Source: Pseudomonadota bacterium (GTDB taxonomy: Bacteria > Pseudomonadota > Alphaproteobacteria > SHVZ01). Taken from it: DNA of 64,000 nucleotides. Each line of letters starts with the position of its first letter. Positions within the stretch are counted from its first letter, which is position 1. The stretch spans positions 1 through 64,000 of the forward strand of contig JACQAG010000001.1 of assembly GCA_016195085.1 (NCBI GenBank). The letters are read 5' to 3'. Shown in pieces: positions 1-64,000 of this stretch. A program made the translations under genes and the position numbers. A model generated the notes under the pieces. That model ran no database searches and had not been told where the DNA came from. It saw only the letters and a program-made list of their open reading frames with translations.

Positions 1-165
1 CAGTCATGGGATGCTCCTGTGCTGAGGGTGGGTCGAACAACCCGATCCTCAGACAAGACGCTCCTTGACCGTTATTGCCCCGCTGATCGCCTCAGGCACA
101 CGCCTGCGTGCAGCGCTCTACCGCGAAAGCGGTTTAGTCCATTGACCCCAAGCCGACATTGGGAA

Positions 166-1245
166 CTAGTGATCGAGGAAGATTCCGGCATTTGGCGGCC
201 ATATGACCGCTATTGGCTCGCCCCGGGCGAAGTCGGTCCGTTGCTCGTTTGCCAGCTCCTGTACGATGACGGTGCCTTCGGTGGATAGCGCGACGAAATG
301 CTTGATGGATCCTCCGGTGACGAGAGTGTCCTGCAAGGTACCCTTCAACGCATTGACGGTCCCGTTTACCTGACTGAGCTTGGCCAGTCGCATGCTCTCG
401 GGTCGGATCATGAGATGCCCCCGCCCCGAGGAAGCTCCCCGCATGACCTGAACGGTCGTGCCGTCGCTGAGCTTTGCAAACCCTGCAGCCACCATCTCGG
501 CTGGAATCAAGGTCGAGCTCCCGATGAATTCAGCGGCAAATTTGGAGCAAGGGGCGAAATACAAGTCATGAGGAGTTGCGAGCTGCTCGACCGATCCGCC
601 GTTCATGAGCAGGATCCGATCGGACATGTTGAGCGCTTCCTCTTGATCGTGCGTCACATAGATCATCGTGATGCCGAGCGCAGAATGAAGACGCCTGATT
701 TCCAGCTGCATCTGCTCGCGCAGGTTCTTGTCGAGAGCACCTAGCGGCTCGTCCATTAGGATAAGCATCGGGTTGTAGACGATACATCGTGCGAGAGCGA
801 CTCGTTGCTGCTGCCCGCCGGACAGCTCTTTCGGCTTGCGGTCCGCAACGTTGGGAAGACGGACCAGCTCGAGCACCTTCATTACGCGATTTCGGATCTC
901 TGCTTTAGGTACGCGCCGAACCTCCAGCGGAAACGCCACGTTCTGAAAGATGCTCATATGCGGCATCAACGCGTAGCTCTGGAACACCATCCCGATCCCA
1001 CGCTTGGAGGGGGGCATCTCCGTCACCTCGCGGCCATCGATCCAAACCCGTCCTTCGCTGACCCCGGTCATCCCTGCAATCATGTTGAGCAAGGTCGTCT
1101 TGCCGGAGCCGCTTGGGCCAAGCAGCGTCAGGAATTCGGCCTTCTGCACATCGAGGCTGATCGGGTGAAGGGCCTGAATCGAGCCGTAAGCTTTGCTTAC
1201 GTTCTCGAGACGCACCATCGGATTTTTGTGATCGCCGATTGACAT
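166..1245 (-). CDS. Spermidine/putrescine-type ABC transporter ATPase (PotA-like)
   Basis: Cytoplasmic ATPase that would power the importer made by the three genes upstream of it on the same strand. It is 359 residues long, normal for the PotA/FbpC class. Walker A GPSGSGKTT is at about residues 43-51, the signature LSGGQQQ at 141-147 and Walker B LILMDEP at 161-167. A C-terminal TOBE-type domain (about 270-359) includes the family segment MIRPESMRL. The reading frame stays open further upstream, but a start at 1245 is chosen because it shares one base with the stop of the upstream permease (TGATG), a typical translational coupling. The substrate is inferred only from family: polyamine, opine or amino-acid derivative. 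Confidence 0.9.
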   Translation of the reverse strand: MSIGDHKNPMVRLENVSKAYGSIQALHPISLDVQKAEFLTLLGPSGSGKTTLLNMIAGMTGVSEGRVWIDGREVTEMPPSKRGIGMVFQSYALMPHMSIFQNVAFPLEVRRVPKAEIRNRVMKVLELVRLPNVADRKPKELSGGQQQRVALARCIVYNPMLILMDEPLGALDKNLREQMQLEIRRLHSALGITMIYVTHDQEEALNMSDRILLMNGGSVEQLATPHDLYFAPCSKFAAEFIGSSTLIPAEMVAAGFAKLSDGTTVQVMRGASSGRGHLMIRPESMRLAKLSQVNGTVNALKGTLQDTLVTGGSIKHFVALSTEGTVIVQELANEQRTDFARGEPIAVIWPPNAGIFLDH

Positions 1246-2033
1246 CAGGTGGAGCTCTGACGGCTGAGGCCCGCGACCATGAGACAGACGATCGCCGAAA
1301 GTGCCGTTAGCATGGTGGAGATAGCGGCTAGGATAGCTGACACCTCCCACTGGATTGAGGAAAACATCTTGACCGGAAGGGTGACGGTATCGGCCCGGGC
1401 CACGAACCACGATATAACTACTTCGTCGAACGAGATCAGAAAGGCGAAAAGTCCGCCGGCCAAAATCGAGGCCCGGATGAGCGGCAGCGTCACGCGACGG
1501 AACACATAAAAGCGACCGGCACCCATGATTGTTGCGGCCGTCTCCAGAGCCGGATCGACCTGTCGGAGCCCAGCCATTGCCGTGACGATGACGAAGGGCA
1601 GGGTTGCGACCGTGTGCCCAAGGACGAGACGAATATCGCCGTCGCGAAGCCCGATTCGGGCAAAATAGATGTACAGAGCAAGCGCGATTACGACCGCCGG
1701 CACCATTATCGGGCTAAGTAAGAACAGCGCCAGGTAGCGCTTGCCTGGGAACTGCCCTCGAGACAGTGCATAGGCTGCGGGGACACCGACCAAGATCGAA
1801 AGCAACGTCGTCCAGCATGCGACGCGGAGGCTGACGATCGTGGCGTTCACCCAGCCAGGCTCGGTGAAAAAGCGAGTGAAAAGCTTGATCCCGAAGGACG
1901 CTGGCGGGAACACGATCTCGTTCACGTTTCCGAATCCGATGGGAATAACGATGAGGCTCGGAAGCAGGAGAAAAGCGAGAATCGTCCAAGCGGCGACGCC
2001 GACGGCACGGGTGTGGGATGAACCGTGGAGCAT
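1245..2033 (-). CDS. ABC transporter permease (PotC-like)
   Basis: Inner-membrane permease of 262 residues with about six hydrophobic segments, beginning with the helix AAWTILAFLLLPSL near the N terminus. The cytoplasmic EAA loop that docks onto the ATPase is visible as EtAAtIMGAGrfyvF in mid-protein. The start at 2033 overlaps the stop of the other permease (ATGA), so the pair is translationally coupled and probably forms the heterodimeric channel of a PotABCD-like importer. A longer open frame up to 2147 lies inside the upstream permease gene and is rejected as start. Confidence 0.9.
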   Translation of the reverse strand: MLHGSSHTRAVGVAAWTILAFLLLPSLIVIPIGFGNVNEIVFPPASFGIKLFTRFFTEPGWVNATIVSLRVACWTTLLSILVGVPAAYALSRGQFPGKRYLALFLLSPIMVPAVVIALALYIYFARIGLRDGDIRLVLGHTVATLPFVIVTAMAGLRQVDPALETAATIMGAGRFYVFRRVTLPLIRASILAGGLFAFLISFDEVVISWFVARADTVTLPVKMFSSIQWEVSAILAAISTMLTALSAIVCLMVAGLSRQSST

Positions 2034-2896
2034 CAGCGCTCCTCTCCGCCAAGAAGGGCAGATCCGCCCGGAACGAGCGAGAGGAAAATAGCCGCGGTCG
2101 CCGCGGCTCCCATCAGGATGACGGACAGCGCGGATGCCATTGGCCAATTGATCAGCTCACGCGCATAGAAATCCACGAGATTCGCCAACATCATGTCCTG
2201 CCTGCCTCCCAGCAGCGCCGGTACCACGTAGAAGCCGAGCGACAGGATCATGACGAGAAGGACGCCGGCCATGACACCGGGGAGGCTCAGTGGGAGCGTG
2301 ACACGGCAAAAGATGCGCCACTTGCTGGCCCCCAAAATCGCTGCCGCGAGCCGCAGCTCTCGGGGTTGGTTCAGCAGATTGGTCAGGATCGGGAGAACCA
2401 TGAACGGCACGAGAAAGTGACTCATGCCAACGACCACACCGACGCGATTGAACAGGAGCTTAACCGGGGGGAGGCCGAGCCATCCTATCGCGGTGTTGAC
2501 GAGACCGGATTGTCCGAGAAGAACGGTGAAGGCGAAGCTCTTGACTAGAACACTGGTCCAGAAGGGCACGAGAACGAGGACCATAAGGAGAGCCCGGCGA
2601 TGCGCAGGCTGCTGAGCCATGTAGTAGGCGAGAGGGTATGCCAGGAACAACGCGAAGCAGGTCGCCAGTAACGTAATCTCGATCGTCGTCCAACCTACCC
2701 GCAGGAAGAGTGCAGCCGAGGCTATCTTCGCGTATGATTCGAGAGAGAATGAGGTCGCAGCTTCCGACGTCAGGCTCTGCACCAAAACGGCCCCGAGCGG
2801 GACCGCGAACACTGCCAGCATGAGTATCGTTGCCGGCGCGGCATAGAGGGCGATCCAGATCGCCTGTCGCCGCTCCAGCGCGCTCATGCGTGCCAT
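2033..2896 (-). CDS. ABC transporter permease (PotB-like)
   Basis: Inner-membrane permease of 287 residues, first of the two channel subunits. It opens with a hydrophobic helix (WIALYAAPATILMLAVF) and has about six membrane segments. The EAA loop is seen as LAAAILGASKWRIF, and the helix after it as SLPGVMAGVLLVMIL. It follows the binding-protein gene with a 95-base gap and overlaps the next permease by four bases. Start ATG at 2896 is used; an in-frame ATG three codons later is the only close alternative. Gene order binding protein, PotB, PotC, PotA is standard for this transporter class. Confidence 0.88.
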   Translation of the reverse strand: MARMSALERRQAIWIALYAAPATILMLAVFAVPLGAVLVQSLTSEAATSFSLESYAKIASAALFLRVGWTTIEITLLATCFALFLAYPLAYYMAQQPAHRRALLMVLVLVPFWTSVLVKSFAFTVLLGQSGLVNTAIGWLGLPPVKLLFNRVGVVVGMSHFLVPFMVLPILTNLLNQPRELRLAAAILGASKWRIFCRVTLPLSLPGVMAGVLLVMILSLGFYVVPALLGGRQDMMLANLVDFYARELINWPMASALSVILMGAAATAAIFLSLVPGGSALLGGEER

Positions 2897-2991
2897 ATCA
2901 GGGTAAGGTCCGGACCTTGCTACATCGCGCTAGTTCGTCGCTCTTTGCATGTTGTGTATGAGAGCGCACAAACATCGTCCCGACCCCCTTG

Positions 2992-4065
2992 TCAGACCAG
3001 AAGCCACTCCTTGAAACGCTTCGTTAGGTCGTCGATGTGAGTATCCCACCAACCCGGATTGATGAAGAGATTATTGGAATCGCCGACGTCAGGCATCCAT
3101 TTCCGCGCTTCCGGGGCCACCTTGGCCAGGGCATCGGGGTAGCAGGGGGCATCGCCTGAGAGGTTGGCCAGCTCGACTTGGCGTTCAGGCTTTGCGATGT
3201 AAGCGCAGAGGCGCATCGCCGCCTCTTTATTCCGCGTTCCTTTGACGACCCCAGCCCATCCTACGCCAAGGATATTCTGCTGGAACGAATAGCCCATCGG
3301 CACCCCCGCGGCCTGCATGTCTTTGACGCGGGTGGTATAGGTGAAAGTGAAGTCCGTCTCGTTGGTTTGAATGAGCGAAACCGTCTGAGCGGTCTGCGCG
3401 ATCCAGTGACTGACCGAGGGCTTGATGCGATCGAGCGCCTTGAACGCCCTCTCTACGTCGCAGGGATATACATCCTTCGGGGCTACACCGTCTCCCATCA
3501 ATGCGATCTCGAGGGTATCGCTGACCCGGTTGCGGAGACCGCGGCGCCCCGGAAAGCCGGCGACATTCCAAAATTCCGGCCAGGTCTTGGGCACCTTGCC
3601 GCCAAGGCGGTTGGTCGGAAACGCTATCCCACCGGCAGAGATGCTCCCACCAACGGCGTAGTCATGCTTTGCCAGAGGAACAACGCCGGTCCGATCCACA
3701 ATCCGCTCGTCGATCGGTTCCAACAGACCCATGCGCGTTCCCGCCGGCACCCAGGCGTCAAGGAGGTCCACTACGTCCCATTCGACGTCACCAGATTGAA
3801 CCTGAGCTCGAATCTTTGCGAGGTCTGGACCAGGGACCGCCAACACCTCGATGCCGGTGTCGCGGGTGAACGGCCCATAGATCGCCTTTTGTTTGGCGTC
3901 GCCCATGGCGCCGCCGAAGTTGACGACCACCACCCGACCGGCGCCGCGAGCGCGACCGGGAACGATGACGAATGGCATTGCCAATGTTGCGGCGGCTGCG
4001 CCGGATGCCAGAACTTCGCGACGAGAGATTCTGCGGACCAAGGAAGTAGCGGATTTCTTAGGCAT
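2992..4065 (-). CDS. Periplasmic binding protein, spermidine/putrescine (PotD-like) family, Tat signal
   Basis: Extracytoplasmic solute-binding protein of 357 residues that would capture the substrate for the ABC importer. The N terminus has a twin-arginine export signal: RRISRREVLASG followed by a hydrophobic stretch and a likely cleavage after RARGA. The mature part begins VVVVNFGGAMGD, typical of the PotD/opine-binding (SBP_bac) fold. The start at 4065 is supported by a GGGAGG ribosome-binding site seven bases upstream; the frame remains open to 4374, but that stretch runs into the regulator gene. Two to four copies of the cluster operator motif lie just upstream. The ligand cannot be deduced from sequence. 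Confidence 0.9.
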   Translation of the reverse strand: MPKKSATSLVRRISRREVLASGAAAATLAMPFVIVPGRARGAGRVVVVNFGGAMGDAKQKAIYGPFTRDTGIEVLAVPGPDLAKIRAQVQSGDVEWDVVDLLDAWVPAGTRMGLLEPIDERIVDRTGVVPLAKHDYAVGGSISAGGIAFPTNRLGGKVPKTWPEFWNVAGFPGRRGLRNRVSDTLEIALMGDGVAPKDVYPCDVERAFKALDRIKPSVSHWIAQTAQTVSLIQTNETDFTFTYTTRVKDMQAAGVPMGYSFQQNILGVGWAGVVKGTRNKEAAMRLCAYIAKPERQVELANLSGDAPCYPDALAKVAPEARKWMPDVGDSNNLFINPGWWDTHIDDLTKRFKEWLLV

Positions 4066-4078
4066 GCTCGTTCCTCCC

Positions 4079-4100
4079 GGTAATCTGCCGGCAACCTGCC
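4079..4100. promoter_or_regulatory. Two operator-like motifs in the binding-protein leader
   Basis: GGTAATCTGCC (4079-4089) and GGCAACCTGCC (4090-4100) match the 11-base motif GSCAwTYTGSC that recurs around the AsnC-type regulator gene. They lie just upstream of the ribosome-binding site of the binding-protein gene. Their centres are 11 bases apart, one helical turn. Assignment to the neighbouring AsnC regulator is inference from position and recurrence. Confidence 0.5.
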
Positions 4101-4152
4101 CGTCCGAATTGACGGATTCTACAGTCCAGGCGACGCTGAAAATACCGATTCC

Positions 4153-4184
4153 GGCATTTAGCTCATAAATGGCGGCATTTTGCC
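4153..4184. promoter_or_regulatory. Two operator-like motifs upstream of the transporter operon
   Basis: GGCATTTAGCT (4153-4163) and GGCATTTTGCC (4174-4184) have centres 21 bases apart, two helical turns. They fill most of the gap between the regulator stop (4188) and the binding-protein start (4065). The second is extended by flanking bases to the near-palindrome CGGCATTTTGCCG. Phased, imperfect palindromes are how Lrp/AsnC octamers usually contact DNA, so these are the best candidates for the control site of the importer. Confidence 0.55.
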
Positions 4185-4187
4185 GGA

Positions 4188-4691
4188 CTAGCCCGCCTCG
4201 CCCCGATCGATCCCCGCAGCCTGCAGAGACGCCAAGGAGGCGGTCTCGGTATAACTGCGGTCGAAATTTGTCGCTAGAACCACCACCGACTTCATGCGCT
4301 CGACACCGGGTATTTCCGAGATGGTCTCGAGAACCGCAGCCATATCCTCCAGCTGAGGCACTTTGACGCGACACATCAGCTCATAGTCGCCATTGATTGT
4401 CTGACAGAGCTTGATCTCGGGAAATGCCTTTAAGTGCTCGGTCACGGCGCGCTGACGGCGGTGTAAAACCGAGATCAGCAGCACCGCCTCCGCATACTGT
4501 TCGAACGGGTCCCGCTTGAGCACGACTGAATAGCCGCTGATCGTGCCGTTCTTCTGTAGACGTGCGAGCCGCTCCTGAACAGTCGTGCGGGCGATGCTGA
4601 GCTTCTTCGCAAGGTTAGTCGTCGACTCCCGCGCGTTAGCCTGGAGGAGAGAAATCAGCCTCCGATCGACGTCGTCGTTGGCCTTGGTGAT
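4188..4691 (-). CDS. Lrp/AsnC-family transcriptional regulator with apparent ATC start
   Basis: Regulator of the surrounding catabolic genes, by position. A standard-start reading begins only at a GTG (4523) and would lose the whole DNA-binding half. Reading the same frame upstream gives a complete AsnC helix-turn-helix with no stop: DDVDRRLISLLQANAR, then LAKKLSIARTTVQERLARLQ, then GTISGYSVVL, running straight into the RAM ligand-binding domain. The full protein would be about 167 residues, the normal family length. No ATG, GTG or TTG is in frame between the upstream stop (4713-4715) and the helix-turn-helix. The best start is ATC at 4691, seven bases after AGGAG. Either initiation is non-canonical or the start codon is mutated or misread. 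Confidence 0.75.
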   Translation of the reverse strand: MTKANDDVDRRLISLLQANARESTTNLAKKLSIARTTVQERLARLQKNGTISGYSVVLKRDPFEQYAEAVLLISVLHRRQRAVTEHLKAFPEIKLCQTINGDYELMCRVKVPQLEDMAAVLETISEIPGVERMKSVVVLATNFDRSYTETASLASLQAAGIDRGEAG

Positions 4692-4735
4692 TGCCGGTCT
4701 CCTGCGGCGAGTTTATGTCGCCGCTCATCGCCTGG

Positions 4736-4741
4736 TATACT
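4736..4741 (+). promoter_or_regulatory. Possible -10 element for the catabolic operon
   Basis: TATACT at 4736-4741 is a good -10 hexamer in the divergent intergenic region, about 190 bases before the deacylase start. The matching -35 position (about 4713-4718, TTATGT) is weak, which would fit a promoter that needs an activator. The phased operator motifs at 4760-4811 lie just downstream of it. Confidence 0.3.
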
Positions 4742-4759
4742 CGGCTCGAGCGCCAGGCC

Positions 4760-4811
4760 GCCATTCTGGCGCCGTCTCCGGCATTTTGGCAACTATATGC
4801 GGCAATCTGCC
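4760..4811. promoter_or_regulatory. Three phased operator-like motifs between the divergent operons
   Basis: GCCATTCTGGC (4760-4770), GGCATTTTGGC (4780-4790) and GGCAATCTGCC (4801-4811) have centres at 4765, 4785 and 4806, so spacings of 20 and 21 bases. They are variants of the motif found upstream of the importer genes. Their position between the regulator and the deacylase operon suggests joint control of both directions, including autoregulation. The regulator assignment is inference. Confidence 0.6.
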
Positions 4812-4934
4812 GATCCCGCCCCGCGACCCGGCAAGTCGGCCCCTTCAAGGCGTCAGCCCGATTGCTTCCAATCCAACTACGGAGAGACGAATGCATGGGC
4901 TAACGTCGAACGCGTCCCTTCCGGAGGTCGTCGC

Positions 4935-6083
4935 ATGAATAGGACCGAGCATTTGTTCGGGCTCACTGATGAGCTCCCCTCATCCGGCAAAGTCACGGGC
5001 TATGCCAAAATTCCGTTCTCGTCCGATCTTTCTGCATACGGATTCATCCCGCTCCCGATCACGGTTGTTGCAGAAGGGGATGGGCCGACCGTCCTGCTGC
5101 TTGCAGGCTCCTATGGTGATGAATTCGACAGCCAGATCGCTCTCGGTCGAGTGGCCCGTAACCTCGATCCGCGCAATTTGAACGGTCGGGTCATCATCGT
5201 GCCGATGGCGAACGAACCGGCAGCGCGCGCTAGCACACGCAACTCGCCAATCGACGGCCTCAATCTCAATCGCAGTTATCCTGGAGACGTGCGTGGTACG
5301 CCGACCCGCGTAATCGCTGACTACTTAGAGCGGCAGCTAATGCCGATTAGCGACATCGTGCTCGATCTGCACAGCGACGCGCGCTCGATCCGGTATCTGC
5401 CCTGCGCGACCATGATTTATCACGCGGATCCGGATGTTCGCCTTGAGCGCCTTGCTTTGGCGATGTCGTTCGACGCGCCGTCGGTACTAGTTTTCCATAG
5501 CTTCGAGGAGCGCAACTCCTCCGGAGCCGCTAAGCGCGCTGGCGCTGTCCGCATCGCGACGGAGATCGGAGGGCCGAAGCCTGTCGAGATGACGTTCGCC
5601 GGGATCATGAATGTCCTTCGATGGGCCGGCGTTGTCGAAGACAACGGCAGGAGCGCGGGACCGAAAAGGCCGGTGGTCCGCGTAGTTCGCCAAGACAGCG
5701 ATTTTGTTTATGCGCTCCTCGATGGTCTGTTCGAGCCCACAATAGAGCTGGGCGACGAAGTTTCTTCTGGCACTACAGCGGGCTTTATCCACGATCCATC
5801 TCGTCCCTTAGCTGAGCCCTATGAAGTCAAGATCACCGCACCCTCGGGTACCGTCGTGTGCACCCGTGGGTCGGGGCCAGCGCGACGGGGGGATTGTCTG
5901 ATTCACATGGCAACGGCGCCTGACGCCGAGCTGGCAAGCGAGATCGCTGCGGCTTCCACATTCAGGTGGCCGAAAGAGCGGCAGAGGGGCCGGCCGCAAG
6001 TGACGCAGGAACCATCTACGAAGGCTGTTCCTAAAGCCCCAAATAAGAAGCCGCGATCTCGGCCGAGAGTCCGGCGTAGATGA
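4935..6083 (+). CDS. Succinylglutamate desuccinylase/aspartoacylase-family deacylase (DoeB-like), zinc ligand altered
   Basis: Predicted cytoplasmic amidohydrolase of the M14 AstE/AspA family, which removes an acyl group from an N-acylated amino acid. It is 382 residues, started at 4935 behind GGAGG (4923-4927). The canonical HGDE zinc motif reads YGDE at residues 60-63, so the first histidine ligand is tyrosine (codon TAT). The glutamate (63), the NxNR substrate motif (N110-R113) and the second zinc histidine in DLHS (H146) are present. The C-terminal tail is Pro/Lys/Arg-rich. It is the first gene of the plus-strand operon and overlaps the next gene by four bases. Activity on an N-acyl amino acid is a family-level guess. 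Confidence 0.75.
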   Translation: MNRTEHLFGLTDELPSSGKVTGYAKIPFSSDLSAYGFIPLPITVVAEGDGPTVLLLAGSYGDEFDSQIALGRVARNLDPRNLNGRVIIVPMANEPAARASTRNSPIDGLNLNRSYPGDVRGTPTRVIADYLERQLMPISDIVLDLHSDARSIRYLPCATMIYHADPDVRLERLALAMSFDAPSVLVFHSFEERNSSGAAKRAGAVRIATEIGGPKPVEMTFAGIMNVLRWAGVVEDNGRSAGPKRPVVRVVRQDSDFVYALLDGLFEPTIELGDEVSSGTTAGFIHDPSRPLAEPYEVKITAPSGTVVCTRGSGPARRGDCLIHMATAPDAELASEIAAASTFRWPKERQRGRPQVTQEPSTKAVPKAPNKKPRSRPRVRRR

Positions 6084-6847
6084 TCTGTGAACGCGCCATC
6101 CTCATCACCGGCGCGACGTCGGGGATCGGTGCGGCCGTCGCAAGGCGTCTCGCAGCCCCCAATGTCGGACTCCTTCTTCAGGGAGGGGGGACGTCATCGG
6201 AGAGTGCTTATCGTCTGGGGACCGTCCGCACAGTGTGCGAACGGTCGGGCGCGCACTGCGCGGCCGCATTGGGCGATCTAGCCGAGGACGGTCGGGGACG
6301 CGCGAGCGTGGATGCCGCCTTGCAGAATTTCGGACGCTTGGACCAAATTATCCATGCGGCCGGTTACCCCAATAAAACGCGGCTTGGCGAGCTGACGCGA
6401 TCCGACTTCGACCGTTGCATCGCGGTCATGCCTGGCGCGTTCTTGGAGATCGTATCGGCGGCAATGCCGAGTCTCGCTCAATCTGCTATCGGGCGCGTCG
6501 TCGCCGTCAGCTCCTTCATCGCCCACAAATTTGAAAGCGCGACTTTGGCGCCAGCATCCGCCGCTGCTAAGGCCGCCATGGAGGCGCTGGTCAAGTGCTT
6601 TGCACTTCAGCTTGCACCGACCGGCACCACCGTCAACGCCATCCTTCCTGGGTTCACCAAGAAAGACCCGGGAAAACTCGGGTCTATGACCGCGGCTGGT
6701 TGGCAGCAGGCGGCGCAGCGCACCCCCACCGGCCGCTTGAACGAAACGGACGAGATCGCCGCCGCCATTAGCTTTCTCTTATCGCAAGAGGCCCGGCAAA
6801 TCACCGGGACAACTTTGACCATCGATGGCGGTCTGACGCTCGGTTGA
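6080..6847 (+). CDS. Short-chain dehydrogenase/reductase lacking the catalytic tyrosine
   Basis: Rossmann-fold SDR of 255 residues. It has the cofactor loop GATSGIG (11-17), the mid-chain HAAG at the usual NNAG place, and the C-terminal TGTTLTIDGG typical of classical SDRs. The active-site serines are present (VSS, 143-145) and so is the lysine (K164), but the tyrosine four residues before that lysine is serine (S160, codon TCC), and no tyrosine occurs between the two motifs. It may act as a non-redox SDR, use another acid, or be inactive. It is translationally coupled to the deacylase gene. Confidence 0.8.
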   Translation: MICERAILITGATSGIGAAVARRLAAPNVGLLLQGGGTSSESAYRLGTVRTVCERSGAHCAAALGDLAEDGRGRASVDAALQNFGRLDQIIHAAGYPNKTRLGELTRSDFDRCIAVMPGAFLEIVSAAMPSLAQSAIGRVVAVSSFIAHKFESATLAPASAAAKAAMEALVKCFALQLAPTGTTVNAILPGFTKKDPGKLGSMTAAGWQQAAQRTPTGRLNETDEIAAAISFLLSQEARQITGTTLTIDGGLTLG

Positions 6848-6879
6848 GACTTGTCGCCGCCCCATGGAAAGGATGCCGC

Positions 6880-8115
6880 ATGAGTCAGGTCATGAAGAAC
6901 TACCGCTGGGCCGATCGCGCCCAAGCGACGGTAGCGCCAGCTGCTCCCGCTGGATTTCGCGGAAACAGCATCCAGCTCGGCGGCGGATACGGATTTCCTG
7001 AAGAATTGCCAGATATTGTCGCTGAGGCGATTGCAGCGGCGAAAGATCGCGACGAGGGCCTGCAATACGGCCCCCTTTACGGATTGGACGATCTACGCGA
7101 CGAGATAGCTCGTTATCTCCAGCAAGACGGGATCGTGGCCGGCCGCGAAAACATTCTCGTCGTAAACGGCGCCAAGCACGGATTGGACCTGGCTTGCCGG
7201 GTCTTCATCGATAGGGGCGATACGGTCATCGTAACAGCTCCGACCTATTTGACGGCCGTCTCGATCCTCAAAGCTGCCGAGGCGACGTTCCTGTCGGTCT
7301 CGCAAGATGAGAGCGGCCTGAACGCGGACGAACTTGAGCTGAAGTTGAAGCTCAGGCAGGACATCGGCGCGCCCATGCCCAAGCTTCTGTTCGACGTACC
7401 GGATTTTCATAACCCAACAGGCGTCACGATGTCTGCGGATCGCAGGAAGCGGTTGGTGGAGCTGGCCGAACGCTACGATTTTGTCATCGTCGAGGACGAC
7501 CCCTACCGTCGCATCCGATTCGAGGGTTCGCCTGTACCGCCCATCAAGACGTTCGATCGGACGGGTTCAGTCGTCGGGCTGGGGACGGTCTCCAAGATAT
7601 TGGCCCCCGGATTGCGCATTGGCTGGGTGAATGCGACACCGGACATTGTGCGGCGGATGGCGGCCCACAAGTCCGACCATGGCACCTGTCCCCTGCTTCA
7701 GAGGATCGTCGCCCTGCTCTTTCACAACGGGAAGGTCGACCAGCACATCGCCGCACTCTCGAAGGTTCTACGCGGCCACCGCGATGCGATGGTAGCGGCG
7801 ATCCACCATCATCTGCCGGACGCGAGAGTTCGTGTGCCAAATGGGGGCTATTTCCTTTGGGTCGAGCTGCCTAAGGGCGTTGATGCCGAGGAATTGGTGA
7901 GGCGCGCGGCAAAGCTGGGCGTCACCGTGTTCTCCGGCAAGCTCTCATTCGCCCAGTCACCGTCGACAAACTTTCTCCGCCTCGCCTTCAGCTACAGCAA
8001 GCCGGAGCAGATTGCGGCCGGCGTCGAGCGGCTGGGCAATGCGTATGCCGAGCTAATGGCCGAGATCACAAGTGGACCCATCCGAGCCGACGACGTTGTC
8101 AGCAAGGTGGCCTAG
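6880..8115 (+). CDS. PLP-dependent aminotransferase (fold type I, class I/II)
   Basis: Transaminase of 411 residues resembling the 2-aminoadipate/MocR-linked branch of class I/II aminotransferases. All key residues are seen: substrate loop GPLYGLDDLR, asparagine in FHNPTG, aspartate in EDDPY, PLP lysine in TVSKILAPGLRIGW, and the carboxylate-binding arginine in FLRLAFSY. There is no N-terminal GntR domain, so this is an enzyme and not a MocR regulator. Start at 6880 follows GGAAAGGA; the frame is open from 6844 but that stretch overlaps the SDR stop. It lies 32 bases after the SDR. A role in taking nitrogen off, or putting it onto, the pathway intermediate is inferred. Confidence 0.88.
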   Translation: MSQVMKNYRWADRAQATVAPAAPAGFRGNSIQLGGGYGFPEELPDIVAEAIAAAKDRDEGLQYGPLYGLDDLRDEIARYLQQDGIVAGRENILVVNGAKHGLDLACRVFIDRGDTVIVTAPTYLTAVSILKAAEATFLSVSQDESGLNADELELKLKLRQDIGAPMPKLLFDVPDFHNPTGVTMSADRRKRLVELAERYDFVIVEDDPYRRIRFEGSPVPPIKTFDRTGSVVGLGTVSKILAPGLRIGWVNATPDIVRRMAAHKSDHGTCPLLQRIVALLFHNGKVDQHIAALSKVLRGHRDAMVAAIHHHLPDARVRVPNGGYFLWVELPKGVDAEELVRRAAKLGVTVFSGKLSFAQSPSTNFLRLAFSYSKPEQIAAGVERLGNAYAELMAEITSGPIRADDVVSKVA

Positions 8116-8189
8116 TCCCCGACGGGCCCGTTCGCGGGCGTGCAACTCGTGACAGGCGAGACAGCGATACAGGAAGGATGATCACAAAC

Positions 8190-9311
8190 ATGCTGAGCCT
8201 TATCGATCTCGGCAGCGACACGGCAACCAAACCTACGCGCGAGATGATCGCGTTCATGATGGGCTGCGCTGTCGGCGACGATCAAAAGCAAGAAGATCCG
8301 ACCGTCAATGCGCTTCAAGATCAGGTCGCGGACCTCTTGGGCAAGGAAGCCTCGATCTTCCTGCCGTCGGCAACCATGGCGAATGAGATCGCACTCAAGG
8401 TTCATACCCGCCATGGCGACGAGGTTATTCTGGACGCTTCGTCACACTATGTGACTTCAGAGGCCGGTGGGCCGGCATTTCTTTCCGGCGTCATGCTTCA
8501 CGGAGTGGTGGGCGCCCGCGGCATCTTTACGGGCGATCAAGTCGAAGCCGGCATCCGGAGAGACGACCTGCATTGCCCTCGCACCAGCCTCGTTTGCGTC
8601 GAGCAAACGACGAATCGCGGTGGGGGCGCCGTCTGGTCTCTCGATCAGCTCAAATCCGTTGCCGAGACTGCGCACAGGCTTGGGCTGGCCACACACATGG
8701 ATGGCTCTCGGCTCATAAACGCGATGGTTGCATCCGGACAATCGGCGGCAGCCCATGCGAACGGATATGATTCAGTGACGCTCTGTCTCACCAAAGGGCT
8801 CGGCTGCCCGATCGGAGCCCTATTGGCGGGCAACCGGCCACTCATCAAGGAAGCTCGGCGTTACAAGCATCTGTTCGGCGGCGCTATGCGCCAGGCCGGT
8901 ATCGTCGCCGGCGCTGGGCTTTATGCGCTGCGCCACAACGTCAATCGGCTGGCCGATGACCATGCCAATGCGAAGCTGCTTGCCACGCTGTTGTCTGATA
9001 TTCCGGGGATACGCGTAAATCCGGACGACATCCGGACGAACATCGTCTTCTTCGATGTAGGCGATGCGGGGCTGACAGCCCAGCAACTGGTCGAGCGGTT
9101 GCGCCAGTTCGGTGTACGGATGGGTGCGTGGCCGAATGAGACGCTCGTCCGCGCGGTAACGCATCTTGACGTGACATCGAAGCAGATCGAGATCGCCGCG
9201 AGCCGAATTCGTGAGATCGTTACCGCGGCTACGCGGGACATCCGGGTTGCATCCGAAACAATTCACGCGGGCGAGCACCGAGCCTCGGCGCGCCAACGGC
9301 GATCCTTCTAG
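8190..9311 (+). CDS. Threonine aldolase-family PLP enzyme (beta-eliminating lyase fold)
   Basis: Enzyme of the L-threonine/L-allo-threonine aldolase family (373 residues from the 8190 start), which splits beta-hydroxy amino acids into glycine and an aldehyde. Motifs seen are IDLGSDTATKPT at the N terminus, the histidine stacking on PLP (SSHYVTSEAGGPA), the PLP-binding aspartate and arginine in HMDGSRLINA, and the Schiff-base lysine in LTKGLGCPIGALL. An ATG also exists at 8178, but AGGAAGG abuts that codon, so 8190 is preferred. It lies 74 bases after the aminotransferase in the same operon. It implies a beta-hydroxy amino acid as intermediate or substrate. Confidence 0.85.
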   Translation: MLSLIDLGSDTATKPTREMIAFMMGCAVGDDQKQEDPTVNALQDQVADLLGKEASIFLPSATMANEIALKVHTRHGDEVILDASSHYVTSEAGGPAFLSGVMLHGVVGARGIFTGDQVEAGIRRDDLHCPRTSLVCVEQTTNRGGGAVWSLDQLKSVAETAHRLGLATHMDGSRLINAMVASGQSAAAHANGYDSVTLCLTKGLGCPIGALLAGNRPLIKEARRYKHLFGGAMRQAGIVAGAGLYALRHNVNRLADDHANAKLLATLLSDIPGIRVNPDDIRTNIVFFDVGDAGLTAQQLVERLRQFGVRMGAWPNETLVRAVTHLDVTSKQIEIAASRIREIVTAATRDIRVASETIHAGEHRASARQRRSF

Positions 9312-9342
9312 CCGTAGTTGAGCACCACTAGGAGTCTGGGCA

Positions 9343-10266
9343 ATGCGAGCAAAGTTTCTCGATTGCGGTTCTCCGCAATACAAGCTGTGGCAGGACGCAA
9401 ATAGGGATTTCGGCGTTTCTGTGGACGTAAACACAGGCGCATTCGATCCTGCCGACATTCCTAGGATGTTGGAAGGGTACGACGTGTGTATCGACGACCA
9501 CACGCGTTTCACGCTTGAAATCCTCGCGCAGTGCCGCTCGATCAGGCATTTTGTCTACTTCGGAACGGGGGCAGCCAGCATCCTCGACCTTGCCCAAGCA
9601 AAACGCCAAGGCATCGAGGTTCATACGATCAGGAACTACGGTGACACCACCGTGGCCGAGTTGACAGTCGGCTTGATCCTTGCCGCAGCTCGGCAGATCG
9701 CGCAGCAGCACGAGGTGATGCGACAGGGCGGATGGAAAAAGCTCCAAGGCATCGAATTGCGACGTAAGCGCATTGGAATTGTCGGCTTTGGCGGCATAGG
9801 GCGGGAGGTGGCGAGAATCTGCGCAGGCATCGGGCTTGAGGTCGTCGTCTGGAACCGCTCTCCCCTTTCCGAGCCCGGCGTGCGAACCGTAGCACTCGAT
9901 GAACTGCTTAGGACATCCGACGTCATCAGCCTTCACCTCGCATTGAACGACGAGACGCGCCTGTTTCTGAACCGGGATCGTCTTTCCTCTATGAAGACAG
10001 GGGCGCTACTGGTCAATACGGCCTGCGGCGCGCTCATCGACGAAGTTGCTCTGGTCGATGCCCTTCATGCGGGCTCGCTGGGTCATGCGGCTCTTGACGT
10101 CTTCCAGACCGAGCCGTTGCCCGAGAGTCATCCCCTCCGTACCGCTCCAAACGTCACGCTCACTGCGCATTGTGGGTTCTGGACCGAAACGTCGACGATC
10201 AACCAGGTCCGACTGGTTCTTGAGATAGTTAAGGAACTCCTCGCCGAAAGCGCGGCTGCTGATTAG
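9343..10266 (+). CDS. D-2-hydroxyacid dehydrogenase family protein, catalytic Arg replaced by Cys
   Basis: NAD(P)-dependent oxidoreductase of 307 residues, related to glyoxylate/hydroxypyruvate and phosphoglycerate dehydrogenases. The Rossmann motif GFGGIG follows the RIGIV strand at about residues 143-152. The catalytic histidine is in TAHCGFW and the glutamate in DVFQTEP. The family motif NTARG reads NTACG (225-229), so the substrate-binding arginine is cysteine (C228, codon TGC). It lies 31 bases after the aldolase-like gene. By family it would interconvert a 2-keto acid and a D-2-hydroxy acid; the substitution makes normal activity uncertain. Confidence 0.8.
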   Translation: MRAKFLDCGSPQYKLWQDANRDFGVSVDVNTGAFDPADIPRMLEGYDVCIDDHTRFTLEILAQCRSIRHFVYFGTGAASILDLAQAKRQGIEVHTIRNYGDTTVAELTVGLILAAARQIAQQHEVMRQGGWKKLQGIELRRKRIGIVGFGGIGREVARICAGIGLEVVVWNRSPLSEPGVRTVALDELLRTSDVISLHLALNDETRLFLNRDRLSSMKTGALLVNTACGALIDEVALVDALHAGSLGHAALDVFQTEPLPESHPLRTAPNVTLTAHCGFWTETSTINQVRLVLEIVKELLAESAAAD

Positions 10267-10314
10267 GTAACAGTCTAGCGGATCTTTAGGCACTGCGCCG
10301 GGACCCGGCAGTTC

Positions 10315-11616
10315 ATGACCCTGCACGTCACCGTCCTGGGAGCCGGCGTTGTTGGCGTCTGCACGGCGCTCGCGTTGCGCCATACCGGCTTTGAGGTCAG
10401 CCTGATCGATCCAGGCGAGCCAGGGGGAGAGCAGGCCGCGAGCTTTGGCAATGCGGGCTGGTTAAGCCCGGCTTCGGTCGTGCCGATCTCGATGCCGGGG
10501 CTCTGGCGGAAGGTGCCGCGGATACTTTTGGATCCGCACGGGCCTCTTACTATCCGTTGGACATCGCTCCCCCGCCTCCTCCCGTGGCTCCTAAGGTTTC
10601 TCTATGCCGGGGCCACTGTGCGTCGGGTCGAGGCGACGGCCCGGGCGCTGCGGCCACTGCTGGAGCCAGCGGCAGGCTTGCATGCTGAGCTGGCCGCCGC
10701 AGCGGACGTACCCAACATGATCCGACGCTGGGGTCTTCTTTATATCTACCCGACACGTCGAGACTATGAGAATGACGCGTTGGCCTGGCGCTTGCGCCGA
10801 CAAAATGGTTTGACCTGGACGGAGCTGGACAAGGCCGCTCTCCACCAAAAACTACCTTCCCTGGTGGATCGATACGGCTTCGGGGCGTTCGTTCAGGCTG
10901 GCGCCCATTGCACGGATCCCGGTGGTTATGTAGCGGCTCTTGCCAGGCATGCTGTGGCTCTCGGCGTTCGCCGCATCCGAGCGCGCGCGACCGGCTTCCA
11001 AATTGAGGCTACCCGCCTCAGGGCGGTGGCGACGGAAGACGCCCCGATCGTCTGTGATCGGGCGGTCGTTTCCGCGGGTATTTGGTCTCAAACACTCGCT
11101 CGTGCAGCCGGAGATTCCATACCGTTGGTGAGCGAGCGCGGCTATCACGTCGTCATTTCCGACCCAGAGGCGATACCCGATATTCCGGTGCAGCCAAGCG
11201 ACACGAAGATGGGAAACACCGCCATGGTTCATGGCCTCCGCGCCGCGGGCCAGGTTGAGTTTTCCAGTCCCGATGCGCTGCCGAACTGGCATCGCGCGCG
11301 CGTTCTGTTAGACCACGTGCTTACGACCTACAAGGGCCTCCCGAGCGTGGTTCCAGAGGCCAGAATTTCCCGGTGGATGGGCCACCGCCCTTCAACTCCG
11401 GACGGCCTGCCGGTGATTGGCGAGGCGTCTAAGAGCAGTGACATCGTACATGCTTTCGGTCACGGCCATGTCGGCCTAGCAAGCGCACCTGTCACTGCGA
11501 GTCTTGTTGCCGCAATGATTAGAGGGGCGACACCGGAGACGAAACTCACTCCGTATTCGGCCCAACGATTTAGAGGTTGGTGGCCTCGACCGGCGGCGTC
11601 TTTGCGTACCTATTAA
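10315..11616 (+). CDS. FAD-dependent D-amino-acid dehydrogenase (DadA-like)
   Basis: Flavoprotein of the DAO/DadA family, 433 residues, close to the usual 415-430. The dinucleotide-binding motif VTVLGAGVVGV is at the N terminus. The family segments FGNAGWLSPAS, HGLRAAGQVEF and the C-terminal GHGHVGLASAP loop that contacts FAD are all present. Members oxidise amino or imino acids to the imine, passing electrons to the respiratory chain. Its place before a DapB homologue suggests that an imine could be the next intermediate. The ribosome-binding site is weak (GGGA about 16 bases upstream). Confidence 0.85.
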   Translation: MTLHVTVLGAGVVGVCTALALRHTGFEVSLIDPGEPGGEQAASFGNAGWLSPASVVPISMPGLWRKVPRILLDPHGPLTIRWTSLPRLLPWLLRFLYAGATVRRVEATARALRPLLEPAAGLHAELAAAADVPNMIRRWGLLYIYPTRRDYENDALAWRLRRQNGLTWTELDKAALHQKLPSLVDRYGFGAFVQAGAHCTDPGGYVAALARHAVALGVRRIRARATGFQIEATRLRAVATEDAPIVCDRAVVSAGIWSQTLARAAGDSIPLVSERGYHVVISDPEAIPDIPVQPSDTKMGNTAMVHGLRAAGQVEFSSPDALPNWHRARVLLDHVLTTYKGLPSVVPEARISRWMGHRPSTPDGLPVIGEASKSSDIVHAFGHGHVGLASAPVTASLVAAMIRGATPETKLTPYSAQRFRGWWPRPAASLRTY

Positions 11617-11630
11617 CTTCGAGTATCGCT

Positions 11631-12401
11631 ATGGACAAAGGAATTGGCATTGCCGGCATTACCGGACGAATGGGCTCCTTGCTTACTGAGGAGGTTGCTG
11701 CTGCTGGTCTGCTGCTAGCGGGCGGAATTAACCGCGGCGGCGCCTCGCGCTCTGGCGATACCCACTTGTTCGTCAATATCGCAGCCCTTGCCGACGCGTC
11801 GGATGTGGTGATCGATTTCACGCATGCCAGCGTTGTAGATGCACACGCTAAGGCGCTTTCTACCGCAGGGACTGCCTGGGTTCTTGGCACTACAGGCTTA
11901 ACAGCAGCGGAGGAAAGCGTCGTCTCCGACGCCGCAAAGTGCATCGCCGTGGTCTACGCTCCCAATTTCACTCCCGGCGTCAACCTCGTGCTGGCTCTAG
12001 CCGAACAGATGTCCGCCGCACTTCCCGCTGAAAAGTACGATGCTGAGATCGTGGAATTGCATCACCGCCAGAAGGTTGACGCTCCCTCCGGTACGGCAAT
12101 TGGAATCGGCCAGGCGGTGGCACGCGGGCGTGGAGTTGATCTGGAAGACGTCATGGAGTGCGGGCGGAAAGGTCAATTCGGCGCTCGCGCACCGGGAGCC
12201 ATTGGGTTTGCCGCCCTGCGCGGCGGTCAAGTCGTCGGCGAGCACACGCTCCTATTCGCCTCCGCCACGGAGCACATTGCCATTACCCACCGTGCGTTCG
12301 ACCGACGCGCTTTCGCTGCCGGCGCCGTACACGCTGCCGTGTGGATCGAAACACGGCCTCCCGGCTTGTATTCCATGATGGATGTCTTGGGCATACGGTG
12401 A
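11631..12401 (+). CDS. dapB: 4-hydroxy-tetrahydrodipicolinate reductase homologue (DapB)
   Basis: NAD(P)H reductase of 256 residues with full DapB features: N-terminal cofactor motif IGIAGITGRMG, the strand VVIDFTHAS, GTTGLTAAE, APNFTPGVN, and the catalytic stretch ELHHRQKVDAPSGTA that holds the active-site histidine and lysine. Its place at the end of a catabolic operon, 14 bases after the DadA-like gene and outside any lysine-biosynthesis cluster, suggests it may reduce a cyclic imine other than tetrahydrodipicolinate; that is inference. The frame is open upstream to 11577 but overlaps the previous gene, so ATG 11631 is used. Confidence 0.85.
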   Translation: MDKGIGIAGITGRMGSLLTEEVAAAGLLLAGGINRGGASRSGDTHLFVNIAALADASDVVIDFTHASVVDAHAKALSTAGTAWVLGTTGLTAAEESVVSDAAKCIAVVYAPNFTPGVNLVLALAEQMSAALPAEKYDAEIVELHHRQKVDAPSGTAIGIGQAVARGRGVDLEDVMECGRKGQFGARAPGAIGFAALRGGQVVGEHTLLFASATEHIAITHRAFDRRAFAAGAVHAAVWIETRPPGLYSMMDVLGIR

Positions 12402-12416
12402 TCGACGAAGGTCCCC

Positions 12417-12740
12417 TGGCACTTTTCGGACCTCGCGCGATGTCCGACTTGAGTCCCTGATGCGCACCAAAGCGGAAGTCTGCCAACGCCTACGGATTCA
12501 TGAGTTCATGCCCCAGTGTGATGATTCCGAAGTTCGTCCACGAACTTCGGGATCTGAATCACCCTCGATTCAATAGATGAGCGGGACACTAGAGCGGAAT
12601 CCGTTCAGCTGGAATCACTTTTTCTTCGTCATTGCCGGGCTTGACCCGGCAATCCATCGTGCGATCGCAAGATGGACCCACGGATCAAGTCCGTGGGTGA
12701 CGATAAGAGGATGGTTCCACCTAACCGGAACGCGCTCTAG
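12417..12740. repeat. 324-bp dispersed repeat, copy 1
   Basis: Matches 20558-20881 without a gap; I count 13 mismatches, all in the first 190 bases, with the last 130 identical. It contains stem-loops at 12527-12550 (CCGAAGTTCG / CGAACTTCGG), 12633-12651 (TGCCGGG / CCCGGCA) and 12677-12698 (ACCCACGG / CCGTGGGT). The right half (12589-12740) begins CTAGAGCG and ends CGCTCTAG with imperfect inverted termini, like a MITE. No protein is encoded. It fills the gap between the dapB homologue and the TVP38 gene; 12741-12780 shows nothing recognisable. Confidence 0.85.
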
Positions 12741-12780
12741 GGACTGACGGCGGCGAGCAAGCGCTGCAGCGGGCTCGCTA

Positions 12781-13506
12781 TCATTCGCCGATGATCCGGG
12801 CGCGAAAGAACCGCGTGAGGAGCCACAGAATGATCACTCCACCGATAGCCGCCGCCCAAACGTACCAGGGCGCCTCGAGGAGCTCCTGACCGAGGACGAC
12901 GCTCGCGACGGTGATAGGCAGGATTCCCAACCCGGTGGTCCATAGGAAACGCCACCAGCCCAACCCGGTCACCCCGGCGGCGTAATTGATCAGGTTGAAA
13001 GAGATCACCGGGACAAGCCTGATCATCAGCAGGTACGCGGGCCGGCTCTGCCACTGTTCGATGCGACGTTGGAAACCAGCCGATGCCAACCGGCGAAGCG
13101 TTGGACGGCCGAGCGATCGAGCGATGCCGAAGGAGAGCGCCGCGCCGAGCATGGCGCCCGTCCAGGTAATCGCCGTACCCCATAGCCAACCGAAGAGGGT
13201 GCCGTTGGCGGCCGCAATCAGCTCGGCTGGAAGCGGCAGGACCGGATGCAGCACCATCAACGTGATCGAGCCGAGCGCCGCCCAGGTGCCCCAGGACTCG
13301 GCGAAACGGCGGAAATCCTCTGTGGTCCTGAGCGACAGCAGCTGCCTGACAGCGGCTGGGGTACCCGCCCCGCCGATGTCGATGGCGACGGCCAACGCAA
13401 CGAATAGCAGGAGAATGCTGACGAGAACCGCGAACCGGGAGAATCGATTCATCTCTCGCCAATGTCCAACGACGATCCCCATGCCAGTCAGCCCGAAGAT
13501 GCGCAT
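12781..13506 (-). CDS. TVP38/TMEM64 (VTT/DedA superfamily) membrane protein
   Basis: Integral inner-membrane protein of up to 241 residues with about six hydrophobic segments. The family core is visible as the re-entrant segment LPLPAELIAAANGTLFG and the motif RLVPVISFNLINYAAG. Members are thought to move lipids or take part in membrane homeostasis, often next to oxidoreductases; the exact function here is unknown. The start could be 13506, 13482 or 13452; none has a strong ribosome-binding site, and the membrane part begins shortly after the last. Its 3' end lies 40 bases from repeat copy 1. Confidence 0.85.
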   Translation of the reverse strand: MRIFGLTGMGIVVGHWREMNRFSRFAVLVSILLLFVALAVAIDIGGAGTPAAVRQLLSLRTTEDFRRFAESWGTWAALGSITLMVLHPVLPLPAELIAAANGTLFGWLWGTAITWTGAMLGAALSFGIARSLGRPTLRRLASAGFQRRIEQWQSRPAYLLMIRLVPVISFNLINYAAGVTGLGWWRFLWTTGLGILPITVASVVLGQELLEAPWYVWAAAIGGVIILWLLTRFFRARIIGE

Positions 13507-13693
13507 CCCCGCTCATCGTTGAGCGTGAGATGTGCTCGCTCCACTGCCGGCCGGGACATGCATGGGCAACGACACGTCGGCAGGCCGCAACAGTGAAGCA
13601 AGGGCCGAGCCGCTCCCACACGCCAGTCGAGGACTGACTGCTCTTTGACAGGCTGCGTCTGCCGTCGGCGGACGTCAGGGTCGCACCAAGTAC

Positions 13694-14098
13694 TTACGGC
13701 GACCCAGCGGACATTCCCTGCAGTTGCCGAAGCGGATTAAGCGGCGCGAGCGGGATGAGCTCGAATCTCATCAGGTGCGCCTGGTCGAGCGGCAGCTTTT
13801 CGAGCATGTCGTGCGCAGCAGCCGGGTCGGTTACGTTCAGGATGAACGCAACGCCGTTGCGTCCTTGAAGCGAAAACCATTGATCTATCTTGCCGTCCAG
13901 ATAGAGCTTCACCGTTTCGCGGACTTCGGTCGGCAGGATTGACCGCACGGCCGCGGGATCGACTCCGGGGTTGATGGTTCCGATCGCCAGGATGCGGGTC
14001 GTAGGCGTCGGCGGATTCTCTGGCTGGGCCAAGCTAGGTCCAGAGAGAGATAGGCTCGCAAGCGTCGCCGCGATGGCGATGGCTAGGTTCAATTTCAT
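13694..14098 (-). CDS. Small secreted protein with muconolactone-isomerase-like (dimeric alpha/beta barrel) domain
   Basis: 134-residue protein with a clear Sec signal peptide (MKLNLAIAIAATLASLSL, cleavage near SLAQ). The mature part (VRSILPTEVRETVKLYLDG, then VAFILNVTDPAAAHDMLEKLPL, then MRFELIPLAPLNPLRQL) has the length and pattern of the YciI/muconolactone-isomerase superfamily. No catalytic role can be assigned. GGAGGA lies five bases before the start. It is downstream of the envelope operon on the same strand, separated by 124 bases, so it may be read with it. Confidence 0.7.
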   Translation of the reverse strand: MKLNLAIAIAATLASLSLSGPSLAQPENPPTPTTRILAIGTINPGVDPAAVRSILPTEVRETVKLYLDGKIDQWFSLQGRNGVAFILNVTDPAAAHDMLEKLPLDQAHLMRFELIPLAPLNPLRQLQGMSAGSP

Positions 14099-14222
14099 AT
14101 TCGTCCTCCTTCAAACGTCATTTGCTGCCTGTTGCGCCTTTGCACCTGGCCGCTTGGTGCAGGTGGTCCTTCGCGGCGTGTGCTGAACGATGGCGAGCAT
14201 CGGCGTTCTCTTTCGAAAGAGA

Positions 14223-15629
14223 TCAGAAATACCGGGCGAGCCTGAACAGCACGCTTGCCGCCCGCGGAAGGCTGCCGAAATCCGAACGCGCGCGGCCAAG
14301 ATCGGCGGTCGCCAAAGCCCCGATCGTCCACGCGTTGGAGAGGTGATAGTTGGCCGTCACCTGCACGAGACTCGAGCCGTCGTAGAGATCGGCATTGATG
14401 AAGCCGGTAAGCTCAAGATGGGGAACGAATGCGTCGACCCAATCGGCGCGCAGAAAGAGCGAATGCTCGCTGAGCGGGTCCTGCTGCTCGGCCGCGTAGG
14501 AGCGGATGTACCAGAGCTGCTTCGCGATCGCCGCTGATGCGGTTCGAGCCGAGCCGACGCGAAACCAATTGTTCCAGTCTCGCCGCGAGAACCCGGCCTG
14601 GTTGAGGTGATATTCGAGATTGAACGTGATCTTCGACTCGGTCGTGTACGAGCCGCCGACCGAGAGCTGGTTCTGGAAATGAAGGCTTGAATCCTCCGGC
14701 AGCGGGCTCGACGCGTTCGGCGGCAGGGTTCCCGTCCGGCGGCCGTAGCGTAGCGCCTCATCGATCAGACTCGAGCGGCGTCCGCCCGCCCACTCGGCAT
14801 AGGCGACCGTCTTCTGGCCGATACTCTCGGTGATGTTGGCGCCAAGGGAGGTGCGATTGCTTTCGTGATAAACGAGGAGCTCGGGCGCGAAATCGTCGGC
14901 GAGATCGGCGCTGCCCTTGAGCAGAAATCGGTCATGCGCGTTGGTGCGGTCGAGGGACGGATCGAAGCTCCGCAGGTTGGTGTTGTTGTAGACCGGTGTC
15001 GGGTCGTAGAGCTTTGGCGCAACTGCCACCGTCAGCGTTCCGCCCTGCCAGACGCGTTCGCCGAGACCCATCACCGTCCCGAGCCGGTCCTCCCGGAGCA
15101 CAGTCGGATCGACCGATAGCGGGTCGACGACGGCGCGCGTCATGAAAAAGTCGGTCGGGTTGAACCCGACCGCCACCCCGCTCTTGAGATTGATCCGACC
15201 CGCGTCGAGATAGGTGCGGTCGAGCGCTTCCCAGCTCAGATAGCCTTCGCGGAAGTCGTTGATCGCGTTCTCGTGACTCGGGACATCGAGGGTGTCCTGG
15301 GCGCGCAGGTTGAAGCGATCGCTGAGCGTGAAATTCAGCCGGTCATCAAGCGACCACTGCTTCCGCGCATCGACGAACAGGTGCTCCTGCCACGCGGCCG
15401 GCTTGGGTGGCGGAGACGGCACGAGGAGGCCGCCATGCCGCGCCGCCGCCGTAAACGCGTCTTCGAGATAGATGCGCTGGTTGGCCGCGCCGGCGGGCGT
15501 CGCTGGGGCTGGGCCGTGCGGCTTTGTCGCCGCATCGGGGATCAGATCAAGGTCGCTGTTCTCGTCGGCAAGCGCCGCCGCGTCCGCCAAGGCAAGGCCG
15601 AGAAGTACGAGGCACATGCGCGCAATCAT
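14223..15629 (-). CDS. Outer-membrane beta-barrel protein of an ABC/LolA-like cassette
   Basis: 468-residue protein with an N-terminal signal (MIARMCLVLLGLALADAAALA) and a C-terminal aromatic residue (LFRLARYF), a hallmark of outer-membrane barrels. The body has alternating amphipathic strands (FNLEYHLNQAGFSRR, LFLRADWVDAFVPHLELTGF, QVTANYHLSNAWTIGAL). The segment YLSWEALDRTYLDAGRINLKSG resembles DUF1302-like and porin-like proteins. The start at 15629 overlaps the LolA-like gene stop (ATGA). With the ATPase, permease and LolA-like protein it would form the outer-membrane end of a trans-envelope path; the cargo is unknown. Confidence 0.75.
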   Translation of the reverse strand: MIARMCLVLLGLALADAAALADENSDLDLIPDAATKPHGPAPATPAGAANQRIYLEDAFTAAARHGGLLVPSPPPKPAAWQEHLFVDARKQWSLDDRLNFTLSDRFNLRAQDTLDVPSHENAINDFREGYLSWEALDRTYLDAGRINLKSGVAVGFNPTDFFMTRAVVDPLSVDPTVLREDRLGTVMGLGERVWQGGTLTVAVAPKLYDPTPVYNNTNLRSFDPSLDRTNAHDRFLLKGSADLADDFAPELLVYHESNRTSLGANITESIGQKTVAYAEWAGGRRSSLIDEALRYGRRTGTLPPNASSPLPEDSSLHFQNQLSVGGSYTTESKITFNLEYHLNQAGFSRRDWNNWFRVGSARTASAAIAKQLWYIRSYAAEQQDPLSEHSLFLRADWVDAFVPHLELTGFINADLYDGSSLVQVTANYHLSNAWTIGALATADLGRARSDFGSLPRAASVLFRLARYF

Positions 15630-16411
15630 TCTGGCTGCAACCGCGGCAGATAGTCGCGCTGGAACCACGCGTCCGGGATGTTCTGCGCGTGGAAATCGCC
15701 GAATTTGAATGTCGTGACCAGCGAGGTGTCGACCGCGTCGATGATGATGGCCTCGGTCGGCCGGATGCGGCCGAGCTGCTCTTCGAAACCGCGGTAGTAA
15801 AGGATCTTCAGGAGCCGGCCGCTGTCCGAATAGAACTTGGCCTTAACCGGGTAGTGGGTCCCGTGCTCGACCCAATATTCGACGCGGTTGTAGACCGCCT
15901 GGTCGTTGGCCGCCTTCATGTCGAGATGCCAGCACTGCCGGTCCTTGCGGCCGGCGTCCTGGATCGTCTCATCGCCGAGCAAGGTGCCGCTGTAATCGAT
16001 CGCCAGGTTGACCGTCAGGACGTCGCCGATCGCGGCCTGGCCGATCAGCCGCTGCTGCGGCGAGATGCGCACGCTCGCCTTGGAATTGGGGTCGTAGAAC
16101 CACAGCACGCGGCCGTCGAGCAGCACCATCTTGCCCTGGTCGCGCGGCGGTTCTGCGTAGCGGATCAGGTTGCGAAACTGATGGGTGGCAGGGTCCTCTT
16201 TCGCATAGACGACGAGCACGTTCTGGTCGCGCGGCTTGCCGGCGATGAACTCGGTCAGGGTATTGGTCGACCGAAACGGCTCGCCCGGGTTCCGCACCTT
16301 GTCCGAGGCGGCGACGATCTCCTGCGCCGTCTCGGCCCGGGCGGCGTTGTTTGTCGCAACGAGCGCCAGGAAGATAACGGCCATAGCCCGCATCGTGATT
16401 ACCTTAGACAT
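15626..16411 (-). CDS. Outer-membrane lipoprotein-sorting-like protein (LolA-like fold)
   Basis: Periplasmic protein of 261 residues with a signal peptide (AVIFLALVATNNAARAETA). The mature part matches the LolA_like/outer-membrane lipoprotein-sorting family: AQEIVAASDKVRNP, the strand NLIRYAEPPRDQGKMVLLDG, WFYDPNSKASVRISPQQRL, and CWHLDMKAANDQAVYNRVEYW. Such proteins are half-barrels that carry a lipid or lipidated cargo through the periplasm. The start MSK at 16411 overlaps the permease stop by eight bases. It is one of four tightly overlapping genes with an ATPase, an FtsX-type permease and a barrel. Confidence 0.82.
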   Translation of the reverse strand: MSKVITMRAMAVIFLALVATNNAARAETAQEIVAASDKVRNPGEPFRSTNTLTEFIAGKPRDQNVLVVYAKEDPATHQFRNLIRYAEPPRDQGKMVLLDGRVLWFYDPNSKASVRISPQQRLIGQAAIGDVLTVNLAIDYSGTLLGDETIQDAGRKDRQCWHLDMKAANDQAVYNRVEYWVEHGTHYPVKAKFYSDSGRLLKILYYRGFEEQLGRIRPTEAIIIDAVDTSLVTTFKFGDFHAQNIPDAWFQRDYLPRLQPE

Positions 16412-17807
16412 GACGCAGCGCATCCACGACCGGCAGCCGCCCCGCGCGATTGGCGGGAATGAGGGCGGCGAGCGTCGCGATCAGCACGAGGCCGAGCCAC
16501 GCCCCGATGGCGAGGCCAGGCCGGCCGAGAACGTAGAGATAAAGCGGCGACGGGTTGGCATTGCCGGGCGGCACCCAGGTGAGACCGGCGCCGTTCACCA
16601 GCGCCGCGATGACGATGGCGAGGATGGTGCCCGCCGTGGCGCCGACGGCGCCGATCAGGGCCCCCTCGAGGATGAACTGTCGGCGGATGCCGGCGCGGCG
16701 CGCACCCATGGCGCGGGTCGTGCCGATCTCGTTGGTCCGCTCCATGACGTTCATGGTCATGGTGTTGACCACCGCGAACAGCACGATCACGCCCATGACC
16801 AGTGCGATGAACAGGAAAATTACGCTGAACAGCTGCACGACCTGGCCGTAGAACGGCGTCAATTCACCGAAATCGCGAACGTCGAGATCGAGGTGCTGCT
16901 CGTGAAAGAGCGACACCAGCCGCGCCCGCGCCGCTTGCAGGTCCTGGCTGCGGTGCAGCTGAAGCACGATCCCCGTGACCTTGTGCTCGCCGCGGCCGTA
17001 GACGAGCTGCTGGGCCAGCGCCAGATGCATCGCGATGTAGTTGTCGTCGAGCTCCTTGACCCCCTGCGGCTCTGCGCCACTCACCGAGAGGCTCACGACA
17101 TTGGGTGCGCCGCCGGCTGTGGCGGCGAGAAGCTGTAGTTGCGGCGCGCCGGACGCAGCAACAGTGCCCGCCTCGCGCTGCGCCAGGCTGGCGATGTCCT
17201 GATCGACAGCGGACGCAACCTTAGTGGCCGGCCGCTCCGCGTCCGGCAGAGACGGACAATTGAGGAGCGCGAGGCGCGCGCACAGGCCGAGTATGCGGGC
17301 GAGGCCGAAGCCCATCAGCCCGCGCGTCTCATCGCCGTCGGAAAGCCGCGGATCTGGTAGCCGCACGGCGTCGATCTTTAACTGATCCCATTGGCGCATC
17401 CGGTCGCGGTCCGAGGGGATCAACCCAACGCCCAGGAACGTCTTCGACGCATCGACCTCCTCGGAGAAATTACCGGCGATGCCGACCAGCGATTGGGTCG
17501 GCGTGAGGACGTTGATCATCGGCTTGAGGACCGGATCGTCGGCGATGAGGTCCATCAGATGCTTGTAATTGTCGATCCCGTAGGCCGTCGGGTTTCCAGC
17601 GCCGAACAGGAAATAGCCGTTGCGGAAGACGGTCAGATGGCCGATCCGCTGCACATTGTTGGTCTCAAGGCCGGCGAAGATATATGTCGTGAAGCCGCCG
17701 AAGAGCAGCATCGCAAGCGCACCCGCCGCGACAGCCGAGCCGGTCATCGCGGACCGCCGCCGGTTGCGCAGGATGTTGCGGAACGCGATCTTGAACAGAA
17801 GGCTCAT
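16404..17807 (-). CDS. FtsX/MacB/LolC-fold ABC transporter permease
   Basis: 467-residue permease of the MacB/LolCE superfamily. It has one N-terminal membrane helix (SAVAAGALAMLLFGGF), a large periplasmic domain (about 60-330) and three C-terminal helices in the FtsX domain. The segment VVNTMTMNVMERTNEIGTTR and the coupling-helix RAMGARRAGIRRQFILEG are characteristic. Proteins of this fold extract lipids or lipoproteins from the inner membrane or drive mechanotransmission and do not import solutes. It overlaps the ATPase gene by four bases. Cargo unknown. Confidence 0.85.
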   Translation of the reverse strand: MSLLFKIAFRNILRNRRRSAMTGSAVAAGALAMLLFGGFTTYIFAGLETNNVQRIGHLTVFRNGYFLFGAGNPTAYGIDNYKHLMDLIADDPVLKPMINVLTPTQSLVGIAGNFSEEVDASKTFLGVGLIPSDRDRMRQWDQLKIDAVRLPDPRLSDGDETRGLMGFGLARILGLCARLALLNCPSLPDAERPATKVASAVDQDIASLAQREAGTVAASGAPQLQLLAATAGGAPNVVSLSVSGAEPQGVKELDDNYIAMHLALAQQLVYGRGEHKVTGIVLQLHRSQDLQAARARLVSLFHEQHLDLDVRDFGELTPFYGQVVQLFSVIFLFIALVMGVIVLFAVVNTMTMNVMERTNEIGTTRAMGARRAGIRRQFILEGALIGAVGATAGTILAIVIAALVNGAGLTWVPPGNANPSPLYLYVLGRPGLAIGAWLGLVLIATLAALIPANRAGRLPVVDALRHV

Positions 17808-18514
17808 TGCACCGCTCCCGCCTTGTGATCGACCAGCCGACCGTCGCGGATCACGAAGGTCTCGTCCGCGTGCGACATCAGGTGCGGGTCGTGGGTCGAG
17901 AACACGAACGTCGTGGCGAACTCGCCCTGCACCCGGTGCATCAGGTCGATGATCGCAGCCCCGGTTTCCGTGTCGAGATTGGCGGTCGGCTCATCGGCGA
18001 GAACCAGCGTGGGCTCCTTGACCAGCGCTCGTGCGATCGCCACCCGCTGCTTCTGGCCGCCGCTCAGCTCGTTGGGGCGCTGTCGGCTTTGGTTCTCCAA
18101 TCCCACCGCCTCCAGCATGTCGAGCACGCGCTCGCGGCGTTTCGCCGCCGGCAGGCCGATCAGGAGAAGCGGGTATTCGACGTTCTCGTACGCGGACAGG
18201 ACCGGAACGAGGCTGAAGTTCTGGAACACGAAGCCGACGTGCCGGGCGCGGAAATCGGCCAGCGCGTTGTCCTTGAGCTCACCGATGCGCTGGCCGCACA
18301 CCTCGACCGTCCCCGTGCTCGGCGCATCGATGCACCCCACGAGGTTGAGCAAGGTCGTCTTGCCGCTGCCCGACGGCCCGACGACCATCGAGAAGCTGCG
18401 TAGCGGGATGTCGCCGCTGATGCCCCGCAAGGCCGCCACCTCCACCGTGCCGGTGCGGTAGGTCTTGGTGACCTCGGTCAGCCTCACCGCGATCGCGCGA
18501 TCCTGGCCTGTCAT
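17804..18514 (-). CDS. LolD/MacB-type ABC transporter ATPase
   Basis: 236-residue ATPase with Walker A GPSGSGKTTLLN, Q-loop FVFQNFSLVPVLSAYENV, signature LSGGQKQRVAIARAL, Walker B TLVLADEPTANLD and the H-loop STHDPHLM, all typical of the LolD/MacB/FtsE branch. Start ATG at 18514 follows GGAGGAGA eight bases upstream; the longer frame to 18571 overlaps the methyltransferase gap. It would energise the FtsX-fold permease encoded just downstream, with which it shares four bases. Confidence 0.9.
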   Translation of the reverse strand: MTGQDRAIAVRLTEVTKTYRTGTVEVAALRGISGDIPLRSFSMVVGPSGSGKTTLLNLVGCIDAPSTGTVEVCGQRIGELKDNALADFRARHVGFVFQNFSLVPVLSAYENVEYPLLLIGLPAAKRRERVLDMLEAVGLENQSRQRPNELSGGQKQRVAIARALVKEPTLVLADEPTANLDTETGAAIIDLMHRVQGEFATTFVFSTHDPHLMSHADETFVIRDGRLVDHKAGAVQ

Positions 18515-18582
18515 GGGTATGATCTCCTCCGTCGCCACGCCGGGGCTCCCAAGCGACCTCGCCGCGGACATTCGCTCTCCAC

Positions 18583-19413
18583 TCAGGTGTTGGTTGACGT
18601 GGTCTCGAATACTGCGGTTACGATTCCGATCCGTCCTTCCATGAGATTTCTTCCCAAATTGGCGGCAAGCTCAGCGAAGTCCGGCCCCATCACCACGCCG
18701 AGATTTGGTGAGGGCGGTGGCCCCGACGCGCGCAGCATGGAGATCCAGGACTTGGCGGCCTCGGTGTCGTCCTGCCATGCCAGCGCGCGGAAGTCGGCGG
18801 ATTCAATCGCCTCGCGCGTGGCGGCCGCAGTCAAGAGAAAGCTCGTTGCCGGCGTTCGCGCCCAGGGAACGGGGTAGTGGGGCTCGCCGCCTTGTGACAC
18901 GACGTCAAAGGTCGCAAACCTGCCGCCTGGCTTGAGCACGCGCCGGATCTCGCGGTAGAGCCGCGCCCGGTCCGAGATGTTCATCGACACGTGCTGTAAA
19001 AACACGACGTCGAAGCGGCCGTCCACAAAGGGCAGCTCGAGCGCGCTGGCGGCCCGGAACGAGACCTGCCCACTCTGCCCAGTGCGCTCAGTCAGATAAC
19101 GCGCAGCCTCCACGAATGACTCGCTGAGGTCGACGCCGGTAACCTCGCAGCCATAGGTCTGAGCCAGGTATCGCGCCGGCCCGCCCAGGCCGGAGCCGAG
19201 ATCGAGAACCGCCATGTCGGCGCTGATCCCGACAGTCTTGGCAAGCTCGATCGTCGCAGCGAGTCCGCGAGTGTGAAACTGGTCAAGCGCACCCAGCTGC
19301 TGGGGTGTGAGCCGCCGATCGTGCGGTCCAAGGGCCGTGAGCGCCGTCTTCAGCCGCTCGATGAGGCCGGTCTGGTGATAGTGGTCGCGCACGCCATCAA
19401 GCACATCGGTCAT
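18583..19413 (-). CDS. SAM-dependent methyltransferase (sarcosine/dimethylglycine-methyltransferase-like)
   Basis: 276-residue class I methyltransferase. The start YHQTGLIERLK and motif I LDLGSGLGGPARYLA, followed by GCEVTGVDLSESFVEAA and the post-motif HVSMNISDRARLYREIRRVLKPGG, resemble glycine-betaine-forming and phospholipid/sterol methyltransferases. ATG 19413 is preceded by AGGAA. It lies 68 bases before the ABC ATPase on the same strand and is divergent from a LysR gene, so it may modify the cargo of the envelope cassette; that link is inferred from position only. Confidence 0.8.
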   Translation of the reverse strand: MTDVLDGVRDHYHQTGLIERLKTALTALGPHDRRLTPQQLGALDQFHTRGLAATIELAKTVGISADMAVLDLGSGLGGPARYLAQTYGCEVTGVDLSESFVEAARYLTERTGQSGQVSFRAASALELPFVDGRFDVVFLQHVSMNISDRARLYREIRRVLKPGGRFATFDVVSQGGEPHYPVPWARTPATSFLLTAAATREAIESADFRALAWQDDTEAAKSWISMLRASGPPPSPNLGVVMGPDFAELAANLGRNLMEGRIGIVTAVFETTSTNT

Positions 19414-19545
19414 AACGCGGTTCCTCTGATGCTCCCGGTTGATGGCGCAGATGCTGAGCGTCGACATCCCGCGTCACTCTCGATTTGCACGGCAGATGTA
19501 CGACCGCTTCGCATGACGGACTATTCGCGATATTGTTGACAGGCC

Positions 19546-20499
19546 ATGAAGCGGAACTTCACAATCCGGCAAGGTGCACTCGACGGCGTCGAGACGTTTC
19601 TTGCGGTGGCGAAGCACCGCAACTTCCGCCGTGCGGCCGCGGCTCTCGGGGTCACGCCGTCGGCCGTCAGCCAGGCAGTTCGGGCGCTCGAAGCGCGGGT
19701 TGGCGCGACGCTCTTCGCGCGCACCACTCGTAGCGTCGGCCTGACCGAGGCCGGCCAGCGCTTCCTTGAGCGCGCCCGGCCAGCCTTTGACGAGCTCGTC
19801 GCCGCCGGCGAGTCGGCGCGCGATCTAGGACGGCGCCCCACCGGGCTGTTGCGCCTCTCCGTTCCCCGGGCGGTCGTCCCGTTGATCCTGGAGCCGATGC
19901 TCGCCTCGTTCTGCCAGGCTTACCCCGAGATCGAGCTGGAGATCGCCGCAAGCGACGAGATGGTGGACCTTGTGGCAGGCGGCTTCGATGCCGGTATCCG
20001 TCTCGGCCAGTTCATCGCGCCCGATATGGTCGTCGTACGGCTAACGCCGCCTTTCCCATTCATGGTCGTCGGTAGCCCCGACTATCTGCGCCAGCGGAAG
20101 CGGCCGCAACGCGTCGACGATCTCCGTGACCATGTTTGCCTGCGCTTGCGTCGCTCGAATGGATCGATCGCGCCCTGGCGCTTTATCGACGGCAACAATT
20201 CGGTCGAGGCAACAGTCTCCGGGTCGCTCATCGCACACGACTACCCCACGCTCCTCGGAGTGGCGATCCAAGGGCTGGGCCTTGCACAGGTGCCCGGTCC
20301 GCTCGCCAAGGAGCCAGTTGCTGACGGTCGATTGGAAGCACTCCTCAAGCCCTTTGCCGTCACGACGCCTGGGGTCTTTCTCTACTACCCGGGCAGACGC
20401 CAAGTCTTGCCGAAGCTGCGCGCCTTTATCGAGCACATGAAGAGCCGCTCGGACCGTATCGGCAAAACCAGCATTCGCAATAGACGCTCGTCGAGTTAG
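19546..20499 (+). CDS. LysR-family transcriptional regulator
   Basis: 317-residue regulator with an N-terminal winged helix-turn-helix (LDGVETFLAVAKHRNFRRAAAALG, then TPSAVSQAVRALEARVG, then FARTTRSVGLTEAGQRFL) and a C-terminal LysR substrate-binding domain (DLVAGGFDAGIRLGQF, HDYPTLLGVAIQGLGLAQVP). It is divergent from the methyltransferase/ABC operon across 132 bases, the classical layout for a LysR regulator and its target. Its 3' end overlaps the remnant of the interrupted deacylase gene on the other strand. The inducer is unknown. Confidence 0.88.
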   Translation: MKRNFTIRQGALDGVETFLAVAKHRNFRRAAAALGVTPSAVSQAVRALEARVGATLFARTTRSVGLTEAGQRFLERARPAFDELVAAGESARDLGRRPTGLLRLSVPRAVVPLILEPMLASFCQAYPEIELEIAASDEMVDLVAGGFDAGIRLGQFIAPDMVVVRLTPPFPFMVVGSPDYLRQRKRPQRVDDLRDHVCLRLRRSNGSIAPWRFIDGNNSVEATVSGSLIAHDYPTLLGVAIQGLGLAQVPGPLAKEPVADGRLEALLKPFAVTTPGVFLYYPGRRQVLPKLRAFIEHMKSRSDRIGKTSIRNRRSSS

Positions 20500-20558
20500 T
20501 TACTCTGCCGATTTATCGCCTCGGTCTGACCTGGAGTTCGCCTCTCAATGTCGGCTAT
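20496..20558 (-). pseudogene. 3' remnant of the interrupted PagL-type lipid A deacylase gene
   Basis: Immediately left of repeat copy 2, the minus strand reads IADIERRTPGQTEAINRQSN and then a stop at 20496-20498. The pattern resembles the family C-terminal motif, SNA..GRRNPGQE-like, which carries the catalytic glutamate. It directly continues, across the repeat, the gene whose 5' part ends in HHIS at 20880. The frame is in the correct orientation and its stop overlaps the convergent LysR stop, as a true gene end might. Homology is judged by eye from a short stretch. Confidence 0.5.
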
Positions 20559-20881
20559 GGCACTCTTCGGACCTCGGGCGATGTCCGACTTGAGTCCCTG
20601 ATGCGCACCAAAGCGGAAGTCCGCCGACGCCTACGGATTCATGAGTTCACGCCCTCGTGTGATGAGTCCGAAGTTCGCCCACGAACTTCGGAATCCGAAT
20701 CACCCTCGATTCAATAGATGAGCGGGACACTGGAGCGGAATCCGTTCGGCTGGAATCACTTTTTCTTCGTCATTGCCGGGCTTGACCCGGCAATCCATCG
20801 TGCGATCGCAAGATGGACCCACGGATCAAGTCCGTGGGTGACGATAAGAGGATGGTTCCACCTAACCGGAACGCGCTCTAG
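20558..20881. repeat. 324-bp dispersed repeat, copy 2
   Basis: Second copy of the element at 12417-12740, same orientation, same length, about 96% identical. It has the same three stem-loops and the same CGCTCTAG right end; the left CTAG of the inner MITE-like part has decayed to CTGG (20730-20733). It lies inside a PagL-type gene, splitting it. No clear target-site duplication is visible; CTA occurs at both edges. Confidence 0.85.
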
Positions 20882-21305
20882 AGATGTGATGGAAGCCGAT
20901 GCCGACGCGCGTGTCGTTCTGGAAGCGCCAGGCAAGCTCCGAGCCGGTGCGGAACTCGGTGCTGCTGCCCAGCTTCTTGGCGTTGCGGTCGCCGTTGCCG
21001 TAGACGCCGGCCACGGCGCTCGGCGTCAGCACGATCTGGGTCCCGAACCAGATCTCGATCGCGAGACCGCCATAGCCGTAGGCGGCGTTGTCGGTATCGA
21101 ACATGCCGCCCGCCACCGGGCGGAACCACCACAAGAGCGGCCGCCCGCGATACTCCACATCGACGAGCCCCGCTTTGCGTTCCTTGAGGAAATCGAAGGC
21201 ACCCGCATGGACGCTCAACAGCGCCGGCGTCTCCGCCGCCGCCGGCGCCGCCAACAGGAGCCCGAGGGCAAGCCCGCCCATTCTCGACCAAGCGACCAGC
21301 CGCAT
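20862..21305 (-). pseudogene. Lipid A 3-O-deacylase (PagL/acyloxyacyl hydrolase family), 3' end disrupted
   Basis: The open frame encodes 147 residues, of which the first 142 are gene-derived. It has a signal peptide (LALGLLLAAPAAAETPA), strands such as GLVDVEYRGRPLLWWFRPVAGG and YGYGGLAIEIWFGTQIVLTPS, and ends at the catalytic HHIS motif (His and Ser of the PagL triad). It then enters repeat copy 2, reads RARSG and stops. The glutamate-containing C-terminal strand is missing, with a likely remnant at 20496-20558. An intact version would be an outer-membrane barrel trimming an acyl chain from lipid A. Confidence 0.75.
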
Positions 21306-21327
21306 GTTTCTCCCCCCGCCCCGGCGC

Positions 21328-22059
21328 CTAGCTCTTGGGCTTCCAGCGTTGATATTCCGCCTTGGTCTCCGCGTCGGCCGGATAGAGGCCGAAGATCGGC
21401 CGTCCTTCCAGCACCTTCTCGGTGACGAAGTCCTCGAAGCGCTCCTGCTCGGCGGCGTCCGCTGCGACTTCGGACGCCAGATGCCGCGGCACCACCACGA
21501 CACCCTCGCCATCGCCGACCAGCACATCGCCTGGAAAGACCGCGACATTCGCGCAGGCGATCGGCTGGTTGATATCCACCGCATGATGGTGGATGAGATT
21601 GGTCGGCGCCGACGGGCCCCGGCAGAAGACCGGAATGTCGAGCTCGGCGATGGTGGGCGTGTCGCGGAGGCCGCCGTCGCTCACCACGGCCGCGGCCCCG
21701 CGGCGCATCAGCCGCGTGATCAGGATGCTGCCGGCCGAAGCGGCGCGCATGTCGCCGCGGCAATCCATGACCAGCACGTGGCCGGGCGGTATGTCCTCGA
21801 TTGCCTTGCGCTGCGGATGCTGGCGATCTTCGAATACGCCGAGATGGTCGAGATCCTCCCTGGCTGGGATGTAGCGCAAGGTGTAGGCCTCGCCGACGAA
21901 GCGGCAGGCCTTGGGATTGACCGGGCGGAGCCCCGTCAGAAAGGTGTTGCGCAAGCCGCGCTTGAAGAGCTGCGTGGTGAGAGTGGCCGAGCTCGACTTC
22001 AAGAACAGCCGCTTCGTCTCCTCGCTCAGCCGGACCGCAGTCGCCGTCTTGGCCGTCAT
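21328..22059 (-). CDS. RraA/HMG-aldolase-family protein (dimethylmenaquinone methyltransferase-like)
   Basis: 243-residue protein of the RraA/4-hydroxy-4-methyl-2-oxoglutarate aldolase family. The core motif is present: PGHVLVMDCRGDMRAASAGS, then RRGAAAVVSDGGLRDTPTI, where the Arg-Asp pair of the metal and pyruvate site is intact. The following VFPGDVLVGDGEGVVVVPRHLA strand is also conserved. It could be a class II pyruvate aldolase or an oxaloacetate decarboxylase; the true RraA role (RNase E inhibitor) is less likely for a 243-residue protein with the full active site. Start at 22059 overlaps the iminopeptidase stop (ATGA). Confidence 0.85.
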   Translation of the reverse strand: MTAKTATAVRLSEETKRLFLKSSSATLTTQLFKRGLRNTFLTGLRPVNPKACRFVGEAYTLRYIPAREDLDHLGVFEDRQHPQRKAIEDIPPGHVLVMDCRGDMRAASAGSILITRLMRRGAAAVVSDGGLRDTPTIAELDIPVFCRGPSAPTNLIHHHAVDINQPIACANVAVFPGDVLVGDGEGVVVVPRHLASEVAADAAEQERFEDFVTEKVLEGRPIFGLYPADAETKAEYQRWKPKS

Positions 22060-23081
22060 GCGCGCTTCTCCTTGCGGTTGGCCGGCGCCAACAACGCGCG
22101 GAAGCGGTCGGTCGCCTTGATCAGTTGCTGGCGGATGCCGGGCTCCAGGGCGGAATGGCCGGCATCGGGCACGATATGGAATTCCGCTTCCGGCCAGAGG
22201 CGAACCAGCGCGTCGGCGCTGACCGGAGGGCACACCATGTCGTAGCGTCCCTGCACGATGCTTGCCGGCAGATGGCGGATGCGCCCGATCCCGGCGAGGA
22301 GCCCGGCGGGCGCCAGGAAGGCGCCATGGCTGAAATAATGCGCCTCGATGCGCGCCAGGCCGAGCGCATGGACGTCGTTCGTCGATTGCGCCAGCAGCTC
22401 CGGATTGGGCAAGAGCGTCGAGCAGGCGGCCTCGTAGCGCGCCCAGCTGCGGGCGGCGGGCAAATGCACGGCCGGATCGGGGTGGACGAGGCGACGGTGG
22501 TAGCCGGCCAGGAGATCGCCTCGTTCGGCTTCGGGCAAATGCCCGGCGAAGGCGGCCCAGGCTTCGGGAAAGACCGTGCGGATTCCCGTGAGGAACCAGT
22601 CGATCTCGCTTTGCCGGGCGAGGAAGATGCCGCGCAGCACGAAGCCGAGGCAGCGTTCGGGATGGCTCTGCCCGTAGGCGAGCGCCAGGGTCGAGCCCCA
22701 GGACCCACCGAACACCAGCCAGGAGGCGATGCCAAGGGAACGGCGCAGCGTCTCGATGTCGGCGACGAGATCGGGGGTGGTATTGTCGAGGAGCTCGCCC
22801 AGGGGCTGGGAGCGTCCCGAGCCCCTCTGGTCGAAGATGACGATGCGGTAGAATTCGGGATCGAAGAAGCGCCGGTGGGTGGGCGAGGCCCCGGCGCCGG
22901 GGCCGCCATGGAGGAAGATGACCGGCACGCCCCTGGGGTTGCCGCATTCCTCCCAATGCATCACGTGGCGCGAATCGAGGCGGAGCCGCCCGCTGTTAAA
23001 TGGTTCGATTTCTGGATATAGCTCGGGCGGGGCCATGGAAAAGCGTGTCGGCTGGTACGGAGGGCGGATCATAGACGCCAT
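22056..23081 (-). CDS. pip: Proline iminopeptidase (alpha/beta hydrolase, S33)
   Basis: Cytoplasmic serine peptidase of about 341 residues that removes N-terminal proline. Features are YPEIEPFNSGRL, HWEECGN, the oxyanion motif FLHGGPGAG, DQRGSGRS, the nucleophile elbow GGSWGSTLAL, and the late catalytic residues QGRYDMVCPP (Asp) and DAGHSALEPG (His). ATG 23081 has AAGGAA five bases upstream; the family homology begins at about 23036 (MAPPELYP), so that start is also possible. It is divergent from the cyclase gene, and the two possible start codons share the same CATG. Confidence 0.9.
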   Translation of the reverse strand: MASMIRPPYQPTRFSMAPPELYPEIEPFNSGRLRLDSRHVMHWEECGNPRGVPVIFLHGGPGAGASPTHRRFFDPEFYRIVIFDQRGSGRSQPLGELLDNTTPDLVADIETLRRSLGIASWLVFGGSWGSTLALAYGQSHPERCLGFVLRGIFLARQSEIDWFLTGIRTVFPEAWAAFAGHLPEAERGDLLAGYHRRLVHPDPAVHLPAARSWARYEAACSTLLPNPELLAQSTNDVHALGLARIEAHYFSHGAFLAPAGLLAGIGRIRHLPASIVQGRYDMVCPPVSADALVRLWPEAEFHIVPDAGHSALEPGIRQQLIKATDRFRALLAPANRKEKRA

Positions 23082-24969
23082 GGGATTCCTTGGCAAAGCG
23101 GCTCGGCGTCCCGCAGCCGCGGAATCGGCGGGGCCCGGGCGGTCGCGCGCCCCCGCTTCCGGCGGCCGCTGGCCGCGCTTTCCGATTGCGGGCGTGCTGC
23201 TGGTGGGGATCGCCGGCCTGGTGCTGGTCGCGGTCGCCAGCGTCCTCACCATCGGGCTCACCACCAGCCGCCAGAACACCTACGATCTCCTCAGGAGCAA
23301 TGCGGAGACCGCGGTCGGCTACATCGTCGGGCAGGTGCATCAGCACCTGGATGCGCCGCGCCAGCAGGCGGAGTTCCTGGCCCAGCTCGTCGCTTCCAGC
23401 GAGCTGTCGCTCGAGGACAAGCCGCGTCTCGCCGACACGCTTTACGCGGCGCTCGCCGGCACGCCGCAGGTGGCCGCGCTGGCGGTTCTCGACACCGCCG
23501 GCCAAGCGTTTCGCGTGACGCGCAGCGGTGCGGTTCTCATCGACGACTGGAGCGCCGATGCGCGCGTTCGCAATTGGCTCGAGCTGGCCGGGCGCACCAA
23601 GCAATCCTTTTGGGGCGAGCTGGTCCGCGAGGGACCGCGCGAGGGTGCATTCATCAATCTGCGGATGCCGCTGTGGCGGGGAGGCAATTACGTCGGCATC
23701 GTCGCCAGCGTCGTCTCGGTGGGCGAGCTCTCGCGCTATCTCTCCGGCCTGGCCACCGCCGGCAGCGGCGTGCCCTTCATTCTCCTCGGGCGCGACCAAG
23801 TTCTGGCACACCCCAATCTCGGCGCCCGTTCGCCGGAGCTGGCACCCGGCCGCTTGCTGCCGGAACTGGATGCGATCGGCGATCCGGTGATCGCCGCCAT
23901 CTGGTCCTCCCGCGCGATCCCGGCCCTCGGGACCTCGGACCGGCCGGGAGCGCTCAATGCCCATGTCGTCCAGAACGTCGTCGGTGCCGACTACGTATTT
24001 CTCTATCGGCAGATCGGCGACTACGGCGACACGCCCTGGTACGTCGGCACCTATTTTGCCCTGGGCGAGGTCGACCGGGAGCTGGAGCGCCTGTGGAGGT
24101 CGGCGATCGCCGGCGCCGCCGTTCTGGTGCTTTCCATCCTGGCGGCACTCGCCATGGCGCGGTGGCTCGGTCGGCCGATTCGCATGCTGGCCAAGGCGGC
24201 CGAAAGCGTGCGCGACCTCGATTTCACCGCCAGCGGCCCGGCCGCCGCCAGCTCCATCCGCGAGCTCGACGATGCCGCCACCGCCTTCAATCAGATGCTG
24301 GCGGGTTTGCGTTGGTTCGAGACCTATGTGCCGCGCGCGCTGGTCACCCGTCTCATGCGCGAAAGCCAGGCGCCGGGTGCCGGCTCCGAAGAGCGCATGA
24401 TGACGGTGCTGTTTACCGACATTACCGGCTTCACCACCATGGCCGAGCAGATGGGTGCCGCCGAGGTCGCCTCCCTCCTCAACCATCACTTCACCATGAT
24501 CAACCGCTGCGTCGAGGCCGAGGAGGGGATCGTGGACAAGTATATCGGCGACAGCGTCATGTCGTTCTGGAACGCGCCCTCGGCGCAGCCCGACCACGCG
24601 CTCCGCGGCCTGAGAGCGGCGCGCGCCATCGCCCGGGCGGTCGACAGCGACAACCGGGTGCGCGAGGCCGACGGCCTGCAGCGCCTGCGCATGCGCATCG
24701 GCCTGCATAGCGGCCTTGCCGTCGTCGGCAATATCGGCTCGCCCGGCCGCATCAACTTCACCATCGTCGGCGACACGGTCAATGCCGCCGCTCGCATCGT
24801 CTCCCTCGGCCGGCAGGTCGAGGCCGAGGTGGCGGTCCTGGCCTCTTCCGATACGGTCGAGCAGGCCGGGCTGCCGGCACGGGAGCTGACCAGCCTCGGC
24901 CTGCGCAATCTGCGCGGCCGGTCAACGCCGATCGAGGTCTTCCAGGTGGCGCTCGAAGCCCCGCAATAG
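23080..24969 (+). CDS. Membrane-bound class III adenylate/guanylate cyclase with Cache and HAMP domains
   Basis: 629-residue receptor cyclase. It has a first membrane helix at about 26-48 (VLLVGIAGLVLVAVASVLTIG), a periplasmic Cache-like sensor (about 55-340), a second helix near 345-365, a HAMP linker (about 368-420) and a C-terminal class III catalytic domain. Metal-binding aspartates are in LFTDITGFTT and KYIGDSVMSFW; the transition-state region is VVGDTVNAAARI. It would make cAMP or cGMP in response to an extracellular ligand. Start 23080 is chosen to limit overlap with pip; 23035 is an alternative. It converges on the chemoreceptor gene five bases away. Confidence 0.88.
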   Translation: MGFLGKAARRPAAAESAGPGRSRAPASGGRWPRFPIAGVLLVGIAGLVLVAVASVLTIGLTTSRQNTYDLLRSNAETAVGYIVGQVHQHLDAPRQQAEFLAQLVASSELSLEDKPRLADTLYAALAGTPQVAALAVLDTAGQAFRVTRSGAVLIDDWSADARVRNWLELAGRTKQSFWGELVREGPREGAFINLRMPLWRGGNYVGIVASVVSVGELSRYLSGLATAGSGVPFILLGRDQVLAHPNLGARSPELAPGRLLPELDAIGDPVIAAIWSSRAIPALGTSDRPGALNAHVVQNVVGADYVFLYRQIGDYGDTPWYVGTYFALGEVDRELERLWRSAIAGAAVLVLSILAALAMARWLGRPIRMLAKAAESVRDLDFTASGPAAASSIRELDDAATAFNQMLAGLRWFETYVPRALVTRLMRESQAPGAGSEERMMTVLFTDITGFTTMAEQMGAAEVASLLNHHFTMINRCVEAEEGIVDKYIGDSVMSFWNAPSAQPDHALRGLRAARAIARAVDSDNRVREADGLQRLRMRIGLHSGLAVVGNIGSPGRINFTIVGDTVNAAARIVSLGRQVEAEVAVLASSDTVEQAGLPARELTSLGLRNLRGRSTPIEVFQVALEAPQ

Positions 24970-24974
24970 GGCCT

Positions 24975-26942
24975 TCAGGCGGCGCGGATCTGCCCGAGGA
25001 ACCCTTCGACCTCGCTGCTGAGGCGATCGGCCTCCTTGGAGAGCGCGCCGGCCGCTCCCAGCACCTGGGCGGCCGAAGCGCCGGTTTCTCCGGCAGCCTT
25101 GGTGACGCCGGTGATATTCGCGGAGACTTCGTTGGTGCCGGCCGAGGCCTGCTGGACGTTGCGGGCGATCTCCTGGGTGGCGGCCCCTTGCTCGTGCACC
25201 GCCGAGGCGATCTGGGTGGCGATCTCGCTGATCTGGCTGATCGTGCCGGAAATGCCCTGGATCGCCTTCACCGCATCGCCGGTCGCGGTCTGAATGGCGT
25301 TGACCTGGGCGGCAATGTCGCCGGTGGCGCGCGCGGTCTGCGTCGCCAGGCTTTTCACCTCCGAAGCCACCACCGCGAAGCCCTTGCCAGCCTCGCCGGC
25401 CCGGGCCGCCTCGATGGTGGCGTTGAGGGCAAGCAAGCTGGTCTGCCCGGCGATGTCGTTGATCAGCCCGACGATCTCGCCGATCTTCTGCGCCGCCTCG
25501 GACAAGCCTTGCACCTGCGTGTTGGTGCGACCGACCTCGTCGACCGCTTGGCCGGCGATTTCCGTCGACTGACTGACTTGACGGCCGATCTCGGCGATCG
25601 AGCTCGACAGCTCCTCGGCCGCGCTCGCCACCGTCTGCACGTTGGTCGAGGCTTCCTCGGAGGCGGCCGCCACCGCCACGGCCTGCCGGCTCGTCTCCTC
25701 GGCAGTGCTCGACATCGACTGGGCCGAGGACTGCATCTGGCTCGCCGCCGTCGAGACGCCTTCCACCACGCCCTTGACGCTCGCCTCGAACCGGTCGGCA
25801 ATCGCTTCGAGAGCGGCCTTCTTCTCGGCCTCGGCGCGGATTTTCATCGCTTCCTGCCCGGCCCGCAACTGCTCCGATTCCAGCATCTCGTCCTTGAACA
25901 CCTGCACGGCGACGGCCATCTCGCCGATCTCGTCCTTGCGCTTGCGTCCGGGAATGTCGGTCGCCGTGTCGCCTCCCGACAGGCGGTTCATCGCCTGGGT
26001 CATGCGCGCGATCGGCCGCGCCAGGCCGAATGCCAGGAACAGCGCAACCGGCACGGCGACGGCCAGGACCGCCAAGGTCGCGCCGATCAGATAGTTGCGG
26101 GTTTTGCCGGCGATCGCCTCGAAGTCTGCGATGTTCTTGACCACCTCGACGACGGCGATCGGCGTGCCGGAGAAATCCCGGAGCTGCCCAAAATAGGCGG
26201 CGACGGCGTTCCCATCGACGGCGGCGCGCCGGATCACTGGAGCGCCGGCGAAGGCTGCGGCGTATTCCGCCGCGGTGCCGACGGTGCTGTTCGGCAGCGT
26301 GGAGATGATCGTCTTGAATTCTTTGCCGTCCGCCAGATGGACGGCGATGTCGATGCCGAAGCGCGCCTTGATCGCGTCGACGAAGGGCTTGCCGATGCTC
26401 ATGCCGACGTCGTAGGCGCCGATCTGCTTGTCGGCTTGCATCAAGGGCACGGTGCCGAAGATGCTCATCGCCGTCAGGCCCGGCTCGATGCCCGAGCGCG
26501 GCTTGCCGTCCTCAAGCACGCCCACGACCATCTTGCGGCGCGCCTGGAGGTCGTCGCCGAAGGTGGCGGGACTGTGCACCCGGACCACGACCGTGGCCGG
26601 CGGCCGCGATAGGGTCATCAGGTCGTAGCCGAAGGCTTGGGCAATCGCCTTCTGGCCGCCGCCCAGCTCGGCGACCAGCCGGTCGCGATCGCTGGCGGCG
26701 AATGCGCCCGGCACCTCGGGCAACGAGGCGGCGAAGGTGGCCAGCGCCAGGACGGTCTTGCGCTCATAGTCCACTGCCGCGAGCACGCTCTGATATTGCG
26801 CGCGCATCTCGCGGTCGAGTGCCAGCCGGGTCAATTGCTCCTGCTGCGGCAGGAACAAAGCGGCGAGCCCGGCGCAAACCAGGACCACGATGAGGGCGAT
26901 GATGGCGACGAGCCGTGTCCTGAGCGAGTGCAGCTTCAGCAT
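24975..26942 (-). CDS. Methyl-accepting chemotaxis protein with double Cache sensor
   Basis: 655-residue chemoreceptor. It has an N-terminal membrane helix ([21 protein letters not shown]), a periplasmic Cache domain (about 35-285), a second helix ([22 protein letters not shown]), HAMP ([19 protein letters not shown]) and a long cytoplasmic coiled-coil with the conserved hairpin tip [19 protein letters not shown]. It signals to CheA/CheW. No pentapeptide tether for CheR is seen at the C terminus (GFLGQIRAA). ATG 26942 is used because upstream frame has no signal-like sequence. 26943-27147 is non-coding with nothing recognisable. Confidence 0.92.
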
Positions 26943-27147
26943 GTCGGAAGCTCCCGTTGGCGCTCGTTGGGCTCGCAGACCGCGCGCGGCTGCAAGACGA
27001 GCGAGACTGGTGGGGCATATCCCGGAATGAGCATGGCCCTTCGCGGGCGAGCCTAACCCTCGGCCGGAACGGCTCGCACTATACGAAGGTTGGAGAGCGG
27101 CCGAGCGAGGCGAACCGGAAGAGGCCGAGGCCGCGGAATTCGCGCGC

Positions 27148-27948
27148 CTAGCCCTCGATGGTGGCGAGGAGCTTTCCGGCGCGATCGAAGCAGCCGGCGA
27201 TGAGCGAGCCGCCGAAGCCGCAGCCGGCATCAAGCGTCGTGGTGAACCCGGCGGCAAGCACGCCCGGATGCTGGACGTCGTAGCCGCGCACGATCATGGA
27301 GAAGTCGCCATAGGGCTGGTCGATTTCCGCGAAGCGGCCGCTGCCCCACCAGAAGCTGTCGCTCTGCGTCGTCAGCGGCCGGGTCACATCGATCCCGGCA
27401 TGAACGAACAAGAGCCTGCCATCCTCGGTGTAGGCCGCCCGGCGAAGCGCCGCCAGGAACGGGTCATGGCCGGGTGCCGCCTTGACGGCGGCGCGGAGCT
27501 GATTGGTCCAGCGGGTGATCGCAACCGCCCCCTCGCGCGCGGCGGCGAGGCCCCGCTCGCCGCTGCCGCCATAGGCCGAAAGCGTCGCCCCCACCCCATG
27601 GCCCAGCATCCAGCTCAAGACTTGCCGGGGGTCGGTGGCGAATTGCAGCTGCAGGAGCTTGTGCCACATCTCCTCCTGCGCGCCCCTGAGATAGGCGACC
27701 GCGCAGACCCGGGTCCAGCCGCGGGCAAGGTACCATCGCCGGAAGCGCACCAGCTCGTCCAGCGTCGCGCGGACGCCGGCTCCGTGGCCCAGATAGTTCC
27801 CGAGATAGACGACGCGATCCTTGGGCGCCAAAGCTTCGCCGAGCCGGCGGTGCAGCTCCTTCAGCCGCTCCGCTTCGCCGTGGATCGCGGCGATTGCCCA
27901 GACGCGCTCTGCTCCATGCAGGATCGCGAACTTGTCGCGATCGGCCAC
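27148..27948 (-). CDS. Degenerate metallophosphoesterase-like (PPP fold) protein
   Basis: 266-residue protein with the layout of bacterial serine/threonine phosphatases but without most metal ligands. The expected GDxHG reads AAIHG (residues 20-24), GDYVDRG reads GNYLGHG (50-56), GNHE reads RGAQE (88-92) and the late GH reads GYD (222-224). Only the histidine of the first motif and HAGI (183-186) remain. The hydrophobic scaffold between them is conserved ([22 protein letters not shown]). It is probably a binding or regulatory pseudo-phosphatase. It lies between the chemoreceptor and the CarD-family gene on the same strand. Confidence 0.7.
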
Positions 27949-27978
27949 TGCCCTGCCTAAACCCCGCTCCCAGCCGGC

Positions 27979-29226
27979 CTAAGCCGCGCGCAGCATCTGC
28001 TCGAGGCGTTGCGCGGCGGTCTGCTCGTCGATCTTCTCGATCGCCGCAAACTCCCGCGCCAAGCGGTCGAGGGCCGCTTGGTAGATCTGGCGTTCGCTAT
28101 AGGACTGGTCCGGCTGGCCGGCGTTGCGGTGAAGATCGCGCACCACCTCGGCGATCGAGTTGGGATCGCCGGAGTTGATCTTCGCCTCGTATTCCTGCGC
28201 GCGCCGGCTCCACATGGTGCGCCGGGCGCGGCTGCGGCCGCGCAGCTTCGTCAGCGCCGCCTGCATCTCCTTGCGGGTCGACAGCCGACGCAGCCCCGAG
28301 GTGTGCGCCTTCGGCACCGGGACGCGGAGCGTCATGCGGTCCTTCTCGAAATTGATCACGAACAGCTGCAGATCGTGACCGGCGATCTGCTGATTCTCCA
28401 CCGCGATGATGCGCCCGACGCCATGAGTCGGATAGACGACGAAATCGCCGGTGGCGAAGCCGGCATTCTTGAGCGCCAGCGCCGGCGACTGTTTGACCAC
28501 CACCTGGGCGTGGCCCGGCAGCTTCGGCGCCAGTGCCGGCTGGCCCGGCCGCATCCCGTGCATCGGCCCGTGCAGATGGGGCCTTGGCGGCCCCGAGAGG
28601 AGGTGCGGCCGCATCGGCATCGGCCGCTTGCCATGAGGCTGCGGCGGCCGCACCGTCTCCGGTCGCGCCAGCAAAGGCCGCTCCGGGCTCGCGATCGGCG
28701 CCGCTGCCGGCTTCACCGCCGGCACCGCCGCAATGGGCGCCTTGGCCGTCATCGGTTTAACCGGGGGTTTCACCGCGGGCTTCACCGGCTTTGCCGGGGC
28801 CGCCTGGGCGGTCTTGACGACCTTGAGCACGGGCTGGTCCTTCCCCGTCTTGGGGCGATTCGCCACCACCTTGCGGGGGGGCGCCTTGGGGGGGGCCTGC
28901 TTGGCCTTCGCCGCCTTCACCGGTGCCACGACGCGGGGCTTCGCCTTGGCGGCGGCCCTGGTCGGGCTCGGACGCTGGACCTTGCTTCGGTCATGCCGGC
29001 CGGTCGGCTTCGCCTGGCGAATCGCCGCCGCCCGTTTCTGGCCGGGTCGCTTGGCGACGGCACGGTGAGCCGGCTTTGCCGGCGTGCGGGCCGTCTTGAC
29101 CGCAGCGCTGGTCTTGTGCGCCTTGCCGGCCGAAAGGCCGCGGCCGGCCTTGCCAGCAGCGGCCGCCTTCTTGCCGGACGCGGGCAGCCGACCCGCGGCC
29201 TTGGTCTTGGAATTGCTCTTGGACAT
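27979..29226 (-). CDS. CarD/CdnL-family transcription factor with long basic N-terminal tail
   Basis: 415-residue protein. The C-terminal part (about 256-415) is a complete CarD domain: FATGDFVVYPTHGVGRI, the beta-barrel strand QLFVINFEKDRMTLRVPV that binds RNA polymerase beta, and the helical part LRGRSRARRTMWSRRAQEYEAKI. Residues 1-250 are low-complexity Lys/Ala/Pro, resembling histone H1 or the alphaproteobacterial basic-tail proteins. CarD stabilises open promoter complexes, especially at rRNA promoters. Typical alphaproteobacterial CarD is about 160-170 residues, so the tail is unusual. The start ATG at 29226 precedes MSKSNSKTKAAG. Confidence 0.85.
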   Translation of the reverse strand: MSKSNSKTKAAGRLPASGKKAAAAGKAGRGLSAGKAHKTSAAVKTARTPAKPAHRAVAKRPGQKRAAAIRQAKPTGRHDRSKVQRPSPTRAAAKAKPRVVAPVKAAKAKQAPPKAPPRKVVANRPKTGKDQPVLKVVKTAQAAPAKPVKPAVKPPVKPMTAKAPIAAVPAVKPAAAPIASPERPLLARPETVRPPQPHGKRPMPMRPHLLSGPPRPHLHGPMHGMRPGQPALAPKLPGHAQVVVKQSPALALKNAGFATGDFVVYPTHGVGRIIAVENQQIAGHDLQLFVINFEKDRMTLRVPVPKAHTSGLRRLSTRKEMQAALTKLRGRSRARRTMWSRRAQEYEAKINSGDPNSIAEVVRDLHRNAGQPDQSYSERQIYQAALDRLAREFAAIEKIDEQTAAQRLEQMLRAA

Positions 29227-29506
29227 AGTCGTTGCAGAACCCTTTGCCTTTGCAGCGCCTTCCACGAGAGGTCAAAATCCCACCCGGCGGCGCCATCTGC
29301 CAAACCGCCCTACCCCGAATTGCTCTGAAAGCGGGCGAGGAGGCCGCGACGGACCCAAGCCGGCCCAGGGCTCCTCGCATTGACCCGCAAAGCATTAATA
29401 TAACACATATCTGGCTAAAATGGTAGGGGTGGAGCCGGCGTTGCCCGCATACCAGCCTACACAAATTCGTGCCCCAGGGCGGTTTCCCAAGGCCTGGGGG
29501 AGCTCC

Positions 29507-29525
29507 CCGGCGGTCTTACCGCCGG
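29507..29525 (-). terminator. GC-rich hairpin downstream of fdxA
   Basis: An eight-base perfect stem with a three-base loop (CCGGCGGT / ACCGCCGG) lies 25 bases past the fdxA stop. It is flanked by the palindrome GGGGAGCTCCCC. There is no following U tract, so it may be a processing or pause hairpin and not a classical terminator. The rest of the 323-base gap 29227-29549 shows no gene; the AT-rich part near 29393-29420 probably holds the CarD-gene promoter. Confidence 0.4.
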
Positions 29526-29549
29526 TAGGGGGAGAGCCCCTCGCGCGCC

Positions 29550-29885
29550 CTACCGCTTGGCCGGCTCGGCGTTGAAGAATTTCTCGAACTTGTCCTTGGT
29601 ATCCTTGAAGCTGTCGGCATCCGCCGGGGCCTCGCCTTTGCGGGTAATGTTGGGCCACTCCTCGGCATATTGCCGGTTGAGGGCGACCCATTTCTCCATG
29701 TCGCCCACGGTGTCGGGGACAATAGCCTCGACTGGGCATTCCGGCTCGCACACCCCGCAATCGATGCACTCGTCGGGGTGGATCACCAGCATGTTCTCGC
29801 CTTCATAGAAGCAATCGACGGGACAGACCTCGACGCAGTCCATGTACTTGCATTTGATGCAGGCTTCGGTCACCACGTAGGTCAT
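29550..29885 (-). CDS. fdxA: Seven-iron ferredoxin FdxA
   Basis: 111-residue cytoplasmic electron carrier with two iron-sulfur sites. The N-terminal cysteines ([17 protein letters not shown]) fit the [3Fe-4S]/[4Fe-4S] pattern of the FdxA family and the second set is [12 protein letters not shown]. The C-terminal extension [18 protein letters not shown] is characteristic of alphaproteobacterial FdxA. ATG 29885 starts [12 protein letters not shown]. The gene sits between an RNA helicase/S4 pair and CarD, an arrangement I recall as common in Alphaproteobacteria. Confidence 0.93.
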
Positions 29886-29959
29886 GCTCGTCTCCGCTTT
29901 GCGGCCGCGCCATTGTTCCCCAACAGAGCGTTGCGGCCGACCGGCACTCACATATATCA

Positions 29960-30305
29960 AGCCGCAACGACAGCGCAACAACTGGGCCTTGCGGCCGAAT
30001 CGGACGCTCATGCGGTCCCGCTGACCGTCGCCGGCATCGCCCCCGCCAGAGCCCGTGCCGAGACGCCGGAAATGGCCGGCGTCTACGATTCGGCCGCCCG
30101 GCTGATCAGCGCCCGGCCGGCGGAGATCGCCGTCGTCGAGAACGCCACCAGGGCCTGGGACATGGCGTTCTATGCCATGCCGTTCAAGCCGGGCGAACGC
30201 ATCCTCACCGGGCAGAACGAATATGTCAGCAACGACCTCGCCTATCTGCAGATCGCTGGGCGGACCGGAACGGTGGTGGAGGCGGTCGCGGGGCTTGGCC
30301 GCTAA
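29960..30305 (+). pseudogene. Fragment of a class V aminotransferase (cysteine-desulfurase-like)
   Basis: An internal piece of a PLP enzyme is readable on the plus strand: [35 protein letters not shown] and [22 protein letters not shown], which match the early part of class V aminotransferases (EgtE/csdA-like). The recognisable part is about 30070-30300. It lacks the start region and everything beyond about residue 110, including the PLP lysine. It stops at 30303-30305, overlapping the convergent S4 gene end. It is therefore a truncated relic. 29886-29960 holds the fdxA promoter region. Confidence 0.6.
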
Positions 30306-30700
30306 CCGGAGCCTTCCTCTCCCGATTTCAGCCGGTCGGTGGCGCGGCGCTCGGCCTTGGTCGGCCTGCCGGCGCCGGGCTCGCGGGCGCCCGAGGGCGT
30401 GGGTGCACTCGAACGCGGCGGCGCCGGCGACAAGTCGAGATAGAGAGTGCGGGCCTCCGCCGGCGGGCCGCGGCGCTCTCCCAGCGCCTTTACTTCGATG
30501 ACCCGGATATGCGGGCCCAGAGGGAAGGTCAGCACGTCGCCGATGCGCACGATCTGGTGCGCCTTGGTGACGATGCGGCCGGAGAGCCTGACCCGTCCGG
30601 TCGAGCAGAGCTTGGCGGCAAGGCTGCGGCTCTTGCAGAACCGGGTGAACCACAGCCACTTGTCGAGGCGCAGCGTTCCCTGAGGATCCTCATCGCTCAT
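30302..30700 (-). CDS. S4-domain RNA-binding protein (Hsp15-like)
   Basis: 132-residue protein with an N-terminal S4 RNA-binding domain ([32 protein letters not shown], here given in two halves: [15 protein letters not shown] and [14 protein letters not shown]). The charged C-terminal tail is Ala/Arg/Pro-rich, as in HslR/Hsp15, which rescues stalled 50S subunits. Its start overlaps the stop of the helicase gene by four bases (ATGA), so the two are made together. Confidence 0.87.
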
Positions 30701-33231
30701 CGCCGGCGCGCCAGCACCTCGAGCTTGGCAAAGGGGGAATCGCGCTTGGCGCCGGGGCGCCTGGCGAGGCGCCGATGCCGATGCTCGACCCGGAAGCTGA
30801 CCCCGTCCTCGCCCACCCCGGCACGATAGCCAAGCGCCACCAGCACGGCCGCGATCTCCCCCGGCAGGCAGCCGGCCAAGCGGACGAGCTCGGCGGTGGC
30901 GGCGAAGGGGCCCTTGGCCGCCATGCGCTCCGCCTTGGCGGCAACCGCCTCGGCCCGGTCGACCCGGAGCACGAAGTTGCCGAGCGGCAGATGCCCGATC
31001 GCATGATAGTAGCCATCGGGCAGGATGGCGGCCCTCGGCCACATCGCCGGTTGCGGCTTCGGCAGAGAAGAGGGTGCAAGCCCGTTGCGCACACCCCAGA
31101 GAAGCGCCTTCAGCCTAAGAGCGCCGGGCTTGAACAGCGCCGCCAGGTAGATCGCATGCGCTCCCAGCCTGACGCCGAGGCGCGCCAGCTCCTTGCGCTC
31201 GCTCTTGGCAAGCGCGGCCACCTGCGGGGCGGCTTCGCTGCGCCGGATGCAGCCGAGACTCTCGGCCAGCATGAAGGCAAGCCCGCGGGCAGCACCGTTG
31301 AGCTCGGCGCGGGTCAATTCGAGGAGCGGAGCCAAGCGCCGGTCGAGCTCCCGATCGAGCCATGCCGAAAGCCGCTTGGCCATGCGTTCGCGGGACGCCA
31401 GGTGAACGAACTCGTTGGCCAGCGGCTCCACCGTGGGCGCCAGCGCGCTTCGGCCGGCAGCAAGCTTCGCCACCACCGCCCCTTGCCAACGGATGCGGCC
31501 GTTCTCATCGAGTGCCAAGTCCGCGTCCGGTGCGGCGATGAGGCGCTCGATGCGCCGTTGGATCTCCGCCGGCAGCACGCGCCGTGCGGCGGCCAGCAGA
31601 TGGCGCGCCGACTCCGCCGAGGCCTCGCCGTCGGGCACGAAGTGGAAACCCTCGAGATGACCGACGGGATGGCCCTCGACCAGCACCTCGCCGTCGCTGC
31701 GGACAGAGGCCATCAGCTCCGCCGGGTCGCTGAGCGCCTTCACCAGCACGGCGGCCCGACGGTCGACGAAGCGCTGGGTCAAGCGATCGTGCAGCGCATC
31801 GGAGAGCTTGTCCTCGATCGCCCGCGTGCGCTCCTGCCAGTGCAGCGCCTCGGCCAGCCAGTCGGCGCGGTGGGCCACATAGCTCCAGGTGCGGATATGG
31901 GAGATGCGCTGGGTCAAGGTGTCGATGTCGCCATCCCCGCGGTCGAGACGATCGACCTGGCGAGCGACCCAATCGGCCGGCAGCCGCCCCTCGGGCTCAG
32001 AGAGATAGTGGAAGATCTGCGCCAGCAGCCTGGTATGCCCTTCGGCCATGGTGCGACGGAAATCCGGGACCTGGCAGACCTCCCACAAGAGCCGCACCCG
32101 ATCGGGCGAACCGGCGCGAGCGATGACGGCCTCGTCGCGCGCCAGTGCCTGGAGGGCCAGCTGATCGTCGGCATCGCGCTTGCGGATGAGGAAGGAGAGC
32201 GAGGGCCGCTGCTCCAGGCTCTGGATGAGGGCGGCGACCGAGCGGAACGACAAGGCATCGTTGCGCCAGAGGAGATGGGTCACCGGATCGAAGCGGTGGT
32301 CCTCGATGCGCTCGACCAGCTCCTGCTCGAGCGGGCCCACCTCGGCGGTGGTGCCGAAGCTGCCGTCGCTCATGTGCCGGCCGGCGCGCCCGGCGATCTG
32401 CGCCAGCTCGGCCGCACCCAGTCGACGCTGGCCGCGTCCGTCGAACTTGGCGAGCCCGGCAAAGCTCACATGGTCCAGGTCCATGTTGAGGCCCATGCCG
32501 ATGGCATCGGTCGCCACCAGATAGTCGACCTCGCCCGCCTGGTACATGCCGACCTGGGCGTTCCGTGCCCTTGGGCTCAAGGCCCCCATCACCACCGCGG
32601 TGCCGCCCCGCTGCCGGCGAACCACTTCGGCGATGGCGTAGACCTCGGCCGCCGAAAAGGCGACCACCGCCGCGCGGCGCGGCAGCCGGGTCAGCTTCTT
32701 CGGGCCGGCATAGGTCAAGGTCGAGAACCGCGGCCGCGCCACGAACTCGATCTCGGGAACCAGTCGACGAATGAGCGGCTTTGCCGTCTCGGCGCCGAGG
32801 AACATCGTCTCCTCGAGGCCGCGGGCCTCCAGGATGCGCTGGGTGAAGACATGGCCCCGCTCCCAGTCGGCGGCCAGCTGCACCTCATCGACGGCAAGGA
32901 ACGCCACCGGCCGGTCGAGCGGCATCGATTCGGTGGTGCACACGAAATAGCGGGCACCCGGCGGGACGATCTTCTCCTCGCCGGTGATCAGCGCCACGTG
33001 GCGAGCACCCTTCAGGCGAACGATCTTCTCGTAGTTTTCCCGCGCCAAGAGCCGCAAGGGAAAGCCGATGCTGCCCGAACGGTGGCCGAGCATGCGCTCG
33101 ATGGCGAGATAGGTCTTGCCGGTGTTGGTCGGGCCGAGTACGGCGGTGATGCGCGTGCGTCCGTCGCGAGCCACGGCTGGTCCTTGAACCACGAACCCCT
33201 CCAAGATCGTCTTTCGCCAAGGCGCTTGCAA
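30697..33231 (-). CDS. SUV3-type DEAD/DExH RNA helicase
   Basis: 844-residue superfamily 2 helicase like mitochondrial SUV3 and its alphaproteobacterial relatives. Motif I GPTNTGKT, motif II VDEVQ, the glycine-rich GEEKIVPPGA, the motif V region ATDAIGMGLNMDLDHV and motif VI QIAGRAGR are all seen in the first 300 residues. A long C-terminal domain (about 330-844) carries the SUV3 C region. It probably unwinds structured RNA with an exonuclease. It is transcribed away from the DUF2125 gene and overlaps the S4 gene by four bases. Confidence 0.9.
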   Translation of the reverse strand: MQAPWRKTILEGFVVQGPAVARDGRTRITAVLGPTNTGKTYLAIERMLGHRSGSIGFPLRLLARENYEKIVRLKGARHVALITGEEKIVPPGARYFVCTTESMPLDRPVAFLAVDEVQLAADWERGHVFTQRILEARGLEETMFLGAETAKPLIRRLVPEIEFVARPRFSTLTYAGPKKLTRLPRRAAVVAFSAAEVYAIAEVVRRQRGGTAVVMGALSPRARNAQVGMYQAGEVDYLVATDAIGMGLNMDLDHVSFAGLAKFDGRGQRRLGAAELAQIAGRAGRHMSDGSFGTTAEVGPLEQELVERIEDHRFDPVTHLLWRNDALSFRSVAALIQSLEQRPSLSFLIRKRDADDQLALQALARDEAVIARAGSPDRVRLLWEVCQVPDFRRTMAEGHTRLLAQIFHYLSEPEGRLPADWVARQVDRLDRGDGDIDTLTQRISHIRTWSYVAHRADWLAEALHWQERTRAIEDKLSDALHDRLTQRFVDRRAAVLVKALSDPAELMASVRSDGEVLVEGHPVGHLEGFHFVPDGEASAESARHLLAAARRVLPAEIQRRIERLIAAPDADLALDENGRIRWQGAVVAKLAAGRSALAPTVEPLANEFVHLASRERMAKRLSAWLDRELDRRLAPLLELTRAELNGAARGLAFMLAESLGCIRRSEAAPQVAALAKSERKELARLGVRLGAHAIYLAALFKPGALRLKALLWGVRNGLAPSSLPKPQPAMWPRAAILPDGYYHAIGHLPLGNFVLRVDRAEAVAAKAERMAAKGPFAATAELVRLAGCLPGEIAAVLVALGYRAGVGEDGVSFRVEHRHRRLARRPGAKRDSPFAKLEVLARRR

Positions 33232-33281
33232 GCGCCGCCGGAAATCGCGTTAAGAAGTCGGGACCGGGGAGCACGGGTCGG

Positions 33282-34688
33282 ATGGAGCATGGATTGCGGA
33301 TCGGGCGACTCGCCCCCCTGGCGCTCGTCTGGCTGTTGGCGTGGGCAAGCGGGCTCGCCGCCGCCGGAGCGGTCGGGATCGGCGAGCCCATGGGCCTGGA
33401 GGCCGATTCGGTCCTCGCCTCCTGGCACGCGCCCGGCGGCGGCTCGGCGCTTCTCGCCCATGGCCGGACCCGGGCGGAAGCGGCCGTGGGCGGATGGCAG
33501 CTCCTCTTGCCGCCGCTCGACTGGATCAGGGCCGGCCATGAACGGCTCACCCTCGCCGGGGCGAGCCTTGAGATCGTGCCGGTGGACGAGGAGCGGGCGC
33601 GGGTGCGCCTCACGCTCCCGGCGACCATGCCGCTGTTCGATCGCACCGGTCAGAGAAGCGGCCAAGTCACCCTCGGCCGCCAGCGCATCGAGGGACTCTG
33701 GGACCGGCGCTTGGGCGGCCTTAGCCGGCTGGACCTCAGGATCGATCAGATCCGCGGGCGCGGGCGGAACGGCCGGGAGAGCTTTCACCTCGCGACGATG
33801 AGCCTGGAGGCTCGCTTCGAGGAGGGTGCGGCCGGCGCTTGGAGCGGCAAATGGTCGGTGGAGCTGAGCGATCTCAGCCTGGGCGAGGGCGCCGAGCGGG
33901 TGCGGCTCGCCCTCATCAACCTCGCCGGAAGTGCCGGCAAAATGCGCCTCCTCGACTATGCCGCCGCCGCCCAGGCGATGGGCATCGATTGGCGCCGCGG
34001 TCCGCAAGGCAATCTCCGGGCAGCCTTCGCCCGGCAGCTGCCGGCGCTCATCGGTCCCGTCGACCTCAGCCTCTCCGTCCATGGGCTCGAGCTGGGCAGT
34101 GCCGGCCGAGAGCCCGCCTTTGCGCTCGACCACGCCAAGACGCGGCTCATGCTCGAGCCCGCCGGAGGCGAGCGCCTTTCCGGACATCTCGTGCATGAGC
34201 AGAGCGGATTTCTAAGCCCGCTCATGCCGAGCGAGCTCACGCCGGCACGCATCGATCTGGCGCTCGACATGACCGACGCGCTGGCTGCCGCCCTCGGCAC
34301 GCTGTTTGCCGCCGGTCCGCTGGCCGCCTTGCAGGCGGCGGGTGCCCGCATCGTCCTCCCGCATGGACTGGCCGAGAACGCCAGCCTCGCCTTGACGCTG
34401 AAAGGTTCGGTGGCGTCCGCGGTGCCGGGTGCCCCCTATGTCGGCGCGATCGAGGCGAGCCTCGCGGGCCTGCCCGAGCTTCTCGATGGAGCAGCCAAGC
34501 GCCCGGCTGAGCCCGGCCGATCCAACCATGCGCTCATGCTGACGCTGGTCCGAGGCTTCGGCCAGCCGCGCCTGGGCGCCGACCGGCGGATCCTCTACGA
34601 CTATCACCTCGAGCTCGACCCGGCCGGACGGCTCACCGTCAATGGTCACGACCTGACGGCGCTGAAGGCCTTGCTCACCCGGCCTTGA
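33282..34688 (+). CDS. DUF2125-family exported protein
   Basis: 468-residue protein with a signal peptide or anchor (LAPLALVWLLAWASGLAAAGA). The rest matches the alphaproteobacterial DUF2125 pattern: the early SWHAPGG..., the regular WSGKWSVELSDLSLGEGAE and GLELGSAGREPAF segments, and the closing DPAGRLTVNGHDLTALKALL. Function is unknown. It is divergent from the helicase across about 50 bases, with the ATG at 33282 close after GGGAGCACGGG. Confidence 0.75.
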   Translation: MEHGLRIGRLAPLALVWLLAWASGLAAAGAVGIGEPMGLEADSVLASWHAPGGGSALLAHGRTRAEAAVGGWQLLLPPLDWIRAGHERLTLAGASLEIVPVDEERARVRLTLPATMPLFDRTGQRSGQVTLGRQRIEGLWDRRLGGLSRLDLRIDQIRGRGRNGRESFHLATMSLEARFEEGAAGAWSGKWSVELSDLSLGEGAERVRLALINLAGSAGKMRLLDYAAAAQAMGIDWRRGPQGNLRAAFARQLPALIGPVDLSLSVHGLELGSAGREPAFALDHAKTRLMLEPAGGERLSGHLVHEQSGFLSPLMPSELTPARIDLALDMTDALAAALGTLFAAGPLAALQAAGARIVLPHGLAENASLALTLKGSVASAVPGAPYVGAIEASLAGLPELLDGAAKRPAEPGRSNHALMLTLVRGFGQPRLGADRRILYDYHLELDPAGRLTVNGHDLTALKALLTRP

Positions 34689-34782
34689 GCCCCGGACGGG
34701 TGGACCCGGGATGCTTTACCCGGAGCATTCCCCTTGCAGGCCGGGCCGGTTTCGCACATATGAGCGGCGTAGCAAAGACCTA

Positions 34783-34809
34783 GTACCGACTTTCGTAGAA
34801 AGTCGGTAC
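34783..34809. repeat. Perfect 12-bp inverted repeat upstream of htpG
   Basis: GTACCGACTTTC (34783-34794) and GAAAGTCGGTAC (34798-34809) form a perfect 12-base stem around a three-base loop. It is followed 15 bases later by a larger hairpin. It does not match the CIRCE operator. It could be a palindromic mobile element or a regulatory structure. Confidence 0.7.
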
Positions 34810-34824
34810 AAATCGTTTTAGGCA

Positions 34825-34889
34825 AGTACCTGATTCACGTGCAAATTCGTGAGTCGACTGCGACTCACGAATTTGCGCGATCAGGTACT
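34825..34889. repeat. Long nested hairpin ending next to the htpG ribosome-binding site
   Basis: The inner stem GCAAATTCGTGAGTCG (34841-34856) pairs perfectly with 34861-34876 around a four-base loop, and the outer stem AGTACCTGAT (34825-34834) pairs with ATCAGGTACT (34880-34889). An asymmetric internal loop separates them. The ribosome-binding site GGAGGAG (34893-34899) begins three bases after the structure. A related palindrome lies at 50613-50676. If transcribed it would shape access to the htpG start. Confidence 0.75.
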
Positions 34890-34909
34890 GGCGGAGGAGC
34901 GACAAGAAG

Positions 34910-36814
34910 ATGTCCGAGGCACAGACCACCGAGACTCAGCCCCCCGAGAGTCGACCCGGGGAGAAGATGAGCTTCCAGGCCGAGGTGAGCCGGCTTCTCG
35001 ATATCGTCGCGCATTCGCTCTACAGCGAAAAAGAGATCTTCCTGCGCGAGCTCATCTCCAACGCCTCGGATGCCTGCGATCGCCTGCGCTATGCCGCGAT
35101 CACCCAGCCGGATCTCGCCGAGGGCGGCGGCGCGTACACGATCTCGCTTGGCCTCGACAAGGAGGCCCGCACGCTCACCGTCGCCGACAATGGCATCGGC
35201 ATGAGCAAGGCGGAGATCGTCGACAATCTCGGCACCATCGCCCGCTCCGGCACCTCGGCGTTCCTGAACCAACTTTCCGGCGACGCGAAAAAGGACGTGG
35301 CGCTCATCGGCCAGTTCGGCGTCGGCTTCTATTCCGCCTTCATGGTCGCCGACAAGGTCGAGGTGCTGGCGCGCAAGGCGGGCGAGCGCGAGGCCTGGCT
35401 GTGGTCTTCCGACGGCAAGGGCGAATTCACCGTCACGGCGGCCGAGAAGAGCGGCCGCGGCACCGCCGTGGTGCTGCATCTCAAGGCCGAGGACGGCGAG
35501 TTCCTCGAGCCCATGCGCTTGCGCGAGATCGTCAAGCGCTACTCCGACCACATCCAGGTTCCCATCGAGCTCACCGAGGGTGGCAAGCCCGAGACCTTGA
35601 ATGCCGCCTCGGCCCTGTGGAGCCGGCCGAAATCGGAGATCACCGAGCAGCAATACCGCGAATTCTACCGGCACGTCGCCCATGCCCTCGACCAGCCCTG
35701 GCTCACCATCCACCACAAGGCCGAGGGCACGATCGAATACACGAGCCTCTTGTACGTGCCGGAGTCGAAGCCTTTCGATCTGTTTCATCCCGACCGCCGG
35801 CACCGGGTGAAGCTCTATCTGAAGCGGGTCTACATCACGGACGACTGCAAGGAGCTGGTGCCGACCTGGCTCAGGTTCCTGCGCGGCGTCGTCGATACCC
35901 CGGATCTGGCGCTCAATGTCAGCCGCGAGATGCTGCAGAAGAGCCCGCTGATGGCCAAGATCCGGGGCGGCATCACCAAGCGGGTGCTGAGCGAGCTGCA
36001 GAAGCAGGCCGACGCCGATCAGGAATCCTACGGCAAGTTCTGGGAGAATTTCGGCGCGGTCTTGAAGGAAGGCCTCTATGAGGACCGCGGCGAGCACCGC
36101 GATGCCATCCTCAAGCTCTCCCGCTTCCACTCGACCAACGGGCCGGCGCTTGCCAGCCTAGCCCAGTACATCGCCCGCATGAAGGACGGACAGGACGCGA
36201 TCTACACGATCAGCGGCGAGGAGCTGGATGCGCTCCGCGCCAGCCCGCAGCTCGAAGGCTTCGCCGCCAAGGGCGTGGAGGTGCTGCTGCTGACCGACCC
36301 GATCGACGAGTTCTGGGTATCGACGATCAACGACTATGAGGGCAAGCCGTTCAAGTCGGCGACGCGCGGCGGCGTCGATCTTGCCAAGATCAAGTCCGCC
36401 GACAAGCCGCTCGAGCCCGAGGCGGCGACGGACGACATCGGCGCGCTCTTGGCCATGTTCAAGCTGGCCTTGGGCGACAGCGTCAAGGACGTGCGCAAGA
36501 CCGAGCGGCTGACCGACAGCGCGGTCTGCCTCGTTGCCGACGAGCACGATCTCGACATGCGGCTCGAACGCATGCTCAGGCAGCACAAGCAGCTCGAAGC
36601 CGGCTTCAAGCGCATCCTCGAGGTCAACCCCAAGCACAAGCTCGTGCGCAAGCTCGCCCAAATGGCGAGCCGGAAGGGTGCGGCCCCGGTGATCGAGGAG
36701 AGCGCCAAGCTGCTCTTGGATCAGGCGCGCATCGTCGAAGGCGAGCCGGTGCCCGATCCCAAGGCCTTCGCCAAGCGGCTGGCCGACATGCTGGAGCGCG
36801 GTCTGGTCGCTTGA
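34910..36814 (+). CDS. htpG: Chaperone HtpG (Hsp90)
   Basis: 634-residue bacterial Hsp90, full length. The ATP-binding GHKL domain shows SNASDACDRLRY, VADNGIGMSKAEIVDNLGTIA, and GQFGVGFYSAFMVADKV. The middle domain has the catalytic-arginine loop PDLALNVSREMLQKSPLM. The C-terminal dimerisation domain ends near ADMLERGLVA. It folds or activates client proteins under stress. It has a strong ribosome-binding site (GGAGGAG) directly after a large hairpin. No sigma-32 promoter could be assigned with confidence. Confidence 0.97.
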   Translation: MSEAQTTETQPPESRPGEKMSFQAEVSRLLDIVAHSLYSEKEIFLRELISNASDACDRLRYAAITQPDLAEGGGAYTISLGLDKEARTLTVADNGIGMSKAEIVDNLGTIARSGTSAFLNQLSGDAKKDVALIGQFGVGFYSAFMVADKVEVLARKAGEREAWLWSSDGKGEFTVTAAEKSGRGTAVVLHLKAEDGEFLEPMRLREIVKRYSDHIQVPIELTEGGKPETLNAASALWSRPKSEITEQQYREFYRHVAHALDQPWLTIHHKAEGTIEYTSLLYVPESKPFDLFHPDRRHRVKLYLKRVYITDDCKELVPTWLRFLRGVVDTPDLALNVSREMLQKSPLMAKIRGGITKRVLSELQKQADADQESYGKFWENFGAVLKEGLYEDRGEHRDAILKLSRFHSTNGPALASLAQYIARMKDGQDAIYTISGEELDALRASPQLEGFAAKGVEVLLLTDPIDEFWVSTINDYEGKPFKSATRGGVDLAKIKSADKPLEPEAATDDIGALLAMFKLALGDSVKDVRKTERLTDSAVCLVADEHDLDMRLERMLRQHKQLEAGFKRILEVNPKHKLVRKLAQMASRKGAAPVIEESAKLLLDQARIVEGEPVPDPKAFAKRLADMLERGLVA

Positions 36815-36849
36815 TGCTGCACTGGCGCAGGGACCCGTTGCAGTCATCG

Positions 36850-36957
36850 CATGCCCCCACCCCTGCCCTCCCCCAACAGGTTGGGGGAGGGGGAAAATAG
36901 GCCCTCTTACCCCCTCCCTCGCGCGTCAGCGCGGGGGAGGGTCGGGGTGGGGGCATT
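36850..36957. repeat. GC-rich palindromic repeat, copy 1
   Basis: A 108-base region of facing C-rich and G-rich arms (GCCCCCACCCCTGCCCTCCC at the left, mirrored at the right by GGGAGGGTCGGGGTGGGGGC) fills the gap between htpG and the DUF1223 gene. It belongs to the same family as 37791-37902. It probably forms a large hairpin and may end both convergent transcripts. Confidence 0.7.
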
Positions 36958-36982
36958 CGAACTTTGAAGCAGATACCGACCG

Positions 36983-37696
36983 CTATTCGGCTAAGGCGGG
37001 AAGGCTGGCGGCACCCAGGATCGGGCCTGGACCCGGAACCTGCAGGAGGGCCGCATAGGCGCTGCCCAGGGGCAGTTCGCCAACCGGAAGATCGAGACTG
37101 AGCGCGGCACCCGACCAGGTGGCCACGCGGCGGAAGCCGCGCACGATGTTGTATTCGACCAGGGTCTTGCCGGCGTTCTCGCCGCGCGGGACTTTGGTCT
37201 CGTGCTTGGGGTCGTAGCCCACCAGCCAGACCTCGCCCGGTCCGGAGCCGGCACCGATCTCGAGCTTGAGCGCGTCCGCCTCGCGCTTGAGCCTGACGGA
37301 GACGGTGGGACGAAGGGCGGCGGCGATGGAGCGGGCGACGGCACCGCGGTCGGAGCCCACCTCATGCACGGCCCCTTGGATCACCAGCTGCGGGGTGTAG
37401 ATCACCCGCGCGCCCAGCGCGCCCCCGTAGTCCCGCTGCCGCTTGGTGGCGTCCGCCAGGGCATAGGGATCCTTCCAGCCGATATAGTCCCAATAATCCA
37501 CATGGAAGGCGAGCGCGATTGCGTCCGGGCGCTTGGCGAGCTCGCCCAGATAGGCGTCGGCCGGCGGGCAGGAATCGCAGCCCTGGGAGGTGAAGAGCTC
37601 GAGCACCACCGGCGCCCGTGTCTCGGCCGCAGCGCTCATGAGGCCGAGGCCGACCAAGACCGGCGCCAGCGATAAGATGAGCCGTCTCGTCGTCAT
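36983..37696 (-). CDS. DUF1223 secreted thioredoxin-like protein
   Basis: 237-residue exported protein (signal LILSLAPVLVGLGLMSAAAETRA). It has the hallmark of DUF1223: VVLELFTSQGCDSCPPADAY, with a CxxC pair in a thioredoxin-like place, followed by FHVDYWDYIGWKDPYA and TPQLVIQGAVHEVGSD. Function is not established; a periplasmic redox role is guessed from the cysteines. It converges with htpG, with a palindromic repeat between them. Confidence 0.85.
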   Translation of the reverse strand: MTTRRLILSLAPVLVGLGLMSAAAETRAPVVLELFTSQGCDSCPPADAYLGELAKRPDAIALAFHVDYWDYIGWKDPYALADATKRQRDYGGALGARVIYTPQLVIQGAVHEVGSDRGAVARSIAAALRPTVSVRLKREADALKLEIGAGSGPGEVWLVGYDPKHETKVPRGENAGKTLVEYNIVRGFRRVATWSGAALSLDLPVGELPLGSAYAALLQVPGPGPILGAASLPALAE

Positions 37697-37790
37697 GGCC
37701 GCAACTTTACCACTGGCCGTCTCCGCCCGGCCTCACGATCGCGTGCTGCGCCCCACTTGCGTTTACCGCCCTGCCTCACGATCGCGTGGA

Positions 37791-37902
37791 GTGCCCCCAC
37801 CCCAACCCTCCCCCACGCTGACGCGCGGGGGAGGGAGTAAGGGCGTCGCGCTCTCGGCTCCCTCCCTCGCGTCTTCGCGGGGGAGGGTTGGGGTGGGGGC
37901 AC
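37791..37902. repeat. GC-rich palindromic repeat, copy 2
   Basis: The outer arms 37791-37814 and 37879-37902 are perfect 24-base inverted repeats, starting GTGCCCCCACCCC and ending GGGGTGGGGGCAC. Short direct repeats (CCTCACGATCGCGTG, CCACTTGCGTTT) flank it. It lies in the 292-base gap 37697-37988, which has no gene. Confidence 0.8.
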
Positions 37903-37988
37903 TCCTCGGCGTCCACTTGCGTTTGCGCGTGGTCTCAGCGAAGAGTTAGCTCAGCTATTCCACGCTCGATAAAACGGAGCTTGTCGCC

Positions 37989-38435
37989 ATGCAAAGGTCG
38001 CTTCTCGTCCTCGCCTTCGCCAGTCTCGTCGTCGCTGCAAGCCCGGCTGAGGCCCAGCAGAAGAGCCCGCCCACCTGTGCTGCCATCGACTTCCGGCCGG
38101 TGGCCGACGGCATGTCCGATGGCGAGCAGGAGGCCGGCCTCTACAAGTCCCGCTTCGGCCGGATCGAGGTGCGCGGCATCGTCAAGGGCGGCAAGGCCGA
38201 GGACTATGCGATGGCCTTCAACGGCAAGAAGGCGGCCCCGCTCGCGAGCCTGCCCAAATCGGTCGAGAAGTGCTTGGCCGAGAAGAAGGTGCCGGTGCCG
38301 ACGAGTGCTGCCCAGCAGGCCTGCGGCGGCTCGAAGCTGAAGGTGGTGATCGACAGCTCGGCCAGCCCGAAAATTGCCCTGCTCTACGGCTTGCAGGGCA
38401 GGAGCTGGCGCTTCTGCCACGCGGCTCAAGTCTAA
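37989..38435 (+). CDS. Small secreted protein of unknown function
   Basis: 148-residue protein with a clear signal peptide (LLVLAFASLVVAASPAEAQQ). The mature part has four cysteines (PTCAAID, VEKCLAEK, QACGGSK, RFCHAA), which may form two disulfides, and a predicted small beta-rich fold (GRIEVRGIVKGGKAEDY, KLKVVIDSSASPKIALLYG). I do not recognise the family. It stands alone between a palindromic repeat and the convergent carbonic anhydrase gene. Confidence 0.65.
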   Translation: MQRSLLVLAFASLVVAASPAEAQQKSPPTCAAIDFRPVADGMSDGEQEAGLYKSRFGRIEVRGIVKGGKAEDYAMAFNGKKAAPLASLPKSVEKCLAEKKVPVPTSAAQQACGGSKLKVVIDSSASPKIALLYGLQGRSWRFCHAAQV

Positions 38436-38500
38436 CTCCGGGCCGCCAGGACCGCGCCGCAATACGATCCGCTGCCGGCCGGCGCCGGCGCCGGAGAGGC

Positions 38501-39271
38501 CTAGCTCGATTCCAGGATGAAGCGCGGCCCCAAGCCCTGCACCGGCCTCGCATCCAAGGGAAACAGCTGGGCGAACTTGCCGATCTGCTCGCGCGAGGCC
38601 TGAATCGGCTCGCGGAAGACGATCCAGCTCACCCCCTCGGCACAGGGCGGGGTGGTGAGCGAGCCCGGATAGCGAAACAGGCCGCCGCTTCTCGGCAGCA
38701 ACGGTCTCGGATCGATCGTCGTCGCCAGCTTCAGCTCCGGGCCCTCGGCCCGGGGCATCGCCTCCCAGATCGGCTGCAAGGCGGCATTCGCCGGGCCCGG
38801 CTCGATCATGACGCCGAGCACCGCCAGCCGTCCGGCAGCCGAGCGGTGCACGAAGTGGCATTCGAGGTCGAAGCGGCGTCCGCCGATGAGATGCTCGCTT
38901 GGATGATGGAAGTGGAACTGCAGGAGATCGTAGCGCTCGCCGGCGAGCCGCATCAGGTTTCCCGGCACGGCGTTGATCTGGACCGTATGGCCATTGTTGA
39001 GGATGGCGAGCGGCATCGGCCGCCACTCCACCTGGGGCGGCTGCAGCTCGGCGCGCACCGTGCCGGCGAGGTCGATCGGGCTCTGCTCCTTGCCGAGGCC
39101 ACAGATTCGAAACTCCGGGTCGAGCTTGCCCCATTCCTCGGGGCCGGCTTCGCCCTCATAGCTCCAATGGGCGCTTGCCGCCCGAGCGCCCCGGCCGGTG
39201 CCAAGACAGAGCGGGCAAAGCGCCGCAGCGAGGCCACCCAGCAGATGGCGGCGGGTCAAGCGGGAAGTCAT
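38501..39271 (-). CDS. Alpha-class carbonic anhydrase, Tat-exported
   Basis: 256-residue periplasmic enzyme that interconverts CO2 and bicarbonate. A Tat-like signal (TRRHLLGGLAAALCPLCLG) precedes HWSYEGEAGPEEWG. The alpha-CA core is intact: EQSPIDLAG, the zinc histidines in FHFHHPSEH and ECHFVHR, and the closing YPGSLTTPPCAEGVSW. The start at 39271 is divergent from the PanE-like gene. Confidence 0.92.
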   Translation of the reverse strand: MTSRLTRRHLLGGLAAALCPLCLGTGRGARAASAHWSYEGEAGPEEWGKLDPEFRICGLGKEQSPIDLAGTVRAELQPPQVEWRPMPLAILNNGHTVQINAVPGNLMRLAGERYDLLQFHFHHPSEHLIGGRRFDLECHFVHRSAAGRLAVLGVMIEPGPANAALQPIWEAMPRAEGPELKLATTIDPRPLLPRSGGLFRYPGSLTTPPCAEGVSWIVFREPIQASREQIGKFAQLFPLDARPVQGLGPRFILESS

Positions 39272-39449
39272 GGGCGTCCGTCCCCGTTCCGGGTGTTGTC
39301 GCAGCTTCAGGGCGCACTCTACCGCATTCGCCCGAGGAGGGAACCCGTGCTCGCCGGCGACACCGACGGCCTTGCCCAGCGCCGAACATCCGGCTAAGAG
39401 GCCGCTCCGTCCTCTTCGCCGAGGCGGATCTTTGGAAAAGGGAGGCCCG

Positions 39450-40424
39450 GTGAAAATCTGCGTTTACGGAGCGGGTGCCGTCGGCGGTTATGTCGCAGCC
39501 CAGCTCGCCCGGGCGGGCCATCGGGTCGCCGTCATCGCCCGGGGGCCGCATCTCGCCGCCCTGCAGCGGGGCGGCCTCACCTTGGAGATGGCTGGCGAAC
39601 GGCATCGGATCGAGGTCGAGGCGGTCGACTCGCCGGAAGCGGCCGGTCCGCAAGACTTGGTCGTCCTCGCGGTGAAGGCGCCGGCGATCGCCGCCATCGC
39701 CGGACGCCTACGCCCGCTCCTCGGGCCCAAGACGCAGATCATGGCGGCGATGAACGGCATTCCCTGGTGGTTCTTCGCCGGCTTCGATGGGCCCTGGCGG
39801 GGCCGGGTCCTGGAGTCCGTCGACCCCGGCGGGACGATCGGCCGGGCGATCCCGCTGGAACGGCTGATCGGCGCCGTCATCTACATGGCAACCGACGTGC
39901 CGGAGCCGGGCCTCATCCGCCATTCCATAGGCGGCAGACTGGTCATCGGCGAGCCCAAGGGTGGTTCCTCGCCGCGCCTGGAAGAGCTGGGCAAGAGCCT
40001 TTCGGTTCCCGGCCTCGAGGTGAAAACGACCGCGCACGTCTGGACCGAGGTTTTCCTCAAGCTGGCCGGCAACGTCTCCTCCAACACCGTGAGTGCCCTC
40101 ACCCACGGCACGGCGGCGGAGATGTACGATCACCCGGGCGTGCGCGAGGTGCTGCTGGCGGTCACCAGCGAAACCTATGCGGTGGCCGAGAGCCTCGGCA
40201 TCACGCTCGGCATGTCGCCGGAAAAACGCATCGAGACCGGCGCCCGCCTCGGCGCCTTCAAGAGCTCGATGCTGCAGGACGTCGAGCAGGGTCGGCCGAT
40301 GGAGGTGGAGGCGATCATGGGTGCGGTCAAGGAGATGGCACTCATGACCGGCGTCGCGACACCCACCCTCGATGTGGTGTTGGCGCTCTTGAGCCTCCGC
40401 GACCGGACCCTCAGGCGCGGCTAA
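39450..40424 (+). CDS. 2-dehydropantoate 2-reductase family protein (PanE/ApbA-like)
   Basis: 324-residue NADPH-dependent reductase. The N-terminal Rossmann motif is ICVYGAGAVGGYVAAQLARAG; the family lysine lies in EVFLKLAGNVSSNTVSALT, and the C-terminal helical domain has SSMLQDVEQGRPMEVEAIMG. A true PanE makes pantoate for CoA; paralogues act on other keto acids, so the assignment is at family level. The start is GTG at 39450, five bases after GGGAGG; the frame is open to 39198 but without features. Confidence 0.85.
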   Translation: MKICVYGAGAVGGYVAAQLARAGHRVAVIARGPHLAALQRGGLTLEMAGERHRIEVEAVDSPEAAGPQDLVVLAVKAPAIAAIAGRLRPLLGPKTQIMAAMNGIPWWFFAGFDGPWRGRVLESVDPGGTIGRAIPLERLIGAVIYMATDVPEPGLIRHSIGGRLVIGEPKGGSSPRLEELGKSLSVPGLEVKTTAHVWTEVFLKLAGNVSSNTVSALTHGTAAEMYDHPGVREVLLAVTSETYAVAESLGITLGMSPEKRIETGARLGAFKSSMLQDVEQGRPMEVEAIMGAVKEMALMTGVATPTLDVVLALLSLRDRTLRRG

Positions 40425-40428
40425 GCCA

Positions 40429-43400
40429 CTACTCCGCCGGCGCCGGGCCCGGCTGCGGGGTCCCGTGCGCCGGTGCTGCGTGCGCCGGCGCCTCGCCGCG
40501 GCGCTCGCCATGCTCGAGGCGGTTGATGAGATCGCTCACATGGCTCGACGGCTTGGTATAGCCGGCCAGCAGGCTATAGAAGACCGGCACCACGAACAGC
40601 GTCAGCAAGGTGGCGAACAACACGCCGAACACCACCACCACGCCGATCGCCTGCCGGCTCTCGGCGCCGGCACCGGTCGCATAGGCGAGCGGCAGGGCGC
40701 TGAAAGCGGTGGCGATCGAGGTCATGAGGATGGGCCTCAAGCGGATCACCGCGGCCTCGTGCACCGCCGCCGTCACCGCTTTGCCGCCGGCACGGAGCTG
40801 GTTCGAGAACTCGACGATCAAGATGCCGTTCTTCGCCACGATGCCGACCAGCATGATCATGCCAATCTGGCTGTAGACGTTGAGGGTCACGCCGGAGAAC
40901 CAGATTCCGCCCAAGGCCCCGGTCACCGCCAAGGGGACGGTGAGCATGATGACCAAGGGATGGATCCAGCTCTCGAACTGCGCGGCCAGCACCAGGAACA
41001 CCACGATCAGCGCCATGCCGAAGGTGAAATAGAGCGCCGAGGTCGATTCCCTGAACTCCCGGCTCTCGCCCTTGTAGGTGAGCCGCGCCTGGGGCGGCAG
41101 CTCGCTCGCCACCACCTGCTCGACGAAGCTCAAGGCCTCGCCGAGGCTGTAGCCCGGCGCGAGCGAAGAAAGAATGGTGACCGAGCGCAGGCGATCGACG
41201 CGGTTCAGCTCGGCGGCGTCCGCCACATCGCGGAGAGTCACCAGGCTGTTCAGCGGCACCAGCGTGCGCGTCGTCTGCGAGCGCACGAAGATGTTGGTCA
41301 GGTCGCGCGGCTGGGCGCGGTTCTCGGCCGAGGTCTGGACGATGACGTTGTACTCATCGCCGCGGTCGCTGAAGGTGGTGACGATGCGTCCGCCCAGCAT
41401 GGTTTCCAAGGTACGGCCGAGCTCGTCAATGGCCACACCCTGATCGGCGGCGCGGGCGCGGTCGATGACCACGCGGAGCTGCGGCTTGGTTGGATCGTAG
41501 TCGGCGCTGATGTTCTGCAGGCCGGGATTCTGGCGCATGCGGTCCATCAAAGCATCGCGCCAGCCCACCAGCTCCTCGTAGCTGCTGCCGCCGAGCACCA
41601 CCTGCACCGGCTGCTGGAAGAATTGACCCAGGCTCGGCTGGTTGATGGCGACCGCGCGCACGCCGGGCATGCCGTTCAGCTTGGCGAAGAGCCCGCGCAC
41701 GATGTCCTGCTGCTTGCGGGTGCGCTCGCTCCACGGCTTGAGGCGCACGGTGATGAAGGCCTGCTTCACGTCGCCCGGGCGCCCGAAGGAAGGGGCGATG
41801 TTGGCGAAGACGCGGAGCGCGGTGCCGTCGTCCACCAGCGGCTTCAGGATCTTCTCGACCTCGATCACGTTGTCGCGGGTGTAGTTGATGCTGGAGCCTT
41901 CCGGCGCCACCACCTGGATCAGGAAGAAGCCGCGATCCTCGATCGGCGAGAACTCCTTCTGCAGCATGTTGAAGAGGCCGATCGCGCTCAAGCTGGTCGC
42001 CAGGCCGAGCGCCATGACGATGACCGGCGCCCTCAGCGCCGCACCCAGCAGGCGATGGTAGCCGGTGGTCATCCCTTGGAACACCGGCTCGGTCAATTTG
42101 TGCAACAAGCCTTCGGATTCGACTGGCGTCAGCATCTTCGAGCACAGCATCGGGGTGAGCGAGAGCGCGACCATGCCCGAGAACAGCACGCAGGCGGCGA
42201 CCGAGATGCCGAACTCGCTGAACAGCCGTCCGATATTGCCCGGCAGGAAGGAGATGGGCACGAACACGGCGATCAGCACCAGCGTGGTCGAGACGACGGC
42301 AAAGCCGATCTGCTGGGCGCCGCGAACCGCCGCCAGCAGCGGCGGCATGCCCTCCTCGATGTGCCGGTGGATGTTCTCCAAGACGACGATGGCGTCGTCG
42401 ACCACGAGCCCGATGGCCAGCACCAGGGCCAGCAGGGTCAGCACGTTCAAGGAATAGCCGTAGCCGGCGATCACCATCATGGCGCCGATGATGGCCACGG
42501 GAATGGAAATGGCCGGAATCAGCGTCGCCTTGAAGGAACGCAGGAACACGAAGATGACGCCGACGACCAGCGCCAGCGCGATGCCGAGCGCCAGGAACAC
42601 CTCGTGGATCGACTGCGCGACAAAGAGCGAGGTGTCGAAGGAGATGTCGATCGAGACGCCGGGCGGCAGGGTCGGGCGCATGAGCTCGAACAGCGCCTTG
42701 ACCTTGTCCGCGACCTCGAGGGTATTCGCGGTCGATTGCTTGACGATGCCGATGCCGACGGCGGAGCGGCCATTGTTGCGGATCTCGCCGCGGAGATCCT
42801 CGGCGGCGAGCTCGACCTTGGCGAGCTCGCCCAGCTTAACGGGGTAGCCCTGCTGCACCGCCACGATGACGTTGCGGAACTGGTCGGGGGTCTTGAGGCC
42901 GGTGTCGGTGCGCACGGTAAATTCGCGGTTCGAGGACTCGATGCGCCCGGCCGGCAGCTCGATATTTTGGCGCCGGAGCGAGTTCTCGACGTCCTGCACC
43001 GTCAGGCTGCGCGCCGCCAAGGACTGGCGATCGAGCCAGATGCGCATGGAATAGCGGCGCTCGCCGCCGATGCGCACCGCCGACACGCCGGCGATATTGG
43101 AGAGGCGGTCGACCAGGAAGCGCTTGGCGTAGTCGGTGAGCTCGAGGCCGACCAGGTTGTCGCTGGAGAGCGAGCCCCAGAGGATCGGCCGCGCGTCCGC
43201 CTCGACCTTGGCAATGACCGGCGGGTCGGCCTCGGTCGGCAGCTTGGAGAGCACGCGGCCGACCTTGTCGCGGATGTCGCTGGTCGCGGCTTCGATGTCG
43301 CGGTTGAGGAAAAACTCGACCGAGATCGAGGACGAGCCCTCGCGCGAGGAGGAGACGATGGTGCGCACGCCTTCGATGCCGCTGATCGAGTCCTCGAGGA

Positions 43401-43596
43401 TCTGCGTCACCTTGACCTCGATGACGTTGGCCGAGGCGCCGCGATAGTTGGTGGTGACCGAGATGATCGGCGGATCGATGTTGGGGTATTCGCGCACCGA
43501 CAGGCGCTGGAAGGCGAAGAGCCCGAAGATCACCACCACCAGGCTGATGACCGAGGCGAAGACCGGGCGGCGGATGGAGACGTCGGATAGGATCAT
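40429..43596 (-). CDS. RND-family multidrug efflux permease (AcrB/MexB/OqxB-like)
   Basis: 1055-residue inner-membrane proton-driven exporter. It has 12 membrane segments in two halves with large periplasmic loops. The proton relay residues are present: two aspartates in GLVVDDAIVVLENIHRH (TM4) and lysine in GIVAKNGILIVEFSN (TM10). The N terminus SIRRPVFASVISLVVVIFG is typical HAE1. It works with the adaptor encoded just upstream; no outer-membrane channel gene is nearby, so a shared TolC-like protein is likely. Confidence 0.95.
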   Translation of the reverse strand: MILSDVSIRRPVFASVISLVVVIFGLFAFQRLSVREYPNIDPPIISVTTNYRGASANVIEVKVTQILEDSISGIEGVRTIVSSSREGSSSISVEFFLNRDIEAATSDIRDKVGRVLSKLPTEADPPVIAKVEADARPILWGSLSSDNLVGLELTDYAKRFLVDRLSNIAGVSAVRIGGERRYSMRIWLDRQSLAARSLTVQDVENSLRRQNIELPAGRIESSNREFTVRTDTGLKTPDQFRNVIVAVQQGYPVKLGELAKVELAAEDLRGEIRNNGRSAVGIGIVKQSTANTLEVADKVKALFELMRPTLPPGVSIDISFDTSLFVAQSIHEVFLALGIALALVVGVIFVFLRSFKATLIPAISIPVAIIGAMMVIAGYGYSLNVLTLLALVLAIGLVVDDAIVVLENIHRHIEEGMPPLLAAVRGAQQIGFAVVSTTLVLIAVFVPISFLPGNIGRLFSEFGISVAACVLFSGMVALSLTPMLCSKMLTPVESEGLLHKLTEPVFQGMTTGYHRLLGAALRAPVIVMALGLATSLSAIGLFNMLQKEFSPIEDRGFFLIQVVAPEGSSINYTRDNVIEVEKILKPLVDDGTALRVFANIAPSFGRPGDVKQAFITVRLKPWSERTRKQQDIVRGLFAKLNGMPGVRAVAINQPSLGQFFQQPVQVVLGGSSYEELVGWRDALMDRMRQNPGLQNISADYDPTKPQLRVVIDRARAADQGVAIDELGRTLETMLGGRIVTTFSDRGDEYNVIVQTSAENRAQPRDLTNIFVRSQTTRTLVPLNSLVTLRDVADAAELNRVDRLRSVTILSSLAPGYSLGEALSFVEQVVASELPPQARLTYKGESREFRESTSALYFTFGMALIVVFLVLAAQFESWIHPLVIMLTVPLAVTGALGGIWFSGVTLNVYSQIGMIMLVGIVAKNGILIVEFSNQLRAGGKAVTAAVHEAAVIRLRPILMTSIATAFSALPLAYATGAGAESRQAIGVVVVFGVLFATLLTLFVVPVFYSLLAGYTKPSSHVSDLINRLEHGERRGEAPAHAAPAHGTPQPGPAPAE

Positions 43597-43601
43597 CGGC
43601 G

Positions 43602-44687
43602 TTAGCCTCCCAGGCCCTCGACCGCCCTAACCGGAGTGCCGTCGCGGATCTTCTGAACGCCGGCGGTCACGACGGAATCGGTATTCTTGAGGCCGCCGAC
43701 GATCTCGACGTCGCCCTGGCGCCGGAGCCCGATCTTGACCTCGGTCTTCACCGCCTTGCCATCGGCGACGACGTAGACGTATTGCCTGGTCCCCTCGGGC
43801 ACCAAGCACTCCTCCGGCACGAGCATGGCGTTCTCGCGGCGCCCAAGGGTCAGCTGCACGGTCAAGAACATGCCGGGCTTGAGCGCGCCTTCGAGGTTGG
43901 GAATTTCGGCCCTGACCTCGGAAGAGCGGCTGACCGGATCGACGCGGCTGTCGACCACGGTCACCGTCCCTTTGAAGGGTTGTCCGGGATAGGCGCTGGC
44001 GGATGCCGCCACGGCGGAGCCGGGCTTCACCTTGGCGAGTGCCGTCTCCGGCACCGCGAAGCTGAGCTTGATCGTGTCGATGTCGTCGAGGGACGTGATC
44101 ACCGTGCCCGGGCTGATGAGCGTGCCGACGCTGACGCGACGCAAGCCGAGCTTGCCGGAGAACGGTGCGACGATCCTCAGGTCGTTCAAGCGCGACTCGC
44201 TCATGCGGGCGCGCGCATCGGTGGAGCGGAACTGGCCTTCGAGGTCGTCGACGCGCGATTGCGGCGCATTGCCGGTGCCGAGCAGTGCCCGGGCACGCTC
44301 CAGGGCGACGCGCGCCTGCTCGCGTGCGGCCTTGCCGGCGTCGAGCTCGGCCAGGGTCTCCCGGTCGTCGAGCTCGAGGAGCACGGTTCCGGCCTTGACC
44401 GATTGTCCGTCGGTGAAGCGCACCGCCTTGACCATGCCGGCGGTCTTCGCCGTCACGGTGATGCTTTCATTGGCGAGCGCGGTGCCGACCGCTTCGATCG
44501 AGTCATCGATCGGGCCGAGGCGGACCGGCTTCACGTTCACCGGGACGGCGCGTTGCGCGGCGGCCGGTCCGGTGGCGGCGGTGGCGCTCGTGGAAGGGCT
44601 GGGCATTAGCTGGCCGCGGTAGAACCAGGCGCCGCCGCCGATGGCCGCAAGGACGGCGACGACGCCGAGCTGCGTTACCAGGCGCAT
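43602..44687 (-). CDS. RND efflux periplasmic adaptor (membrane-fusion protein)
   Basis: 361-residue adaptor with an N-terminal membrane anchor (VTQLGVVAVLAAIGGGAWFY). It shows the biotinyl-lipoyl strands (VTAKTAGMVKAVRFTDGQSVKAG), an alpha-hairpin around ARVALERARALLG, the second lipoyl half (RIVAPFSGKLGLRRVSVG), and the barrel domain ending in VVTAGVQKIRDGTPV. It bridges the RND permease to an outer-membrane channel. It lies five bases before the permease gene on the same strand. 44688-44922 is a 235-base intergenic region with no recognised element. Confidence 0.92.
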   Translation of the reverse strand: MRLVTQLGVVAVLAAIGGGAWFYRGQLMPSPSTSATAATGPAAAQRAVPVNVKPVRLGPIDDSIEAVGTALANESITVTAKTAGMVKAVRFTDGQSVKAGTVLLELDDRETLAELDAGKAAREQARVALERARALLGTGNAPQSRVDDLEGQFRSTDARARMSESRLNDLRIVAPFSGKLGLRRVSVGTLISPGTVITSLDDIDTIKLSFAVPETALAKVKPGSAVAASASAYPGQPFKGTVTVVDSRVDPVSRSSEVRAEIPNLEGALKPGMFLTVQLTLGRRENAMLVPEECLVPEGTRQYVYVVADGKAVKTEVKIGLRRQGDVEIVGGLKNTDSVVTAGVQKIRDGTPVRAVEGLGG

Positions 44688-44922
44688 GGGCGAGCCGCCT
44701 CATGCGCGAGCATGCGGTGCCGTGCTGCGTCGGGAATATCGCCCGTGTCGTCCACCCCACTCTCCACGCTTGCTCCCGGATCGGCTCCGCTCGGCGGTCT
44801 AGCGCCGCCCTTATCGTGAAAAGCCTTTCCTTACAGAAAATAGCCCAGCGCGTAGACCGCCGAAAGAGCCTCGTGCCGTCTTGACATGAACGTGACCCCG
44901 GACCGCCCCCAAGGCGGTCGGT

Positions 44923-46185
44923 TCAGGCCCCGGCCTGCGCCTCGGCCGCCGCGTCGTCTTCCGGCGAGCCATCGCCCTGAAGTGCGGCAGCGACCGGTGT
45001 GGCCGCCGGCTGGGGCACGAATCGCCCTTGCTCGTCGGCCGGCTTGCCGGCCCGCTGGCTCATCCGCCAGGCAATGAAGCCGGCCAGCGCCAGGCTCAGC
45101 AGCGTCACGAACCAGAAGAGTCCGGTCGGTCCGATCACCGCCATGATCTGGCTTGCGATCGCTGGGCCGGTGGCCGCACCGGCTGCCCACAAAAGCAGCA
45201 GGCTGCCGCTGACCGATACGACCTGGCGACGCTCGACGAAGTCGTTGGTATGGGCAACGCAGATCGGATAGAGGGCACCCAGGAGCCCGCCATGGAGAGC
45301 GAAGAGAATGTAAAGCGCCGGCAGCGACCATTGCCAAACCACCGCCAGGGCGGCACTCATGACCGACATGACGAGAACCACCGCCAGCAGCACGCTGCGG
45401 CGGTCGTACCGGTCGGTGAGCCAGCCGATCGGCCATTGCAGGCCTAGGCCGCCCAAGACCATGAACGCCATGAATTGCGCCACCTCGCCGGTGGAGAGGC
45501 CGATGCCGGCGGCGAACACCGGGGCCATGCCCGAGATCGAGGAGGCGATGAGGCCGGTCAAGATGCAGCCGACCACGCCCAAGGGCGAGAGCTCATAGAG
45601 CCGGCGGATGCCGACGCGCTCGGAGAGGGTCATCGTGGGCGCGGTCTGCGTCGTCGCCGCCACCGGCACCAAGGACAAGGAATAGACGAAGGCCGCCGTC
45701 ATGAAGAGGAGCGGGCCCGCCGGGTCGGCCAGCAGCAAGAGAAGCTGGCCGCCGCCGAAGGCGAGCTTGTTCGAGATGGTGTAGAGCGCCAGCACCCTTC
45801 CCCGGAGCTTCGTCGGGGTGCGGGCATTGAGCCAGCTCTCGGCGATCATGAACATGCCGGCCGCGCAGTAGCCGTTGGCGGTGCGCAGCACGATCCAGGC
45901 ATAGGGGTCGATGAGGAAGGGATAGGACAGGGACAGACAGCAGGTGAGCGCACCCAGGACGGCGAAGGCGCGGATATGGCCGATGCGGCGGATGAGCCTG
46001 CCGCCGACAATGCAGCCGGCGAGAAAGCCGACGGAATAGCCGGCGACGACAAGACCGATGAGCGAGGTGGCGAAGCCCTCGAGCGTCATGCGGAGCGCAA
46101 TGAAGGTCGAGAACAGCCCATTGCCCAAGAGCATGAGCGCGATGCCCAGCATCAGCGCGCCCACCGGCAAGAAGAAGCGCGTCAT
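44923..46185 (-). CDS. Major facilitator superfamily transporter (YcaD-like)
   Basis: 420-residue transporter with 12 predicted membrane helices. It starts FFLPVGALMLGIALMLLGNG and carries the MFS loop motif GCIVGGRLIRRIGHIRAF between helices 2 and 3, and WLTDRYDRRSVLLAVVL between helices 8 and 9. The acidic, Ala-rich C-terminal tail (EDDAAAEAQAGA) is cytoplasmic. The substrate is unknown; relatives include the uncharacterised YcaD group. It is 36 bases downstream of the GST gene. Confidence 0.85.
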   Translation of the reverse strand: MTRFFLPVGALMLGIALMLLGNGLFSTFIALRMTLEGFATSLIGLVVAGYSVGFLAGCIVGGRLIRRIGHIRAFAVLGALTCCLSLSYPFLIDPYAWIVLRTANGYCAAGMFMIAESWLNARTPTKLRGRVLALYTISNKLAFGGGQLLLLLADPAGPLLFMTAAFVYSLSLVPVAATTQTAPTMTLSERVGIRRLYELSPLGVVGCILTGLIASSISGMAPVFAAGIGLSTGEVAQFMAFMVLGGLGLQWPIGWLTDRYDRRSVLLAVVLVMSVMSAALAVVWQWSLPALYILFALHGGLLGALYPICVAHTNDFVERRQVVSVSGSLLLLWAAGAATGPAIASQIMAVIGPTGLFWFVTLLSLALAGFIAWRMSQRAGKPADEQGRFVPQPAATPVAAALQGDGSPEDDAAAEAQAGA

Positions 46186-46221
46186 GCTCCGGGGTCCCTC
46201 TCGATCGACCGGAACCGATCC

Positions 46222-46836
46222 TCAAACCGTTTCCGGCTGGGCCGCCTTGAAGGAAGCGGTCGCTTCCAGGCGCGTCGTCAGCTGGTCCAGCTTCTTGTAG
46301 CGGCCCGGGGGCAGCACCGTCGGCTGGCTGCGGGCGATGAAGCCGTGGCCGACGGCGACGGTGATATCCGCTTGGGTCAGACGGTTGCCGACGTACCACG
46401 ACCCGGCGAGTGCGGCCTCGAGCGCGGCCAGGCCGCCGGCGGTCTGGGCCAAGAGCTGGTCGAGCCAGGGCTGGTGCACCTTCTCCGCCGGGCGCCGGTT
46501 TATCTCATAGGCGGCGCCGACCGCCTTTTCGATCGTGCCCAGCGCGATCGCGACGATCTTCTGCACCCGGCGGCGCTCCGGCCCCTTGGCCGGGGTCAGC
46601 GCCTTCGCCGGGCCGGCGAGCTCGTCCAGATAGTCGAGGATGGCGGCGGAATCGATCAGCGCCTCGCCATCGTCGAGGATCAGGGCCGGCACCCGCGCCA
46701 AGGGATTGTACGCCTCGATCGCGGCGCGGTCCGACACGGTCGACAGGATCTTCCGCTCGAACGGCAGACCCAGCTCATTGAGGCTGACGCCGACGCGACG
46801 CACGAAGGGGGAGAGATAGCGGCCGACGAGAAACAT
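46222..46836 (-). CDS. Glutathione S-transferase family protein
   Basis: 204-residue protein. The N-terminal thioredoxin-like half reads FLVGRYLSPFVRRVGVSLNELGLPFERK, with a likely active-site serine (SPFV) and the cis-proline segment ARVPALILDDGEALIDSAAI that binds glutathione. The C-terminal helical half has LAGSWYVGNRLTQADITVAV, the usual N-capping box region. Start at 46836 is chosen at the first residue of the fold; the longer frame has no recognised features. 46837-47004 holds the promoters of this gene and the divergent antiporter. Confidence 0.87.
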   Translation of the reverse strand: MFLVGRYLSPFVRRVGVSLNELGLPFERKILSTVSDRAAIEAYNPLARVPALILDDGEALIDSAAILDYLDELAGPAKALTPAKGPERRRVQKIVAIALGTIEKAVGAAYEINRRPAEKVHQPWLDQLLAQTAGGLAALEAALAGSWYVGNRLTQADITVAVGHGFIARSQPTVLPPGRYKKLDQLTTRLEATASFKAAQPETV

Positions 46837-47004
46837 GGGCTGTTGCCTTTCGAGCTGGCGAACATGGCGGAAAGCGGCTGGAATCCATAGCATGTCTGCT
46901 CGCGAAGGGGCGAGGGCGCCGGCTTGCCGCGCGGCCTTCCGAGCGTCTAGCTTCGCCGGGGCGATCTTCCGCCGCATCGATGGAAATTCAGCGCTAGGAA
47001 CGGG

Positions 47005-49491
47005 ATGCACGACGTCGTCCTCACGCTTCTCGGCCTCAGCGGCCTCCTCCTGGTGACGAGCTGCCTGCCGCCCCTGGCCGAGCGGTTCAACATTCCGCTG
47101 ACCGTGCTCTTGGCGCTCGCCGGTTCGGTGCTGGGGGCGCTGGCCCTGTGGAGCAGCGGCATGGAGGCCAACAAGCCCGGCATCGCCTTCCTGCACGCGC
47201 TCTCCCAGCTTGGCTTCAGCTCGGAAGCGTTTCTCTACATCTTCCTGCCGACCTTGCTGTTCGAGACCGCGCTCTCGATCGACGTCAGGCGCCTGGTTGA
47301 CGATCTGGCTCCGATCCTGCTGCTCGCCGTGGTCGCCGTTCTGGTCTCGACCGCGGTGGTCGGCGGCGCGATTGCGATGACGTCGTCCTATTCGCTGGTC
47401 GCCTGCATGCTCCTAGGCGCGATCGTCTCCACCACCGACCCGATCGCGGTGGTCGGAATCTTCCGCGATTTGGGCGCGCCCAGGCGGTTGTCGGTCCTGG
47501 TCGAAGGCGAGAGCCTGCTCAACGACGCCGCGGCGATCGCGCTGTTCACGCTGCTCTTGGCCATGCTGACCGGCGGCCATGAACCGGATCTCTTGGCCGG
47601 CGTCGGTGATTTCGTCGTCAAGTTTCTAGGCGGCGTGCTCCTCGGCTGGACCGCCGCGTGGGCGACGGTCTGGCTGTTCGGCTGGCTGCGCGACATCAGC
47701 CTGGCCGAGATCACGCTCACCATCGCGCTCGCCTATGCCTTATTCATCCTGGCCGAGCAATTTGCCGACGTCTCCGGCGTGGTGGCAGTGGTGACCGGCG
47801 GCATCGCGGTCGCCGTCTACGGACGCACCCGGCTCTCCCCCGACAATTGGGACACGCTGCTGGCGAGCTGGCGGCAGCTCGGCTTCTGGGCGAACTCGCT
47901 CATCTTCCTGATCGCCTCCACGCTGGTGCCGCGCACCTTGATGGCGATGCACACGGGCGAGCTCTGGCTGCTGCTGGTTCTGGCGGCAGCGGCGCTGTTC
48001 GCCCGCGCGCTGGTGCTCTGGGGGCTGCTGCCAATCCTCTCCTGGATCGGACTTGCCCAGCGCATCAGCCACGGCTTTCTCCTGGTGATCCTGTGGGGGG
48101 GCCTCCGCGGCGCCGTCACCCTGGCGCTCGCCTTGGGCGTGGCCGATCATGCCGGCGTGCCCGACGAGGTGAAGCGCTTCGTGGCGCTGCTGGCGACCGG
48201 CTTCGTGCTGGTCACGCTCTTCGTCAACGCCCCCAGCCTGCGTTGGCTCATCCGGCTCCTCGGTCTCGATCGGCTGTCGCCGGCCGACCAAGCGATGCGC
48301 GATCAGGCGATCCGCTTGAGCCATGCCTCGGTGCGCGAGCATGTGGCGACTGCGGCGGAGGACAACCGCATCGATCCGGAAGCGGCCGCAGCGGTGCTCA
48401 CGCGCTACGAGAGCCGCATCGCCGCCATCACCGAAAGCCGCAAGCGGGTCGCCGCCTTGAGCGAGAACGAGCGGGCCTATATCGGCCTGCTGACGCTGGC
48501 CAACCGCGAGGAGGAGCTGTATCTGCAGCGCTTCCGCGACCGCGTGGTCAGCCGCGAGATCGTCGACGGCTTGCTGGCCGAAGCCGGGCGGCTCATCGAC
48601 GCCGTCAAGGGCGGCGCCGTCGCCGGCTATCAGAAGGCGGCCCTGCAGGCCCTCGGCTTCAGCCGCGCCTTTCGCCTGGCGGTCGCGCTCCACCAGCATT
48701 TCACCTGGAGCACGCCCTTGGCGCGCGGGCTGGCCGACCGGTTCGAGCATCTGCTCATCGTCCGCTTGGCGGTGGACGAGCTCAAATCCTTCATCCGCGG
48801 TCGGCTCGCCGCCGCACTCGGCGACGACATCGGCCAATCCCTCGAAGCCATCCTGGAGGATCGGCGGGACGGCGTGGCGCGCGCCTTGGAGGCCATGCGC
48901 CTGCAATACCCCGACTACGCCAAGACCTTGGATGCCCGCTATCTCGCCCGCGCCGCGCAGCAACGCGAGGGCGACGAATACCGCGCCCTCTTGGCCGAGC
49001 GCGTGATCGGACCGGAGGTCTACAGCGCGCTCGACAGCGACTTGGCCCAGCGCCGCGCCTTGGTAAACCGCCCGCTCCGGCTCGATCTCGGCATCAGCCG
49101 CGAAGTGCTGGTGGCCAAGATGCCGCTGTTCGCTCCGCTGACCCCCGATCAGCGCGGCCAAGTGGCCCGGCTGTTGCGGCCGCGTCTGGCACTGCCGGAT
49201 GAGCGCATCCTCGAGCGCGGCGGCCGGGGCGATGCGATGTTCTTCATCTCCTCGGGTGCGGTCGAGGTGGAGATCGAGACCGGCCCGGCGGTCCGGCTCG
49301 GCACCGGGGACTTCTTCGGCGAGGTGGCGCTCCTGACCCATCGCCCGCGCAACGCCGGCGTGCGCGCGCTCGGATATTGCTGGTTGTTGACCTTGCAGGC
49401 GCGCGACTTCCAGCGCTTCATCGCTGCCCATGACGGGCTCGCCCAGCACATCAGCCGGGTGGCGCAGGAGCGGCCCGGCGTGGCCGGCTAG
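47005..49491 (+). CDS. CPA1-type Na+/H+ antiporter with C-terminal cyclic-nucleotide-binding domain
   Basis: 828-residue membrane antiporter. The first about 415 residues carry 12 or so helices with the ion-binding pattern STTDPIAVVGIFRDLG and ESLLNDAAAIALF. A long cytosolic region (about 420-700) is helical, and a cNMP-binding domain (about 705-815) ends the protein: GDAMFFISSGAVEVEI, the phosphate cassette FFGEVALLTHRPRNAGVRA, and LLTLQARDFQRFI. It probably exchanges Na+ or K+ for protons, gated by cAMP or cGMP, like the plant/animal SOS1/sNHE architecture. A membrane cyclase is encoded at 23080 in this window. Confidence 0.9.
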   Translation: MHDVVLTLLGLSGLLLVTSCLPPLAERFNIPLTVLLALAGSVLGALALWSSGMEANKPGIAFLHALSQLGFSSEAFLYIFLPTLLFETALSIDVRRLVDDLAPILLLAVVAVLVSTAVVGGAIAMTSSYSLVACMLLGAIVSTTDPIAVVGIFRDLGAPRRLSVLVEGESLLNDAAAIALFTLLLAMLTGGHEPDLLAGVGDFVVKFLGGVLLGWTAAWATVWLFGWLRDISLAEITLTIALAYALFILAEQFADVSGVVAVVTGGIAVAVYGRTRLSPDNWDTLLASWRQLGFWANSLIFLIASTLVPRTLMAMHTGELWLLLVLAAAALFARALVLWGLLPILSWIGLAQRISHGFLLVILWGGLRGAVTLALALGVADHAGVPDEVKRFVALLATGFVLVTLFVNAPSLRWLIRLLGLDRLSPADQAMRDQAIRLSHASVREHVATAAEDNRIDPEAAAAVLTRYESRIAAITESRKRVAALSENERAYIGLLTLANREEELYLQRFRDRVVSREIVDGLLAEAGRLIDAVKGGAVAGYQKAALQALGFSRAFRLAVALHQHFTWSTPLARGLADRFEHLLIVRLAVDELKSFIRGRLAAALGDDIGQSLEAILEDRRDGVARALEAMRLQYPDYAKTLDARYLARAAQQREGDEYRALLAERVIGPEVYSALDSDLAQRRALVNRPLRLDLGISREVLVAKMPLFAPLTPDQRGQVARLLRPRLALPDERILERGGRGDAMFFISSGAVEVEIETGPAVRLGTGDFFGEVALLTHRPRNAGVRALGYCWLLTLQARDFQRFIAAHDGLAQHISRVAQERPGVAG

Positions 49492-49505
49492 ACCGCTCCT
49501 CAATC

Positions 49506-50402
49506 CTAGAGCCGGGGCGGTCTGATGCCGGCGGCGAGCGCGGTCACGTCCAGCAAGGCCGACATGTCCTTGCGCGCATAATCGCCCACCCGGCGCGCCT
49601 GGCCGAGGCACTCGCGCGCCGCCGCGCCGACGAACACCGGAACGCCGGCCTTGGCGGCGGCTTCGACGCCGAGGGAGAGATCCTTGTAGGCGAGCTCGAT
49701 GGTGAAGCCCGGCTCGATGTCGCCCGCCAGCACCTTGACCGGCCAACCCATCTTGAGGTGGCCGTTGGTGGCCGTGGTGCCGTTGAAGACCTCGAGCATG
49801 CGCTCGACCGGGAGACCCAGCTTCGATCCCAAGGTCAAGGCCTCGGCGTTCATCTGGCAGGCGACGAGCACGAGGTAGTTGTTGACGAGCTTCATGCGGA
49901 TGCCGGCGCCGGGAGGCCCGCAATGGATGACCGTCGTACCCATGGCCGAGAGCAGCGGCCGCACCCGCTCGAGAGCGTCCGCCTCGGCACCGACCATGAA
50001 TAGACTCTCGCCGCGATCGGCATGCTGGGCTTGTCGGCCGACCGGCGCATCGACGAAGATGAGTCCCTTCGCCGTCGCCGCCTGGTGCAGCCGATCGGTC
50101 GTCTCCGGTGCCACCGTGCTCATGTCCATGATGACCGTGCCCTTGGCCGCGGCCTCGAGGACGCCGCCTTCACCAAGCAGGACAGCCTCCACGTCCGGCG
50201 AGTTCGGCAACATGGTGATCACCACGTCCGATGCCCTTGCGACCTCGCCGGCATGGCGCGCAATCTTGGCGCCGCGCTGCTCCAAGGCCCGCATCGGCGC
50301 CTCGAGGAGGTCATAGACCGTCAGTTGAAAACCCTTGGTCTGCATATTGGTCGCCATGGGCCGGCCCATGCGCCCCAGACCGATAAAGCCGATGCGATCC
50401 AC
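49506..50402 (-). CDS. Beta-hydroxyacid dehydrogenase (3-hydroxyisobutyrate/tartronate-semialdehyde family)
   Basis: 298-residue NAD(P)-dependent enzyme. The N-terminal motif is IGFIGLGRMGRPMATNM, substrate loop FVDAPVGRQAQHA (usually DAPVSGG), and the catalytic lysine is in GIRMKLVNNYLV. The C-terminal dimer helix contains FTIELAYKDLSLGVEAA. It oxidises or reduces a beta-hydroxy acid; the substrate is not clear because the usual SGG of the loop is GRQ. The start is GTG at 50402, seven bases after GGAGG. Confidence 0.87.
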   Translation of the reverse strand: MDRIGFIGLGRMGRPMATNMQTKGFQLTVYDLLEAPMRALEQRGAKIARHAGEVARASDVVITMLPNSPDVEAVLLGEGGVLEAAAKGTVIMDMSTVAPETTDRLHQAATAKGLIFVDAPVGRQAQHADRGESLFMVGAEADALERVRPLLSAMGTTVIHCGPPGAGIRMKLVNNYLVLVACQMNAEALTLGSKLGLPVERMLEVFNGTTATNGHLKMGWPVKVLAGDIEPGFTIELAYKDLSLGVEAAAKAGVPVFVGAAARECLGQARRVGDYARKDMSALLDVTALAAGIRPPRL

Positions 50403-50612
50403 CGTGTTTCCTCCGCGCAAGAGGGCCAACGCCCTGCCGGCTCACGCATATCGCGAATGCGGCACCGGAGCAAAGGCAACGCGCCCTTGATCCAACCGAG
50501 GAAGGGCGCATAGATGCCTTCGTCTGGATCACCCGTCGCTGGTGTGCCGGTTTCGAAGCGCGCCGGCATAGCCGGCGAGCTTCGGAACGGTCGGCACGCT
50601 GTAAATTCAATA

Positions 50613-50676
50613 GGCTAGTGTCGACCTAAATCTGAAATTCGTGGCAACGAAATTCCGATTCAGGTCGACACTAGCC
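50613..50676. repeat. 64-bp near-perfect palindrome upstream of the Crp/Fnr gene
   Basis: A 30-base arm starting GGCTAGTGTCGACCT (50613-50642) pairs with 50647-50676 with three mismatches around a GGCA loop. It shares AAATTCGT and the overall build with the hairpin upstream of htpG (34825-34889). It is 14 bases before the Crp/Fnr start. It is probably a member of a small palindromic element family. Confidence 0.75.
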
Positions 50677-50690
50677 AATGGCTGGATCGA

Positions 50691-51299
50691 ATGACGACCC
50701 CTTCGGACTGGCTCCCGCAAGACCTCAAGGACCGCTCGACGCTGCGAACGCTTGCAGCCGGCGAAGCCCTGTTCCGTCAAGGCGGCGCTGCGTTCGGCAT
50801 CTTTGCGGTCGAGCAGGGCCGCGTGCGTCTCGTCCGCCGCACCGCCGACGACCATGAGGTGACCCTGCACACGGCGCGCCCGGGCGAGCTGTTCGCGGAG
50901 GCCTCATTGTTCTCCGCCAAGTACCAATGCGAAGCGGTGGCGCCTGTCGCCTCTCGGGTCCGCGTCTACCCAAAGCTGGACGTGCTCGCCGCGCTCAGGG
51001 AAGATCCGAAGCTCGCAGAGCGGTTCCTGGAGGCGCTGGCCCACCAGGTCCATAGCCTCAGGGCGCGGCTGGAAGCGCGCAACATCCGCTCGGCGCGCGA
51101 GCGCGTTCTGCAGCACCTGGCGCTTTCGGCCGGGCCGGACGGCCGAACCGTGCCGCTCCCGGGCAGTTTGATGAATCTCGCCAGCGAGATCGGCCTCAGC
51201 CACGAGACGCTGTATCGAACCCTGGCAGCCCTGGAGAGGGACCGGCGGATCCGGCGAACGCCATCATCCATCGTTCTTCAAAAATCACGCTCCCTATGA
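50691..51299 (+). CDS. Crp/Fnr-family transcriptional regulator without FNR-type iron-sulfur cysteines
   Basis: 202-residue regulator with a cyclic-nucleotide-like sensor (about 20-120: LRTLAAGEALFRQGGAAFGIF, GELFAEASLFSAKYQCEAV) and a C-terminal winged helix-turn-helix (LMNLASEIGLSHETLYRTLAALERD). The N terminus has no cysteine cluster, so it is not an oxygen-sensing FNR; a DNR/NnrR- or CooA-like haem or other sensor is possible. The recognition helix keeps the Glu and Arg of the FNR ETxxR pattern. A palindrome with TGATN4ATCA overlaps its stop codon and lies before the next gene. Confidence 0.87.
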   Translation: MTTPSDWLPQDLKDRSTLRTLAAGEALFRQGGAAFGIFAVEQGRVRLVRRTADDHEVTLHTARPGELFAEASLFSAKYQCEAVAPVASRVRVYPKLDVLAALREDPKLAERFLEALAHQVHSLRARLEARNIRSARERVLQHLALSAGPDGRTVPLPGSLMNLASEIGLSHETLYRTLAALERDRRIRRTPSSIVLQKSRSL

Positions 51300-51314
51300 T
51301 TCAAATCATAGGGA
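51291..51314. promoter_or_regulatory. FNR/DNR-like palindrome
   Basis: Arms TCCCTATGATT (51291-51301) and AATCATAGGGA (51304-51314) are perfect inverted repeats around CA. The core TGATTCAAATCA (51297-51308) fits the half-sites of the FNR/DNR box TTGATN4ATCAA except for the outer bases. It overlaps the stop of the Crp/Fnr gene and lies 50 bases before the Met/His-rich protein gene, so it may control that gene. Confidence 0.55.
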
Positions 51315-51364
51315 GGAGGAGGTCGCTCGGTTAGGGTTGCAACCAACCCCAACCCGGAGGTCCC

Positions 51365-52075
51365 ATGAATTCCCACCCGCGGAAAGCAGCGTTCGCGATT
51401 TCGCTCGTCGCCGTCGCCGGCCTGTCGATCGCCCAACTCGCCGAGCGCGTGGCGACCGCGTCGGCGCAAACCCCGGCACCTCCCATAACGGGGCAAGCGT
51501 CCCCTGGTCACGGGTCGATGCCGGGCATGACGCAGGGGCATGGACAGATGCCAGGCTCGATGCCGCACGATCAGCCGATGATGGGGATGCCGCCTCGGCC
51601 AGGCCAACCGCCAGGCAACATTCCAGCGATGCCCGGCCAGGATGCCTTCGGCGCCGTCCAGGAAATCGTCGGGATCCTGGAGGCCGATCCGAAGACGGAC
51701 TGGTCCAAGGTCGACCTCGAAAGCCTCCGCCGGCACCTCGTCGACATGAACGAGGTGACGCTCAATGCCGAGGCTTCGTCCGCGCCGATCGCGGGCGGAC
51801 TCGAGATCCGCGTCACCGGCAGCCGCCGCACGCTGGCGGCGATTCAGCGGATGGTGCCGGCCCATGCCGCGGAAGTCGATCGGGTGCGCCTCAACAGCTG
51901 GAGCGCCACGGCCGAAGTCTTGCCGGACGGCGTCCGGCTAAGGGTGACTGCGGCCGATCCGGCGGAGGTCGCCCATATTCGCGGCCTCGGCTTCATCGGC
52001 ATCCTTGCGAGCGGCGCACATCATCAGCCGCATCACCTGGCGATGGCCAAGGGCGAGCCGGTCCACGCCCACTGA
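51365..52075 (+). CDS. Secreted Met/His/Pro-rich protein, possible metal binder
   Basis: 236-residue exported protein with a signal peptide (KAAFAISLVAVAGLSIAQLA). Residues 44-90 are rich in Met, His, Gly and Pro (GHGSMPGMTQGHGQMPGSMP, PMMGMPPRPGQPPG), a composition seen in copper-binding periplasmic proteins. The C-terminal half (about 95-235) is folded and ends GAHHQPHHLAMAKGEPVHAH, also His-rich. I do not recognise the family. It follows the FNR-like box and the Crp/Fnr gene, and converges on the cytochrome gene. Confidence 0.65.
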   Translation: MNSHPRKAAFAISLVAVAGLSIAQLAERVATASAQTPAPPITGQASPGHGSMPGMTQGHGQMPGSMPHDQPMMGMPPRPGQPPGNIPAMPGQDAFGAVQEIVGILEADPKTDWSKVDLESLRRHLVDMNEVTLNAEASSAPIAGGLEIRVTGSRRTLAAIQRMVPAHAAEVDRVRLNSWSATAEVLPDGVRLRVTAADPAEVAHIRGLGFIGILASGAHHQPHHLAMAKGEPVHAH

Positions 52076-52091
52076 GGCCGCTCGAGGCGCC

Positions 52092-52382
52092 TCAGCCGCC
52101 CACGCCGTAGTTCTTGACCAGATAGTCGAGGATGATTTTGGCGTCGGCGGCGGCGATCGGCGCACCGAAGACATTGACCATCTTGTTGATCTCCGCCTCC
52201 CAGGTCTTGCGGTCCATGAAGGAGGCGTTCGTGCGGGTATAGTCGAGGCTGTGGCAGGAGGCGCAATTGGCCTCGACCGCGTCCCGTCCCGGCGCATCCT
52301 TCAAGGGCACGGGCCGCTCTCCGGCCTCGGCGCCGGTCGCGGTCATGAGAACCAGCGCCAACGCTGCCAACGGTGTCTTCAT
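52092..52382 (-). CDS. Periplasmic monohaem c-type cytochrome (SorB-like)
   Basis: 96-residue cytochrome with a signal peptide (LAALALVLMTATGAEAGE) and one haem motif CASCHS. The likely sixth ligand is the methionine in EINKMVNVFGAPI. It is 13 bases downstream of a sulfite-oxidase-type gene on the same strand, so it is probably the electron acceptor of that enzyme, as in SorAB. Confidence 0.87.
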   Translation of the reverse strand: MKTPLAALALVLMTATGAEAGERPVPLKDAPGRDAVEANCASCHSLDYTRTNASFMDRKTWEAEINKMVNVFGAPIAAADAKIILDYLVKNYGVGG

Positions 52383-52395
52383 CGGGCTGCTCCGG

Positions 52396-53619
52396 TCAGG
52401 TGACGGTGATCGCCAAGGGGCGGATCACGTTGTTGTGGTAGCCGGCGGGATTGAAGATGAGGCTCTCGGTCTGCGTCTGCCCGAGAGCATTGCTCGCCTT
52501 CACCAGGATCTTGAAGGTGCCGGGGGTGGTCGAGGCGAACCGGAAGCTCCAGGGGCGAAATGCAAAGCGCCCGAGATCCTTGCCCAAAAGCGCTTGGCGC
52601 CAGAGCTTGCCGCCATCGCTCGAATACTCGACGCGGCGGATCCCGTAGCCGCCGTCCCAGGCGACCCCGCGCACGTCCACGGAATTGCCGCGCTCGAGCT
52701 TGCGGCCCGCCGCCGGAGAGGCGATGACCGAATTCACCACCATTTCGGTGATCGGCTCGTTCACCTCGGTCATCTGCGTGAGGAAATGCTGCACCACCGG
52801 AAACTTGCCGTTGGGAATGCGGTAGGCGCTCTTCATCCAGAAGCCGTCATAGGGCTTGGTCGCGGCATCGATGGTGATGAGGTGCTTCATCCAATAGGTA
52901 GCGGTCCACCCCGGCACGACGAGGCGCGCCGGGAAGCCGTTCCAATGCGGCAAGGGCTGACCGTTCATCTCGTAGGCGATGATGGTGTTCTCATCCAGCG
53001 CCTTCCAAGCCGGGATGCTCTTGATGAAGTCAGGCGTCTTGTCGATGAGCGGGCCATCGGCGCCGTTCAGCACCACCTCGACCGTCTCCTTGCGGATGCC
53101 GGCCTTGGCCAGCACGTCCCTCAGCCGAACGCCTTTCCAGACGGCATTGCCCATGGCGCCCAAACCCCATTGCACGCCAGGCACATGCGGGATGGAGAGT
53201 CCGCGCCGGTTGCCCGAGCATTGGCAGACGGCGGCGATCTCCACCTGTTCGAAGCCGCGCTGCAGATCCGCGAGGGTAAGCTCGAACGGGCTCGCCGCCC
53301 CCTCGCCGCCAATCCTGAGCGTCCAGCTTCCGGCGTCGATCTCCGGGGGAATGACGGCCAGGTGATAACGCACGAAGAAGGCGTCGTTGGGCGTGATCGC
53401 CGAGCCGAAATACGAGACCGGCGTCTCATAGTTGGGTGGCCGGTAGGATAGCTTGATCAAGGGCTTCTTGCCGGGGAGAGCATCGAGGATGGCGGTTTCG
53501 TACTCCCCATCCGGCAGTCCCAGAGGCAGGAATGAGGGTGTCGCGGCCCGGGCCAGGCCCGGTGCCGCGAGCGCCATCGCCCCGCCGATCCCCTTAAGGA
53601 CTCTGCGGCGATCCATCAT
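52396..53619 (-). CDS. Sulfite dehydrogenase/oxidase-family molybdoenzyme (SorA-like)
   Basis: 407-residue periplasmic molybdopterin protein with a twin-arginine signal (DRRRVLKGIGGAMALAAPGLARA). The sulfite-oxidase fold is evident: SYFGSAITPNDAFFVRYH, the molybdenum-ligand cysteine in AAVCQCSGNRRGL, GNAVWKGVRLRDVL, and the dimerisation domain with WDGGYGIRRVEYSSDGG. It oxidises sulfite (or a related small sulfur species) and passes electrons to the cytochrome encoded next to it. The start could be ATG 53619 or 53616. Confidence 0.88.
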   Translation of the reverse strand: MMDRRRVLKGIGGAMALAAPGLARAATPSFLPLGLPDGEYETAILDALPGKKPLIKLSYRPPNYETPVSYFGSAITPNDAFFVRYHLAVIPPEIDAGSWTLRIGGEGAASPFELTLADLQRGFEQVEIAAVCQCSGNRRGLSIPHVPGVQWGLGAMGNAVWKGVRLRDVLAKAGIRKETVEVVLNGADGPLIDKTPDFIKSIPAWKALDENTIIAYEMNGQPLPHWNGFPARLVVPGWTATYWMKHLITIDAATKPYDGFWMKSAYRIPNGKFPVVQHFLTQMTEVNEPITEMVVNSVIASPAAGRKLERGNSVDVRGVAWDGGYGIRRVEYSSDGGKLWRQALLGKDLGRFAFRPWSFRFASTTPGTFKILVKASNALGQTQTESLIFNPAGYHNNVIRPLAITVT

Positions 53620-53746
53620 GGTTCGTCCCCTCCCCGTCGTTTCTCGCCCCCCGCGGGGGCGTTGGACCTAGCGGGTGCCTTGGGTTGCGGCTTGTCAAGA
53701 AAACAATCCCCTTGACCGTGGCGGGATTGTCACGGAAAACGCCGAC

Positions 53747-54451
53747 ATGAGCGGGGCGCGCCACATCTTCGCCACAATTCGGCTCCTGGCCGAGCGGGCA
53801 CGCCGCGTGGTCCCCGCCGTCCTCTTCCTCATCGCCGGCTTGGTCAGCGGGTCGGCCTTTGCCAATCCCTGCACCAGCGCCATCGACGCGGCAGAGCGGC
53901 AATACGGTATTCCCTCCCGCCTGCTGCTGGCGATCGCCATTACCGAAAGCGGCGTCAACGGCATTCCCCATCCTTGGACCGTGCATGTCGCCGGCCGCGC
54001 GATCTATGCCTCGAGCCAGGCGGCGGCGGGCAAGTATCTCAGGGATGCCAAGGGCAGGCTGCGCGCCAACGCCTTTGCCGGCTGCATGCAGCTCTCGGTG
54101 CGCTATCACCGCGCCAACTTCCCCTCGCCCGAGCAGATGCTGAATCCCGGCGCCAATGTCGCCTATGCCGCGCGCTTCCTCACACTCTTCAAGGAGGATT
54201 ACGGCACCTGGGGGCAGGCGATCGTCCACTATCAGGGCGGCAAGCCGCGCCAGCAGCTGGCCTACCTCTGCCGGGTCTGGCGCACGCTGGCAGCACTCGA
54301 GCCCACCAGCCTGCGTGAGCTCGAGACGACGCGCTGCGGGGCCCTGCCGCAGGTCCTCTATCTGGAGCCGCTGCCGGTCTCGACCACCACGGAGCCGGAG
54401 GACGAGGACGCCCAGTTGCAGGCGCGCCTCAATCGGCGCGAGCTCACCTGA
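53747..54451 (+). CDS. Lytic transglycosylase-like periplasmic protein
   Basis: 234-residue protein with a signal/anchor (VVPAVLFLIAGLVSGSAFANP). The SLT/lysozyme-like part shows AAERQYGIPSRLLLAIAITESGVNG with the probable catalytic glutamate, then FAGCMQLSVRYH and VAYAARFLTLFKEDYGTWGQAIVHYQGGKP. It would cleave peptidoglycan. Two cysteine pairs are likely (NPCTSAI, AGCMQL). The start at 53747 is preferred over 53675, which has no useful features. Confidence 0.78.
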   Translation: MSGARHIFATIRLLAERARRVVPAVLFLIAGLVSGSAFANPCTSAIDAAERQYGIPSRLLLAIAITESGVNGIPHPWTVHVAGRAIYASSQAAAGKYLRDAKGRLRANAFAGCMQLSVRYHRANFPSPEQMLNPGANVAYAARFLTLFKEDYGTWGQAIVHYQGGKPRQQLAYLCRVWRTLAALEPTSLRELETTRCGALPQVLYLEPLPVSTTTEPEDEDAQLQARLNRRELT

Positions 54452-54543
54452 CGATCTTATCCGGGGCGCCTCCGGCCGCCCCTTGACCCTCCGCCTGCGG
54501 CCGGCATCATGGCCCCCTGTCCTCTCCCCCCTCCAGGTGCATC

Positions 54544-55410
54544 ATGTCCATCCGTATTCGCAGCGTGCTCGTCGCCGGCTCCGGCGTCATGGGCCGCGGC
54601 ATCGCGACCGCGTTCCTCCGCGCCGGCTGCCATGTCGCCGTGCTGAGCCGCAACCCAGAGAAGATCGCCGAGATCGTCAAGGGCGCGGCGGGCGCCGGAG
54701 CGCTTCCCGAGACGGCCCCCGACCTCATCGTCGAATCCATACCCGAGCGGGTGGATCTGAAGCAGGAGCTCTACGCCAAGATCGAGGCGAAATACGCCGG
54801 ACGGCCGATCCTGGCGACCAACACCTCGGGCCTGGCGCTCGAAGATCTGGCGGCGAAGCTGAAACACCCCGAGCGGTTCATCGGCCTGCACTACTTCCAG
54901 CCGGCCGAGGTCATGCCCATGGTCGAGGTTTGCAAGACCCTCGACACCGCCGCCTCGGTGGCGGACGCGGTTTCAGCCGCGGTGCGCGCCTGCGGCCAGG
55001 AGCCGATCCTGCTCAATCGGCCGATCGTCGGCTTCCTCATGAACCGGCTGCAGCACGCGATCCTGCACGAGGCCTACTATCTCATCGATGAAGGCGTGTG
55101 CGGGGCGAAGGAGGTGGACGAGGTAGCCCGGCATCTCCTGGGGCCCCGCATGTGCATCACCGGCTTGATCGAGCAGAAGGACATCTCCGGCCTCGACACC
55201 CATGCGACGGTGCAGCGCCAGATCGTGCCGCACCTCAACCATTCCGATCAGCCCGGACGCATCTGCCAGGAGCTCTATGAACAGGGGCATTACGGCATCA
55301 AGACCGGGCGCGGCTTCTATGACTGGACGAAGCGCGACGGCAAGGCCTATGCCGCCCAAGCCAAGGCGAAGCTGGAACGGCTGATCGCCTTCTTGGCCAA
55401 GCAGCATTGA
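54544..55410 (+). CDS. 3-hydroxyacyl-CoA dehydrogenase family protein
   Basis: 288-residue NAD-dependent dehydrogenase. The N-terminal Rossmann motif is VLVAGSGVMGRGIATAFLRAG, catalytic histidine lies in FIGLHYFQPAEVMPMVEV, and the C-terminal domain has VGFLMNRLQHAILHEAYYL. It is single-domain (no enoyl-CoA hydratase), short for FadB; relatives act on 3-hydroxybutyryl-CoA or other hydroxy acids. It precedes a sugar-acid dehydratase by about 100 bases. Confidence 0.85.
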   Translation: MSIRIRSVLVAGSGVMGRGIATAFLRAGCHVAVLSRNPEKIAEIVKGAAGAGALPETAPDLIVESIPERVDLKQELYAKIEAKYAGRPILATNTSGLALEDLAAKLKHPERFIGLHYFQPAEVMPMVEVCKTLDTAASVADAVSAAVRACGQEPILLNRPIVGFLMNRLQHAILHEAYYLIDEGVCGAKEVDEVARHLLGPRMCITGLIEQKDISGLDTHATVQRQIVPHLNHSDQPGRICQELYEQGHYGIKTGRGFYDWTKRDGKAYAAQAKAKLERLIAFLAKQH

Positions 55411-55508
55411 GCCGCCGCCCCGGCATTGACAGGGGCAAGCCTCGCTGGGTCAACTGATCCGCGCCCAACTTGTCGCCACGAAATCCCAGGGGAAGGAAGC
55501 TCGAGAGC

Positions 55509-57242
55509 ATGACCGCGCGCCGCCGCAAGACCTATGACGAACTGCGCTCCAAACGCTGGTACGGGGTGGAGGACCTCCGCGCCTTCGGGCACCGCTCGCG
55601 CACGCTGCAGATGGGCTATGCGCGTGAGGACTGGGAAGGCAAGCCGGTGATCGCGCTCATCAACACCTGGTCCGACATCAACCCCTGCCACACGCATTTC
55701 AAGCAGCGGGTCGAGGAGGTGAAGCGCGGCGTCTGGCAGGCGGGCGGCTTTCCCATGGAGCTGCCGGCGATCAGCCTCTCCGAGGTCTTCCAGAAGCCGA
55801 CGACGATGCTCTACCGCAACCTGCTGGCGCTGGAGACCGAGGAGCTCTTGCGTTCCTATCCCGTCGACGGCGCGGTCTTGATGGGAGGCTGCGACAAGAC
55901 CACGCCGGCCTTGCTCATGGGCGCCATCTCCATGGGGCTACCCTGTATCTTCATGCCGGCAGGACCGATGCTCCGGGGCAATTGGCATGGGCATGTGCTG
56001 GGCAGCGGTTCGGACAGCTGGAAGTACTGGGCCGAGCTCCGCGCCGGCAACATCACAGAGAATGACTGGCGGGAGATCGAGGAGGGCATCGCCCGCTCGC
56101 CCGGCACCTGCATGACCATGGGCACCGCGGCCACCATGATGTCGGCGACCGAAGCCATGGGCCTGACCTTGCCCGGCGCCTCGTCGATCCCGGCTGCGGA
56201 CTCCAATCATCCGCGCATGGCGGAGATGACGGGACGGCGCATCGTGGAGATGGTGTGGGAGGATCTGACGCCCGCCCGGATCCTCGGCAAGTCCGCCTTC
56301 GACAACGCCGTCACCACGGTGCTCGCGGTCGGCGGCTCGACCAACGCGGTCATCCATCTCATTGCGGTCGCCGGCCGCGCCCAAGCCGGCCTCGACCTCG
56401 ACCGCTTCGATGCGATCTCGCGCCGGGTGCCGCTCTTGGCCAATGTGCGCCCCTCCGGCCAGTTCCTGATGGAGGATTTCTACTATGCGGGCGGCCTCAA
56501 GGCGCTGTTGGCCGCGCTCGGCGAGCTCATCGACGGTGCTTGCATGACCGTCAACGGCAAGACCATCGGCGAGAACATCAAAGGTGCCGAGATCTACAAC
56601 GCCGAGGTGATCAGGAGCCGCAACGCACCGGTCAAGGACGCCGGCGGCCTTGCCATCCTCAGAGGCAACCTGGCCCCCAACGGGGCCGTCATCAAGCCGG
56701 CGGCGGCCGATCCCAAGCTCTTGAAGCACACCGGTCCCGCGGTCGTGTTCGAGGACTACAACGACATGGCCGCCAGGATCGACGACGAGGCCCTGCCGGT
56801 CACCGCCGACTCGGTCCTGGTCTTGCGCAACGCCGGCCCCCAGGGCGGCCCGGGCATGCCGGAATGGGGCATGCTGCCGGTCCCGAAGAAGCTCTTGAAA
56901 GAGGGCGTGCGCGACATGGTGCGCGTCTCCGATGCGCGCATGAGCGGCACCAGCTATGGCTGCTGCGTCTTGCATGTGGCGCCGGAGAGCTTCGTCGGCG
57001 GCCCCTTGGCCCTGGTCAAGACCGGCGATCCGATCGAGCTCGACGTGGAGAAGCGCACGCTGACGCTGAAGGTGGCGGACTCCGAGCTCGCTCGCCGCCG
57101 TGCGGCCTGGAAGGCGCCGCCGCCGCGCTACGAGCGAGGCTACGGCGCCTTGCACGCCCGCCACATCACCCAAGCCGACCAGGGCTGCGATCTCGACATC
57201 CTAGCGGCAACGGCGCGGGTGCCGGAGCCGGAGATCCACTGA
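55509..57242 (+). CDS. IlvD/Edd-family dehydratase, probably a sugar-acid (L-arabonate-type) dehydratase
   Basis: 577-residue iron-sulfur dehydratase. The three cluster-binding cysteines are seen in INPCHTHFKQRV, LMGGCDKTTPALL and SPGTCMTMGTAATM; the lysine/substrate loop GSTNAVIHLIAVAGRA and the late motif VRVSDARMSGTSYGCCVLH complete the fold. The opening YDELRSKRWYGVEDLRAFGHRSR resembles pentonate dehydratases more than IlvD itself. It converts a sugar acid to a 2-keto-3-deoxy acid; the substrate is not proven. ATG 55509 follows GGAAGGAAG. Confidence 0.85.
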   Translation: MTARRRKTYDELRSKRWYGVEDLRAFGHRSRTLQMGYAREDWEGKPVIALINTWSDINPCHTHFKQRVEEVKRGVWQAGGFPMELPAISLSEVFQKPTTMLYRNLLALETEELLRSYPVDGAVLMGGCDKTTPALLMGAISMGLPCIFMPAGPMLRGNWHGHVLGSGSDSWKYWAELRAGNITENDWREIEEGIARSPGTCMTMGTAATMMSATEAMGLTLPGASSIPAADSNHPRMAEMTGRRIVEMVWEDLTPARILGKSAFDNAVTTVLAVGGSTNAVIHLIAVAGRAQAGLDLDRFDAISRRVPLLANVRPSGQFLMEDFYYAGGLKALLAALGELIDGACMTVNGKTIGENIKGAEIYNAEVIRSRNAPVKDAGGLAILRGNLAPNGAVIKPAAADPKLLKHTGPAVVFEDYNDMAARIDDEALPVTADSVLVLRNAGPQGGPGMPEWGMLPVPKKLLKEGVRDMVRVSDARMSGTSYGCCVLHVAPESFVGGPLALVKTGDPIELDVEKRTLTLKVADSELARRRAAWKAPPPRYERGYGALHARHITQADQGCDLDILAATARVPEPEIH

Positions 57243-57277
57243 GCGGCTTGGGGAACGCATCGGCGTGCGCGGCATTC

Positions 57278-57310
57278 ATAGGCCATTGAACTAGTCGGCC
57301 AATGGCCTAT
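57278..57310. promoter_or_regulatory. Operator of the toxin-antitoxin module
   Basis: A perfect 11-base inverted repeat, ATAGGCCATTG (57278-57288) and CAATGGCCTAT (57300-57310), separated by 11 bases. It covers the promoter elements just upstream of the toxin gene, so binding by the antitoxin would repress the module. Confidence 0.75.
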
Positions 57311-57313
57311 ACT
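57286..57313 (+). promoter_or_regulatory. Sigma-70-type promoter of the toxin-antitoxin module
   Basis: TTGAAC (57286-57291) and TATACT (57308-57313) are good -35 and -10 hexamers with a 16-base spacer. Both are buried in the inverted repeat at 57278-57310. The toxin ATG is at 57324. Confidence 0.6.
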
Positions 57314-57323
57314 GGCCGGGTGC

Positions 57324-57608
57324 ATGAAGAACGTGGATCTCGAATGGGATTCGACGAAATCCGAATCCTGCTACCGTGAGCGAGGTTTCGATTTCCTCTA
57401 TGCCGCCGGCGTGTTCCTCGACCCCGACTGCGTCGATGTCGTCGATGACCGCTATGACTATGGGGAAGAACGCCGCATCGTCTACGGCAAGATAGAAGGA
57501 CGGCTTTACGTCGTCGTCTACACCTTGCGCGGAACCGTGCACCGGATCATTTCCGCGCGCCGGGCCAATCGTAGAGACGAAAGGAGGATCACACGTGCCG
57601 ATCGTTAG
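57324..57608 (+). CDS. brnT: BrnT-family toxin
   Basis: 94-residue ribonuclease-type toxin. It matches BrnT by the opening EWDSTKSESCYRERGFDF, FLDPDCVDVVDDRYDYGEERRI, and YVVVYTLRGTVHRIISARRANRRDERR, which holds the basic active-site residues. Type II BrnT cleaves RNA and is neutralised by direct binding to its antitoxin. It is first in a three-gene set behind its own promoter and operator, and overlaps the next gene by 14 bases. Confidence 0.85.
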   Translation: MKNVDLEWDSTKSESCYRERGFDFLYAAGVFLDPDCVDVVDDRYDYGEERRIVYGKIEGRLYVVVYTLRGTVHRIISARRANRRDERRITRADR

Positions 57609-57957
57609 AGCGCGCCTGGCCCGAGACGGTAGCGCGGTTCGGCTTGGCCGTGGACGGCAAAGCAAGATGCGGCCACGGGCCGATCTCGCGCGGATCGATG
57701 CGACCACGGCAGCCGAGCTTGCTCGGCAAGCGATGGACGATGAGCGCGCCGCGCAAGCGGATGCCGGGGCCTACGCCCGTGGCATTCGCCATCGCCTGAA
57801 GCTCAGCCAAGCGGCTTTTGCGCGGCAGATCGGAGTTTCGGTCGAGACGGTTCGAAACTGGGAACAGGGCAAGCGCTCGCCCGACCAGGCCGCTAGATCG
57901 CTCCTGCGCATCGTCGAACGCGAACCCGAAGCGGTGTTCCGAGCGCTATTGCGATGA
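57595..57957 (+). CDS. XRE-family (helix-turn-helix) antitoxin
   Basis: 120-residue protein with a C-terminal HTH: IRHRLKLSQAAFARQIGVSV and ETVRNWEQGKRSPDQAARSLLRIV. Instead of the ribbon-helix-helix BrnA, the toxin here is paired with an XRE-type repressor. The start is GTG at 57595, which lies inside the toxin gene (overlap of 14 bases). It ends in an ATGA overlap with the next small gene. It probably binds the inverted repeat at 57278-57310 together with the toxin. Confidence 0.82.
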   Translation: MPIVRARLARDGSAVRLGRGRQSKMRPRADLARIDATTAAELARQAMDDERAAQADAGAYARGIRHRLKLSQAAFARQIGVSVETVRNWEQGKRSPDQAARSLLRIVEREPEAVFRALLR

Positions 57958-58127
57958 CGGTGATCTCCGCGTACGACCAAGCGTGGCAAATGGAGGCGAT
58001 CAAGCTCGGCATCGCGGCCGCGGATCGCGGCGAATTGGTCGAGGACGATGCGGTCGGCGAGTGGATCGACTCCTGGGGCCGCCCGGATGAGATGCCCGCG
58101 CCAGCCAATCGACATCGCCGACCATAG
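57954..58127 (+). CDS. Small RHH/ParD-like protein, third gene of the module
   Basis: 57-residue protein read from ATG 57954, which shares ATGA with the antitoxin stop. The sequence opens MTVISAYDQAWQMEAIKLG and continues IAAADRGELVEDDAVGEWID, ending in SWGRPDE and a short tail. The pattern IxxGIAxADRGELVEdxxVxxWIxSWG recalls the C-terminal half of ParD/RelB-type antitoxins. It may help neutralise the toxin. It is translationally coupled, so it is likely real despite its size. 58128-58417 (290 bases) shows no gene. Confidence 0.6.
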   Translation: MTVISAYDQAWQMEAIKLGIAAADRGELVEDDAVGEWIDSWGRPDEMPAPANRHRRP

Positions 58128-58417
58128 GCCTTTCCCCAGCCGGGGCTGACCGTCCTCCGCGAGACGCCGGCGGCGCTTCCGGACGCGGACCGTAGCTTCG
58201 GCCATGATCTCGACATCCTCGCCAGGCCGGCGCGGCTGCCAGCTACGTCTTGGGCTGATCGAGGCGCTGCCGCTTCGCCGCCAAATGACCGATCCGTGGC
58301 ACGGCCGGCGCTCTAGGAGTGGACGGCGCAATTTGCGCCGGTCCATCATGCGGGCGGCCGGCCGCGGCGAGCGATGCGGCGAGACAATCGGGGGCCCAGG
58401 CTCAGGGATAAGGTGCA

Positions 58418-59500
58418 ATGGTCGCGGTCGCGTCGTTCTTCGCCGAATCCTACGCCGAGGCCCGTCAGAAATTCCTGGACGCCGTCGGCCGCTCCGGCGC
58501 GGTGCTCATCGACAGCCACAGGAATCCCACCTTGGGCCCGGATGGCGGCGCGCTCTTCACCGACGTGGCGCGGATCGGCCCCGCGAACGCCAAGAAGCTC
58601 CTGGTGCTCAATTCCGCCACGCATGGCATCGAGGGCTATTGCGGGTCGGGCTGCCAGGTGGGCTGGCTCTTGAAGGGGCACTATCACCGCGACGCCCAGC
58701 CGGACACCGCCGTCATCCTCGTTCATGCGATCAACCCCCACGGGTTCGCCTGGGGGCGGCGCGTGACCGAGGAGAATGTCGATCTCAACCGAAACTTTCT
58801 CGACCACGGCAAGCCGCATCCGCAGAACGCCGACTATGAGGTGTTGGCCGAGCACATCAATCCGATTGCGTGGACGCCCGAGTCCTTGGCGAAGGCGGAT
58901 GCGGCGATCGCCCGCCACTACGGCCTGCCCAATGCCGACTTCCTGCCCAGCGCCGTGCATGGCGGCCAATATGTCAACGCCAAGGGCACCTTCTATGGCG
59001 GCGACGCGCCGACCTGGGCAAACCGGATCTTCCGGGCGATTCTCGCCGGCCATTGCTCCGGTGCGGCTGCGATCGGCCTCATCGACTACCACACCGGCCT
59101 AGGCCCGCTCGGCCATGGCGACCTCCGCTTTCGCGGCCGCCGCCATCTCGATCTGGCGCGCTCCTGGTACGACGAGGTCTCGACCGTCCCCGGCGCCGGC
59201 GCCACCTGGCATGTGCCATCGGGTCTGCTGGCCCTGGCGCTCGATGAGAGCCTCGCCCAGCGCACGACCGTGCCGATGGTGATCGAGTACGGGACCTACG
59301 ACGTGAACTCGGTGCTGAAAGCCATTCGCGCCGATAATTGGCTGCATTGCCATGGCGATCTCGCCTCGCCGCAGGGCCGCGAGATCAAGGCGTTCATGCG
59401 CGAGATGTTCTATCCCTCGGTGCCGGAGTGGAAGATCATGGTGTTCTCGCGCTCGAACGACGTCATCCGCCAGGCGCTGGTCGGGCTGGCGAAGACATAG
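58418..59500 (+). CDS. DUF2817 M14-like zinc carboxypeptidase/deacylase
   Basis: 360-residue cytoplasmic protein of the DUF2817 family. Zinc-site motifs of the M14 fold are seen: NSATHGIEGYCGS (His and Glu ligands), NVDLNRNFLDH (the NxxR/NR substrate element), IDYHTGLG (third histidine) and the catalytic-type glutamate in VMVIEYGTYD region (VIEYGT). It may hydrolyse an amide or peptide. The ATG at 58418 (MVAVASFF) is followed by the hydroxyproline dehydratase gene 11 bases after its stop, so the two may be an operon. Confidence 0.82.
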   Translation: MVAVASFFAESYAEARQKFLDAVGRSGAVLIDSHRNPTLGPDGGALFTDVARIGPANAKKLLVLNSATHGIEGYCGSGCQVGWLLKGHYHRDAQPDTAVILVHAINPHGFAWGRRVTEENVDLNRNFLDHGKPHPQNADYEVLAEHINPIAWTPESLAKADAAIARHYGLPNADFLPSAVHGGQYVNAKGTFYGGDAPTWANRIFRAILAGHCSGAAAIGLIDYHTGLGPLGHGDLRFRGRRHLDLARSWYDEVSTVPGAGATWHVPSGLLALALDESLAQRTTVPMVIEYGTYDVNSVLKAIRADNWLHCHGDLASPQGREIKAFMREMFYPSVPEWKIMVFSRSNDVIRQALVGLAKT

Positions 59501-59511
59501 ACAGCAAAGAG

Positions 59512-60513
59512 ATGCAACCCATCGACACGGTCGAGATGCACACCGGCGGCGAGCCGGTGCGCATCGTCGTCGGCGGTTATCCGGCGCTGCCCAAGGCAAC
59601 CCTGCTCGAGCGTCGGCGTCACGCGCTCGAGCACCACGACGACGTGCGTCGGCTCCTCATGCGCGAGCCGCGCGGGCATTTCGACATGTATGGCGCGGTG
59701 CCGCTCGAGGCCGATGCGCCCGACGCGGATTTCGCCGTGCTGTTCCTGCACAATGAAGGCTACTCCACCATGTGCGGGCACGCGGTCATCGCGCTCGGCC
59801 GCTGGGCCGTCGACAGCGGACGGGTCGCCCCGCGGGAGCCGGAGACCAGGCTTGCCATTCAATGTCCTTGCGGGGTCGTCCGGCTCCGGGTCGAGGTCAA
59901 GGGCGGACGCTCCGGCCGCGTCCGGTTCGAGAGCGTGCCGGCCTTCGCGCTCATGCTCGAACGTTCCGTCGAGGTGCCCGGCCATGGCAGGCTCGCCGTC
60001 GACATCGGCTATGGCGGGGCGTTCTATGCCGTGCTCCCGGCGAGCCGGCTCGGGCTCGAGCTGAAAGAAACACCCCCTGCCGCCATCGTCGAGCGCGCCA
60101 GCCTGGTCAGCGAGGCCGTCCGCGATCAGCTGGCGATCCAGCATCCGGAGGACAAGGATCTGGGCTTCCTCTATGGCACCATCCTGACCGACGGCAGCGA
60201 TGCCTGGTCGCCGGAGCCGAGCCTGAACGTCTGCATCTTCGCCGACCGTCAGGTCGACCGCAGCCCGACCGGCAGCGGGGTCACCGCCCGCATCGCCCTC
60301 CAGCGCGCCAAGGGGCTGATCCAGGAAGGACAAGAACGCGCCTTCGAAAGCCTGACCGGCGCCCGCTTCACCGGAAGGGCGATCGGCCGCGCGCGGTCAG
60401 GCGTCCATGAAGCGGTCGTCGTCGAGGTCGGCGGGCACGCGCACTATGCCGGGACGGCGCGGTTCACCCTCGAGGATGACGACCCGCTGGCCCAGGGCTT
60501 CCTGTTGCGCTGA
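59512..60513 (+). CDS. Trans-3-hydroxy-L-proline dehydratase (proline racemase family)
   Basis: 333-residue proline racemase-fold enzyme. The first catalytic residue is the usual cysteine in STMCGHAVIALG, but the second reads DRSPTGSGVTA with threonine in place of cysteine. Cys/Thr pairs mark trans-3-hydroxy-L-proline dehydratases, which yield pyrroline-2-carboxylate, while Cys/Cys pairs mark racemases and epimerases. ATG 59512 opens MQPIDTVEMHTGGEPVRI. It follows the DUF2817 gene closely. No pyrroline-2-carboxylate reductase gene is adjacent; the DapB homologue at 11631 is far away. Confidence 0.85.
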   Translation: MQPIDTVEMHTGGEPVRIVVGGYPALPKATLLERRRHALEHHDDVRRLLMREPRGHFDMYGAVPLEADAPDADFAVLFLHNEGYSTMCGHAVIALGRWAVDSGRVAPREPETRLAIQCPCGVVRLRVEVKGGRSGRVRFESVPAFALMLERSVEVPGHGRLAVDIGYGGAFYAVLPASRLGLELKETPPAAIVERASLVSEAVRDQLAIQHPEDKDLGFLYGTILTDGSDAWSPEPSLNVCIFADRQVDRSPTGSGVTARIALQRAKGLIQEGQERAFESLTGARFTGRAIGRARSGVHEAVVVEVGGHAHYAGTARFTLEDDDPLAQGFLLR

Positions 60514-60523
60514 GAGAGTGTGG

Positions 60524-61156
60524 ATGCTGGAAGCGCTCACCCCGTCTTCGCTCTACGCGCTCGCGACCGTCATCATGATCGACGTGGTGCTGGCGGGCGA
60601 CAATGCCGTGGTCGTCGGCATGGCCGCGGCGGGGCTGGAGCCGCGGCAAAGGCGACGGGTGATCCTGGTCGGCGTGGCGGCGGCGACGTTCTTGCGCCTC
60701 ATCTTCGCCGGTGTGGCCACCCAGCTCCTGCACATCATCGGCCTCACCCTTGCCGGCGGCATCCTCTTGCTCTGGGTCGCTTGGAAGATGTGGCGCGAGC
60801 TCCGCGCGAGCCCTGCCCTGGACACGGCCGGGCCAGAAGCGGGCGAGCAACCGTCGCCGACATCGGCCAAGAGCTTCCGGCAGCGGGTGCTGCAGGTGAT
60901 CGTCGCCGACGTCTCCATGTCCCTCGACAATGTGCTGGCCGTGGCCGGTGCGGCGGGCGAGCATGTCTGGGTGCTGGTCGCGGGCCTCAGCGTGTCGGTG
61001 GCGCTGATGGGAGTGGCCGCCAACGCTCTGGCCAACCTCCTCGATCGCCACCGCTGGATCGCCTGGATCGGGCTGGCACTCGTCCTCTATGTGGCGCTCG
61101 CCATGATCGTCGAGGATAGTCCCCATGTGTGGGCTCGGATCGTCGGGGGCTCCTAA
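60524..61156 (+). CDS. TerC/YjbE-family membrane protein
   Basis: 210-residue integral membrane protein of the TerC family with about seven helices. The characteristic acidic motif in helix 1 is IMIDVVLAGDNAVVVGM, and its partner in the second half is VADVSMSLDNVLAVAGA. TerC-like proteins export metal ions such as manganese to load secreted metalloproteins. ATG 60524 is ten bases after the dehydratase stop. Its 3' end overlaps the convergent HutD gene by four bases. Confidence 0.88.
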   Translation: MLEALTPSSLYALATVIMIDVVLAGDNAVVVGMAAAGLEPRQRRRVILVGVAAATFLRLIFAGVATQLLHIIGLTLAGGILLLWVAWKMWRELRASPALDTAGPEAGEQPSPTSAKSFRQRVLQVIVADVSMSLDNVLAVAGAAGEHVWVLVAGLSVSVALMGVAANALANLLDRHRWIAWIGLALVLYVALAMIVEDSPHVWARIVGGS

Positions 61157-61734
61157 CTCCGCAGCTGAAACAGCACCACCGCGGCGATGCCGGGACCGCT
61201 GATGACGAGCGGGCCAGGATCATCGACGATCAGCGTTTCCCGCGACATCAGCGCCTGCGAGCCGAGGCCCTGCACCTCGACCCGGCCGTGGCAGCAAAGG
61301 ATCGCCACGGCCGGCACCGGCGGCAGCTCCAGCGGTGCCAGCGGCCGCGAGACCGTCAGCTCGTGGCGCAATCGGGCGCGGTCGGTCATCACGTTGAAGT
61401 CTTCCGATGGCCCGCCCAACAGCGTCGCCGTGGTCGGCCACTCGCCCTGGAAACCGACCGGCTCGAAGGGCCGCTCCAGCCGGGCGCCGCCATGATCGCC
61501 GAAGTCGAGCGCCATGCCTCCGCCCGACATCAGCATGATGCTGCGCTCGTAGCCGGGAAAGGGCGAGAACGGACCGGATCGCTCCACCCGCGCCAGGCTG
61601 AGCCGCCAGAGGAAGGCGTCGGCGACGCCCGCACCCGGCGGATCGACGGCGATCTCGGTCGTGCTGCCGCCGCCGTTCTTCCAGGGCATGACCCGGTAGT
61701 CCGCGGCCTTGAGATGGCGTAAGCGAGACGGCAT
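61153..61734 (-). CDS. HutD/Ves-family cupin protein
   Basis: 193-residue protein with the HutD signature near the N terminus (YRVMPWKNGGGSTTEIAVDPP) and FLWRLSLARVERSGPFSPFPGYERSI. HutD is found with histidine utilisation genes or as a stand-alone Ves-like cold-shock cupin; its function is unclear. Start at 61734 is at the family's normal N terminus; the frame is open to 61788. It is divergent from a methyltransferase gene. Confidence 0.82.
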   Translation of the reverse strand: MPSRLRHLKAADYRVMPWKNGGGSTTEIAVDPPGAGVADAFLWRLSLARVERSGPFSPFPGYERSIMLMSGGGMALDFGDHGGARLERPFEPVGFQGEWPTTATLLGGPSEDFNVMTDRARLRHELTVSRPLAPLELPPVPAVAILCCHGRVEVQGLGSQALMSRETLIVDDPGPLVISGPGIAAVVLFQLRS

Positions 61735-61778
61735 GGTGGTGCGCGGCCCTTTGAACCTGACGAACCTAGCATGATCGG

Positions 61779-62390
61779 GTGATGCCAATGGCGAGCGAGC
61801 CCGGCAAGTTCGAGCGCTACTACGAAGCGGTCGCAGAGACGCCGCCGCGGCCGAGCTTGCTGAAGGCGCTCCAGCTCTTTCAGGCCGAGGGTCGCGGGGC
61901 CGGCACCGCCGCCGATCTCGGCTGCGGCAGCGGCACCGATACGGTCGAGCTGCTGCGCCGGGGTTGGCGGGTGATCGCGATCGACAAGGAGATGAGCGCG
62001 CTGGGTCGGCTGCAGGCGCGCTTGGATCTGCCCGCCGAACCGATGCTCGCCTTGCGCTGCGAACGGTTCGAGGAGGCCGATTGGGGCATGGTCGATCTCG
62101 TCAATGCGAGCTTCGCCTTGCCTCTGGTCGAGCGGGCGCTCTTCCCCCAGTTGTGGCGCCGCGTGACCGACTCGCTCTCTCCCGGCGGCCGCTTCGCCGG
62201 CCAGCTCTACGGGCCCCGCGACGGCTGGGCAGAGCATCCGGGCTTGACCGTGCTCACCCGCGCCGAGATCGAAGCGCTGGCGACGGATTTCGCCGTGGAA
62301 GAGCTGGACGAGATCGAGCGCGACGGCGAGACCGCCATCGGCAAAGCCAAGCATTGGCACTATTTCAATCTCGTGCTGCGTCGGCGGTAA
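61779..62390 (+). CDS. Class I SAM-dependent methyltransferase
   Basis: 203-residue methyltransferase. Motif I AADLGCGSGTDTVELLRRG binds SAM; motif II is VIAIDKEMSALGRLQAR, and motif III SLSPGGRFAGQLYGPRDGW. The rather short length and the TehB-like pattern suggest a small-molecule methyltransferase; the substrate is unknown. The first usable start is GTG 61779, immediately followed by ATG codons at 61782 and 61788. Confidence 0.8.
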   Translation: MMPMASEPGKFERYYEAVAETPPRPSLLKALQLFQAEGRGAGTAADLGCGSGTDTVELLRRGWRVIAIDKEMSALGRLQARLDLPAEPMLALRCERFEEADWGMVDLVNASFALPLVERALFPQLWRRVTDSLSPGGRFAGQLYGPRDGWAEHPGLTVLTRAEIEALATDFAVEELDEIERDGETAIGKAKHWHYFNLVLRRR

Positions 62391-62428
62391 GTATCTCGTT
62401 CCCGAGACCAAAGATGTCTGGGCGAAAG

Positions 62429-62600
62429 ACCCTCACCCCAGCCCTCTCCCGCCCGGGGAGGGTCGGGGAGGGGGTGATCCTCACCCCCTCCCAAAGTCCA
62501 CCCCCAGCGGGAGAGGGAGTCAAAGAAATGCTTCGCTAGCCCCTCTCCCGCATCGCGGGAGAGGGAGGGGTCCGCGCAAAGCGTGGGAGGGTGAGGGTCG
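62429..62600. repeat. GC-rich palindromic repeat region, copy 3
   Basis: A 172-base stretch of facing arms: GACCCTCACCCCAGCCCTCT at its left is mirrored by GGGAGGGTGAGGGTC at its right, with nested shorter hairpins (CCCCTCTCCCGC / GCGGGAGAGG). Related to 36850-36957 and 37791-37902 in style, but with a different core. It lies between the convergent methyltransferase and MlrC-family genes. Confidence 0.65.
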
Positions 62601-62622
62601 AAATCGGCGCGGAATGGGACCG

Positions 62623-64000
62623 CTACGCCGCGGGCGCCGGCCAGGTGGTCTCCGGGTCCAGGGGGTAGATCGGCCGCTTCAGGCGCTTCCAGGTAAAGCG
62701 GGTCAGCACCTGGCTGACGAGACCGGGAGCGTCCACCTCGATGGTGCGCTCCGGGGGAAAGAGGTGATCGAAGCCGGCGCGGAAATGCCCGCGGCTTTTG
62801 ACCACCACCGAGCGCAGCGCGTCGATCTTCACGCCAAAATTCTCGAAATAACCCGTGTCGAAGGCCTGCTGGCGGCGGCTGACGACGACGACGCGGATGC
62901 CGCCCAAATCGAGGGTCGCCGTCGGCCCCAGCCTGACCGTGCGGCCGGCGACGGTGCCGCGCCTGCCGACGAAGCTGCCATCGGAGAGATGGGCGACTGT
63001 CGCCTCGGCCTCGAAGGGCTTCGAGAACTCGGTCGTCTCGGCGCGATTGAAGCGCGCGCGGAATCGCTGGCCCAGACCCAGACGATGCGCCTCGGCGGCG
63101 AGATCGGGATCGAAGAAGGGCGAGATCGCCACCCCCTTGGCGCCGGCGGCATGCGCGCCGGCGAGGATCCAGGTGGTGTTGCCGCGGCCGCCACCGCCGG
63201 GATTGTCGGCGCAGTCGGCGAAGATCTCAGCCGGCCGCTCCGGGTCGCTGCCATTCGCCAGCATCATTCGGATCGCCTCTTCGAGCGGCGTCAGCCGAGC
63301 GACATAGCGCGCCCGGTCGGCCCAGCCCAGCCGGGCGAGATCCTCGGCCAGACGCTTGCCCGGTGCCGGATCGTTGCGGGAGGTCACGATGATGGCGATG
63401 CCGTTGTGGTCGGTGTCGCCCCAGACGAAGCCGCCGAGGATCGACACATTCACGATGTCGGGACCGAGCCGGGATTGGCCGTAGCTGATCAGGTCGGCGT
63501 AGGGGCCCCTGGCCGTCAGCAGCGCCACCGAGGGAGACACCAGCGGCAGCCGGATGAAGCTCGGATAGTAGCGGACACCCTGAAGCCGCTCGCGCATCGC
63601 CTTGGCCGCCTCGATGCCGCGCTCGCGCATGTCCACATGCGGATTGGTGATATAGCTGATGAGGAGATCGCTCGATGCCACCATGCGGTCGGAGATATTG
63701 GCGTGCAGATCGAGGGTGGCGATGATCGGCGCGTCGGCTCCGACGATCGCCCGCGTCGCGGCGAGGATCTCGCCGTCGGGATCATCGCTCTCGGTGGTGG
63801 TGGCGGCACCGTGCTGAGAGCAATAGACCCCGTCCAGCGGCATCGCCGCTTTCAGTCCGTTGCGGAACTCCTCCAGGCAGTCGCGAAAATAGCGGGGATC
63901 GGCCGGGCCCGCCGCACCCCCGGAGGTCACCAGGATCGGAACCGGCGTCCAAGGGCCGCCGGCATTCATGGTTTCGATGAAGCTCGTCACATTGTGGGCG
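62623..64000 (-). CDS. MlrC/M81-family metallopeptidase, N-terminus outside window
   Basis: Partial protein of the microcystinase C family (DUF1485/M81), at least 458 residues here. The metal-site motifs DGVYCSQHGAATTTE and ATLDLHANISDRM, the domain YPSFIRLPLVSPSVALLT, and the C-terminal family stretch QAFDTGYFENFGVKIDALRSV are intact. The reading frame is open through the window edge, and about 60 residues of the family N terminus (the usual MRIAVGGFxHETN region) are missing, so the gene starts beyond 64000. Linear-peptide hydrolysis is known for MlrC; the substrate here is unknown. Confidence 0.85.
   Translation of the reverse strand, partial: AHNVTSFIETMNAGGPWTPVPILVTSGGAAGPADPRYFRDCLEEFRNGLKAAMPLDGVYCSQHGAATTTESDDPDGEILAATRAIVGADAPIIATLDLHANISDRMVASSDLLISYITNPHVDMRERGIEAAKAMRERLQGVRYYPSFIRLPLVSPSVALLTARGPYADLISYGQSRLGPDIVNVSILGGFVWGDTDHNGIAIIVTSRNDPAPGKRLAEDLARLGWADRARYVARLTPLEEAIRMMLANGSDPERPAEIFADCADNPGGGGRGNTTWILAGAHAAGAKGVAISPFFDPDLAAEAHRLGLGQRFRARFNRAETTEFSKPFEAEATVAHLSDGSFVGRRGTVAGRTVRLGPTATLDLGGIRVVVVSRRQQAFDTGYFENFGVKIDALRSVVVKSRGHFRAGFDHLFPPERTIEVDAPGLVSQVLTRFTWKRLKRPIYPLDPETTWPAPAA

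Follow-up and report, generated by a model that had tools for sequence, protein, structure and literature searches.

We consider the gene island at the start of this DNA to be, on balance, a mobile, patchwork catabolic regulon for an amino-acid derivative, acquired horizontally and partly neofunctionalised or decaying. The window, the whole 64-kb stretch that was analysed, opens contig C1 of a 4.8-Mb assembly that is 96% complete. At positions 166–12401 it carries potABCD, asnC and seven enzyme genes. Every gene named in an initial annotation of this DNA was found, in the order and on the strand given there, and all 12 are open, with zero frameshifts or internal stops. The parts are of known kinds and their combination is new; together they probably form one co-regulated unit. 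What looks like a seven-enzyme 'operon pathway' can consist of recurring modules patched together under a single regulatory switch, and some members of such a patchwork may be past textbook chemistry.

Base composition sets the island apart. GC content is 58–62% over 1–14 kb, compared with about 64–71% beyond 16 kb, and GC3 is uniformly low in all 12 island genes (63–74%) relative to the genes to the right (77–89%). This contrast in GC and GC3 supports a single acquired block. The window starts at the first base of contig C1, which makes the left edge an end of the assembly. On the right, the island abuts a dispersed repeat of 300 bp (12417–12716) with a 96% copy at 20558–20857; a genome search gave 14 places matching a 186-base stretch of this repeat in full or in part. 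No tRNA was found in positions 1–30000, and comparison of the contig end with plasmids gave no match. Low GC3 and borders formed by a contig end and a repeat fit one acquired block.

The importer genes lie on the minus strand and encode a potA-type ABC ATPase with a TOBE domain (166–1245; PF00005, PF08402), a potC-type permease (1245–2033; PF00528, below the cut-off of NCBIfam PotC), a potB-type permease (2033–2896; PF00528) and a solute-binding protein with a Tat-like signal (2992–4065; SBP_bac_8). The best PDB chains for the binding protein are 4eq7, the GABA sensors 9d57 and 6dgv, 6hly (agropine) and 5l9s (mannopine). Most of its PDB matches are thus GABA, agropine or mannopine proteins, while the best, 4eq7, was titled polyamine by its depositors; 4eq7 and 4euo appear to be the Atu4243 GABA protein. 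Matches to PotD-named and putrescine-binding proteins are far weaker. Judged by these similarities, the protein is most likely a member of the GABA/agropine/mannopine group and not of the polyamine group. A binding protein of the amino-acid type agrees with the initial annotation, which proposed import of an amino-acid compound.

The relatives of the other subunits point in the same direction. The ATPase shares 54–57% identity with the corresponding importer subunits of A. vitis, Neorhizobium and Paraburkholderia, the potB-type permease is 45–51% identical to its counterparts in these importers, and the plasmid importers of A. vitis and Neorhizobium show 43–57% identity in all four subunits. 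Next to the A. vitis and Neorhizobium importers lie genes for an aminotransferase and RidA and two of the DapA family; in Caballeronia, a less close relative has an M24 peptidase, FAD oxidases and a glutaminase beside it. From the type and neighbours of these relatives, we infer that the substrate class is an amino-acid derivative or opine-like zwitterion, so that an ABC importer of the GABA/opine group would bring in a zwitterionic amino-acid derivative. Loci for the uptake of opines and GABA (agropine, mannopine, Atu4243), like the plasmid loci of A. vitis and Neorhizobium, resemble the island in the binding-protein group and the whole importer, but differ in their LysR regulation, DapA-family lyases and other enzymes.

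Between the importer and the enzymes lies the asnC/lrp-type regulator gene (4188–4691, minus strand; PF13404 (HTH_AsnC), PF01037 (AsnC_trans_reg)). Both intergenic regions beside it hold a two-part palindromic element, CCGGCATTTWG-N11-CGGCANNNTGCCG, with CGGCANNNTGCCG located 22 bp downstream of CCGGCATTTWG in both copies. Element A occupies 4151–4185 between asnC and potD (CCGGCATTTAG-N11-CGGCATTTTGCCG); element B, at 4778–4812 between asnC and the M14 gene, repeats both halves with the 22-bp spacing unchanged. The composite element occurs exactly twice in the window, with none expected from shuffles, a descriptive count rather than a blind test, since the pattern was drawn from the same two sites. 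Exact, zero-mismatch matches in the assembly are confined to 4151–4185 and 4778–4812. The simple palindrome alone occurs at 104 places in the genome, so the information lies in the pairing and the fixed spacing. When the two regions were compared without bias, the best match over 38 bases was 25, as against 19–24 in 40 shuffled pairs.

Multi-site operators of such a layout are expected for Lrp/AsnC-type regulators, and the placement of the elements suits control of potDBCA to one side and, to the other, of the enzyme operon together with asnC. As the composite element is unique to the two flanks of asnC, importer and enzymes probably form one AsnC regulon, in which AsnC would bind the paired palindromic elements on either side of its own gene and control import and catabolism together. 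The shared two-part operator supports the proposal of one AsnC-controlled unit coupling an importer with amino-acid enzymes. The paired operator also offers a direct handle on the AsnC effector, and hence on the purpose of the island. The regulator gene itself has no ATG, GTG or TTG at the right place; an ATC codon after AGGAGA is the apparent start, with the HTH domain starting directly behind it, and this ATC is either a rare start or a lesion.

All seven enzyme genes lie on the plus strand. The first encodes an M14 AstE/AspA (DoeB-like) protein (4935–6083; AstE_AspA_cat), whose most likely start is the ATG at 4935, preceded by GGAGG, in place of 4797. In the AstE/AspA family, the first His of the HxxE...H motif ligates the metal. 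Here this residue is Tyr (Y106 with the start at 4797, Y60 with that at 4935), whereas it is His in 54 of 54 relatives. Three further changes affect invariant sites, the end branch is the longest in its tree (2.03 versus a median of 0.09), and the protein scores 208.2 bits against the DoeB model, whose equivalog cut-off is 402.7. The Tyr could still ligate zinc.

The D-2-hydroxyacid dehydrogenase homologue (HADH; 9343–10266; 2-Hacid_dh) is altered in a similar way. The catalytic triad of such enzymes is Arg/Glu/His (PMC12328707); in the island protein, Glu and His are retained and the Arg is replaced by Cys (C228), whereas all 23 of 23 relatives keep it. The Cys variant could have a new role. 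The short-chain dehydrogenase (SDR; 6080–6847; SDR profile) has SAAAK in place of YxxxK and thus lacks the catalytic Tyr. Since a 48% identical homologue in S. meliloti, its nearest, also lacks the Tyr, we ruled out decay as its cause and regard the loss as a subfamily trait.

Judged by sequence, then, two or three of the seven enzymes lack a residue needed for their usual reaction, and the losses in the M14 protein and the dehydrogenase mean that deacylation and 2-hydroxyacid oxidation are not to be assumed. The initial annotation had named a deacylase (the M14 protein), an SDR and a D-2-hydroxyacid dehydrogenase among its seven enzymes; the usual reaction of none of them is upheld by these residues. 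All three proteins would carry out no textbook reaction, and may be altered in function or decaying.

That the island as a whole is decaying, once functional but now under weak selection, with active sites and the start codon of asnC being lost, is unlikely in our view. It would account for H106Y, R228C, the ATC start and the long M14 branch, and island borders formed by a contig edge and a dispersed repeat would suit it. Yet 12 genes are free of frameshifts and stops, the aminotransferase and DapB evolve at unremarkable rates, and the operators are intact; open frames and intact operators argue against advanced decay. Against the patchwork reading, single-base errors in the draft assembly could produce the appearance of H106Y, of R228C or of an ATC start. 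We retain this reading, in which the working catalysts would be the aminotransferase, the aldolase, the oxidase and DapB.

The first of these is a fold-type I aminotransferase (start corrected to about 6880, ending at 8115; class I aminotransferase profile) of LysN, multiple-substrate or MppQ-like type. Its PLP site is intact, and its sister clade comprises 29 other sequences. Relatives from a genome scan (28 loci) are 49–55% identical, the next ones ≤41%; among solved structures, its relatives are MppQ and broad enzymes of the 2-aminoadipate type. The second is an intact PLP lyase of the GntG/L-allo-threonine aldolase type (8178–9311; Beta_elim_lyase), which scores 357.8 bits against NCBIfam GntG (cut-off 230) and has HMDGSRL and TKGLG, the PLP-lysine region; it would split a beta-hydroxy amino acid into glycine and an aldehyde by retro-aldol cleavage. 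The third, a DadA-like FAD amino-acid oxidoreductase (10315–11616; DAO), has relatives that adjoin TPP-dependent enzymes and racemases at several loci, and may convert a D- or cyclic amino acid to an imine or 2-oxo acid.

Co-occurrence of the same gene set in other genomes, the check proposed with the initial annotation, revealed only recurring sub-modules. None of the searches turned up the whole set in another genome: tblastn of seven proteins against plasmids, a scan for the aminotransferase in 84,980 species (one genome per species, with an exact peptide seed required, so that divergent relatives can be missed) and class-wide searches of 289–385 genomes. In these class genomes, the best matches for HADH, DAO, the aldolase and the aminotransferase do not coincide. 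No close relative was found to carry the island, no matching operon appeared around M14 relatives in genomes of the same family (by crude ORF picking, which is unreliable in high-GC DNA), and no description of the gene combination was found in the literature.

The clearest sub-module is the aminotransferase with an M14 protein, adjacent in 25 of the 28 aminotransferase loci; the aldolase, HADH, DAO and DapB occur at none of the 28. The island M14 protein comes from another part of the M14 tree than these partners, its exact place being unsure given its long branch. Since the partners belong to separate clades, aminotransferase and M14 appear to have come together on two occasions, a hint of a genuine functional link. 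A marine cluster of this kind (Ruegeria, Leisingera and uncultured MAGs) has an orthologous aminotransferase (49–57% identity) beside M14, together with an EhuB-like binding protein, a DoeA-like M24 protein, an EutA-like protein, a choline-dehydrogenase-like GMC protein and a GntR regulator. Unlike the island, it lacks threonine aldolase, HADH, DAO and DapB, and its M14 proteins form a separate clade. A second sub-module joins HADH and DAO, which are adjacent in P. cervicalis and in genome G363, in the latter with a PotD/B/C-like importer upstream. The importer itself is a third unit that recurs apart from the rest.

Clusters for ectoine and 5-hydroxyectoine use (doe/eut) share with the island a DoeB-like M14 protein, an aminotransferase, an AsnC regulator and a dedicated importer, and asnC is reported in 494 of 539 ectoine-consumer clusters (PMC5924519). 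In contrast to doe/eut proteins, the island DoeB homologue scores 208 bits against a cut-off of 403 and has lost its zinc ligand, the importer is not of the EhuB type, and no M24 match to a DoeA/EutD hydrolase was found among the island proteins scanned. The likeness to ectoine clusters is therefore architectural only.

A complete dedicated pathway, with all seven enzymes acting in turn in deacylation, oxidation, imine reduction and aldol cleavage, would explain the short gaps, the 4-base overlaps, the single regulator and the shared operators, and the enzymes are plausible for amino-acid chemistry. We nevertheless hold it to be quite improbable: the set is in no other genome found, three enzymes are without hallmark residues, and the cluster contains no acyl-related partner gene. 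The linear seven-enzyme pathway proposed initially is thus not supported by the distribution of the set or by the residues lost in the M14 protein, the dehydrogenase and the SDR. A patchwork regulon remains our preferred reading, and within it the part played by DapB is a separate question.

The dapB gene (start corrected to the ATG at 11631, ending at 12401) encodes a protein that scores 208.8 bits against TIGR00036 (cut-off 122). Its HHxxKxDAPSGTA-type motif is kept (HHRQKVDAPSGTA), and 0 of 24 invariant columns are changed. It groups with DapBs of presumed Acetobacteraceae, one of them a housekeeping copy after dnaK–dnaJ. The same grouping takes in two tandem copies, both diverged, from an oxidase operon in genome G065, where FAD amino-acid oxidoreductases lie beside the tandem DapB-like genes and ABC importer genes; none of the aldolase, aminotransferase, HADH and AsnC proteins encoded in the window has a match there. 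The initial annotation had called DapB and threonine aldolase in one degradative operon unusual; a DapB in a catabolic operon does recur, once, as this diverged pair.

A single DapB was detected in the assembly. Contig C53 ends inside dnaK and a search of the assembly for dnaJ gave no match, so that the gene for a housekeeping DapB has probably fallen into a gap of the assembly; for this reason, we do not hold firmly that the island DapB is the only one of the genome. A canonical motif and a grouping with housekeeping DapBs lend no support to the DapB step of the linear pathway first proposed. Possibly, though we lean against it, DapB stands outside the pathway as an acquired or spare copy for lysine and peptidoglycan synthesis, which would be compatible with a patchwork regulon otherwise. 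The fully canonical motif, the clade shared with the dnaK–dnaJ–dapB copy of an Acetobacteraceae-like genome and the single DapB in the assembly speak for such a copy; the probable loss of the canonical locus to an assembly gap and the diverged DapB pair in an oxidase operon speak against it. Within the patchwork regulon, DapB would instead reduce a cyclic imine. Very unlikely, and argued by analogy with HTPA, is a more specific recruitment to catabolism, in which the oxidase would make a hydroxy-imine from an imported hydroxylated cyclic amino acid, DapB would reductively deoxygenate it, and the M14 protein, SDR and 2-hydroxyacid dehydrogenase would take new roles in an undescribed AsnC-controlled route. 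If the DapB step were real, DapB chemistry would extend to catabolism.

A cluster pairing the aminotransferase with a DoeB-like M14 protein is conserved in Ruegeria, Leisingera and uncultured MAGs (L105:1-13279; L094, L088 and L096 among other loci). The pair is divergent from genes for a DoeA-like M24 protein, an EutA-like protein, an EhuB-like importer, a choline-dehydrogenase-like GMC protein and a GntR regulator; in some clusters a pyrroline/piperideine-carboxylate reductase is present as well, along with a regulator resembling GbdR. This gene content looks like an undescribed catabolic pathway, ectoine- or betaine-like.

Within the source genome, we noted six further DoeB-like M14 matches (32–42%; contigs C3, C4, C6, C8, C47 and C84), with up to eleven in its family relatives; these proteins form an expanded family. 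On contig C12 (L232:8085-9871), the genome also encodes a second GntG aldolase, 53% identical to the island protein P0008; the gene immediately after it specifies an SDR whose YxxxK motif is normal. Two diverged DapB homologues stand in tandem in another alphaproteobacterium (L142:3731-10503), in one gene run with an ABC importer ATPase, an Asp/Glu racemase-like protein and FAD oxidoreductases.

The island asnC (4188-4691) has ATC as its apparent start codon, preceded by a good Shine-Dalgarno sequence. Beside the island, 300-bp direct repeats (12417-12716 and 20558-20857; 96% identity) flank an 8.1-kb segment. All or part of this repeat is matched at 14 places in the genome, and two of these matches lie close to the start of a contig (C2 and C11).
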